From positions 1 to 36,308 of the IMG/VR virus record IMGVR_UViG_3300025128_000143: a DNA stretch of 36,308 bases. One strand, written 5' to 3'. Below are positions 1 to 36,308 of the stretch, piece after piece. The stretch is from a virus. How positions within the stretch are numbered: position 1 is the first letter of the stretch; each line of letters opens with the position of its first letter. The position numbers were made by a program, and so were the translations under genes. The notes beneath the pieces are model-generated. The model ran no database searches. It was not told the DNA's origin and saw only the letters and a program-made list of their open reading frames with translations.

Positions 1-1
1 G

Positions 2-151
2 AAGAACGCAACGCCGCAGAACGAGGTCAACGTCATCGGTCAGTTGATTCAGCAGGCTGTAGTAGGTGACATGGCGCCCAAGCAGATAGACGAGGTAATC
101 GACTTGGACTCTATAGTGATGCCCAAGACGAAGGTAGTGAATGGACGATAA
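2..151 (+). CDS. 3' end of a gene upstream of the large terminase (possible small terminase subunit)
   Basis: Only the last 49 codons are inside the window. The frame is open from base 2 and ends with TAA at 149-151. The visible part contains a short helix-like stretch (QLIQQAV) and a Lys/Val-rich end (KTKVVNGR). I recognise no domain. The stop lies 11 bases inside the next gene, which suggests translational coupling to the large terminase. Tailed phages usually carry the small terminase subunit, the protein that recognises phage DNA for packaging, directly before the large one. That identity is inferred from position alone. The frame is too short to appear among longer open frames, but it is continuous and correctly placed. 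Confidence 0.55.
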   Translation, partial: KNATPQNEVNVIGQLIQQAVVGDMAPKQIDEVIDLDSIVMPKTKVVNGR

Positions 152-1871
152 CGCTGCCGCACTGAAGGCGCTTGAGTGGTTGCGCGACCCGAGGAGTTCT
201 CTTCTTTCTCTTGGGCAAGTGCATGACCAGAAGACGGGGCAGTTCGTAAAGTACGCTCCCGACCGTCTGACGCATACATTGCAGCAGGGCATTCTTGACT
301 ATGCTTCAGCGCCCCCACGTACAAGTAGCGGGCAGACGAAGTTCTTAACGGTGCTCACAGCACGGCAGATGGGGAAGAGTCTATCGAGTGAGTACGTGTT
401 GTACCCGAAAGCGGCGTATCAGCCGGGGCATGACCACGTATGTATTGCAGATACGCGCGACCGGGCGGAATATCTCCACAAACGGGTCCACCACTTGCAC
501 GAGCGCTGGCCTACGGCGTTGAGGTCGGAGACATTAGCGACGCGAGAGACGAGACAGCTAACTTTTCATCCCAGGCAGGGTGGAAAAATGCGCGTTTTGT
601 CTGCGGAGGCGGGGACGGTGGGTGTCGGACAGTCGCCTGACAGCTTTCATGCATCGGAATGTGCGTTTTGGGCTGATTTTGCAGGCTCGATGTTCCTTAT
701 TTGGCCTTCTTTGATGAATAGGGACCACGCATTGGCGATTTTCGAGTGTACTCCGTGGGAAGCTAACGGCGATTGGCATCATCATTGCCTCGAAGCTAAA
801 CGGGGTGCGGGAAGGCATTGTTACGTCTTTGCCCCATTTTGGGACGGCGTTTTGAACGAACGTCCCTGGGCAAAAGACGATGTACTGGAAAATGAGGAGA
901 TTGCCCTCTTAAACCAGTACGGAGAGTCCGGATTGAGGAAGGAGCACCTCGCATTCCGGCGTCTGATGATGGATACCGACGTTAAAATCCGTCGAAATCC
1001 CGAACTCTTCCGAGTTTTCTACCCATTCGACGATATCAGTTGCTGGATTACAGCATCGAACGCAGCGATTCCTGCTGGTGCGATAGAGAAGCATAAGAAC
1101 AGTCCGGATTTGGTCGATTGGAACCCCGTGATGGGCTACCAAGAGTATGAGGCTCCACAGCCCGATGCCCTTTATGTCCTTGGGGCCGATCCTTGCGGCC
1201 ATGCCGCACGCGACCATGCATCCTTTCAGGTCCTAAAATGCTATGACGGCGAATGGACACAGGTGGCAACGTATGCAGAACACAGCGAACCCATTGTTTT
1301 CAGTAACAAAATCGTGGAGATTGCGACCCGCTACAATAAAGCGATGGTCGTTGTCGAATCCAATGGAGTTGGACAATCCGTCCTCGCGTTGCTTCGAGAC
1401 TGGGACTATCGAAACCTGTTCTATGAAAAGCTCAAGCGACCTGGCTTCACTACGACAAGTAAAAGCTTGGACCAGTCGTTGGGATGGTTAGTTGATGGCC
1501 TGCTTGATGAACTGGTGTTGTACGATAAGGATTTGATCGACCAGTTGATGTCGTACAAGAACGACAAGCGCATTGAGGAGAACCCGAACAGCGAGATTAT
1601 GCGGGGGAGTTCATCGAGACGCCGCCGTGACCGCCACCACTGGGACAAGGTGAGCGCTTTGATGATGGCGTTGGCCGGAGTGCGACAACTGCCGAGACGG
1701 CAAAAGCCACAAGCAGAACGGCTTGAAGAGAACGTGGTACTGTTCCCATCGTGGGACGCATGGAACGATTACCAAAATAAGGCAAACGCTGATAAGCGGA
1801 AAAGAGAAGCCGGTTCTTCATTACGGAAGTCCCACGGTGCTTGGTATAACAAAGGCCCACGGAGGCGGTAG
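141..1871 (+). CDS. terL: Terminase large subunit (DNA packaging ATPase/nuclease)
   Basis: This 576-residue protein has the size and two-domain layout of phage large terminases, which pump DNA into the prohead through the portal and cut it. The N-terminal ATPase domain has a Walker A-type loop at residues 74-80 (ARQMGKS) and a Walker B-like strand ending Ser172-Glu173 (HASECAFW), a form I recall from several terminase families. The C-terminal RNase H-fold nuclease shows the expected acidic residues: Asp350 (GADPCG), Glu406 (VVVESNG) and Asp502 (HWDKVSAL). The tail beyond about residue 515 is highly basic. It overlaps the preceding gene by 11 bases and is followed by an HNH gene and the portal, the standard packaging order. 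I see no frameshift. Confidence 0.93.
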   Translation: MDDNAAALKALEWLRDPRSSLLSLGQVHDQKTGQFVKYAPDRLTHTLQQGILDYASAPPRTSSGQTKFLTVLTARQMGKSLSSEYVLYPKAAYQPGHDHVCIADTRDRAEYLHKRVHHLHERWPTALRSETLATRETRQLTFHPRQGGKMRVLSAEAGTVGVGQSPDSFHASECAFWADFAGSMFLIWPSLMNRDHALAIFECTPWEANGDWHHHCLEAKRGAGRHCYVFAPFWDGVLNERPWAKDDVLENEEIALLNQYGESGLRKEHLAFRRLMMDTDVKIRRNPELFRVFYPFDDISCWITASNAAIPAGAIEKHKNSPDLVDWNPVMGYQEYEAPQPDALYVLGADPCGHAARDHASFQVLKCYDGEWTQVATYAEHSEPIVFSNKIVEIATRYNKAMVVVESNGVGQSVLALLRDWDYRNLFYEKLKRPGFTTTSKSLDQSLGWLVDGLLDELVLYDKDLIDQLMSYKNDKRIEENPNSEIMRGSSSRRRRDRHHWDKVSALMMALAGVRQLPRRQKPQAERLEENVVLFPSWDAWNDYQNKANADKRKREAGSSLRKSHGAWYNKGPRRR

Positions 1872-1874
1872 CTG

Positions 1875-2117
1875 ATGGCACGCAACTACAGAGAAGAGTA
1901 CCTCCGTGACCATTGTAGTGAAACAGCCAAGAAGCGTCGTGCTCGTTGTAACAAACTACGGAGAGAAGCATTACGGAAGGGGCTTGTTGCGAAGGGTGAT
2001 GGGAAAGAGATCGACCACTGCGTTCCGATGTCCAAGGGCGGTTCGGATAGTTCTTCCAACACCCGCATTGTAAGCCGCGCCACAAACCGGAAGAAGCAGG
2101 ATAAGCGTTCAGCATAG
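1875..2117 (+). CDS. HNH endonuclease
   Basis: An 80-residue, very basic protein. The second half carries an HNH-type nuclease motif: Asp47-His48 (EIDHCVP), a Gly-Gly turn, Asn62 (SNTR) and Asn71 (ATNRKK). HNH enzymes use this beta-beta-alpha metal fold to nick or cut DNA. The Cys pairs that stabilise many HNH proteins are not obviously present. The first 45 residues are almost all Arg/Lys/Glu helix. A Shine-Dalgarno-like GGAGG lies about 10 bases before the ATG. It sits between large terminase and portal. In several phages an HNH protein beside the terminase assists packaging-linked cleavage, so it may be a packaging factor rather than a selfish homing enzyme. That choice is inference. Confidence 0.8.
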   Translation: MARNYREEYLRDHCSETAKKRRARCNKLRREALRKGLVAKGDGKEIDHCVPMSKGGSDSSSNTRIVSRATNRKKQDKRSA

Positions 2118-2134
2118 CGCTACAGGAATAACTA

Positions 2135-3913
2135 ATGGCATTAACAGGCAATCAAATCAGCGAACTCATCGGAGTTCACAAGTCCCGCAGCAGCCGCGAA
2201 CGCAGCCAATGGGACCGTTATCTCCGTTGGTACCGTTCCCAGTATTGGGGCCCTACACCGGACATGGCGTTTGATCGCACTTCTGATCAACAGGTATCTG
2301 TTGAGACAAACTACCCCTATGCCTTTATCGACTCGATGGTATCGAGCATCGTGCCCCCGAACCCACAAGTAAGCGTCGTTCCTCGGGCACCGAAGGTGGC
2401 GGAGAGCGCGAAGTACCGGCAGGCGCTGGTTAACGATGTGTTCCATCGCAACCGGATGGCGCAACACCTTTGGCGTTTGTCTACTTACGCCTCTGTATGT
2501 GGCCGTGGTGTGATGAAGGCAGTGTGGCGTTTTGAGAAGCAGTCGGTAGAATACCGCGTCATCGACCCGCGTTTCATCTGGTTTGATCTATCCGCAGAGA
2601 AGTGGGAAGACATCAAATACGTGATCGAGGTCACCGCGCTTACGAAGGCCGAGTTTGAGCGCCGCGCGAAGTCACCGCTTGACCCGAAGAAGCCACGCGG
2701 AAAGAAGCGTTATGCTCCCGAGGTTGCAAAGCGCGCCGAGTTCGGTAGTTACCCGACGTGGCTCAAGCCTGCATTGAAGGACGCGCAGCAGATTAACAGT
2801 GAGGTCTTTGATTGGGTCATCGTATATGAAATCTACGACCTGACTTCGAATCTGTACTACCATTATCTTGAAGACATGCCGGAGCCCTTGTTTAAGGGAG
2901 ACCTACCGTATCGGTTTGTAAAGAATCCATACCGTTTGCTGACGTTTAACGACAATCTCCAGAGTCTTGAAGGGATTAGCGACATCCAAATCATCGACCG
3001 TCAGCAGCAGATGCTGAACGAGTTGGACACATTGGAGCTTCGTCACGCCCAGGCAACAATCCCCGTCACGCTTTTCCATGCAGGGATGGTAGATAATCCC
3101 ACGGCTTTCGCGAACAATCTGATGGAAGCGACCTCTCCAGGCGATGCTGTTGCGTTGAATGCGCGTCCTGGGGTTGGGATTGGAGATGTAGTTGCGCATA
3201 CTCCGACAGCGGTGCTTTCTCCGAGTTTCGACAAGATGCGAGAGCGGTTAATCCGTTCAATCGAGTTTGCGCTTGGTCTGCCGCAATACGCCCGTGGCGT
3301 CGTCGGTGTGGCAGATGTGGCTACGGAAGTGGCGTTGGCAGACCAAGCCATTCGAACTCGGAATGGCCGAAGGTTACAAGCCATCCAATCATTATTGGAG
3401 TGGGCAGCGAAGGCGACCGTGGGGCTTTATGAAGAGTTCCTACCTTCCGATTCACAGCTTCCGATTCGCCTTACGGGTCGGCGCGAGTCGCTGATGGTGA
3501 CCCGAAGCAGCCTTGCAGCACGCCACCCAGGCAAGAAATACGCACAAGAGCCGATGGATTACGACTATGAAGTCGTACCATTCTCTCCCACGGAAAACAG
3601 CCGAGTGATTCAGTTGAAGAACTTGAGTCAGGTACTCGACCTCTTCTTACAGAGTCCCGATGTAGATAAGCGAGCGCTTATGGAGATGCTCACCGACCTC
3701 CTTAACCTTGATGCGAGCCTGCTTCGAGACGAGGAAGAGGTAGCAGCAGAACAGCAAGCGATGGCCGCAGCGGCAGCGCCCCCAGCAGGAGGCGCACCTA
3801 TGGGAGCACCACCACCTGGGCCAGAAGGGGTCGCAGGTCCCGGCGGCGTTATTCCAGGAGCCCCCACAGTCCCCATTCCGCCTCTCCCCGTTGGCGGCCC
3901 AGGAGTAGGATAA
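2135..3913 (+). CDS. Portal protein (head-tail connector ring)
   Basis: This 592-residue protein sits directly after the packaging genes and before scaffold and capsid, where the portal is expected. Portals form a dodecameric ring at one capsid vertex through which DNA enters and leaves. The N-terminus is rich in aromatic and basic residues (WDRYLRWYRSQYWG), and the centre contains helix-rich stretches typical of portals, such as IIDRQQQMLNELDTLELRH followed by a long segment leading to SIEFALGLPQYARGV. The last 60 or so residues are Ala/Gly/Pro-rich (AAAAAPPAGGAPMGA), probably disordered. No cysteine motif or catalytic signature is seen. The length lies within the usual portal range. Identity rests on position, length and general pattern. 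Confidence 0.85.
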   Translation: MALTGNQISELIGVHKSRSSRERSQWDRYLRWYRSQYWGPTPDMAFDRTSDQQVSVETNYPYAFIDSMVSSIVPPNPQVSVVPRAPKVAESAKYRQALVNDVFHRNRMAQHLWRLSTYASVCGRGVMKAVWRFEKQSVEYRVIDPRFIWFDLSAEKWEDIKYVIEVTALTKAEFERRAKSPLDPKKPRGKKRYAPEVAKRAEFGSYPTWLKPALKDAQQINSEVFDWVIVYEIYDLTSNLYYHYLEDMPEPLFKGDLPYRFVKNPYRLLTFNDNLQSLEGISDIQIIDRQQQMLNELDTLELRHAQATIPVTLFHAGMVDNPTAFANNLMEATSPGDAVALNARPGVGIGDVVAHTPTAVLSPSFDKMRERLIRSIEFALGLPQYARGVVGVADVATEVALADQAIRTRNGRRLQAIQSLLEWAAKATVGLYEEFLPSDSQLPIRLTGRRESLMVTRSSLAARHPGKKYAQEPMDYDYEVVPFSPTENSRVIQLKNLSQVLDLFLQSPDVDKRALMEMLTDLLNLDASLLRDEEEVAAEQQAMAAAAAPPAGGAPMGAPPPGPEGVAGPGGVIPGAPTVPIPPLPVGGPGVG

Positions 3914-3914
3914 G

Positions 3915-4889
3915 ATGGCAACATTATCAGAGCGGAAAGCAGAGTTGCGTAAGCTTTATGCAATAAGAGATCATAAACGGAAGTTGGGCCAACCTACGGA
4001 CGACATCGATAGTCAGATCATTGCAGCGAGACGTGCTTGGAATGTCACAGAGCCGCATCCCAGCGATGGCGATGCGGTTATAACGAGGGAGCAGATGGTT
4101 GGGATGCCTGCTTCGCCGACCTCTATGCGTAGTCCAGTAACTCTCGGGCCAGCAGAGGCGGTAGAAAAGGGCGAGAAGGGGCCGAGAAGAGTCGCAGAAG
4201 AGAGGCTACAGGCCGCCCAAGCTGCTTATGACGCAAACCGAACATCGAAGAAAGTTGAAGATGAGCTTAAAACTGCTAAAAGAAGCTACGACGCCCTTCT
4301 GGGCAGAAGGATCGAGGGTGTGGGGGGCCGCTTTGGTCAAGCAACGCCTCCAAAAGACTTTAAGGGGAAAGTCGGCGATGCTCCCGAAGATCTCTCGGCT
4401 GAAGAAGCAGAGATTGCCGACATTGTGGGATCTCGTAAGATTGGTGAGACAGGCATTGTCAAGGCAGGCTCAAGCGCGATCACCCCGAGACCTTCGATAG
4501 AAGCGCAAAGGGGGCTGGACAGGGCTGCTGCTTTGCAAGAGCAGATTGCTCAAAGAGAGCGGGAGCAAGAGGCTTTCGCTGCCCAGCAAGGGGGTGCCCC
4601 GGCACCCGGTGACCCCGGAGAGGATACACTCCAAGATGTACTCCGGCAGGGCGGGTTTAGGGGCGACGGAGGAGAAATCTTCGAGGGAGGGGAGCCGCCT
4701 AAACAGCGGTTCTACCGCCACCTACCTCCCCAGGTAGCAGTTGAGCCCACTCTTGGGCCAGCACCAGCACCAGCACCAAAAGAAGAGCCAACAGTCCGCG
4801 AACAAACACAGGGCGCGGCAAAGAATGCGCTTAATAATGCGGGCAAAGCAGCCAAGCGCAAAGCATATGAAGCAGCGGGGATATTCTAA
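3915..4889 (+). CDS. Head-region protein of unknown function, low complexity and charged
   Basis: A 324-residue protein starting one base after the portal stop. It is rich in Ala, Glu, Lys, Arg and Pro. The N-terminus is a basic helix (SERKAELRKLYAIRDHKRK). A coiled-coil-like stretch lies near residues 90-130 (ERLQAAQAAYDANR) and another near 200-220 (LQEQIAQREREQEAF). The C-terminal part has Ala-Pro repeats (GPAPAPAPKEE) and ends in an Ala/Lys helix. I recognise no domain. Between portal and scaffold, candidates are a minor head protein or an assembly factor. There is no visible protease signature (no clear Ser-His pair), so I do not call it a maturation protease. The next gene starts on the last base of its stop codon (TAATG). 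Confidence 0.7.
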   Translation: MATLSERKAELRKLYAIRDHKRKLGQPTDDIDSQIIAARRAWNVTEPHPSDGDAVITREQMVGMPASPTSMRSPVTLGPAEAVEKGEKGPRRVAEERLQAAQAAYDANRTSKKVEDELKTAKRSYDALLGRRIEGVGGRFGQATPPKDFKGKVGDAPEDLSAEEAEIADIVGSRKIGETGIVKAGSSAITPRPSIEAQRGLDRAAALQEQIAQREREQEAFAAQQGGAPAPGDPGEDTLQDVLRQGGFRGDGGEIFEGGEPPKQRFYRHLPPQVAVEPTLGPAPAPAPKEEPTVREQTQGAAKNALNNAGKAAKRKAYEAAGIF

Positions 4890-5299
4890 TGCCTATTTAC
4901 AGTATCGATTGTCCTGAATGTGGAGTCATCGAAGACTTCCTTTCTTTTGAAATCACCGACAGCACGCACCCTTGCCCAGACTGCGGGACAACCTCTCCGA
5001 AGCTTGCGTCTGCTTGTGTGACAGTGGGGCCGATGCCCTCAAAGCCAATCCAGTCAAACAGTGCTGGCATTTCCATCGAAAGCAACTCGCAACTTCGGGC
5101 ATATAAAGAGCAGAACCCGAATGCGAACTTCGTAGATACTTCTTCTGCGTATTGGAAGCAGAAGAAAGAACGTCTTGCGGAACGCCGAGAGACTTCGATC
5201 AAGAAGCAAGGCTATAAAGATTTCCAAGAATATAAGACCGAAAAACGAAAGGAAGTCGGTCGTACTCCCGTTACTCCCAAAATCCAAGTTGGAGGCTGA
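4889..5299 (+). CDS. Zinc-ribbon (FmdB-like) protein in the head gene cluster
   Basis: A 136-residue protein that begins MPIYSIDCPECG. The first 35 residues hold two CxxC pairs (Cys8/Cys11 and Cys29/Cys32) spaced as in FmdB-type zinc ribbons, whose usual start is MPIYEYxCxxC. A zinc ion is expected to be held by these four cysteines. The remaining 100 residues are charged and helical (KQKKERLAERRE, YKDFQEYKTEKRKE), a tail not found in the short bacterial FmdB proteins. Its ATG overlaps the stop of the preceding gene. FmdB proteins were named as putative regulators, but their function is poorly known. The head-gene location could mean a structural or assembly role. A second, shorter FmdB-like protein is encoded at 29754-29957. 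Confidence 0.75.
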   Translation: MPIYSIDCPECGVIEDFLSFEITDSTHPCPDCGTTSPKLASACVTVGPMPSKPIQSNSAGISIESNSQLRAYKEQNPNANFVDTSSAYWKQKKERLAERRETSIKKQGYKDFQEYKTEKRKEVGRTPVTPKIQVGG

Positions 5300-5300
5300 A

Positions 5301-5786
5301 ATGGCCGAACTCCCCCCTCCCGAAGAACTCGAACAGATGAGCATGGAAGAGCTTGACGCTCTTGCAGCACAAGTAGCCGGAGGAGCACCTCTTCCTGGGC
5401 CAATGGATCCTGCAATGGCAGAGCCGATGCCTGAAGCTCCGATGGAAGAAGCTCCGATGGAAGAGCTTCCTGGTACGGAAGCGCCCCCGATGACGGGTGT
5501 TGAGGAAGCGCTTGCAGGTATCCTTTCTGCAACAGCGGATGCTTCAACGGTTGTACAGCAGCTTCGTGAAGCTGGTTTTAAGATTGTTCCGGCAGACGGA
5601 CCTTCGGACGACCAGATGGAGGCCATGACTCCTGAAGCGGAAGAAGAGGCTTCGGCAGCGGCTGAACTGGTTGATGGTGCTGAAGAGGTAGGAGATGCCG
5701 CTGAAGAAGAGGACGATGAGAAACCCAAAAACATGAAAGAGCGTCGTCAGCGTGCGGCGCGCAATGCGCTTGAAAAAGGCGCGTAG
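5301..5786 (+). CDS. Acidic head-region protein of unknown function
   Basis: A 161-residue, strongly acidic protein rich in Glu, Ala, Met and Pro. I place the start at the ATG at 5301 because GGAGG at 5291-5295 precedes it at good spacing and the gene then follows the zinc-ribbon stop by one base; the open frame continues upstream but only inside the previous gene. It contains EAPMEE twice, encoded by a 15-base tandem repeat, then a helical middle (EEALAGILSATADASTVVQQL) and a Glu/Ala-rich region before a basic end (MKERRQRAARNALEKG). Acidic, helical proteins between portal and capsid are often scaffolds or assembly partners; the better scaffold candidate is the next gene. No specific domain is recognised. 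Confidence 0.7.
   Translation: MAELPPPEELEQMSMEELDALAAQVAGGAPLPGPMDPAMAEPMPEAPMEEAPMEELPGTEAPPMTGVEEALAGILSATADASTVVQQLREAGFKIVPADGPSDDQMEAMTPEAEEEASAAAELVDGAEEVGDAAEEEDDEKPKNMKERRQRAARNALEKGA
5436..5465 (+). repeat. 15-base tandem repeat inside the acidic head gene
   Basis: The unit GCTCCGATGGAAGAA occurs at 5436-5450 and again at 5451-5465 with a single change in the last base. It encodes Ala-Pro-Met-Glu-Glu twice. It is in frame, so copy-number changes would not break the gene. This is a minor local duplication. Confidence 0.85.
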
Positions 5787-5795
5787 GAGCCACAG

Positions 5796-6659
5796 ATGAG
5801 TGAAGTTGCCACAACTGAAACCACTTCCACTGAAGATGACGCACCAGTAGAAGTTTCCTCCGAATCCAGTTCGGGGGGAGCTTCTTCTGACGCATCTGCG
5901 GGCGCACCGGAAACCTCGGCGGACGCCTCTACAAACGGGTCGGATAGTTTCGACTTCTCTGGTTGGGACGGTGCGGAAGAGTCTTTGCCGGATTCATACC
6001 GTCCCGTCTATACGAACATTAACGAGCGGCTGAATACTGGCGTTAATGATCTGCGTGAAGGCTTACGCCGCGACCGCGAGATTTACCAGGCACTTCTTGA
6101 TGGAGAGGATGTAGCGGGTAAGCAAGCAGAAGAGCTAAAAACCCTACGCGCCGAGTTGGAGGGCTTACAGACAAACTCTTCTTCCTGGGCAGAAGAGAAG
6201 ACGGGATTTGAATCCCAGATTTCGGAGTTAAGCGGTAAGCTCAACCAGCTTCAGGATGCCGAACAGGCTGCTGTAGACGAGTGGGCGCGCGGATTCCAAC
6301 AGCAGCATGAACAGATTCTATCGGATGAGAAAGTAAAAGCCGATTTTGTTGCGATGTTGGAAGCGGGGGTTGATCCCGAAGTTGGGATCGAGCTTATTCA
6401 AGTGCCGGAAGCCATATCTAATAAGGCTTTACAGTACATGAGTGACGGTGTTCCCGGTAGTTATGCACTGCGGCTGGCAAAAAACGAAGCACAAGAAGCA
6501 GAAATAGTTGAGCCTCGGCCAGCAGCACAGTTGACCGCAGGAGCCACCCCCGCTACAGTTCCAAATAGTTCGGAGAAATCTATTACTTCGAACACTTTTT
6601 CCATTAGGGATGTTCGTCGTTTGGCGGCAACCCGAGCTTATAAAAAGCGTACTGGATAA
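5796..6659 (+). CDS. Capsid scaffolding protein
   Basis: A 287-residue protein immediately before the major capsid gene, the classic scaffold position. Residues 1-60 are Ser/Thr/Glu/Ala-rich and probably disordered. Residues from about 75 to 165 form a coiled-coil-like region (KQAEELKTLRAELEGLQ, ESQISELSGKLNQLQDAEQAA). The C-terminal 30 residues are basic (SIRDVRRLAATRAYKKRTG), like the basic helix-turn-helix end by which scaffolds bind coat protein in P22-type phages. Scaffold directs assembly of the prohead and is then lost or degraded. Identity rests on position, acidic coiled-coil body and basic tail. The spacing to the capsid start is 28 bases, with GAGGAG at 6675-6680 serving the capsid gene. 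Confidence 0.82.
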   Translation: MSEVATTETTSTEDDAPVEVSSESSSGGASSDASAGAPETSADASTNGSDSFDFSGWDGAEESLPDSYRPVYTNINERLNTGVNDLREGLRRDREIYQALLDGEDVAGKQAEELKTLRAELEGLQTNSSSWAEEKTGFESQISELSGKLNQLQDAEQAAVDEWARGFQQQHEQILSDEKVKADFVAMLEAGVDPEVGIELIQVPEAISNKALQYMSDGVPGSYALRLAKNEAQEAEIVEPRPAAQLTAGATPATVPNSSEKSITSNTFSIRDVRRLAATRAYKKRTG

Positions 6660-6687
6660 CTTCCACAGCCAAGTGAGGAGATAACTC

Positions 6688-7764
6688 ATGGCCATTTCCC
6701 CCGAAGTGCTGAATGATGCGCTTCAGGAGCTTGCTCCGACGTATTCCAACCTGTTCGAACGTTTCTCTCCCGTTCTTCAAAAGATCGTGGACAAGGGAAA
6801 CATCGAGCGTAATCGCGTTCGCGGTCCTTTTAAGGAGTTCCGTGTTGTCACTGACGGTCCAGGTGATGTCACCCAGATCATAGACGGTGGCGAGATTCTC
6901 GCTTCTACGCGCAAGGACATTACGGCCAAGGGCAGCACCTATGGTGCGCGCTTGATCTACAGTTTCCTTGTTCCGGACAAGGATATGGCGGAAGCAACCG
7001 GACCTGCTGATGTCGAGCACATCATTAAGCAGTACCCGGAAGCGGGGTTGATGGACTTCCACCAACGTATCGCCAAGCAGCTTATGAACGGTAACGGAAC
7101 CAACGTTGGTGGTTTCCTTACGTTCAACGGCGACACGACTTACGCCTCGCAAGACGGTACGAACCGTGCCGGTGCTTTCGAGTTTGACACTGAAGCATCT
7201 CAAACCGATGCAGTTTTTGGTCTTACCAAGAACACGGTTTCGGGATGGTTCAACGGCTACCGTGACATCTCTTCGATGGCTTCGGATGGTATTTCCAAGC
7301 TTCGCCAGGCATACTTCGGCGCTTCCCGTCGCGGCAAGATGAGCGGTCCGGTTGACCTTCTTCTCGCTGACGAACTCTCCTACACCAACTACATCGACCT
7401 TCTGGATGATCGCATCATCGTCGAAGATTCGGTGAAGGGTGAAGGCGGAGCGGAAGACTTGAAGCAGGGAATCAAGTTCCTCGCTGCAACGATGTTCCTC
7501 GAAGAGTTCCTTGAGCCGACTGATACGGCTGTCTTCAGTGCAGCAGCACAAGACGGTGTGATCTACGGATTGAAGACCTCGACGTGGCACGCTTACACCC
7601 TGGGCTCGGATGCCAAGATGGAAACGACTGGCGACTTCGCCATTCGTGGCCCGCTTCGTCGTCCCGACATGGATGCTCACCAGTTCGAGTACGTCCTTTA
7701 CATGGGTATGTACTGTGACATGCTTTCCGCTAACTTCGCCGTAACCGGCGGACGCATCCCGTAA
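6688..7764 (+). CDS. Major capsid protein
   Basis: A 358-residue protein preceded by a strong ribosome-binding site (GAGGAG, 7 bases before ATG), as expected for the most abundant virion protein. Position after scaffold and before tail genes fits the coat protein, which probably has the HK97 fold used by tailed phages. Supporting patterns are a helical N-terminus (PEVLNDALQELAPTYSNLFERF), a central segment with Gly/Asn turns (LMNGNGTNVGGFLTFNGD) and a C-terminal strand-rich end (FEYVLYMGMYCDMLSANF). Codon choice looks more biased toward C- and T-ending codons than in its neighbours, consistent with high expression. No decoration or protease domain is fused to it. Confidence 0.88.
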   Translation: MAISPEVLNDALQELAPTYSNLFERFSPVLQKIVDKGNIERNRVRGPFKEFRVVTDGPGDVTQIIDGGEILASTRKDITAKGSTYGARLIYSFLVPDKDMAEATGPADVEHIIKQYPEAGLMDFHQRIAKQLMNGNGTNVGGFLTFNGDTTYASQDGTNRAGAFEFDTEASQTDAVFGLTKNTVSGWFNGYRDISSMASDGISKLRQAYFGASRRGKMSGPVDLLLADELSYTNYIDLLDDRIIVEDSVKGEGGAEDLKQGIKFLAATMFLEEFLEPTDTAVFSAAAQDGVIYGLKTSTWHAYTLGSDAKMETTGDFAIRGPLRRPDMDAHQFEYVLYMGMYCDMLSANFAVTGGRIP

Positions 7765-7774
7765 GGAGTTTACA

Positions 7775-8269
7775 ATGCCTACAAACGCTTTTCCATCAAC
7801 TATTACGCAAGTAGATACCGCTGCTCGTTTCCCCCTGGGCTACGAAGTGACTGTTCCGGCTAAAGGTGCAGGCACTACGGCTGACCGGGGTGAGCAGGTT
7901 TGGATCTACGTCTTCAACGATGATGCCGCCTGGGCAGAAGGCATCGTAGTCATGCGCGATGCTACTACCGTTACTTATGATGGCGTGCTTTCGACAGCGG
8001 CTGTTCCTGCTATTAGGCTTCTCGGCGTTGCCCAACATGTTATCGCTGGTGGAAGTTACGGCTTCATTTTGAAGCGAGGAATCGGCGAAGTCCAAGCAGA
8101 CGATACTGGTAACGATCAAGCAGACGATCCTTTGGTTACCCGAGGTGCAGTCGGTCGAGCAGACGTTATGGCTGCTGGTGAAGAACATTGTGTCTTTGCC
8201 TTCTCGACAGAGAACGCTGGCGCTTCAGCGGGCGATAAAATGACCTGCATGATCAACTGCCCCGGATAA
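7775..8269 (+). CDS. Probable capsid decoration/stabilising protein
   Basis: A 164-residue protein beginning 10 bases after the capsid stop, behind an AAGGAG site. It looks like an all-beta protein with Gly turns (LLGVAQHVIAGGSYGFIL, VFAFSTENAGASAGD). The middle contains an RGIGEVQAD segment, a pattern I associate with small head proteins that trimerise on the capsid surface; a DUF2190-like fold is possible. Decoration proteins bind outside the expanded head and reinforce it. The call comes from location, size and beta-rich composition. The protein encoded at 23267-23941 has a similar general pattern. No catalytic motif is visible. Confidence 0.6.
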   Translation: MPTNAFPSTITQVDTAARFPLGYEVTVPAKGAGTTADRGEQVWIYVFNDDAAWAEGIVVMRDATTVTYDGVLSTAAVPAIRLLGVAQHVIAGGSYGFILKRGIGEVQADDTGNDQADDPLVTRGAVGRADVMAAGEEHCVFAFSTENAGASAGDKMTCMINCPG

Positions 8270-8281
8270 AGGACGTAGCCC

Positions 8282-9745
8282 ATGAACAGGGCTGACATTC
8301 GTCAGGCTGTCTTCGATCAAGTCGATTGGCAGCCTGACACATCCGAAACACTGTTGAGTAGGCTCAATCGATTTATCAATCGGGCCTACCAACAGTTAGC
8401 GTTAGAGGCCCCATACTTCTTCTTTGAAGATAAGGTCTCTTTTGCTACGCAGCCGGATGTAAAAAATGACAAGACTGCTGCTACAGATCTTGTTCGGACC
8501 GAAGCTGGGAATGACCAGTGGGTGCTCACGCGCCCTCGGGGCATTGCCGGTGTTGATAACTGGGCAATAGATGGAACTTGGGACGGTCGTGTAATCGAGG
8601 TCAAAGACCCTTCGGGCCAATGGCATCGGCGCATCGCGCGAGAGTTCTGGGAAGATGTTCCCTCCAACCTACTGTTTGTTTCCTTGGATCGCCCTTGGCC
8701 AAACACAGTAGACATCGACATGGAGTACCGGATTACTACTCCCCGGTATTTCCTTCCGGCTGATGTAATCCAGGTAAACTCGGTACGTCTTTGGGATCCC
8801 ACGCGACGCGCTCCTCTCGCTTTGACTTATGAAGAGGTAGCGGAGCGTTACAGCCTGGACGATATTCAGGGCGCGACGAACGCTTCAGGAACTCCTGTCC
8901 GCGCATTCCGTCAGGGGCATTGGAAGATCCAAGCTCCTACGAAGGCCCCTGAAGTAGAGAAAGCCGGTCCCTGGAGCGGTTCAGATGCCGCTGGGCAGTT
9001 CGACTACTGTTTCACGTATATCTGGGGTAAGCGGGACGCAGAATACGCCTTATCAACAGGCACAAGCGAAGCGCTGTGGGAAAGCTCGCCCTCCCCGATC
9101 AGCAGTAAAATCGAAGCGGCGATAGGTTCAGCCACCTCTTCAGGCACGGGAGTGCGTCTAACGCTGCCCAATATTGATTGGATGCTGAACTTCGACCAGA
9201 CGGCTACTGCTCGTAAAACGCACAGTGGTCTACGCAAACGCATTTACCGCCGTCGTTATACAGCTACAGATCAGCACACAGACAGTGAAACACCTGAAGT
9301 TTTCGAGTTTCTGGCAGAAGTCGATGGTGCCACAACACTCTACGAGGATAACGGCGCTACGCTTGCTGACATCCAGCATCGCTTACGGGCGATTCACGGG
9401 TATCACACACTGCAACTCTCCCCCCTCCCTGATGCTCGGTATGACGTAGATGTTCGTTGTGTGCGCCGTCCCCGAGCACTCGACAATGACTTTGATGTAC
9501 CGAATCTCCATCCAGAAGCGATGGATATTCTAATCTACAAGATTCTCGTCCTTTTCTACGAAGCGATGGGTAACCCCGAGATGTCTGTTCGATCTCAACA
9601 GATGTATGAGGACAGGCGCACAACCCTAAACAATCGGTATGGGTCTTTACCTGATACCTTCAGGAAGCGTCTTGCGCGGGCTTCTGATAGGCTGCCCAGA
9701 TCTACAATGCTGATTGATACATCTGGAGATGGTTATGGATATTGA
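8282..9745 (+). CDS. Head-to-tail adaptor protein with an inserted beta domain
   Basis: A 487-residue protein in the place of the T7 gp11 or P22 gp4 adaptor, which docks under the portal ring. The N-terminus (LLSRLNRFINRAYQQLALEAPY) is the helix pattern common to such adaptors. The C-terminal part (LHPEAMDILIYKILVLFYEAMGN) resembles the helical end that follows the core fold. Between about residues 220 and 370 lies an extra beta-rich section with ESSPSPISS, a GLRKRIYRRR strand and TTLYEDNG. It resembles a fibronectin type III-like insert and looks like a segment in the nozzle protein two genes downstream. Typical adaptors are near 200 residues, so the insertion explains the length. The next gene starts inside its 3' end. 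Confidence 0.72.
   Translation: MNRADIRQAVFDQVDWQPDTSETLLSRLNRFINRAYQQLALEAPYFFFEDKVSFATQPDVKNDKTAATDLVRTEAGNDQWVLTRPRGIAGVDNWAIDGTWDGRVIEVKDPSGQWHRRIAREFWEDVPSNLLFVSLDRPWPNTVDIDMEYRITTPRYFLPADVIQVNSVRLWDPTRRAPLALTYEEVAERYSLDDIQGATNASGTPVRAFRQGHWKIQAPTKAPEVEKAGPWSGSDAAGQFDYCFTYIWGKRDAEYALSTGTSEALWESSPSPISSKIEAAIGSATSSGTGVRLTLPNIDWMLNFDQTATARKTHSGLRKRIYRRRYTATDQHTDSETPEVFEFLAEVDGATTLYEDNGATLADIQHRLRAIHGYHTLQLSPLPDARYDVDVRCVRRPRALDNDFDVPNLHPEAMDILIYKILVLFYEAMGNPEMSVRSQQMYEDRRTTLNNRYGSLPDTFRKRLARASDRLPRSTMLIDTSGDGYGY
9725..9728 (+). promoter_or_regulatory. Ribosome-binding site that sets the start of the gene at 9735
   Basis: GGAG at 9725-9728 lies 6 bases before the ATG at 9735 and inside the end of the adaptor gene. 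It favours that ATG over the in-frame TTG at 9714 and the ATG at 9729. Confidence 0.6.
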
Positions 9746-10058
9746 ATACGATTTGCCTGAAGGCGCACCGATTCCTGGCGCGATGTACTACTGCCACGCT
9801 GCCGACGGTACGCGCGACTTCATCACGGTAATCGCCCTTGAGATTGCCCGAGACGGTCGTCATTGGCGCGCTATTGTTTCAGGCGTCCGGTTTGGTAACG
9901 AGCGTATTACTGATACGGACAATCGCCTTGTCCGAATGAAGTACACGCTTTATTCTGCTCCCAGCCCTTCTGCCGCGTTCGCTGACCTTTCTTCCCAGGC
10001 AAAAGAGGAAGAAGCGCCTAACGCAGCAGACCTGGAGCTTTACGACCAGATCTTGTAG
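9735..10058 (+). CDS. Small virion-associated protein of unknown function between adaptor and nozzle
   Basis: A 107-residue protein. The chosen ATG at 9735 overlaps the adaptor gene by 11 bases and has GGAG at good spacing. The sequence suggests a small beta-rich fold (GAMYYCHAADGTRDFITVIA, HWRAIVSGVRFGNERI), then an acidic helical end (AKEEEAPNAADLELYDQIL). I recognise no family. Its place between adaptor and nozzle genes suggests a role in tail completion, or a small connector, but that is positional inference. The following gene starts 8 bases after its stop behind AGGAG. Confidence 0.65.
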   Translation: MDIEYDLPEGAPIPGAMYYCHAADGTRDFITVIALEIARDGRHWRAIVSGVRFGNERITDTDNRLVRMKYTLYSAPSPSAAFADLSSQAKEEEAPNAADLELYDQIL

Positions 10059-10066
10059 GAGCCACC

Positions 10067-12319
10067 ATGCCCGACGAAAGGAATAGGAACATCGTCGGGC
10101 CGCTGTTCTTACGAACGCAGTCCGATGAGATTCTCGCCCCCGAGAACGTAGCAGAGAAGATCGAAAACTTCGAGATTACTGCTGCGGGAACTCTGCGTTC
10201 TGTAGAGGGGCCGCTTCCCTTTGTTCCGGCCATCCCCCCTGGTCCTGCCAGCAACTCCACGACAACCTCGCCAACGTACCCAAGCTACGGAACGATGCAC
10301 GGCATCTTCCACGCCAAACTGGATGGCGGTGCTCGGGATGTGCTCTTGGTACATAGCGGGGGCGATATTTTAGAGTTCAATGGGAAAGCAGCAGGGACTC
10401 TGGACACCTGGACTACGCTGGTATCTACCTCTTCTGGGCTACTCAATAGAACGCTCCAGGATGACTCTTCTCCGCAGTTTCCCTGCCAGTTTGAGTCTAC
10501 CCCTCGGGGAATCATCATTGTCCCCCAGGGAGGCTCTGAAGCCCTAATGTATGACGGAGATATTCTTCTCCCTCTGGGCTATTCAGGTATACCCCCAGCG
10601 CCCCAAGGATTAGGGCCGGGATCCGGAACCTCTAACGACTCTTCAAGTGTAAATAACACGGGGTATACAGTCGGATACTACCGGATGAACCAATCCGACC
10701 AAACACCGACCTCAAACCTTCAAAGATGTAACGCTTTTGGGGACGGTCGATTAGGCACACTCCAAACGACACCGGGAATGATCGCTCCGAGCGGAACGGG
10801 CGGTACTGCCGATGAAATCCCAAATGCAGGCACCCTTCTTCCAGGCAGCTATCGTTGTGCGGTTCAGTGGATCAACCATTTCGGAGATATATCAGCCCAA
10901 TCTCCCAGATCTAACCCGATTACATGGGAAGCAGAAAACAGTGATGTAGACCCGCTTGTTACAACTGTTCCTGCTCGCCTCACCTCTGTCTTAAAGCAAG
11001 TGCTGTGGAACTCTGTTCCCCAAGGGCCAGACGGGACTAAAGGCCGTATTCTTTCGCGCACGCTCGATGCGCGGAATGCTGAAACTACAGATCTCTTCGT
11101 ACTTACAGGAGACTACGCAGGCTCCACTACAGGCGCTTTCGCCACGATTCCAGATAATATTACTGAAATGTGGGCAGACAACACAGCGGATGGATTATTA
11201 TTCAATAATCCGCGTGAAGTTCTTCCAATGCCGAAGTTCCGACTCTGCCGAGTTGCGATGGGGCGGCTGTGGGTAGCGAACACACGGTCTGATCCAGGCA
11301 TCCTCATCCCCTCTTATCCAGGCATGTGGGGAACGCTTCAGAAGGATGCAGAGATTTTCCCAGATGCTTCTGGGGACGAGATTACAGGTCTTTGGCGTAC
11401 TTCGGGGGGCCTCCTCGCTTTTACCGCGCAAAGTACCTACTATATCGAGCCTGGGTATAGTGGCGATCAACCCTTCCGGTCTTCCACACTACACCCTTCA
11501 ATCGGTTGTGTGGCCCCAAGCTCCATTGCCGAAATGCCGAACGGTTTGATTGTTTGGTTAGGCCGGGATGGCTTCTATGCCTATGACGGCGAGAAGTTTG
11601 CGAAGATTTCCGATGCGATCAAAGAGACTACAGCCCGAATCATAAAGGGACGGGCGAAGCAAGCTACTGCTGCTGTCGATTACGACAAAGGCGAGTACCG
11701 ATGCTGGGTAGCAGTTGATGGCAGCGTAGTTAACAACCTTTGCTTTGTGTTCGACGGTAATGGCTGGAGACAGCGTACCGACGCTAACTTTGCAGGCGTG
11801 TGTACAACCCGCGATCACCGACGCTATATGATTGGCTGTGGGCGGATAACTGATGATGCGGGCACCGCCAGGGATGGCGTATGGCTGTTGGACCATGCGG
11901 TTAAGTCATTCTCAAGCCAGTCCAGAGAGTCTCGCATCGAGACAGTGTGGCTTGCTGGTACACGTTCCGAAAGCCGTAAGAGCGCACTGACCGTGAAACT
12001 ATGGCTTCGAGAGACGCACACAACAGGGACGCTTACCGTAGATGTATACCGAGACTGGCGAAAAGACAGCCCAGAACAGACGGTAACATTTGAGTTGGAC
12101 TCACCTGAAGATAAGCCGTCAGCATGGGACACTGCTCTCTTGGGCAGTGAGGAAGCATATTGGGTCCGAAGACGCCCCTTTTGGAGTCGGAAAGATATCT
12201 CGATTCCCTCGTGTGAAACGTACAAGCTCATCATCAGGTCAAGCAGTCCCATTGAGTTTGTAGGAATGTCTATCGATGAAAGCCCGCGTCCCAACGCGAT
12301 GCGTATGCCAAGGGGATAG
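10067..12319 (+). CDS. Tail nozzle/tail tubular protein (T7 gp12-type position)
   Basis: A 750-residue protein that probably forms the tail nozzle below the adaptor. Several short repeats look like blades of a beta-propeller: RGIIIVPQGGSEALMYDG, GLLAFTAQSTYYIEPG, GLIVWLGRDGFYAYDGEKF and NLCFVFDGNGWRQRTD. This pattern is common in T7 gp12-like and related nozzle proteins. Near residues 250-380 a section with YRCAVQWINHFGDISAQSP and MWADNTADG interrupts the propeller pattern and resembles the insert in the adaptor. The C-terminal 130 residues are beta-rich (SALTVKLWLRE, TLTVDVYRDWRKD). Position after the adaptor and before the ejection proteins matches the T7 layout. The exact family cannot be confirmed by eye. 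Confidence 0.7.
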   Translation: MPDERNRNIVGPLFLRTQSDEILAPENVAEKIENFEITAAGTLRSVEGPLPFVPAIPPGPASNSTTTSPTYPSYGTMHGIFHAKLDGGARDVLLVHSGGDILEFNGKAAGTLDTWTTLVSTSSGLLNRTLQDDSSPQFPCQFESTPRGIIIVPQGGSEALMYDGDILLPLGYSGIPPAPQGLGPGSGTSNDSSSVNNTGYTVGYYRMNQSDQTPTSNLQRCNAFGDGRLGTLQTTPGMIAPSGTGGTADEIPNAGTLLPGSYRCAVQWINHFGDISAQSPRSNPITWEAENSDVDPLVTTVPARLTSVLKQVLWNSVPQGPDGTKGRILSRTLDARNAETTDLFVLTGDYAGSTTGAFATIPDNITEMWADNTADGLLFNNPREVLPMPKFRLCRVAMGRLWVANTRSDPGILIPSYPGMWGTLQKDAEIFPDASGDEITGLWRTSGGLLAFTAQSTYYIEPGYSGDQPFRSSTLHPSIGCVAPSSIAEMPNGLIVWLGRDGFYAYDGEKFAKISDAIKETTARIIKGRAKQATAAVDYDKGEYRCWVAVDGSVVNNLCFVFDGNGWRQRTDANFAGVCTTRDHRRYMIGCGRITDDAGTARDGVWLLDHAVKSFSSQSRESRIETVWLAGTRSESRKSALTVKLWLRETHTTGTLTVDVYRDWRKDSPEQTVTFELDSPEDKPSAWDTALLGSEEAYWVRRRPFWSRKDISIPSCETYKLIIRSSSPIEFVGMSIDESPRPNAMRMPRG

Positions 12320-12321
12320 AA

Positions 12322-12951
12322 ATGGCTTGGAAGTTCCCAAAACGGAAGATTGAGTCAGGAGAACCCACCGGGGTCGAAGACATCAATGAAAACTTCGCTG
12401 AATATTCGCAGGAAAGCGGCTCGATTAACGAGCATAACTTCCGGTCAAATGCGATTAGCTCCAGAACAGAGTTGGCAGCAACAGCCGGTTTTGTGATCAC
12501 ATCTGCGTCCCAGGCAGTAAATCCAAACATTGTGAATGGCTCTTCTGGCCCAGACAACTCGACTGACGGTAATAATGATATTCCAGGGACGACAAACGCG
12601 TGGACTCCTATCGATGATTTGTCTATTACGCTAAAGACAGAAGATTCCCCCCTTTGGGTTCTCGTCTCACTCCAGCATTTTGGATCCGCAGACGTTTCAT
12701 TTGCAATATCAATAGACGGATATGTATTACCGGAAAGCATTATTGGGGGTGTTACTTATGATAACGACCCCGATAGCAATCCGAATAGTGGTGAAAGCCC
12801 ATATGTGCTTGATGCTGTTGTACCCGTGATTGCAGGGACGCATGTAGTGCGGGCTGTCGTAAAGTTTCGGAGTAGAGTGTTTTCTACGGCTACGGGTTCC
12901 TTGAATGCGATCCAAAATCGAGAACTCATTGTCGTCGAGATGAGGAGATAG
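12322..12951 (+). CDS. Virion protein A of a tandem set of three (possible collar or fibre protein)
   Basis: A 209-residue protein starting two bases after the nozzle stop. The N-terminus has the pattern EDINENFAEYSQESGSINEHN, also seen in looser form in the next two genes. The remainder is a beta-sandwich-like sequence (VLVSLQHFGSADVSFAISIDG, AGTHVVRAVVKFRSRVF) ending in a strand NRELIVVEMRR. Such proteins, with a short attachment helix and a compact beta head that often trimerises, are found as collar, whisker or head-fibre components. The order right after the nozzle gene fits attachment near the head-tail junction. The function is inferred from pattern and neighbours. Confidence 0.6.
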   Translation: MAWKFPKRKIESGEPTGVEDINENFAEYSQESGSINEHNFRSNAISSRTELAATAGFVITSASQAVNPNIVNGSSGPDNSTDGNNDIPGTTNAWTPIDDLSITLKTEDSPLWVLVSLQHFGSADVSFAISIDGYVLPESIIGGVTYDNDPDSNPNSGESPYVLDAVVPVIAGTHVVRAVVKFRSRVFSTATGSLNAIQNRELIVVEMRR

Positions 12952-12952
12952 G

Positions 12953-13690
12953 ATGCCCATTACTTACAGCCGAATAAGTAACGGAGACGCCTTCGATGCT
13001 TCATCTCTCAACACCTCGTTTTCAAGTATTGAGACCTCTCTGAATGGGCTTACCCAAGCAGATGTTGCCCCGGAAACGTTTGGAAGGGACCACCTTCCGG
13101 GTTTAGTGGTGGCTGTGCCTACCCCTATCTCCCAGGTAGCGGTAGTCGAATATACAAGAGCGAACGCTGCATATGTAGGGTGGGGGCATACACCCGTTAC
13201 CGATTGGGACACTATAAACACCAACGGTGGAGCAGGTGGAGGCACTGATTTAGAGCTTACAATCAGTGCAGTTGATCCTACAGACTCCAAGTACGGTGGC
13301 GTACTGGTTTTCTTAAATGCTCAAGTACAGGCTTTACGAGATTTTCCCTCTTCTGGGCCCGGAGAACCTCAAAACGAGTTTTTTGGGATCTTCGCTATTC
13401 AAGTGTATGCGGGAAGTTCTTGGTTTCACCTTGCTCGGACTGAACGGTATGTTCGAGGAGACATTCTTACGGGCGCTACTGCGGCTACGCAGAGTCTTCA
13501 AAGCCTGTTCTTCGATATTCCGATTAGGACTTTGATTAGGGCATCCGATGTCTCAAACAACTCGATTACGAAGATTAGAGCAGTATGCGCGATAGCAAAG
13601 CTGGATTCAGCCGGAACAGCAGCAGACCATAAGCTTCAGCTTAAACGCTGTACGTTGTCCGCTATCGCTTTACAGGGGAGTCTTTCCTAA
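12953..13690 (+). CDS. Virion protein B of the tandem set of three
   Basis: A 245-residue protein one base after the previous gene, behind GAGGAG. The N-terminus (DASSLNTSFSSIETSLNGL) has the same Asn/Phe/Ser layout as virion protein A and is followed by an APETFGRDHL linker. The middle and end look like a beta-sandwich (KYGGVLVFLNAQVQAL, SSWFHLARTERYV, KIRAVCAIAKLDSAG), with a final short strand. It probably shares a fold and position on the virion with its two neighbours. I cannot say whether it binds the host. The next gene starts on the last base of its stop (TAATG). Confidence 0.6.
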   Translation: MPITYSRISNGDAFDASSLNTSFSSIETSLNGLTQADVAPETFGRDHLPGLVVAVPTPISQVAVVEYTRANAAYVGWGHTPVTDWDTINTNGGAGGGTDLELTISAVDPTDSKYGGVLVFLNAQVQALRDFPSSGPGEPQNEFFGIFAIQVYAGSSWFHLARTERYVRGDILTGATAATQSLQSLFFDIPIRTLIRASDVSNNSITKIRAVCAIAKLDSAGTAADHKLQLKRCTLSAIALQGSLS

Positions 13691-14379
13691 TGACTACAAT
13701 CACTCTCCCGCATGTTTTTGTCGATGGGTCAATCGCCTCTTCTGACGAAGTTATGGAGAACTTCTACAATCCCGACCTCCCTGGGCAAAGCTTCGAGACG
13801 TTGAATGGGTATCTCGACAACTCCAACCGGGCTTCTGGGTGGGGCGAACTCGACTTCCGCCACATCCGTCAGGGCGCATTCTCTTCAGGAGAGATGGTAG
13901 GTAAGACCGAGCCTATGGATTTTATGGGTGGTACTTTAGCCAGCGCATCTGTCTTTAATCCAGGGTCTGCTTCTTCTGGCGAAGCTTTCCCTGGGGCCTA
14001 TGAGCCGATCAGCGGGGCTTCAATCGAGTTCTACCTTCCTGATGATCCTGCGGCTGTTATCTTTACATGGCAGATCTTCGTAGGATCTGACGCCTCTTTC
14101 ACAGCGGCTGCTGCGGGTACAGCTAAAGTGTTTCTCTACTTCTTGATCGACGGAGTAGCGCAAACCGAGACAAAGCGAGAACTTCCTTTTATGTTCTGCG
14201 ACCACACCTTGAGTGGGGGTGCAGGGGCGTATAATGAGGAAAGACAGCGAGTCTACTCTGGGCACTGCGTCAAAACGAATCTCACTGCGGGCTGGCACTC
14301 GGCAAGCCTTCGGATCTGGTCATCAGCGAATCTGGCCCGTGTTAGGGTCAGAAACATGAAATACATTCGGTTTAAGTAG
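13690..14379 (+). CDS. Virion protein C of the tandem set of three
   Basis: A 229-residue protein overlapping the preceding stop by one base. The N-terminal segment (ASSDEVMENFYNPDLPG, then LDNSNRASG and DFRHIRQGAF) again places a short anchoring section before a beta-rich body. The body contains SIEFYLPDDPAAVIFTWQIFV and KVFLYFLIDGVAQTE, and ends with a strand VRVRNMKYIRF, the arrangement of a jelly-roll or TNF-like head. Like A and B it probably trimerises on the tail or collar. The three proteins are not close copies at residue level, so the relation is by pattern and needs a structural comparison. GTAGGAGG follows for the next gene. Confidence 0.6.
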   Translation: MTTITLPHVFVDGSIASSDEVMENFYNPDLPGQSFETLNGYLDNSNRASGWGELDFRHIRQGAFSSGEMVGKTEPMDFMGGTLASASVFNPGSASSGEAFPGAYEPISGASIEFYLPDDPAAVIFTWQIFVGSDASFTAAAAGTAKVFLYFLIDGVAQTETKRELPFMFCDHTLSGGAGAYNEERQRVYSGHCVKTNLTAGWHSASLRIWSSANLARVRVRNMKYIRFK

Positions 14380-14388
14380 GAGGCGGAA

Positions 14389-14862
14389 ATGGCTTTAGGC
14401 GGTGCAGGCGCTCTTTCGCGCCAAGCGACAAAACGTGAGGGGCAGGCCGTTGCGTCTGGGCAGATCTACGAACAGGCCCAAGCCGATGCCAGAAAGGCCA
14501 GTGAACGCGCTGCCCGTCAGACCGCTGCCCAGGCGCAAGCGCAGATGGGCGCAGTGCAGGCGATGGGAGCGCAGTCCCCAGGCCGAGGCGCTGCACTCGC
14601 ACGACAACTTGGAGGAGCGATTGGTCAAGCCGCAGCAGCGGGGCAGGCTCAAGCGGCTACACAGCAGGCGGGCATTGCAGAGCAGCGTCGTCAGGCTGTC
14701 CAGGCCCAACTGGAACGCCAGCAAGAGCGTAACCGTCAGACCCGCGAGGCTTTGATTAAGGGTACAGTAGGCCTGGCTGCGGGGGCACTTGATCCGTCAG
14801 GCGTATCCGCAAAAGCCTTGAAGGGCGCGCTGGGCCAGTTTGACGATGACGATGACGAATAA
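14389..14862 (+). CDS. Small internal core/ejection protein (T7 gp14-like position)
   Basis: A 157-residue protein dominated by Ala, Gln, Gly and Arg. It begins MALGGAGALSRQATKREGQ, has a long Ala/Gln helix (QTAAQAQAQMGAVQAMGAQ) and Gly-Ala stretches (LGGAIGQAAAAGQAQAATQ), and ends with an acidic DDDDDE tail. This composition is typical of the smallest of the three ejection proteins of short-tailed phages, which enters the outer membrane to help form the DNA channel. The order small-medium-giant with the next two genes matches T7 gp14, gp15 and gp16. There is no enzymatic motif. The ribosome-binding site is strong (GTAGGAGGCGGAAATG). Confidence 0.68.
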   Translation: MALGGAGALSRQATKREGQAVASGQIYEQAQADARKASERAARQTAAQAQAQMGAVQAMGAQSPGRGAALARQLGGAIGQAAAAGQAQAATQQAGIAEQRRQAVQAQLERQQERNRQTREALIKGTVGLAAGALDPSGVSAKALKGALGQFDDDDDE

Positions 14863-14874
14863 AGGAAACGCATA

Positions 14875-17169
14875 ATGGCTTACGAACAGTTTATGGATCA
14901 AGAGATCACCAACGCGGCGGGAACTTCGACAATCAAGCTTAAAAAAGGCGGTATCGCCGAGATTGTTAAGCATGAAGACGAAGATAAGGTTGGAACCGTT
15001 TATGCTCCCGGCGATGACGCCTATGAGTTTATTCGTGAGCAGATTCAAGGCCTTACCAACAACCTTCTTCCAGCCAACCAGCTTGATGGTAACCGGACGT
15101 ATGCCGTTAGTGGCAACTACAGCTACATCGGGAATCCTGACGGAACGGTTGATTGGGTCTCTGGGACCGCCAGAACCCCATCCGGCGCCATACGGAGCGC
15201 TTCTCCTGATAATCCAATAAAAGTCTCGAAAGGGACGGCGGGCTACAATGAGATTGTCGCGGAAAACTTCGGAAGTCCCACCAAACTCCAACAGCAGACC
15301 CAGCCCGCAGTTGATCAAGGTGACTTGAACAAAGCCCTTGGACCCGTTGGAGGGGATGCAGCAGCAGAAGAAGAAGAAGTAGCCGAGGCAACAGGGGTAG
15401 CCGAAGATGGCCGTCCGGGAGCTTTGGTCACCGAGCGGCAACGGGCTCTCGATAAGCTCTTTCGCCAGGCAAGAAGGGGCGAAATATCTGAAAGGGCCGC
15501 TGCGGCTCTTCGCGGTGGGATGATCGCATCGGGCATCGCCGTAGAGACCCAGAGAGAGACTGATACCTCTGATCTAAAGCGCGGCTACATCGATGCTATT
15601 GTCGATTTGCAAGACAAGATGCAAGCGCTTGAGGCCGCAGAGGGTGAACAAGCCGCCAAGCTACACACCGATCTAATGAAGACCGTTGCTACCGTCGTGA
15701 ATGCACGAATGGCGGCGAGCGGTACTGTCAGCGCGGCTAAAGCCAGAACCTTTGGCACTGAAATCGCTCGGCTGGGAAAAGAGCGGGAGAAGCTTGACAA
15801 AGCGTTCAGCATGACTGCATCAGACGATAAAAATCTTGCCGCTAACTATGGTAAAGAAATCCGTAGTGAGATTGTAAACGCTCGGCAACCCGATGCGAAG
15901 CTCGCAGATGTCACACGCCTTTTAACCAACCTGGATAGCCGATTAAAGCAAAGTATAGCCGAAGACAAGATTCGGATTATGCGCCAGTTTGCTATCGATT
16001 CTGGGGTTGAGCTTGATAGTTTTCTCGATAACTATTTAAGGACGGAGGGAGCTAACACAGAAACCGTTAAGAACATCCGACAGTACGTGGTAGAAGCCGA
16101 CGACAAGATAGTGGAAAGCAGCGAGAGCTACCGCGAGCTTCGAGGGCAGGCGGAAGCAATGGCTGATGATATTGATGCGTTGGGCGTTGGAGAGGGGGGC
16201 CAGGTCGCCCGACTTTACGCTTCCCTCCTGGGCATAAAACCAGGAGAAAGCGTAATCTCTTCCCCTGAAGTAGCTGATGAACTCGGGGCTGTGTCGCAGT
16301 CGCTCCAAGACCAGATTGATCAGTTCAATGCAGCTTTAGAGGCAGATCCCACAGGCGTTTCTTCTGCCCAAATCAAAGAAGCCATCATGGGGACTTCCGA
16401 GTTTGAGGCGTTCAAGGAGGCCGTGGACCCGACTGGCCTTCAGGACCCCGACAGGTTGTTCAACCAGTACCGTGGGCAAGTGCGGCGTTTGAGCCGTACC
16501 CAAGAAAAAGCGGCAGGTACTGGCAAAGCCACACGGGAACTCGAAAGAGAGAAGAAGGCAGAGAAGGGCTACGAAACAGAGACCAGAGGACAAGCTCTCC
16601 AGAAGCTCTTCTTCCCGAAGAAGGCCAAACCAGTCGCCACAGCGGAAGGGGTTGAGGAGGTCGCGGAGGCAGAGATAGCACAGGAAACCCCAGGAGCAGA
16701 AGTACCAGCGGAAGAGGCTGTTGTAGATACTTCTACTCCCGCTGCCGCTCCCACGGTGGTTGAAGCGGAATCCCCAACTCCTCGGGCAGAAACGGAACCG
16801 ACTATTGCGACTGGGGCCGAGCAAAGAGTCGATCAAGCGGAGAAACGAGCGGGAGCGATTCGGCGTATTATGGAAGGTACCCGGCGGCGGCTTGCAGACA
16901 TCCTAAAAGGCAAGGATGCAGGCCCCGTACCGCAGAGGTACAGTACCGGAGACCCAGACCGTTTCAAGGGGGCGATAACTGATGAACTTGATCTTATAGG
17001 TATACCAGCGCCGGATCGACCGATGCCGGGGCGTATAAGTAGCGACCTTAACCAAGACTGGCTAAAAGCGCAGAACACCACACCAAGACAGGCGCAAAGG
17101 GAAAGAGAACCCACGACAGCAGAGTTAGAAGCTGCCGCGTTGAGGGGCCCCAGACCCCTGGGGAAGTAG
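14875..17169 (+). CDS. Middle internal core/ejection protein (T7 gp15-like position)
   Basis: A 764-residue protein, close in length to T7 gp15 (about 747). The first 130 residues look beta-rich with Gly/Asn turns (GGIAEIVKHEDEDKVGTVYA, NYSYIGNPDGTVDWVSG). From about residue 190 to 600 it is mostly charged helix with coiled-coil character (DLQDKMQALEAAEGEQAAKL, ARLGKEREKLDKAF). The C-terminal 150 residues are Pro/Glu/Ala-rich and probably flexible. In T7 this protein forms part of the core over the portal and is injected to make the periplasmic tube. I see no lytic transglycosylase signature. Its stop abuts the ATG of the next gene with no spacer. Confidence 0.68.
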   Translation: MAYEQFMDQEITNAAGTSTIKLKKGGIAEIVKHEDEDKVGTVYAPGDDAYEFIREQIQGLTNNLLPANQLDGNRTYAVSGNYSYIGNPDGTVDWVSGTARTPSGAIRSASPDNPIKVSKGTAGYNEIVAENFGSPTKLQQQTQPAVDQGDLNKALGPVGGDAAAEEEEVAEATGVAEDGRPGALVTERQRALDKLFRQARRGEISERAAAALRGGMIASGIAVETQRETDTSDLKRGYIDAIVDLQDKMQALEAAEGEQAAKLHTDLMKTVATVVNARMAASGTVSAAKARTFGTEIARLGKEREKLDKAFSMTASDDKNLAANYGKEIRSEIVNARQPDAKLADVTRLLTNLDSRLKQSIAEDKIRIMRQFAIDSGVELDSFLDNYLRTEGANTETVKNIRQYVVEADDKIVESSESYRELRGQAEAMADDIDALGVGEGGQVARLYASLLGIKPGESVISSPEVADELGAVSQSLQDQIDQFNAALEADPTGVSSAQIKEAIMGTSEFEAFKEAVDPTGLQDPDRLFNQYRGQVRRLSRTQEKAAGTGKATRELEREKKAEKGYETETRGQALQKLFFPKKAKPVATAEGVEEVAEAEIAQETPGAEVPAEEAVVDTSTPAAAPTVVEAESPTPRAETEPTIATGAEQRVDQAEKRAGAIRRIMEGTRRRLADILKGKDAGPVPQRYSTGDPDRFKGAITDELDLIGIPAPDRPMPGRISSDLNQDWLKAQNTTPRQAQREREPTTAELEAAALRGPRPLGK

Positions 17170-20100
17170 ATGGCAGACGCCGAAGCTAAAAAAACTGAAG
17201 AGGAGGCTCCTCCTGAAGAGCCCAAGAAGAGGGCAAAAAAGAAGTCGTCGCTTTCGTTTACCCGAAATCTTGCGCGCTCCATAACAGAGCCTGCAATCCA
17301 AGGTGTTTCGTTTGAAGTAGAGAAGCAGCTTCGCAGTCGAGGGCTTGGCGTTTTTGAAGAAGACCCCCTCTTTGGGCCAACCAAACAAACGGCCCGAGAG
17401 GCGACACGGCTTCAGCAGCCCCTACTCTTGGCGGCTGGGGACAAGCCCAGGGGGCAGGGGCTTTCTGCGCCTTTAATGCCGCCCACCATCAAGCGGGCTT
17501 TTGAAGAAGTAGGCTTGGCCGATGCTATCCCACAATGGCGGGAGGAGTTTGGGCAGCACGCCGAGCATATGGCACGTGACCATGAGAAGGTTGCGGCTAT
17601 GGTCTCTTCCATCAACAGGAGTGACAACTACCGTAATCAGTTGACGAGAAAGCTCGAAGCCAATGAGTTGAGCGAAGGCGGGAAGATCCGCGCCCAGATC
17701 GCTTTGGGGCTGTACGAGGGCCTTAAAGACAAGGGGGGTTTACAGGGTGTCCCTGCGGGGCAAGTCTCCACCCTTCTCGAATCTGCTTACTTGGAAGAGA
17801 TGAAACTTGGCCCAAAGGGTGTGCGGGTCTCGCTTTTGAATGATCCCGAGACGGGCCGTCCCCTCATCAACGTCCCCGAGATTTTTAACGCCCTCCAGCA
17901 GTCATACCTTGATGAGATTGTTCGAGAGCGCGGTCCAGGAACAGCAGAAGACCGTGCTGAATACCTAAAAGAAGCTACCCGAGAGGCTGGGCGGGACATC
18001 TTGCGTGCGGCTGGTGCGAGCCGTAACGTTGCGTTCTTTGATCCTTTAGACCCCAAAGAGCTTAAAGAGATCGCCGAATCTCCTGGTCCTATCCGGTCGA
18101 TGAAGGCGTTCTTCCGACGCAGAACAGATACAGAACCCTTCTCCCCCCGCCTGAAAGACCTGGAAAGAGAGTCCCCGCTCGACTTTGTTTTCCGCATGGG
18201 GCCGTTCGACTATGCCGCTCCACAACTGAAGTTGGTGCGTGAGTATCTTGAAGAGAACGACTTTGCCGATGACCCTGTAGCTGTAACGATGGCGTCGGTC
18301 TTCTCCTTCGCTCCTCTGGGCATTAGCGAAGGCGCTCTACAGCGGCTTGGTTTTACACCGCAAGATCAAGTGGAAGCGTATCTCGAAGGCCCGCTGTTCA
18401 TGGAAGAGGGCAGGCAGTTCCTCGCGATGTGGGCGAAAGAAGCTGCATTGGCAAGAGGGGACACCGAGTCTCAAGCAGAACACGTCAAAGAAACTGCATT
18501 AGACAGTAAGATCACCACCGTAGCTGCGTTCCTCCCCTATATGGTGGAGCCTGATGCGATCACCGTAGGGCTGTTGGGTGCGGGCTACGGCGCTTCGAAA
18601 GCGTTCAAGAATCACCGCACCAGAAAGCTCCAAAAACAGCAAGCACAAGTCCGTCGAATCATCACTGAATCAGAAGATGCTGATGCAGCAATGCGGGCGT
18701 TGAAAAAGCTTGATCCCGTTCTGGGTGAGCTTTACAGGATGCATGTGCTCCAAGATACGGGGCAGCTACATGCCAGGGCTGTAGATACGACAGCCGAGGG
18801 CCTGGAAGCACGACAAAAGCTGCGTGACAAAGCGTTTGAGAATCTCGAAGAAGGGACCAAGACCTTCTTGGGCAAGTTCTTTAGGGACGAGGACCTAAAC
18901 GCAGAAGAGATAGCAGCAGGCATTGCGGCATTACGGAGAGAGCCTGCGGATAAGATTGAAGAAGCGCTTGAAGCAGTAAGGGTCGATTTCACAGATTCGA
19001 TAAGCGCTCGCGCAAAGCTAACAGCAGACATCAAAGACGCGCGTAAAACAGAGCGGGAAGTTGAGGGAGACTATTACCGGCTTGTTGATCTGCTCGATCG
19101 CAGAAAGGGAGCGGAGAAGGGGTTCGAAGGCGCCGTAAAGCGCACGATTACTGAACTCACACCTCAAGACCAAGCCCTCTGGGCTATCGAAACGCAACTT
19201 CAACAGTTGCTTTCAATGAAGCGTTTCTATGGCCAACTTACTCGGCGTGGCATTGATGAGGCTGAAATCAACCGCGCATTAGAGCGTATGGAGTTTGCTT
19301 ATGATGCGCCTAAAGGGGTCAGATCTCCGAAGGGAGTCGGAGTAGGGCATCCGGGTGAAGGAGCAACTGCGCTCCTCAACCCCCTGGGCAGGTCCATTGA
19401 TGAGCTTACAGTTCCTGAACTTAAAGCCATCCTCACAGATGAAGGCATTTCGTCCTCGAAAGCAAACAAAGCAGAGCTTGTACAGAAAGTTCGAGACACC
19501 CTGGGCATTACACAAGGCCGCGCAGACGAGATCATTAAGGGGCTCGATGAGCGCATCAAAGAACTCCAGAGGCATCAACAGGATGCTATCAGGACACTTG
19601 GGCCCGACAGAACTGAAAAGATTAAAAAAGCCCGCGCAAAGCTAAAGAAGGCTGGTGAGGACTACATCACTGCAATGCGTCAGCTTCCATACGGGTCAGA
19701 GACGCGTTTGACGACGTTGCCCGAAGAAGCAGCAAGGTTGGCTCAAGTACAGGCGGACCTTGCTCGGATGGCTCCGACTTTAGACCGTCAGATCGTAAAC
19801 GCGTACACCATCTATCGGGCATATGACCCGACAGCGGCATCGAAGACGCTTCTCCGAGGGGCTCTCCGCGCAACGGGTACAGCAAAGGGCGCTAAAGCTG
19901 TTGCGATGTCTGATACTGTTCAAGCGGCAGCAGAAGCTTTGCAAGCCTCTAATAAGCTTAAAAAGCTACCCGACATTCTTCGGACCACTGACGAAGAAAC
20001 GAAAGTGATTGGGAAGCTTCTCGCTAAAGCGATCAAGCAAGAAGGGCGTGTAGTAAAGGCCCAGAGAGCAGCGGATTGGCGTGAGACAGTCACGCGAGTT

Positions 20101-23100
20101 GCGGACCGCATCGATGCAGACTTGGCGAAGATCGGCGGAGATTTGGAGAAGTATGTACGGCGTCAATCCAACTTGGATAAAGAAGGTCTGGAACGCGGTG
20201 TACGCGAAGCGGTAGGAGACATCAGCCCGAGGCTTACAATGGGGCCTGATGGGGTACCGATTCTAACCGTCGAGAACTTCCGGCTCATGGAAGCAGACTT
20301 GGTTCGGCGTTTTGGGCGGGATGCTGTAGACTTCGCATTCAGGCGTTCTGGAGCGGCCTCTGACGCCCTTTCTCGGGCAAAGAGGGGTAAGACGGTCACC
20401 CTTGCTTCTGAAGAGCTTGAGGAGCTACAGACGACGCTGCCGAGAGTGTTGTCCGCTATGGCTATCCAAGATGCCCAGGGTGGTGGCTACAATAAGGCCA
20501 TCTCGGTTCTCCGTAGTCAGGCGCAGGCTCCCATTAAGGATATTCGTGGATGGTTCCGCAGGAACACTGAAAGGTTTCTCCGTATGTGGGATCCCTTTCA
20601 CGGTCGTGTTGGTGCTGCTTCTGCTGATGTGAATAGGATTCTATCGGCTTCAGAGAACTACACGAACCAACTGCGTGAAGAGCTTGTTTTGCTCATTCGA
20701 CAGGCGGGTAAAGATCGTCTGCCAGACGACGAGTTTGTTGGAAGGATTTCCCAGTATTTCGATGGGGGGAAATCTCTTCCTCTCCCAAATGGCCGTCACA
20801 CCATCCTCAACACGGGTACTTCTCTGTATCAACGCTTTAGGCGGCAAGTGATCGGGTCGAAGGCTTTAGATGAAGCGAGCGAAGATGATTTAGCTACAGC
20901 AATCTTCCGGGCTGAATCTGGTACGGTAAAAGACGATAAAATACAAGGACTCGCAGATGAGGTTGATCCAAGTGTTCTTGGGTTTTCACGCGCTTGGTTG
21001 CCTGTAGATGTTGAGCTTTCCGGGAATGCGGGCCGAAAGCTCGTAGCGGCACTTTACCGAGAAGCAGAAAAAATCATAAAGAAAACCGATACGTTTGAAG
21101 AAGCTGTCAAAGCCATGAAGGGGAGAACAGGGGGGATACTCGGCAGTGCAGATTCCCGTCTCGGGCGTGGGTACGCGTTCTCGGCTTATGCCGTGGGTCT
21201 CGGGGCAACGAAGGAAGCGGCTATTCCGCTGGCTCGGGGCGCTTCTGGCGGTCACTTGACTCCAGAGGAGATCGCAGATGTAAATGCGTTACTCGGGGGT
21301 AAACACGGGTACAAGGACATTAAAGATCTCGACCGCGCTCTAAACATCCTCGAAGAGATGGGTCTTCCGCTTACAGAGACTTCTATTGCAAGAACAGCAT
21401 TTGGTAGTGAGGTTGGAAAAGCAGGGAGCGCTTCGAAGAAACTCGTCCGCCTGGGCACAGACAAGAGCGGACGAGATGTCTTTACACTATCTACCGTTCG
21501 CGATGAGATCAACGCTTCTTTGAATGGGTCTATCAAAGAACTAAACCGCATGACGAGCGGGGCGGAGAAGACTGTCACTGATTGGTTCGGGGGCGTCCTA
21601 AAGGCGGTGAACAGCCTTTGGAAACAGAGCGCAACCACAGGGCTCATTATCCCGAACGCTGGGTACATCACCTATGTCCGTATCGGCGATATGAGCCAGT
21701 TGTACATGACCAATGGCGGTAAGTTTGCTGCCCGTGTCACACTTCGGAATGTCTGGTCAGACATCCCATGGATCGGTCGTCCCCTTCAAGATCACTACCA
21801 ACGAGTGGCGAATAAGACAGGTAAGCCTGTACTGCGTTCAGGAATCGAGACGGCATTCAATCCGCATGTCAGTGATCTCCTTTCTGGGGAAGCAAAGTTC
21901 TTCCGCCTGCCCAGTGGAGAGTTGGTCGAGGCCGACTACCTACGCCGTAGAATGGTTCAAGACGGTATCATGGATACCTTCGTTTCTGAAGCGTTGGAAG
22001 CGACACTTCGGAATGTCGGGAAGGATATGGTCAATGGCCTGGGGCTACCTGCCCATCATGCCAAGCGTCTCTATACAGAGTGGTCAGCAAGTATCCGCGA
22101 CTTCTCTGTTCAGACGCAGCAACGGCAGCGTGTAGGCACTTGGGCGCTTCATATTGCTGATGGCAAGTCTATACGAGAGGCTACGAAGCTTACTCAAGAA
22201 GCGTTGTACGATTGGGGACATGCTATTGCTAAATGGGAACAGCGGTCCATCGCCCAGCTATTCCCTTTTTGGCGTTACTGGCGTCTCTCGATGAACCAGA
22301 CAATGAACGCGATGACGCAGCCTTTTATGAATCCGATGAAAGGGGACTATGCGAAAGCGCTTTATGGCAATACGCGCATGAACCGCTTCCGTGTCTTGGT
22401 TCGTAGTCAGCTTGACCTTTCTCCGATGCTTGCAGATCCCCGCACGCCCGAGGAGATCATGGAAGAAGAGGGCTACCGCGCTGCTCTGGGCAAGGCGCTT
22501 TACCCCAAGTGGGCATTCGGCCAGGCGCACCAGGGAAACGCAGCGTTAGACCTGTACAACCAAGAGTTCTACCGGAAGATCGGAGCAGGGAAGGTTACGC
22601 GCGAGATGAAGTTGGGGGCGATGTACCACGGGTACGACCAAGCTGAAACTTTCCTCCTCCCTATCATCGCTATGATGGGAACGGCTCTGGAGTTGAATGG
22701 CGAAACAGCAGCAGCAGAGGATCTATGGCAGCAGACTCAAGGCGTTGTGCTTGAAAAGCTCTTCCCGAACTATCGAGATCTGCTCGACCCCTCCCGCCAA
22801 AAGAATATGCCGAACGATTTGGTGAAGATCCGCCCAGCAGAAGCTTGGATGATCGAAAGGTTTAATGCAATGCCAGGCCCAGGGATGGAAGTCTTCCGAG
22901 ATCCAGAAACTGGAGAGTTTAAGGCAACCGCCCAAACCCGATTTATCCTACGCAACTTGCCTGTCATTGGGATGGAGTTGCCCCGTTTGCTGAACGCAGC
23001 TTACTTCAAAAACCCCGAAATCCAACGGGATGTATCCGAGGGCGTAAAGAAGTTTATGCTGGAGTACACACGCTTTACGCGCTCGTATCAGTACAATCCA

Positions 23101-23211
23101 GATGAGCAAATGGAGTATACAGCAAAGCCAAGCGTGAAGTCTTTAAGTGCATTAAAGAAGCGCGTAGGGTATCTTACTCCCGGTCAGGCGGGTTTCGACC
23201 AATCCGAGTAG
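17170..23211 (+). CDS. Giant internal virion/ejection protein with a SAP-like motif
   Basis: At 2,013 residues this is the largest gene in the window and follows the gp14/gp15-like pair, so it takes the place of T7 gp16. The N-terminus is Lys/Glu-rich. Much of the body is charged helix. Residues about 746-775 (LTVPELKAILTDEG, then SKANKAELVQKVR) fit a SAP helix-extension-helix motif, normally a DNA-binding element. Near the C-terminus, residues 1698-1708 (FPFWRYWRLSM) follow an ALYDWG segment, a pattern I recall from very large internal proteins of other phages. Two hydrophobic stretches (ITVGLLGAGYGA, FLLPIIAMMGTAL) could insert in membranes during DNA ejection. I find no transglycosylase or RNA polymerase motif. 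The role is inferred from position, size and pattern. Confidence 0.72.
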   Translation: MADAEAKKTEEEAPPEEPKKRAKKKSSLSFTRNLARSITEPAIQGVSFEVEKQLRSRGLGVFEEDPLFGPTKQTAREATRLQQPLLLAAGDKPRGQGLSAPLMPPTIKRAFEEVGLADAIPQWREEFGQHAEHMARDHEKVAAMVSSINRSDNYRNQLTRKLEANELSEGGKIRAQIALGLYEGLKDKGGLQGVPAGQVSTLLESAYLEEMKLGPKGVRVSLLNDPETGRPLINVPEIFNALQQSYLDEIVRERGPGTAEDRAEYLKEATREAGRDILRAAGASRNVAFFDPLDPKELKEIAESPGPIRSMKAFFRRRTDTEPFSPRLKDLERESPLDFVFRMGPFDYAAPQLKLVREYLEENDFADDPVAVTMASVFSFAPLGISEGALQRLGFTPQDQVEAYLEGPLFMEEGRQFLAMWAKEAALARGDTESQAEHVKETALDSKITTVAAFLPYMVEPDAITVGLLGAGYGASKAFKNHRTRKLQKQQAQVRRIITESEDADAAMRALKKLDPVLGELYRMHVLQDTGQLHARAVDTTAEGLEARQKLRDKAFENLEEGTKTFLGKFFRDEDLNAEEIAAGIAALRREPADKIEEALEAVRVDFTDSISARAKLTADIKDARKTEREVEGDYYRLVDLLDRRKGAEKGFEGAVKRTITELTPQDQALWAIETQLQQLLSMKRFYGQLTRRGIDEAEINRALERMEFAYDAPKGVRSPKGVGVGHPGEGATALLNPLGRSIDELTVPELKAILTDEGISSSKANKAELVQKVRDTLGITQGRADEIIKGLDERIKELQRHQQDAIRTLGPDRTEKIKKARAKLKKAGEDYITAMRQLPYGSETRLTTLPEEAARLAQVQADLARMAPTLDRQIVNAYTIYRAYDPTAASKTLLRGALRATGTAKGAKAVAMSDTVQAAAEALQASNKLKKLPDILRTTDEETKVIGKLLAKAIKQEGRVVKAQRAADWRETVTRVADRIDADLAKIGGDLEKYVRRQSNLDKEGLERGVREAVGDISPRLTMGPDGVPILTVENFRLMEADLVRRFGRDAVDFAFRRSGAASDALSRAKRGKTVTLASEELEELQTTLPRVLSAMAIQDAQGGGYNKAISVLRSQAQAPIKDIRGWFRRNTERFLRMWDPFHGRVGAASADVNRILSASENYTNQLREELVLLIRQAGKDRLPDDEFVGRISQYFDGGKSLPLPNGRHTILNTGTSLYQRFRRQVIGSKALDEASEDDLATAIFRAESGTVKDDKIQGLADEVDPSVLGFSRAWLPVDVELSGNAGRKLVAALYREAEKIIKKTDTFEEAVKAMKGRTGGILGSADSRLGRGYAFSAYAVGLGATKEAAIPLARGASGGHLTPEEIADVNALLGGKHGYKDIKDLDRALNILEEMGLPLTETSIARTAFGSEVGKAGSASKKLVRLGTDKSGRDVFTLSTVRDEINASLNGSIKELNRMTSGAEKTVTDWFGGVLKAVNSLWKQSATTGLIIPNAGYITYVRIGDMSQLYMTNGGKFAARVTLRNVWSDIPWIGRPLQDHYQRVANKTGKPVLRSGIETAFNPHVSDLLSGEAKFFRLPSGELVEADYLRRRMVQDGIMDTFVSEALEATLRNVGKDMVNGLGLPAHHAKRLYTEWSASIRDFSVQTQQRQRVGTWALHIADGKSIREATKLTQEALYDWGHAIAKWEQRSIAQLFPFWRYWRLSMNQTMNAMTQPFMNPMKGDYAKALYGNTRMNRFRVLVRSQLDLSPMLADPRTPEEIMEEEGYRAALGKALYPKWAFGQAHQGNAALDLYNQEFYRKIGAGKVTREMKLGAMYHGYDQAETFLLPIIAMMGTALELNGETAAAEDLWQQTQGVVLEKLFPNYRDLLDPSRQKNMPNDLVKIRPAEAWMIERFNAMPGPGMEVFRDPETGEFKATAQTRFILRNLPVIGMELPRLLNAAYFKNPEIQRDVSEGVKKFMLEYTRFTRSYQYNPDEQMEYTAKPSVKSLSALKKRVGYLTPGQAGFDQSE

Positions 23212-23226
23212 ACCTTCCCACTGAAA

Positions 23227-23242
23227 CAGGCCATAGCGCCTG
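23227..23242 (+). other. Weak hairpin in the gap after the giant virion gene
   Basis: The 55-base gap at 23212-23266 contains CAGGC (23227-23231) and GCCTG (23238-23242) separated by 6 bases, a 5-base-pair stem. No T-run follows, so it is not a convincing terminator. The gap also holds AGAGGAGA before the next ATG. A weak regulatory or processing role is possible. Confidence 0.3.
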
Positions 23243-23266
23243 CTGAAATCTCAAGAGGAGACTGAA

Positions 23267-23941
23267 ATGCGGATCAAACAACGCCAGGTACTGCCAGGCA
23301 TCGACAAAGCTGTATCCCAGGCAACGAAGGTTTACGTTGCTGAAGCTTGTGCTGCGAACGATATTCTCGTCGCTACGGGAACCAAAAACGGCTTTTTGAG
23401 CGTCGTTAAGGCATCCAATGTGGATATTACCAAGTGCCGTGGACCCCTCTTCGTCGCTGATTTTGCAGCCGCACTTGGCGATTACGTCGCTGTTGCGCTG
23501 CCCTGGAAGTTGGTGACTGGTGTAAACACCGCGAGTAATGCCGTAGGCGATGCTGTGTGGTTGGGTGCGGGCTCCACAAGCCTGACTGTTCCGGCTACTG
23601 TTGGGCTTACGAACGGGACAGCGGCCTTTACCTTAGTCGGTTTTCATATTCGAGTAGGGCGAGTTGTCGAATCACACGCTTCTACGGGCGCGTATCTACT
23701 CCAACCCTCTACACCTTCGGTTCTGGCCGGTTCTGTAAAACGTACTGGCAGTAACAGTGCTACCCTTACGGTTACTGGACTTGGTACAACTCTTGCGGGC
23801 GCCCCCGTTGTTGCTTTGAGTGAAGGGGACGGCACTACTCGTCATGTCTTGTATGGGTTGGTCAATGGAAGCGGCAATCTGGTGATTACGCTGAACAACG
23901 CAGACAATACAGATGAAGTCTCTTTCATGATTCATGCCTAA
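23267..23941 (+). CDS. Beta-rich virion protein, possibly a decoration-type protein
   Basis: A 224-residue protein preceded by AAGAGGAGACTGAAATG. The first 150 residues have a pattern of short strands and small residues (AANDILVATGTKNGFLSVVKA, GDAVWLGAGSTSLTVPATVG, FHIRVGRVVESHASTGAYLL) that resembles small capsid-decoration proteins of the DUF2190 type. The last 75 residues appear to form a second beta domain (TLTVTGLGTTLAGAPVVALSE, NLVITLNNADNTDEVSFMIHA). It is the first of four small structural-type genes between the giant protein and the endolysin. Whether it sits on head or tail cannot be told. Confidence is low on function and good on being a gene. Confidence 0.6.
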   Translation: MRIKQRQVLPGIDKAVSQATKVYVAEACAANDILVATGTKNGFLSVVKASNVDITKCRGPLFVADFAAALGDYVAVALPWKLVTGVNTASNAVGDAVWLGAGSTSLTVPATVGLTNGTAAFTLVGFHIRVGRVVESHASTGAYLLQPSTPSVLAGSVKRTGSNSATLTVTGLGTTLAGAPVVALSEGDGTTRHVLYGLVNGSGNLVITLNNADNTDEVSFMIHA

Positions 23942-23966
23942 ACAGTGCGTCGAATAGGAGGTCAGT

Positions 23967-24365
23967 ATGGCCCAAAATCGCCGTACCATTTTTCGCAGAT
24001 CAGGCGCAGTAACAGGCGCTAATGCTGTAGGAGATGCTTCTCCTGACCAACAAGTTATCCAACTTGGAAGTAAGGCTGAAGCCTGGTTTCTGCTTGCTGT
24101 TAGATTCAAGCGGTCGGCTGGTAGTGCTGCAAACTACCAGCTTCGTGTCCGAACAACCGCAGGAGGGGCCAGTGGAGACATCAATGAAATCTACACGGGC
24201 TCTTCTACAGCAGTTGCCACGGCGACGAATGATGTAGCAGACCAACCGATTCCGTTTGATACAGACTCAAACGGTCGTGTCTACTTCAAATCGGGCTTTG
24301 ATGGAAGCAGCACTGACAATGCTTACGACTATATTCTCTGGTTTGAGAAAGCGGTAGGCTCGTAA
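23967..24365 (+). CDS. Small beta-rich virion-type protein
   Basis: A 132-residue protein with a very strong ribosome-binding site (TAGGAGG, 7 bases before the ATG). It is Ala/Gly/Thr/Ser-rich with predicted short strands (AEAWFLLAVRFKRSAG, ANYQLRVRTTAGGASGDI, NGRVYFKSGFDG) and ends with a strand (YDYILWFEKAVGS). This looks like a compact beta-sandwich of a virion surface protein. I recognise no family and see no catalytic residues. The next gene starts on the last base of its stop. The strong initiation site suggests high expression. Confidence 0.6.
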   Translation: MAQNRRTIFRRSGAVTGANAVGDASPDQQVIQLGSKAEAWFLLAVRFKRSAGSAANYQLRVRTTAGGASGDINEIYTGSSTAVATATNDVADQPIPFDTDSNGRVYFKSGFDGSSTDNAYDYILWFEKAVGS

Positions 24366-25165
24366 TGGCTGATCCGCTTTTCCCAAAAGCGAATCGTGCT
24401 TTCCCCGAGTTCTTTGGAAGAGCCGGGGGGGCTACACCTGCGCCAGCAGACGCAGCCGACTATTTGAATACGTCGAATGCAGACTACTCTGTAGGCTCCG
24501 ATGTCACATGGTCTGACTCTGGTGCTGATGACAATGTGATCTCGATGGAGATCGGTACGAACGCTACAGCCGCGAACAAGCCAAGTAATAACTTCGGCAC
24601 CAAGTTTTTCGACACTGGGACAACGGTTGCAGATCTACCCGGTCTTCGTATGCAGTTTGATCGAGTAAGTTCACCAGAAACGAATCAGTCGCAATGGCCT
24701 GTGGTGGTGGTTGGGTTCATTTGCGTACCTGCATCGACGACTCCGGCATTCACCACACACAGTGCTTTCTGGATTGCTGGTAAGTATGCCTTCACGTCTG
24801 ATGCTGATACGAACGGGCATAGCGTCCGCAGCAATGACCAGACATACAGTTGGCAGACGGTTCAGATGGATGACAGCGCTCCAACGAACTACCAGTTCAA
24901 GCAAGATCTAACGGTAAATATGTGGCAGCGAATGTCTCACGCAGACGGCACCGCAGGGTCGATTGGTGTGGGGTATTGGCTCGGTACGACCAACTACCCA
25001 GGCAGCGGAGGTGGGGGTACGAACCTCTATACGACCACGAAAACCGGGTTCACCACGCTAACTGCAACCGATAAAATCTACTCGTTTATTTCAGCGGGTG
25101 CGTACTCTGGTGGTTCAGGAACTCGCACGGTCACTGGCCGTCTTCGGGTCTACGTGAAGAAATGA
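24365..25165 (+). CDS. Tail or head fibre-like protein, beta-sandwich
   Basis: A 266-residue protein rich in Thr, Ser, Gly, Asp and aromatic residues, typical of phage fibre heads. Residues 95-190 look like long beta strands (WPVVVVGFICVPASTTPAF, AFWIAGKYAFTSDADTNG, NYQFKQDLTVNMWQRMSH), perhaps a lectin-like sandwich. A Gly-rich turn (GSGGGGTN) and a final strand (GRLRVYVKK) follow. A host-binding role is plausible but not shown. Its start overlaps the previous stop (TAATG) and its end overlaps the next start (ATGA). There is no long collagen-like or coiled-coil shaft, so it would have to attach by its own N-terminus (PLFPKANRAFPEFFGRAGG). Confidence 0.58.
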   Translation: MADPLFPKANRAFPEFFGRAGGATPAPADAADYLNTSNADYSVGSDVTWSDSGADDNVISMEIGTNATAANKPSNNFGTKFFDTGTTVADLPGLRMQFDRVSSPETNQSQWPVVVVGFICVPASTTPAFTTHSAFWIAGKYAFTSDADTNGHSVRSNDQTYSWQTVQMDDSAPTNYQFKQDLTVNMWQRMSHADGTAGSIGVGYWLGTTNYPGSGGGGTNLYTTTKTGFTTLTATDKIYSFISAGAYSGGSGTRTVTGRLRVYVKK

Positions 25166-25434
25166 GCAAGCTTTCAATCAAAGTAGGCGTCAATACCTAT
25201 GGTGGGTATGGCTCCGCGAGTGGAAGCCAACAGACTATCCGTCGTTATATTACGCAATGCGACAACTCCGGCGGAATAATCTTTATCGACGACGATGAAG
25301 TGACACTCGCACAAGCAGAATCTACATTCTCTTCTTCTTTAGACTCCGTTGTTGCCGACGATGTTCGGGTGGAAGAGCTTGATTCTGGTTCTGGCATTCC
25401 AGGAATGATTACTCTCGTATTAGTTTCGAGTTAG
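25162..25434 (+). CDS. Small unknown protein between fibre-like gene and endolysin
   Basis: A 90-residue acidic protein that overlaps the preceding gene by 4 bases. It has Gly/Ser-rich segments (VGVNTYGGYGSASGSQQT), an acidic stretch (FIDDDEVTLAQAE) and a hydrophobic end (GMITLVLVSS). I recognise no domain. Translational coupling to the fibre-like gene suggests the two work together, for instance as fibre and chaperone, but that is only a positional guess. It is too short for a typical fibre chaperone domain. Confidence 0.55.
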   Translation: MSKLSIKVGVNTYGGYGSASGSQQTIRRYITQCDNSGGIIFIDDDEVTLAQAESTFSSSLDSVVADDVRVEELDSGSGIPGMITLVLVSS

Positions 25435-25438
25435 TCAA

Positions 25439-26212
25439 ATGGCCGCACTGCGTAGGGGGAGCCGAGGACGGGCAGTCCGCAAGGTTCAACGGGCACTAAA
25501 TGCTAAAGGGTTTGGACCGCTCACTGCTGACGGTGATTTTGGTAGACTTACCAAAGAAGCCGTCATTCAGTTTCAACAGAGCGAGAACCTTGATGCAGAT
25601 GGACTGGTTGGCCCAGCGACAAGCGCAGCACTCTTCGCGGAACAGGAAGCCCCATCCCCGCCTCTCGAAGAGGGGCAGAGAGAACTTACACTTCTCCTCT
25701 CGGGCACCCTTCAGGCGCTTGCAGTATGCGGGGAAGCTATTCGCTGGCTGGGTGTCACAGAAGATCCTCCCGGCTCAAATCGAGTACAGGGATTAACAGA
25801 AGGCTACGCTGATTTCTGGCACATCGCCTACTCTGGGCAAGAGCCTGCGTACCCCTGGTGCGCGATTGCGGTAAGCCAGTGGATCCGAAAAGGGCTCAAC
25901 TTGGAAGAGTGGTCTGCAACACCATTCGGAAAGTGGTTTGGGGGCGCCTGGCAGATCAAAGAATGGGGAGAGAACCATGGCTGTCTCTATGAGGCCACTT
26001 CCCACACTTCCCGTAGCGGAGAAGTTTTTCTCATGTCTCGGGCAGGGTCGTCGTCCGACCCTTCTCGGGCAACCCGTGCGGGTCATTGTGGTTTAGTCCT
26101 TGCGGATTTGGGAGATCGCGTCATTACCATTGAGGGTAATACTAAAAATGCAGTACGATCTCTTTCTCGGAAGAAATCGACTCTGGATTCGTTTGTAGGG
26201 TGGGAACCGTAA
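25439..26212 (+). CDS. Endolysin: peptidoglycan-binding domain plus CHAP/NlpC-like catalytic domain
   Basis: A 257-residue lysis enzyme in two parts. Residues about 3-66 form a PG_binding_1 domain (LRRGSRGRAVRKVQRAL, GDFGRLTKEAVIQFQ, DGLVGPATSAALF), which holds cell-wall peptidoglycan. Residues about 95-257 look like a CHAP-type cysteine peptidase: Cys141 in YPWCAIAVSQWI, His216 in AGHCGLV, and a following IEGNT (Glu232, Asn234) where the third polar residue is expected. Such enzymes cut peptide or amide bonds in the wall. There is no signal peptide, so it needs a holin; candidates follow downstream. The ribosome-binding site is weak. The next gene starts within its stop codon. Confidence 0.85.
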   Translation: MAALRRGSRGRAVRKVQRALNAKGFGPLTADGDFGRLTKEAVIQFQQSENLDADGLVGPATSAALFAEQEAPSPPLEEGQRELTLLLSGTLQALAVCGEAIRWLGVTEDPPGSNRVQGLTEGYADFWHIAYSGQEPAYPWCAIAVSQWIRKGLNLEEWSATPFGKWFGGAWQIKEWGENHGCLYEATSHTSRSGEVFLMSRAGSSSDPSRATRAGHCGLVLADLGDRVITIEGNTKNAVRSLSRKKSTLDSFVGWEP

Positions 26213-26580
26213 TGGATACTGATCTTGCAGCATCGCTCATCGAATACGGTGTACTGGGTATGTGGACGATCTCCCTCCTCTGGAGAGATATGTCTCTTTC
26301 CAAACGTGTCCAAGCCCAGCAGGACGCTTTTCAGGAACAGCTTTCTGATATGGCAAAAGAAGCAGACGAGAAAGAACACGCTCTTCGAGATAGGTATGAT
26401 CAAGTTATCGCTGATCAAGCACGCCAACGAGAACAGCTAATGGTAGACATCATTTCAAAGCTCGAACGGATGCAAGAAGACTCCGCCTCCACGTTAACTA
26501 AAGTGCAGGAAGGGCTTACTGCAATGAAAGAACGATACGCTGAAGAGCGAGCCCTCCGAAGAATCCGAGACCAGGGATAA
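26212..26580 (+). CDS. Membrane-anchored coiled-coil protein of the lysis region (spanin or holin-associated candidate)
   Basis: A 122-residue protein with an N-terminal hydrophobic stretch (residues about 9-24, LIEYGVLGMWTISLLW) followed by a long charged helix (SKRVQAQQDAFQEQL, DMAKEADEKEHALRDRYDQ). One membrane span and a coiled coil recall inner-membrane spanins such as lambda Rz or holin-associated proteins. I choose the ATG at 26212, which overlaps the endolysin stop, over an in-frame GTG at 26200. The C-terminus is basic (EERALRRIRDQG). The adjacent endolysin supports a lysis role, but the exact class is uncertain. It could instead be a replication-membrane protein. Confidence 0.62.
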   Translation: MDTDLAASLIEYGVLGMWTISLLWRDMSLSKRVQAQQDAFQEQLSDMAKEADEKEHALRDRYDQVIADQARQREQLMVDIISKLERMQEDSASTLTKVQEGLTAMKERYAEERALRRIRDQG

Positions 26581-26583
26581 ACA

Positions 26584-26949
26584 ATGGCACTGACTACTTC
26601 CCCGCGCGAACAAACGCGCTTTCCAAATGTCCTCATTTTGGAGAGTGTTTTAAACTCAACGGCGGTCTCTGATTTAGCGGGAAGACCTGCTGATGTGACT
26701 ACGATTGACATCGACAATCAATCAAATGCAGCAGCGTTTGTGAAGCTCTATGATGCTGTAGACGCTTCTGTATCTAATGTCCCTGTAATCATCATTATGG
26801 TTATGAATGGAACACGGCGTGTCGTAGAACTACCAACCGGAGTTGCGTTCACGAAGGGAATAACCGCGCGTTGCGTAACTGCTGGGGGTACCGCAGGAAC
26901 AGGCAACCCCGCAGGTGGTAACGTCGGCGTCTCCATCGTGATGCGTTGA
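26584..26949 (+). CDS. Small beta-rich virion-type protein, first of a related pair
   Basis: A 121-residue protein located between the endolysin/coiled-coil pair and the holin-like genes. It has a beta-rich pattern: TTIDIDNQSNAAAFVKLYDA, then VVELPTGVAFTKGITARCV, a Gly/Thr loop (GGTAGTGNPAGGN) and a last strand VGVSIVMR. The next gene shares this order of elements, so the two probably arose by duplication. Proteins like this are usually small capsid- or fibre-associated components. Nothing suggests a lysis function. The ribosome-binding site is modest (GGGATAAACAATG). Confidence 0.6.
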   Translation: MALTTSPREQTRFPNVLILESVLNSTAVSDLAGRPADVTTIDIDNQSNAAAFVKLYDAVDASVSNVPVIIIMVMNGTRRVVELPTGVAFTKGITARCVTAGGTAGTGNPAGGNVGVSIVMR

Positions 26950-26957
26950 GGTAAACA

Positions 26958-27359
26958 ATGACTGCAAATCAAATCATTTTAGGCTCGAACATCTGTACGG
27001 ATGTCATTGAAGATCTGACGGTAAATGCTACCGCACAGAACAATGTGACAGGAGCCGCAGCTACCCTGTTCGGCGCTTATATCGATAATACGCTGAACAG
27101 CACTGCGGTCTATTTGAAAATCTGGAACCACGCGAGCCCTACAGTCGGAACTACCGCCCCCGACTTCTCTTTCGCATGCCCAGCAGGGAAGGTCGTCCAG
27201 TACACCTGGGCAGGTGGCGTAGCGATGGGTGTGGCTATCTCTTACGCTTGCGTCGCTGAAACGGCATCCGTAGCGACTGGAGGCGCCCCTGTTGCTGGTG
27301 GGACCGCTGGGACTACGAGTCCAGCAAAAAACGTTACTATTAGAATCCTTGTCACATAG
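26958..27359 (+). CDS. Small beta-rich virion-type protein, second of a related pair
   Basis: A 133-residue protein with the same plan as its upstream neighbour: FGAYIDNTLNSTAVYLKIWNH matches the NQSNAAAFVKLYDA segment, CPAGKVVQYTWAGGVAMGVAI matches the LPTGVAFTKGITA segment, and GGAPVAGGTAGTTSPAKNV precedes a final strand TIRILV. GAGGTAAACAATG provides initiation. The pair are likely paralogues on the virion surface. The identity is low but the order of strands, the Gly/Thr loop and the C-terminal strand are kept. Function unknown. Confidence 0.6.
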   Translation: MTANQIILGSNICTDVIEDLTVNATAQNNVTGAAATLFGAYIDNTLNSTAVYLKIWNHASPTVGTTAPDFSFACPAGKVVQYTWAGGVAMGVAISYACVAETASVATGGAPVAGGTAGTTSPAKNVTIRILVT

Positions 27360-27371
27360 AAAGAGGCTGTC

Positions 27372-27581
27372 ATGACTGCTAAAGTCGGTGGAAAGTTCTC
27401 TTCGGAAACGTTGCGAAGCCCTCAAGGACACGAGGCAACGCTTGCCGAGAAGAAGAAATATAAAGATTCCCTCGTAAACCAACGCGCTTCCGCAATACGA
27501 AGAGTGCTGGAAAAACATCGTAGCAAACCCAGCCAAGCCCAGTTCCAAGAATCTGAAGACACAGATACCGGAGGTCGATAA
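27372..27581 (+). CDS. Small basic protein of unknown function before the holin
   Basis: A 69-residue basic, hydrophilic protein (EKKKYKDSLVNQRASAIRRV, LEKHRSKPSQAQF) with a Shine-Dalgarno-like GAGG about 8 bases before its ATG. It has no membrane segment and no recognisable domain. Its stop overlaps the start of the holin-like gene (TAATG), so the two are translationally coupled and it may modulate lysis. That role is only inferred from position. Confidence 0.5.
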   Translation: MTAKVGGKFSSETLRSPQGHEATLAEKKKYKDSLVNQRASAIRRVLEKHRSKPSQAQFQESEDTDTGGR

Positions 27582-27829
27582 TGTCTGAAAAACTCAAATC
27601 CCGTAAGTTTTGGTTCGCACTACTCGGTGCGATCCTTCCCCTTGTCGCCCAGGTGATGACAGAAGAACTTGCTTTGGCAGAAGCACTTCAACTCTCTGTT
27701 GGCATCTTGGGCGCATACATCTTCGGGCAATCCTATGTAGACGGACAGTCTGCTTTGCCCGCTGTTGAAGCCCCTACTGAAGAAGCTGCTGAAGAGCCTG
27801 CTGCTGAAGAAGAAGCTGCTGAAGAATGA
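27581..27829 (+). CDS. Holin-like two-span membrane protein
   Basis: An 82-residue protein with a basic N-terminus (SEKLKSRKF), two hydrophobic segments at about residues 10-26 (FWFALLGAILPLVAQVM) and 33-52 (LQLSVGILGAYIFGQ), then a charged tail rich in Glu and Ala (EEAAEEPAAEEEAAEE). The LKSRKFW start and the second span ending GQSYVDG are familiar from phage holins with two spans. A holin would let the endolysin reach the wall. The acidic tail is long for this class and holds short Glu-Ala repeats. The next start lies within its last codons. Confidence 0.72.
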   Translation: MSEKLKSRKFWFALLGAILPLVAQVMTEELALAEALQLSVGILGAYIFGQSYVDGQSALPAVEAPTEEAAEEPAAEEEAAEE

Positions 27830-28059
27830 TTGAGTTCCTCCTCGTTGTCATCACGGCAATCGGTACACTTCTGATGAGTGTGATCCTCCGTAAGAAAGAG
27901 GACACACCCGAGGGCTTTGTTGTGCCCAAGGAAGTGACTGAAACGTTCGATACGATTGACGAGGAGGCGGAAGAAGCCCAGGAAGAGATAGAGGAAGCGC
28001 TCGATGGCCCAACCCCAGAAGACGATTTGGCGAAGCTCGGAAACCGGAGAAGGCGATGA
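27826..28059 (+). CDS. Single-span membrane protein with an acidic cytoplasmic-type tail (lysis region)
   Basis: A 77-residue protein with an N-terminal hydrophobic span (FLLVVITAIGTLLMSVIL) followed by Arg-Lys-Lys and an acidic helix (DEEAEEAQEEIEEAL), then a basic end (LGNRRRR). It overlaps the holin-like gene by 4 bases and the next gene by 4 bases. It could be an antiholin or an inner-membrane partner of the following protein. The sequence has no cysteine or lipobox. No exact family is recognised. Confidence 0.58.
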   Translation: MIEFLLVVITAIGTLLMSVILRKKEDTPEGFVVPKEVTETFDTIDEEAEEAQEEIEEALDGPTPEDDLAKLGNRRRR

Positions 28060-28457
28060 TCTTAATGCTCTTCGTCGCAACCTCCCTCGCCTCGGAAGTG
28101 CCTCCGAAGCCAGAAGTTCCGCTTCCCACTTCGAGTCAATGCACCCAAAACATCCCTCTTTCTCTGGGCAAAAAGGCCCCGGCGGAGTTGGTGAGCGCGG
28201 ATGGCATGTTGAAGTGCGGCGCTATTGCGGTTCCGACAAGTGAGTATGCAGATCTTCTGTCTATAGAAGTGTGGGCTGACCAAGTTGCTGCACACTACGT
28301 AGAGCGTACCAAGCTCCTGGAGTTGGAGCTTGAATGGCACCAAGGAAGAGAGTTAAAATGGTGGCAGAAGCCGAACGCACAACGCGCTCTTGGATTTATT
28401 GAAGCTACCGCTATTCTTGGAGCCTCTGCTTGGCTCTACAGTAAGTTGGAAGACTGA
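28056..28457 (+). CDS. Exported membrane-attached protein of the lysis region (spanin-like candidate)
   Basis: A 133-residue protein with a short N-terminal signal-like segment (MILMLFVATSLAS, possible cleavage after residue 13). It then has a Pro-rich part with Cys29, the segment SLGKKAPAELVSADGMLKCG (Cys54) and a helix (YADLLSIEVWADQVAAHYVERTK). A C-terminal hydrophobic segment lies near residues 110-128 (LGFIEATAILGASAWLY). The segment from GKKAP through ADLL recalls phage proteins annotated as Rz-like, which span the periplasm to join the two membranes. The layout, with signal first and anchor last, would be reversed relative to lambda Rz. The start overlaps the previous stop (ATGA). Call is tentative. 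Confidence 0.5.
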   Translation: MILMLFVATSLASEVPPKPEVPLPTSSQCTQNIPLSLGKKAPAELVSADGMLKCGAIAVPTSEYADLLSIEVWADQVAAHYVERTKLLELELEWHQGRELKWWQKPNAQRALGFIEATAILGASAWLYSKLED

Positions 28458-28458
28458 A

Positions 28459-29037
28459 ATGTCTGAAATCGAAAAAGCCCGCAAATCAGCCGCAAAAAAA
28501 GCTCTTTCCCCAGAGGAGCATCGTGACCGTGTACTAACAGAGCTTCGTCGGAAGCTTGAAGAAGTAAAGGCGGCTGGACTCTCCCAGCAAGCAAGCGGGC
28601 TCCAGATGGTTATCGATGATTATGAGGGTATGCTGGATAATAGCAGAACTCGTTCCACTGCTACCGAGCCCTTTGGAAGATCTGGTAAGGCGGCAACAGA
28701 TGAGATCGCCATCGCAAGGGGTCAGCCCGGATATAGGGAGGCTTGGGTTGAGGCTTATAAGGATAAGCTAAAATCGAACTATAAAACGCCTTCTCACCTC
28801 CGATGGCCTTCTCCTCGGGAGATAACCCGCCAAACGGGCCAAGACCCCGATCATTTATTGAGAGCGTTAGAGGCTGGTGGGGTTGAATCGCTTGCTGGGG
28901 CAGACGCACGGAACGCTGCTACTATGGGTTTCTTGAGAGACCCAATCTCTGATGTACCCGCCCAATCACGCGATGCTGTACTAATCGCACAAGCTTTTGA
29001 AGAGGCTTTGTCTAAAGCAGAAGAAGGAGACGAATAA
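28459..29037 (+). CDS. Late-region protein of unknown function, helical and charged
   Basis: A 192-residue protein. I choose the ATG at 28459, just after the previous stop and behind GGAAG, over a TTG at 28390 that lies inside the previous gene. The N-terminus is Lys/Glu/Ala-rich helix (ARKSAAKKALSPEEHRDRV, ELRRKLEEVKAAGLS). A central segment (PSHLRWPSPREITRQTGQD, then DHLLRALEAGG) could be a small helix-turn-helix. The end is acidic (FEEALSKAEEGDE). I recognise no family. It may be a late regulator or a virion cargo protein. Confidence 0.6.
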   Translation: MSEIEKARKSAAKKALSPEEHRDRVLTELRRKLEEVKAAGLSQQASGLQMVIDDYEGMLDNSRTRSTATEPFGRSGKAATDEIAIARGQPGYREAWVEAYKDKLKSNYKTPSHLRWPSPREITRQTGQDPDHLLRALEAGGVESLAGADARNAATMGFLRDPISDVPAQSRDAVLIAQAFEEALSKAEEGDE

Positions 29038-29351
29038 TGCCTGAAGGAATGCCCCCCGAATCCTACGCTGGACATGAGATGTTCGAGCGCGCAAAAGAAC
29101 TCTTCTCTGGGCTTGACGAGGAAGGCCGAATGGCTGCCCGCGCAGGCGTTGAGGTTGCCCTGAAAGAGGGCGAATCAGAAGAGATGGAAGAAAGTCCACC
29201 GAACGACCATGGCGAGATGGCGGTTTCTGAAGAAGGCGAAGGGGAAGAGTCCCACGGCAAAGAGTTAGAACTCCCCCAGGGGACGCCGATGATGATCGTC
29301 ATCCGCAAGAAAGCGGCTCATAAGGCGTGCCCAAGTGGCGACGGACACTAA
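29037..29351 (+). CDS. Acidic protein of unknown function at the end of the late block
   Basis: A 104-residue protein whose ATG overlaps the previous stop (TAATG), with GAAGGAG upstream. It starts with a helical part (YAGHEMFERAKELFSGLDEEG, MAARAGVEVALKEGE) and continues with a Glu/Ser-rich stretch (EESPPNDHGEMAVSEEGEGEE). The end is short and basic (MIVIRKKAAHKAC). I see no domain. The first half could fold as a small helical bundle. Its 3' end overlaps the start of a small basic frame at 29335. Confidence 0.6.
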   Translation: MPEGMPPESYAGHEMFERAKELFSGLDEEGRMAARAGVEVALKEGESEEMEESPPNDHGEMAVSEEGEGEESHGKELELPQGTPMMIVIRKKAAHKACPSGDGH

Positions 29352-29481
29352 AAAGATTGCAGATCAAGCAGTCGCGATAGCGTCTTCGATGCAAGAACGC
29401 GGAGACATCGCTCCGGGTAAAGAGGCCAAAGCGAAGAAGATCCGTTTCTTGATTCGAGAACTACGAAATAAGAAACGATAA
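29335..29481 (+). CDS. Small basic ORF with GTG start at the end of the late block
   Basis: A 48-codon frame starting GTG at 29335, overlapping the previous gene by 17 bases, with AAGG at 29322-29325 about 9 bases upstream. The product is basic and helical (DTKKIADQAVAIASSMQERG, KEAKAKKIRFLIRELRNKKR), and the stop is TAA at 29479-29481. The shape of its composition, helix then strong Arg/Lys end, looks like a real small protein. An internal ATG at 29389 would give a shorter form. Without it, bases 29352-29460 would be the longest gap in the late block. Its end overlaps the end of the gene on the opposite strand. Confidence 0.55.
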   Translation: MATDTKKIADQAVAIASSMQERGDIAPGKEAKAKKIRFLIRELRNKKR

Positions 29482-29754
29482 GATCGAAAAAGATACTGCT
29501 GCTATGGAGAAGAAGAGACTTCTTCGAGAAGCGGTATAGGCGTCACCGATGCCTTCTCGTTTGATCTTATAGTCGAAGTGCTCTTTTGGGCTCATCGAAG
29601 GGAAACGCTCGAAGAAGTCGGGACACTCCCGCTTCTCATACACATAGCCCTCGGTCAGTCGAGTCTGATACCAGAGACAGCTTCCTGCCCACATCTGTTC
29701 GTGATGGTTTTTGGGGTATGTCTCCCACAAACCGCATCGACCGCACCTCGCCAT
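29461..29754 (-). CDS. Cys-rich protein with C-terminal membrane segment
   Basis: A 97-residue protein. The N-terminus has CGRCG (Cys4, Cys7) and later cysteines at about 26 and 44 (AGSCLWYQT, KRECPDFF), a possible single zinc site. A charged middle (EHFDYKIKREGIGDAY) is followed by a hydrophobic C-terminal segment near residues 80-96 (SLFFSIAAVSFSILSFLIS) that could be a tail anchor. The ATG overlaps the stop of the next gene upstream in the operon (TAATG). It is the last gene of the leftward operon and its 3' end runs 21 bases into the end of a + strand ORF. I recognise no family. It could anchor a DNA- or RNA-binding zinc module to the membrane. Confidence 0.6.
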   Translation of the reverse strand: MARCGRCGLWETYPKNHHEQMWAGSCLWYQTRLTEGYVYEKRECPDFFERFPSMSPKEHFDYKIKREGIGDAYTASRRSLFFSIAAVSFSILSFLIS

Positions 29755-29957
29755 TAGTCATCCTTGCTTGGCTTCAGGCCGTAGTGATCTTTGTACCAAC
29801 CCTTCCCCTTTAGGATGAAGCTTGTAGCGCCGATAATCTTCCGCATATCAGTGTGGTGGCAGACCAAGCACTCCTTTGGGCCAGGAGCGTCAAAGCTCTC
29901 CAGCTTCTCTACGATTCTCGCGCAGTGAGAACAACGGTATTCATAGATGGGCATCAT
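29754..29957 (-). CDS. FmdB-type zinc-ribbon protein
   Basis: A 67-residue protein starting MMPIYEYRCSHC, the signature of FmdB-family zinc ribbons. The cysteines are Cys9, Cys12, Cys30 and Cys33 (CLVC), counted from the first Met. The rest is short and basic with KIIGATSFILKGKGWYKDHYG, a pattern that also follows the ribbon in bacterial FmdB proteins. Either of two adjacent ATGs (29957 or 29954) may start it; the second gives the usual MPIYEY start. The gene is coupled to both neighbours by overlapping starts and stops. FmdB function is not firmly established, although a regulatory role has been suggested. Confidence 0.85.
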   Translation of the reverse strand: MMPIYEYRCSHCARIVEKLESFDAPGPKECLVCHHTDMRKIIGATSFILKGKGWYKDHYGLKPSKDD

Positions 29958-30388
29958 TTCCCCAATAGGTACTTCACACGGCGGCTGCCCTTCTCGGTCA
30001 GCACCAATCCGTTGGTTGGATAGATTAAAAATGCTCGGGTGATCTCACTCACAGCAATTTCAAGCGAGTGCTGTGATCTACCAGGAATAGCCTTCTGGAG
30101 TTGAGCGTAAGTCGTTGGCTCACTCCGCTTTAGGAGATGCTGAAAGATACAAAGCCCTACTGAAGACACCTTTGGAAGCTCTTCTCTCTTCAATGCCTCT
30201 TTCCTGGGCAAAAGGTGGGCGGGGCGTCCTGGCAACAACATCTTGTAACGACGAAGACGTGCTGCGCAGGACCGCGCCCAGTGGAGATTGTAACCATCGA
30301 AAGCCTGCAAATCATTCAGTTCACGAATGGTAATGCCTGGGTCTGTATAGGCCCAAACAAGGAGCAAGTCTTCCATGGTATCGGCCAT
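29954..30388 (-). CDS. Winged-helix-like DNA-binding protein (putative regulator)
   Basis: A 144-residue basic protein. I start it at the ATG at 30388, which overlaps the stop of the RecF-like gene (TAATG). The sequence has two helical blocks like repeated winged-helix units: TIRELNDLQAFDGYNLHWA with RSCAARLRRYKMLLPG, and then TYAQLQKAIPGRSQHSLEIAV followed by LVLTEKGSRRVKYLLGK, the typical wing of such domains. Such proteins bind operator DNA. It sits among replication genes and may regulate the operon or late genes. Family membership is not certain because I judged it only from helix and wing patterns. Confidence 0.55.
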   Translation of the reverse strand: MADTMEDLLLVWAYTDPGITIRELNDLQAFDGYNLHWARSCAARLRRYKMLLPGRPAHLLPRKEALKREELPKVSSVGLCIFQHLLKRSEPTTYAQLQKAIPGRSQHSLEIAVSEITRAFLIYPTNGLVLTEKGSRRVKYLLGK

Positions 30389-31677
30389 TAACCAACCTCT
30401 ACATACGTCCACTTACTGCGTGGGCGCCCTTTCGGCCTAATCGTAGACATGATGATGACCTGGCATGGACAGTTCTCCATTGCCGCCATCGTCTTCCCAA
30501 GCATATCAGTATCCCACATCCGGTCATCCATAACGATAACACCAGGTGTTTCAGATTGATCTGCAAGGGCTGCCCCCATCGCGGCGATAACCCTCGCTTC
30601 CGTACTGCCCGAGAGGGCGGTATGGAAACCATCGGGACGCACAAGGCCAAACGCAATGCTCCCTGTTACCGCGTTGATCTTGAACAGGTCGTTACCTGCC
30701 ATGAACTCGTTTACCGCAACCTCATAGCTTGAAAGCGGCTCTTCCATCAGTTCAGCCAGGACACGCTTTAGGTCCTTCTCTACAGCGGCATAATGCTTTG
30801 CCTCGCCTTCGGATGCCGTAGCGTTGTTCTTCGCGGCTCTTGCCATGTCATACAGCGCACGGTTGGAGATGACGGTTTCAATCTCCTCCTGCACCTCACT
30901 GGGCAAACGCATAATGCGTAGCTCTTCCTGGGTTCCAAGCTCTTTAAGCATGGTCGTGATGTGGGCTAACTGGCGCTGGTCGTCAGATTCCCGCGCATCT
31001 CGGTAAAGGTTTTTAAGCTTTCCAAAACGCTTGCTTTGCTCCAGTTCAACCCAGAGGCTGTTGAGCGCATCGTTTGAGATATATGCAATACCGCTAAAGG
31101 TGCCCAAGAAGGCTGTTGAACCCTTTGCGTTTGCTGAATGCTCACGCTTGAGTTCGGCTGCTTTAATGATCAGAGCGGGGAGATTAACGGTGTCGGCGCT
31201 AATGCCCAGGAGTTGGTCGATCGCTTCTCGATAGCGGTGATTGATGCGCCCATCCAACTCCTCTCGTTTGGACTCACCGACGAGCCATTCATAGAAGAAG
31301 GTGCGGATACCATCAGGGCTGCCCGCCAGGACGTGGTGTAGTTCCGCTACTGGTAGGCAGACTCCGTTAGCTCCGGCACGGTTAGGGCGCGAACCCTCTT
31401 GCATAGACCAGCGGGCGACCCCGCCATCTGTGAAAGTGGCTTCCGCGAAAACACCAGCCTCTTCTCCAGGCCGAAGAGCGTCGAGTTGAGAACCGCTCTT
31501 AACGGTTTTCGCACGCCACAGAAGTCCCCAAGCAGAGCCTGAAAGAGCGAGTTGGATCGCTTCAGCGATACGGCTCTTACCGCTCTCGTTTGGTCCGACG
31601 AGGAGGGTGTACTGACCAAGTTCTGTAGCAGCGCGATGGCCTTTGATATTGGTCTCTACTTTTTGTACGTGGTTCAT
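30388..31677 (-). CDS. RecF/SbcC-like AAA ATPase (ABC-type DNA repair ATPase)
   Basis: A 429-residue ATPase. The Walker A loop is GPNESGKS at residues 28-35, the form used by RecF, SbcC/Rad50 and OLD proteins. An ABC signature LSGSTEARV lies near residue 355, followed by a Walker B strand (GVIVMDDRMWD) near 380 in which the usual Asp-Glu is Asp-Asp. The span between is charged helix without a very long coiled coil, so it is closer to RecF than to Rad50. I start it at 31677 because AGGAG stands 8 bases before the ATG; a longer frame upstream has no such site. No SbcD-like nuclease gene is seen beside it. It probably acts in phage DNA repair or recombination. Confidence 0.72.
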   Translation of the reverse strand: MNHVQKVETNIKGHRAATELGQYTLLVGPNESGKSRIAEAIQLALSGSAWGLLWRAKTVKSGSQLDALRPGEEAGVFAEATFTDGGVARWSMQEGSRPNRAGANGVCLPVAELHHVLAGSPDGIRTFFYEWLVGESKREELDGRINHRYREAIDQLLGISADTVNLPALIIKAAELKREHSANAKGSTAFLGTFSGIAYISNDALNSLWVELEQSKRFGKLKNLYRDARESDDQRQLAHITTMLKELGTQEELRIMRLPSEVQEEIETVISNRALYDMARAAKNNATASEGEAKHYAAVEKDLKRVLAELMEEPLSSYEVAVNEFMAGNDLFKINAVTGSIAFGLVRPDGFHTALSGSTEARVIAAMGAALADQSETPGVIVMDDRMWDTDMLGKTMAAMENCPCQVIIMSTIRPKGRPRSKWTYVEVG

Positions 31678-31883
31678 TTTGTAGTCTCCTGTTTCCAGTA
31701 CATCTCGATTGCTCCTGCGAAAATCGCAGAAGGTCGAGTGCGTTCTGTTCGCCATCGATAGATCGTGGTCGAACATGGGTGGCTGTTTCCAGGGAAGAAG
31801 CTTCCCATACCGACAGCAATTTGTTCGTCGCTATACCCAGAGTTGTGCAACTCGGTAAGCATCTTTAGGCAGGATGGTTTCAT
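31674..31883 (-). CDS. Small helix-turn-helix DNA-binding protein
   Basis: A 69-residue protein. I start it at the ATG at 31883 because GGAG (31891-31894 on the + strand as CTCC) lies 7 bases upstream. The sequence LTELHNSGYSDEQIAVGMG and then CSTTIYRWRTERTRPS reads as a helix-turn-helix with a Trp/Arg-rich recognition helix, like small phage regulators and transposase-like HTH domains. Its stop overlaps the start of the RecF-like ATPase (ATGA), so the two are co-translated. It may regulate this operon. No dimerisation or enzymatic domain follows. Confidence 0.65.
   Translation of the reverse strand: MKPSCLKMLTELHNSGYSDEQIAVGMGSFFPGNSHPCSTTIYRWRTERTRPSAIFAGAIEMYWKQETTK
31686..31690 (-). promoter_or_regulatory. 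Ribosome-binding site that sets the start of the RecF-like ATPase
   Basis: On the - strand AGGAG lies 8 bases before the ATG at 31677, inside the end of the preceding HTH gene. The open frame extends upstream to 31776, but only this ATG has a good ribosome-binding site and the ATGA overlap with the previous stop. Confidence 0.65.
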
Positions 31884-31887
31884 TGTA

Positions 31888-32286
31888 TTACTCCACAAGA
31901 AGGTGATACCCAGTTGTCCAATCATCTGGGTCGGACACTTCGATCTGCGTCACTTTCTGGAGTGACTGATCGCGGTCCCAGGTAAAAACAGGGCGCCCTG
32001 CTTCTAAAGCAGATTGAACAATGCGAGCGGTTGCACGCCCACAATAGCGCCCAGGGATAACAAAGAGGTTGTATCGAGGTTTACGGGTAACAGCGTGAAT
32101 CGCAGTCGTTGTGCTCTCTGCCCACTCATCCCAATCTCCTCGGAAGTTTGTGTCGTAGTCCTTTCGCGCTGCAACGATTTGAGCCCCTGTACTCCCCCGT
32201 TGGGTGAAGAGGTCTGACAGTTCGAGTACCGCTGAAAAGATACCTCGCGTAGATTCAGATGATGGGTGTGCGTAAAATACTCTCAT
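31888..32286 (-). CDS. Nucleoside 2-deoxyribosyltransferase-like protein (tentative)
   Basis: A 132-residue protein starting MRVFYAHPSS, a strand-turn start typical of nucleoside 2-deoxyribosyltransferase-like Rossmann folds. A later segment (NLFVIPGRYCGRATARIVQ, SALEAGRPVFTWD) matches the way these proteins follow a strand with a Gly-rich turn and a helix that ends in an Ala-Gly-x-Pro-Val strand. These enzymes exchange or hydrolyse bases from deoxynucleosides. I cannot identify the catalytic Glu with confidence, so a non-enzymatic relative is possible. Its ATG overlaps the polymerase stop (ATGA), which links it to DNA metabolism. The position right after a polymerase with a uracil-glycosylase domain is notable. 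Confidence 0.45.
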   Translation of the reverse strand: MRVFYAHPSSESTRGIFSAVLELSDLFTQRGSTGAQIVAARKDYDTNFRGDWDEWAESTTTAIHAVTRKPRYNLFVIPGRYCGRATARIVQSALEAGRPVFTWDRDQSLQKVTQIEVSDPDDWTTGYHLLVE

Positions 32287-34838
32287 ACTTCCTTCCAGTT
32301 CATGCCAATCTCCGCTTCCGCTGTATAGAGGATTCGGGGATTAGTCTTACGTTTACGGGTCATGGTTTCGGTTAGTTGTTTGCAGACTTCTTCTGCTCTC
32401 TCTTCGGGCACCTCAAACACCAGCGAATCGTGACACTGGTTGACGAGGCCCAGGTTGTTCTCGAAGTCAAAGGGAAGGACATCGCCTCCCCCGATTCCTT
32501 CAGTCGACGCACCCTCTTCGCCCAAGACAAGTTCAAGCATTGCTTCGTGTACAAGCGCCGCTCCACCTGCCTGGATGGGGTGGTTTACCAGTTCGTTGAT
32601 CTTCTCTTCGTCCCTGAAGTCTCTGCGGCGTCCCCACAGGGTGTCGCCAATGAACCCCTGCCTCCTGTAGAGAGACTGCATAGAACGCCACCAGCGGGGT
32701 ATCTCGGGGTCAGCACGCTCCAATCCGCGTACAACCTGCCGGATGTCCCGCTTCTTCAGGTGGGCATAGACAAGCTTTCCATTCTCATCTTCTGCGCTGA
32801 TGACCTGTTCGTGAATCCTGGGCACGGCTGCGGCATACTGCCAGGCATACCGAACGTTCTTGGTGATACCCCGCATAGACTTGAACGTGCCTGCGCCTTT
32901 CTTCTTCCTGTCTTCGGGCGCACCATCCATCTCCCAGACGGCTGCACCGTAAACCATCTCCATGGTTTCGTTATGGGGGTCATACCCATCAGCGAAGGAC
33001 TTGAGAAGACGCTCGGCGTTTGCCTCTTCTGCAATCAGCCGTAGCTCAAGCTGATCCATATCCGCGCCCACAAATACGTGCCCTTCTTCGGGAATAAACA
33101 GGTCCCTGAAGTCGTAAGGAATGTTCTGCGCGTTTGGATCTGATGAAGAGTATCTACCTGTTGCTGGCAGGCGATTGTAGGAAGGGTGTACGCGCCCGCC
33201 TCGGAGAACTATTCCCCTTCTCATCGTGCCCCCTGAACCATACGTTTCAGTGATGAGACGAAGCGGACGCAAGTATGTCCCTAACAGTTTCCCGTATCGG
33301 CGTACCAGCCTGATGGATTGGAGGAAGCGGGTCTTCTCTTCTTCCAGGCCATAGTCGGTGATCATACGACGGAGCGAGTCGTCGTCGGTGCTGGGGTCTC
33401 CAGTCTTCTCGTTGTATTTAACTGGCGAAAGGCCCCAGGAAGAGAAGAGGAGATTGCGGAGTTGGTGCGTTGAGTTTGGATTGAACTCTGCCCCCGCAAT
33501 CTCCTGGGCAACTCGCGTCTCTTCGATAAGCTTTCGCTCAAACGCGAACTCCCGCTCTCTGGCCTTCCCCAGATCTACCCGTAGGCCGAGACGCTGCATC
33601 CCAGCCCCAATAGATTGGAGTTTGTGTTCGCACTCCAGAAGGTGCCACTGATCCCGCTTCTTCACCTGACGCCCAAGAACAGGCGCAACGCGGGCTGTGA
33701 CACAAGCATCCTTCGCACAATAAATGTAGAGTTCTCTATCTGTTCGAGCCGTGGTAGCTGTGTGATCAGCCTTCCATGCCTCGGTGAAGTCTGTATAGAA
33801 AGAGCCGACAAACCCGAGATTGTGCGGCATCTCATTGTCTGTCAGTAGATGCAGCAAGATGGTATCGGCAGCAAGCTTGGGGGTAACTCCGAGGTACTGC
33901 TCCATCACAGTACGGTCGAACTGCCCTGCGTTATGCCCAACAACAGGGACAGGAGGCGAAGTAAAGAATGCTCGGAGCATCTGCTTCGCCTTCTCCTCGT
34001 CTTCCCTGCCCAAGAAGAGTTGTCCTTTGATCGACAGCACTGGCCATACAACAGCATAGCTATCGTTACTGATGCCGATACAGCGTAGGTTTGCGGTAAG
34101 GCTGATCTTATCGTCGGTCTCAACGTCGTATGCGACTGGGAGGCCCATGCTCTTAAACTGTTCCAGCGACGCTTTCAGTTCGTCCAAGCTACGCAGGAGC
34201 TTGATTTCAGGGTCAACCCACTTCAGAGTGCCCGAGAAGAAGCGGAACGCTTTCCGAATGTCGTGCTCGAAGACAGGCTGCCATTTCGGGTTCCGAAGTA
34301 CAAAGTCTGGGTGAATAGTATACGCCACCTTGATTACGCGGTCGGGGTCCCAAGGTGCGCGAATCTCTTCGCACGTACCTCGAAGACGCATCACAGATGG
34401 AGAGCCCCCACGTAGGGCGGCAGCAGACTCTTTCCCCAGGCAAAGGAAGTGCGTGAACTTTTTGATGTTCGCGTGCAACCTCGGCTTACAACACGCTTGC
34501 GGCGTCATCCATTCAGATTGCTTGTCTCGTCTGCGCTTGCTGTTCTTTCGCCCAAGTCGGAGCATGTAGCCTGGGAGGTCGTTGTTTGTTGGTCGGCAGG
34601 CGATGGCATTATCGATACGACATTCGTTTCTATCGATGCCGACTGCCTCCAACGCGCGCTGTAGTTCGTGGCCGCCTGGTCCCACGAATGGGCGCCCCAC
34701 GGACACCTCGCTGCCTCCAGGCGTCTCACCAATAATCGCCACTCTGTCATCGTCATGCTCCTCGCAATCGACGGGTATCCATTCGCCCTGCGTCTGCAAA
34801 TCAGTATGCAGGGGGCACTGCTGGCAAAGGGGTTTCAT
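32283..34838 (-). CDS. Family-A DNA polymerase fused to an N-terminal uracil-DNA-glycosylase domain
   Basis: An 851-residue protein. Residues 1-200 resemble a family-4 uracil-DNA glycosylase: Cys5/Cys8 (CQQC), GETPGG at 37-42, GRPFVG, Cys81 (ACRP), Cys116/117 and His176-Pro177; four cysteines could hold an iron-sulfur cluster. Residues about 230-390 are a 3'-5' exonuclease with Asp238/Glu240 (YDVETD), Asn303/Asp308 (HNAGQFD) and Tyr373/Asp377. The polymerase has motif A at Asp593 (DMDQLELR), motif B Arg656, Lys660, Tyr664 and motif C His803-Asp804 (CHDSLVFEVP). All catalytic residues are present, so proofreading replication is expected. Such glycosylase-polymerase fusions are known from SPO1-type phages. 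The ATG has only a weak ribosome-binding site. Confidence 0.92.
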   Translation of the reverse strand: MKPLCQQCPLHTDLQTQGEWIPVDCEEHDDDRVAIIGETPGGSEVSVGRPFVGPGGHELQRALEAVGIDRNECRIDNAIACRPTNNDLPGYMLRLGRKNSKRRRDKQSEWMTPQACCKPRLHANIKKFTHFLCLGKESAAALRGGSPSVMRLRGTCEEIRAPWDPDRVIKVAYTIHPDFVLRNPKWQPVFEHDIRKAFRFFSGTLKWVDPEIKLLRSLDELKASLEQFKSMGLPVAYDVETDDKISLTANLRCIGISNDSYAVVWPVLSIKGQLFLGREDEEKAKQMLRAFFTSPPVPVVGHNAGQFDRTVMEQYLGVTPKLAADTILLHLLTDNEMPHNLGFVGSFYTDFTEAWKADHTATTARTDRELYIYCAKDACVTARVAPVLGRQVKKRDQWHLLECEHKLQSIGAGMQRLGLRVDLGKAREREFAFERKLIEETRVAQEIAGAEFNPNSTHQLRNLLFSSWGLSPVKYNEKTGDPSTDDDSLRRMITDYGLEEEKTRFLQSIRLVRRYGKLLGTYLRPLRLITETYGSGGTMRRGIVLRGGRVHPSYNRLPATGRYSSSDPNAQNIPYDFRDLFIPEEGHVFVGADMDQLELRLIAEEANAERLLKSFADGYDPHNETMEMVYGAAVWEMDGAPEDRKKKGAGTFKSMRGITKNVRYAWQYAAAVPRIHEQVISAEDENGKLVYAHLKKRDIRQVVRGLERADPEIPRWWRSMQSLYRRQGFIGDTLWGRRRDFRDEEKINELVNHPIQAGGAALVHEAMLELVLGEEGASTEGIGGGDVLPFDFENNLGLVNQCHDSLVFEVPEERAEEVCKQLTETMTRKRKTNPRILYTAEAEIGMNWKEV

Positions 34839-34896
34839 GTGTGTGGTCCATGAAAAGGTGGAGACGGGGCCGCCTGTAACTATGCCTGTACAGATG

Positions 34897-34912
34897 ACCC
34901 CGCCTCCGGGGT
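34897..34912. other. Perfect GC-rich hairpin between ssDNA-binding gene and polymerase gene
   Basis: The 83-base gap 34839-34921 holds ACCCCG, a CCTC loop and CGGGGT, a 6-base-pair perfect stem. On the + strand it is followed by TTCT, a poor T-run; on the - strand, in the direction of the operon, no T-run follows. As a leftward element it could attenuate polymerase expression or protect the mRNA end of the upstream gene. As a + strand terminator it would stop read-through into the operon. I see no clear -35/-10 promoter in this gap. Confidence 0.45.
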
Positions 34913-34921
34913 TTCTACCCC

Positions 34922-35455
34922 TTACTCATTGTCGAGTAGGAAGTCGAAGTCTGATGCGGATGAAGAAGCGGTAGTAGTGGTGGGGGTAGCCGTCGCTACC
35001 TCCTTCGGCTCTTCGATGGCGATGTCGGCCACGGCTGCTTGAGCAGCAGCGGGAGACCGTGCGGCAACCATCATTTCAAACTGCGATTTGGGGTAGAAGT
35101 TGTATCGAGGATAGCTTCCGTCGAGACGCTTACCTTCGGCGTCAAGTTCAGGAGCTTGGTAGTTAAAGAAGACCTCGCGGTTAACGAGCTTGTCCAAGAT
35201 CTTATCGAGTTCGACAGCACCGGACAGCTTGTCTTCAGGCACTCCAGCAGAGACGAGGAAGACCTTGAGGAAGATCAAACCGCGCTCCAGGTTGAAGGAC
35301 TCGCGGTGGCGAGTTCCATCTGTCTGGAGGTAAATATAAAGACGACCGGAATCGTCAAACGTCTTGTGTTCAAGGATGGTCGCTACGTGAAGCCCGTTGG
35401 TCAAATATCCAATCCGTGTGCTCACAGACCCAGTATCACTAAAATCAACTCGCAT
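34922..35455 (-). CDS. Single-stranded DNA-binding-type protein
   Basis: A 177-residue protein. I start it at the ATG at 35455 because GGAG (35464-35467 as CTCC) lies 8 bases upstream; longer forms from 35488 or a GTG at 35506 lack such a site. The N-terminal 130 residues are beta-rich (GLHVATILEHKTFDDSGRL, YIYLQTDGTRH) like OB-fold proteins of the DUF669 or SSB type. A Ser/Thr/Ala linker follows, then an acidic tail with aromatic residues (DFDFLLDNE), as in T7 gp2.5 and bacterial SSB, used to contact polymerase. Position before the polymerase in a replication operon fits. The core fold was not confirmed. Confidence 0.7.
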   Translation of the reverse strand: MRVDFSDTGSVSTRIGYLTNGLHVATILEHKTFDDSGRLYIYLQTDGTRHRESFNLERGLIFLKVFLVSAGVPEDKLSGAVELDKILDKLVNREVFFNYQAPELDAEGKRLDGSYPRYNFYPKSQFEMMVAARSPAAAQAAVADIAIEEPKEVATATPTTTTASSSASDFDFLLDNE

Positions 35456-35463
35456 TGTTCTTA

Positions 35464-35467
35464 CTCC
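35464..35467 (-). promoter_or_regulatory. Ribosome-binding site that sets the start of the ssDNA-binding-type gene
   Basis: On the - strand GGAG lies 8 bases before the ATG at 35455. This supports the shorter start over the upstream GTG and ATG in the same frame. Confidence 0.6.
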
Positions 35468-35508
35468 ATTGCGTTGTTGTTGGTTCATAGCTGCGATTAC
35501 CCGCACAG

Positions 35509-35763
35509 CTAACGGGATTCAAAAAGCCCCTCTTCGTTAACGAGAGTCTCTACGAAGGTGTTGATCATCTCTTTCTCTTCATCTGTAAGAGATGGGGGGA
35601 ACTCAAAGGTTTGGCCTTGCTGGGTAGTGATGTGCTTCATCAACCCCACAGCGCCGAACATCATAAACTGCATCTGCATTTGCTTGATGAACGCAGACAT
35701 CTCCTCTTGGGAGGCTGGCTTATCCTCAAACAAGTTTGGCAGCGGTACTTCTTCTTTTTCCAT
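35509..35763 (-). CDS. Small acidic Met-rich protein of unknown function
   Basis: An 84-residue acidic protein between the Sak4-like ATPase and the ssDNA-binding-type gene. It has a Met-rich helix (FIKQMQMQFMMFGAVGLMK) that is not a clear membrane span, then PSLTDEEKEMINTFVETLV and an acidic end. I recognise no family. Its ATG overlaps the stop of the upstream gene (TAATG), and GGAGAACTGGTA precedes it. Such small acidic proteins beside a recombinase may be accessory or loading factors, but there is no direct sign of that. Confidence 0.6.
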   Translation of the reverse strand: MEKEEVPLPNLFEDKPASQEEMSAFIKQMQMQFMMFGAVGLMKHITTQQGQTFEFPPSLTDEEKEMINTFVETLVNEEGLFESR

Positions 35764-36308
35764 TACCAGTTCTCCTCACCAGCGAAGAAGTTCTCTACTA
35801 CATCTTGCTGGGCAGAGCGAAGGATCGCCCTATGAAGCGCGTCTTGCAGAGCCCAACGAATGTGGGACTTTGGTTTTGAGCCGTTAATCTTCTCTGCAAT
35901 CTCTCGAAGGGGGTTACGCCACTCGCCCAGGTCCCCAGAGAGGATGGCTTTCGCGCCCGCTTCAGCCACTTTCTCCTGCCATTCCAACCCCTTGGGCCTC
36001 GGGCAATCAAAGCCTGCTTCCCGCAATCCCTCTGCGATGTTCATGGGGGACTCGTTTGGGAAGACAGACAGCCTGTCTCCGCTAATCCACTGGCTGCTTG
36101 GGCCAGTGTGAAACACATACTGCCAAGGTGCAGCCGTCTCATCATGTACAGCACGAGCTACCACGTCAGCGAAAGCGCTGAACTGCTCGGGTAGCTGCCC
36201 AGGTAGGTCGGGGCCTCCCCGGATGTATTTGCCTGAAGAAGTACGTTGCGGCCTTTCGTGGGCATTAAAGATGACGTGGATGCCATTCTCGGTGAGGTCG
36301 CGCGCTGC
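35763..36308 (-). CDS. Sak4-like RecA-fold ATPase, C-terminal part (5' end outside the window)
   Basis: The frame is open to the right edge and gives 181 residues before the stop; the start and Walker A lie beyond the window. The visible part has GIHVIFNAHE, the strand and His that follow the Walker B in RecA-fold phage proteins, then GKYIRGGPDLPGQLPEQF and ADVVARAV. The order strand-His, Gly-Gly-Pro, Leu-Pro-Gly and Ala-Asp is what I recall for Sak4-type single-strand annealing ATPases. The C-terminal half is helical (IAEGLREAGFDCPRPKG, LQDALHRAILRSAQQ). It heads the visible part of the replication operon, next to an ssDNA-binding-type protein, the usual partner of Sak4. Confidence 0.68.
   Translation of the reverse strand, partial: AARDLTENGIHVIFNAHERPQRTSSGKYIRGGPDLPGQLPEQFSAFADVVARAVHDETAAPWQYVFHTGPSSQWISGDRLSVFPNESPMNIAEGLREAGFDCPRPKGLEWQEKVAEAGAKAILSGDLGEWRNPLREIAEKINGSKPKSHIRWALQDALHRAILRSAQQDVVENFFAGEENW

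Follow-up and report, generated by a model that had tools for sequence, protein, structure and literature searches.

The additional segment that interrupts the N-terminal uracil-DNA glycosylase (UDG) domain of the phage DNA polymerase analysed here is a helix common to a whole clade of viral polymerases bearing such a domain, not a crosslinking loop of the UdgX type. The polymerase is encoded in a virus record of 36,308 bases, the whole of which is referred to below as the window. Given its conserved residues and structural models, we hold with about even confidence that the UDG domain of the window protein is an active or uracil-recognizing family-4-type domain embedded in a replicase, and that its basic helix provides an additional DNA contact. 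Across the clade, a structural role appears almost as likely as this reading does for the window protein.

Architecture of the polymerase and its genomic neighborhood

The open reading frame, which was correctly located in the preliminary description, spans 32283..34838 on the minus strand, starts with ATG and encodes 851 amino acids that form an N-terminal UDG domain, a 3'-5' exonuclease and a family A DNA polymerase (PolA) in one chain. The proposed fusion of glycosylase, exonuclease and polymerase is borne out by Pfam matches to UDG (PF03167, residues 30-185, E 9.6e-17), DNA_pol_A_exo1 (PF01612, residues 218-392, E 6.3e-12) and DNA_pol_A (PF00476, residues 432-850, E 8.2e-48); moreover, residues 28-850 match phrog_17, DNA polymerase, in PHROGs. 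From the Pfam match, the model pLDDT and the match to structure 1vk2, the family-4-like UDG domain is placed at about residues 1-205 (34224..34838, minus strand). The proofreading exonuclease domain (residues 218-392; 33663..34187, minus strand) is delimited by Pfam and conserved residues, and the polymerase domain (residues 432-850; 32289..33545, minus strand) by Pfam, the match to 8oo6 and conservation. Polymerases took up the matches of the full-length fold search, and the UDG domain was therefore folded alone for its own comparison; the remaining chain matched Escherichia coli Pol I and Bst polymerase at Z 26-27 (27.0 for E. coli Pol I, 8oo6).

The features of a proofreading family A polymerase are complete, comprising motifs Exo I, II and III and Pol motifs A, B and C. 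All six exonuclease residues (D238, E240, N303, D308, Y373 and D377) are invariant in 53/53 full-length relatives, and the residues of polymerase motif A (D593), motif B (R656, K660 and Y664) and motif C (H803 and D804) are nearly invariant among the same 53 proteins. Exonuclease motif II (residues 301-309; 33912-33938, minus strand) reads GHNAGQFDR, an N-x4-D arrangement with one residue more than the N-x3-D found in Klenow, in which only F/Y varies across 25 aligned relatives.

The window contains matches to terminase-like, portal/head-tail adaptor and internal virion proteins and is therefore assigned to a tailed phage. The replication neighbors, partly seen in relatives, encode a DUF5906 primase-helicase, a SNF2-type helicase, a PD-(D/E)XK nuclease, a Sak4-like protein and an AAA/SbcC-like ATPase. 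The conserved gene immediately upstream of the polymerase (34922..35506, minus strand), which was aligned with five relatives, encodes a 194-aa protein that has no Pfam or PHROG match and ends in an acidic/hydrophobic tail (DFDFLLDNE), conserved in relatives as SSxDFDFLL. From the resemblance of this tail to the C-terminal tails of single-stranded DNA-binding proteins (SSBs), we consider the protein a candidate phage SSB, which could dock on a basic surface of the polymerase. On the other side, a conserved 132-aa gene (31888..32286, minus strand), delimited from the list of open reading frames and from relatives, overlaps the polymerase stop by 4 bases. It directly follows the polymerase in relatives too, with 39, 31, 41 and 41% identity, and its product carries the motif YxxFV...CGRATAxIV..AL..GRPVF; by eye, this protein resembles nucleoside 2-deoxyribosyltransferase-like folds, with no supporting Pfam match. 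A genome scan for the host yielded a single full-length relative of the polymerase, in a 57 kb contig of a Proteobacteria MAG that is probably itself phage.

A family-4-like domain with a basic helical insertion

All the family-4 landmarks that had been noted earlier were recovered in the window protein, namely CxxC (C5 and C8; 34815..34826, minus strand), GETPGG (37-42), GRPFVG (48-53), ACRP (80-83) and the motif 2 His-Pro identified from the alignment of relatives (H176 and P177; 34308..34313, minus strand), together with ACC at 115-117. The positions described for Thermus thermophilus UDG (TthUDG) and UdgX comprise the motif-A Glu, a stacking Phe, the uracil-binding Asn and the motif-2 His (PMC10359453; PMC10776899), and the window protein keeps the family-4 set of C5, C8, C81, C117, E38, E44, F51, N77, N86 and H176-P177. 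Among these are four cluster-type cysteines, i.e., the CxxC pair, the CRPP Cys (C81) and the next Cys (C117), which are predicted ligands of a [4Fe-4S] cluster. In the alignment, N86 falls at CRPxxN as in TthUDG, whose N89 is reported in the role of UdgX H109 (PMC10359453). Motif A, GETPGGSEV as opposed to the family-4 GE(A/G)PGxxED, keeps Glu38 and Glu44 but differs at Thr39 and Val45; the Val in place of the family-4 Asp at residue 45 counts against uracil recognition. Because the score against the NCBI model TIGR00758 (79.9 bits, the match being split by the insertion) lies below the cut-off of 125.3, we call the domain family-4-like rather than a strict member of family 4. Three further cysteines, C73, C133 and C156 (34622-34620, 34442-34440 and 34373-34371, minus strand), are invariant or nearly so in close relatives and absent in more distant ones, and are possibly structural.

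Structure prediction and alignment assign the N-terminal region to the family-4/UdgX fold. Folded alone with AlphaFold2, the domain has a mean pLDDT of 92.1 and matches 1vk2 with Z 21.7 (rmsd 2.2 over 172 residues, 34% identity), 1ui1 with Z 21.4 and UdgX (6ajo) with Z 21.7 (30% identity), so that family 4 and UdgX are tied at Z 20-22, whereas TDG/MUG lie far below at about 13.

The insertion itself (residues 87-112, between N86 and P113; 34503..34580, minus strand) is basic and consists mostly of one helix, residues 88-104, modelled in the isolated domain with block pLDDT 92-96 and in agreement with the full-length model. The basic segment RLGRKNSKRRRDKQSE singled out earlier is present, although it occupies residues 94-109 and not 93-108, and it does constitute extra sequence where UdgX has its R-loop. 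The gap between C81 and C117 is 35 residues in the window protein, exactly 15 in 28/28 measurable proteobacterial family-4 UDGs (of the 29 in our cellular comparison set, one has no second Cys), mostly about 22 in UdgX sequences and 31-54 in 71/71 non-redundant viral relatives. The refuting case raised earlier, an ordinary loop shared by most relatives, applies by half: the insertion is missing from cellular family 4 and universal in the viral clade. Uniqueness to the window is ruled out.

Whether the insertion might be an ordinary spacer that serves only fold stability bears on the same measurements. Its length varies and its sequence is only partly kept, as expected of a spacer; in contrast, each of the 71 sequences has it, the model predicts a helix there with confidence, and R97 and N99, within a pattern SRxNKxRxK characteristic of the closest relatives, are nearly invariant among close relatives. 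We consider a mere spacer improbable.

Less probable still, and very unlikely, is a UdgX-like domain that would covalently trap uracil DNA through a residue in the basic loop. Such a trap is suggested by the basic insertion at the R-loop position and by a plain count of residues, in which the distance from KRRRD to the next Cys equals that from KRRIH in UdgX. However, the nucleophilic His of the UdgX R-loop KRRIH was looked for in the window protein, where the corresponding segment is KRRRD and the whole insertion has no His, as the preliminary description had observed; at residue 105 the window protein has Asp, and relatives have Glu, Lys or Gly. A search for the UdgX motif A, GEQPGDxED (Q53, D56 and D59), likewise returned only GETPGGSEV, with T39 for the Gln and G42/V45 for the Asp pair, and the His that seven UdgX sequences share in the segment AVKHFK corresponds to Cys at residue 81. 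A tree built from 75 UDG domains separates the viral clade (support 97/95), cellular family 4 (97/89) and UdgX (100/97), and UdgX joins cellular family 4 (98/94) with the viral clade apart; other phage polymerases lie on long branches in unsure order. Membership in UdgX was rejected on motifs and tree, and the kinship at which the earlier comparison hinted is not supported; from the tree, the insertion and the R-loop most likely arose separately. The equal spacing of KRRRD and KRRIH was dismissed as coincidence, given that relatives with other insertion lengths do not show it and have no conserved His.

We return to uracil recognition by the ordinary family-4 route, for which the window domain appears to retain the residues of uracil flipping and excision. 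The gene product would be a tailed-phage replicative PolA that combines a proofreading exonuclease with an N-terminal [4Fe-4S] family-4-like UDG domain, whose most likely role is to recognize, and probably remove, uracil in the DNA handled by the polymerase, so that excision would be coupled to synthesis. The predicted chemistry is attack by water without formation of a covalent adduct, N86 occupying the position of T. thermophilus N89. The basic helix, directly after the motif-3 CRPxN segment, would most likely give the UDG domain an additional surface for DNA contact and so hold it on the template or a nearby single strand. The domain matches, the Z scores of 20-22 to family 4 and UdgX, the complete set of family-4 residues, the mostly basic insertion in 71/71 relatives, the essentially invariant catalytic residues of polymerase and exonuclease, and the replication and recombination genes nearby, partly seen in relatives, all favor this reading. 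The insertion is positively charged in most viral relatives but neutral or slightly acidic in some (L116, L128, L175 and L180), and a plain DNA-backbone role is therefore weakened.

Cysteines and uracil pocket in viral and cellular enzymes

Comparison of the viral polymerases that bear a UDG domain (71 non-redundant domains, <85% identity) with cellular family 4 reveals opposite patterns of conservation, in which the viral clade retains the predicted Fe-S cysteines while repeatedly losing the uracil pocket and cellular family 4 does the reverse. C5 and C8 are each invariant in the 69/69 viral relatives with the N-terminus present, and C81 and C117 in 71/71 each, whereas N77 is kept in only 54 of the 71, H176 in 66, N86 in 49, F51 in 56 (Leu in 15) and E38 in 52 (Asp in 14). 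N77 and/or H176 are lost in 17/71 (L089, for example, has Tyr at 77 and Asp at 176), which requires about 10 changes on the tree, and well-supported branches force 9 of these; the relatives were gathered by the conserved patterns RPFVG and HP, which biases the sample toward keepers of F51/G53 or H176, and true losses may exceed this count. In the cellular set, by contrast, Asn and His are each present in 29/29, and CxxC and the CRPP Cys are lost in 9/29. These nine proteobacterial UDGs (L136, L137, L148, L151, L153, L156, L159, L161 and L162) lack CxxC and carry Trp at the position of the CRPP Cys; they retain the catalytic Asn and His but probably have no Fe-S cluster. Within the viral clade, a subclade (L172-L183 and L120) has mostly Leu at F51 and mostly Tyr, His, Gln, Phe, Leu or Thr at N77; its uracil pocket is consistently remodelled, perhaps for another base or for none.

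The absence of any cysteine loss alongside 17/71 pocket losses counts against the uracil-recognition reading. Excision therefore cannot explain retention of the domain in those lineages, and the repeated losses argue against it as the sole role across the clade; several lineages likely keep the domain without uracil excision, as judged from the alignment, with cysteines and insertion always kept. It is a serious possibility, if one we place short of even confidence, that the domain is maintained mainly as a non-catalytic Fe-S module, DNA-binding or architectural, which would act through the basic helix and might serve as the docking partner of the SSB-like protein of the adjacent gene; uracil excision would then be an ancestral and dispensable activity. 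Besides the contrast between viral and cellular enzymes and the constant presence of the insertion, the abolition of UdgX activity by N91A and H178A, which affect the equivalents of the uracil Asn and His (PMC10776899), and the conserved acidic tail of the upstream neighbor speak for such a module. Against it, N77 and H176 are both kept in the window protein and in 53 further non-redundant members, a retention that would not survive neutral drift, and SPO1 gp31 keeps the domain without CxxC and the CRPP cysteine, the opposite of the viral clade, so that the cluster is not needed in every UDG-PolA. More tentatively, we suggest that in this clade a repair-enzyme domain has become a structural part of the replicase, built on the Fe-S cluster and the basic helix; selection would maintain these two, and the uracil chemistry would be optional and lost many times.

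Comparison with known systems

The reason for a UDG domain on phage replicases is unexplained in the papers found, and literature searches returned no functional paper on phiLo or on UDG-like polymerase domains. Within an incomplete coverage of the literature, the papers found discuss neither the insertion nor the contrast between cysteines and pocket. The close relatives found are uncultured viral contigs. The clade makes the question testable, with natural members that have or lack the pocket on a background of the same cysteines, a similar insertion and intact polymerase and exonuclease sites. If the domain is structural, many "UDG" annotations on phage polymerases are misleading; if it is active, the replicase would find uracil in cis.

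Among known enzymes, family 4 UDG (UDGa; T. thermophilus 1ui0, T. maritima 1vk2 and S. tokodaii 4zbx) shares with the window domain the fold (Z 21-22), the four cysteines, the motif A Glu, the Phe, the Asn, the CRPxxN Asn and the His-Pro. The window protein differs in its 20 extra residues after CRPxxN, which form the helix, in its fusion to a polymerase, in its motif A and in its low TIGR00758 score. UdgX of M. smegmatis (6ajo, 6ail) is alike in fold and in an extended loop at the same place, whereas the window domain lacks the KRRIH His, Q53 and D56/D59, has Cys for His at 81 and belongs to a separate clade.

The fusion of UDG to PolA is already known from SPO1, from PaBG and from the solved phiLo structure 9QHS, and the window protein has this type of arrangement. 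The family A polymerase of Thermus phage phiLo (9qhs) likewise carries an N-terminal UDG-like domain with CxxC, GEAPG, the Asn and the His-Pro, but it is 1175 aa long, has a shorter segment between the cysteines without the helix, and matches the window domain with Z 15.2 and 23% identity. SPO1 gp31, from the type of phage to which the preliminary description had rightly referred, and the polymerases of the PaBG group (Lupandier), a group of jumbo phages for which UDG-PolA fusions have been described (PMC7412058) and which we compared by description, share the UDG-exonuclease-PolA order; SPO1 gp31, however, lacks CxxC, the CRPP cysteine and GExPG and has Ser for the uracil Asn. The polymerase of virus Rctr197k (KX853510) resembles the window protein in its four cysteines, its UDG-PolA fusion and an insertion at the same point that starts in a similar way (TDYISVLRAAHAKQLRR), and differs in having only 25% identity overall and an even longer insertion of about 85 residues.
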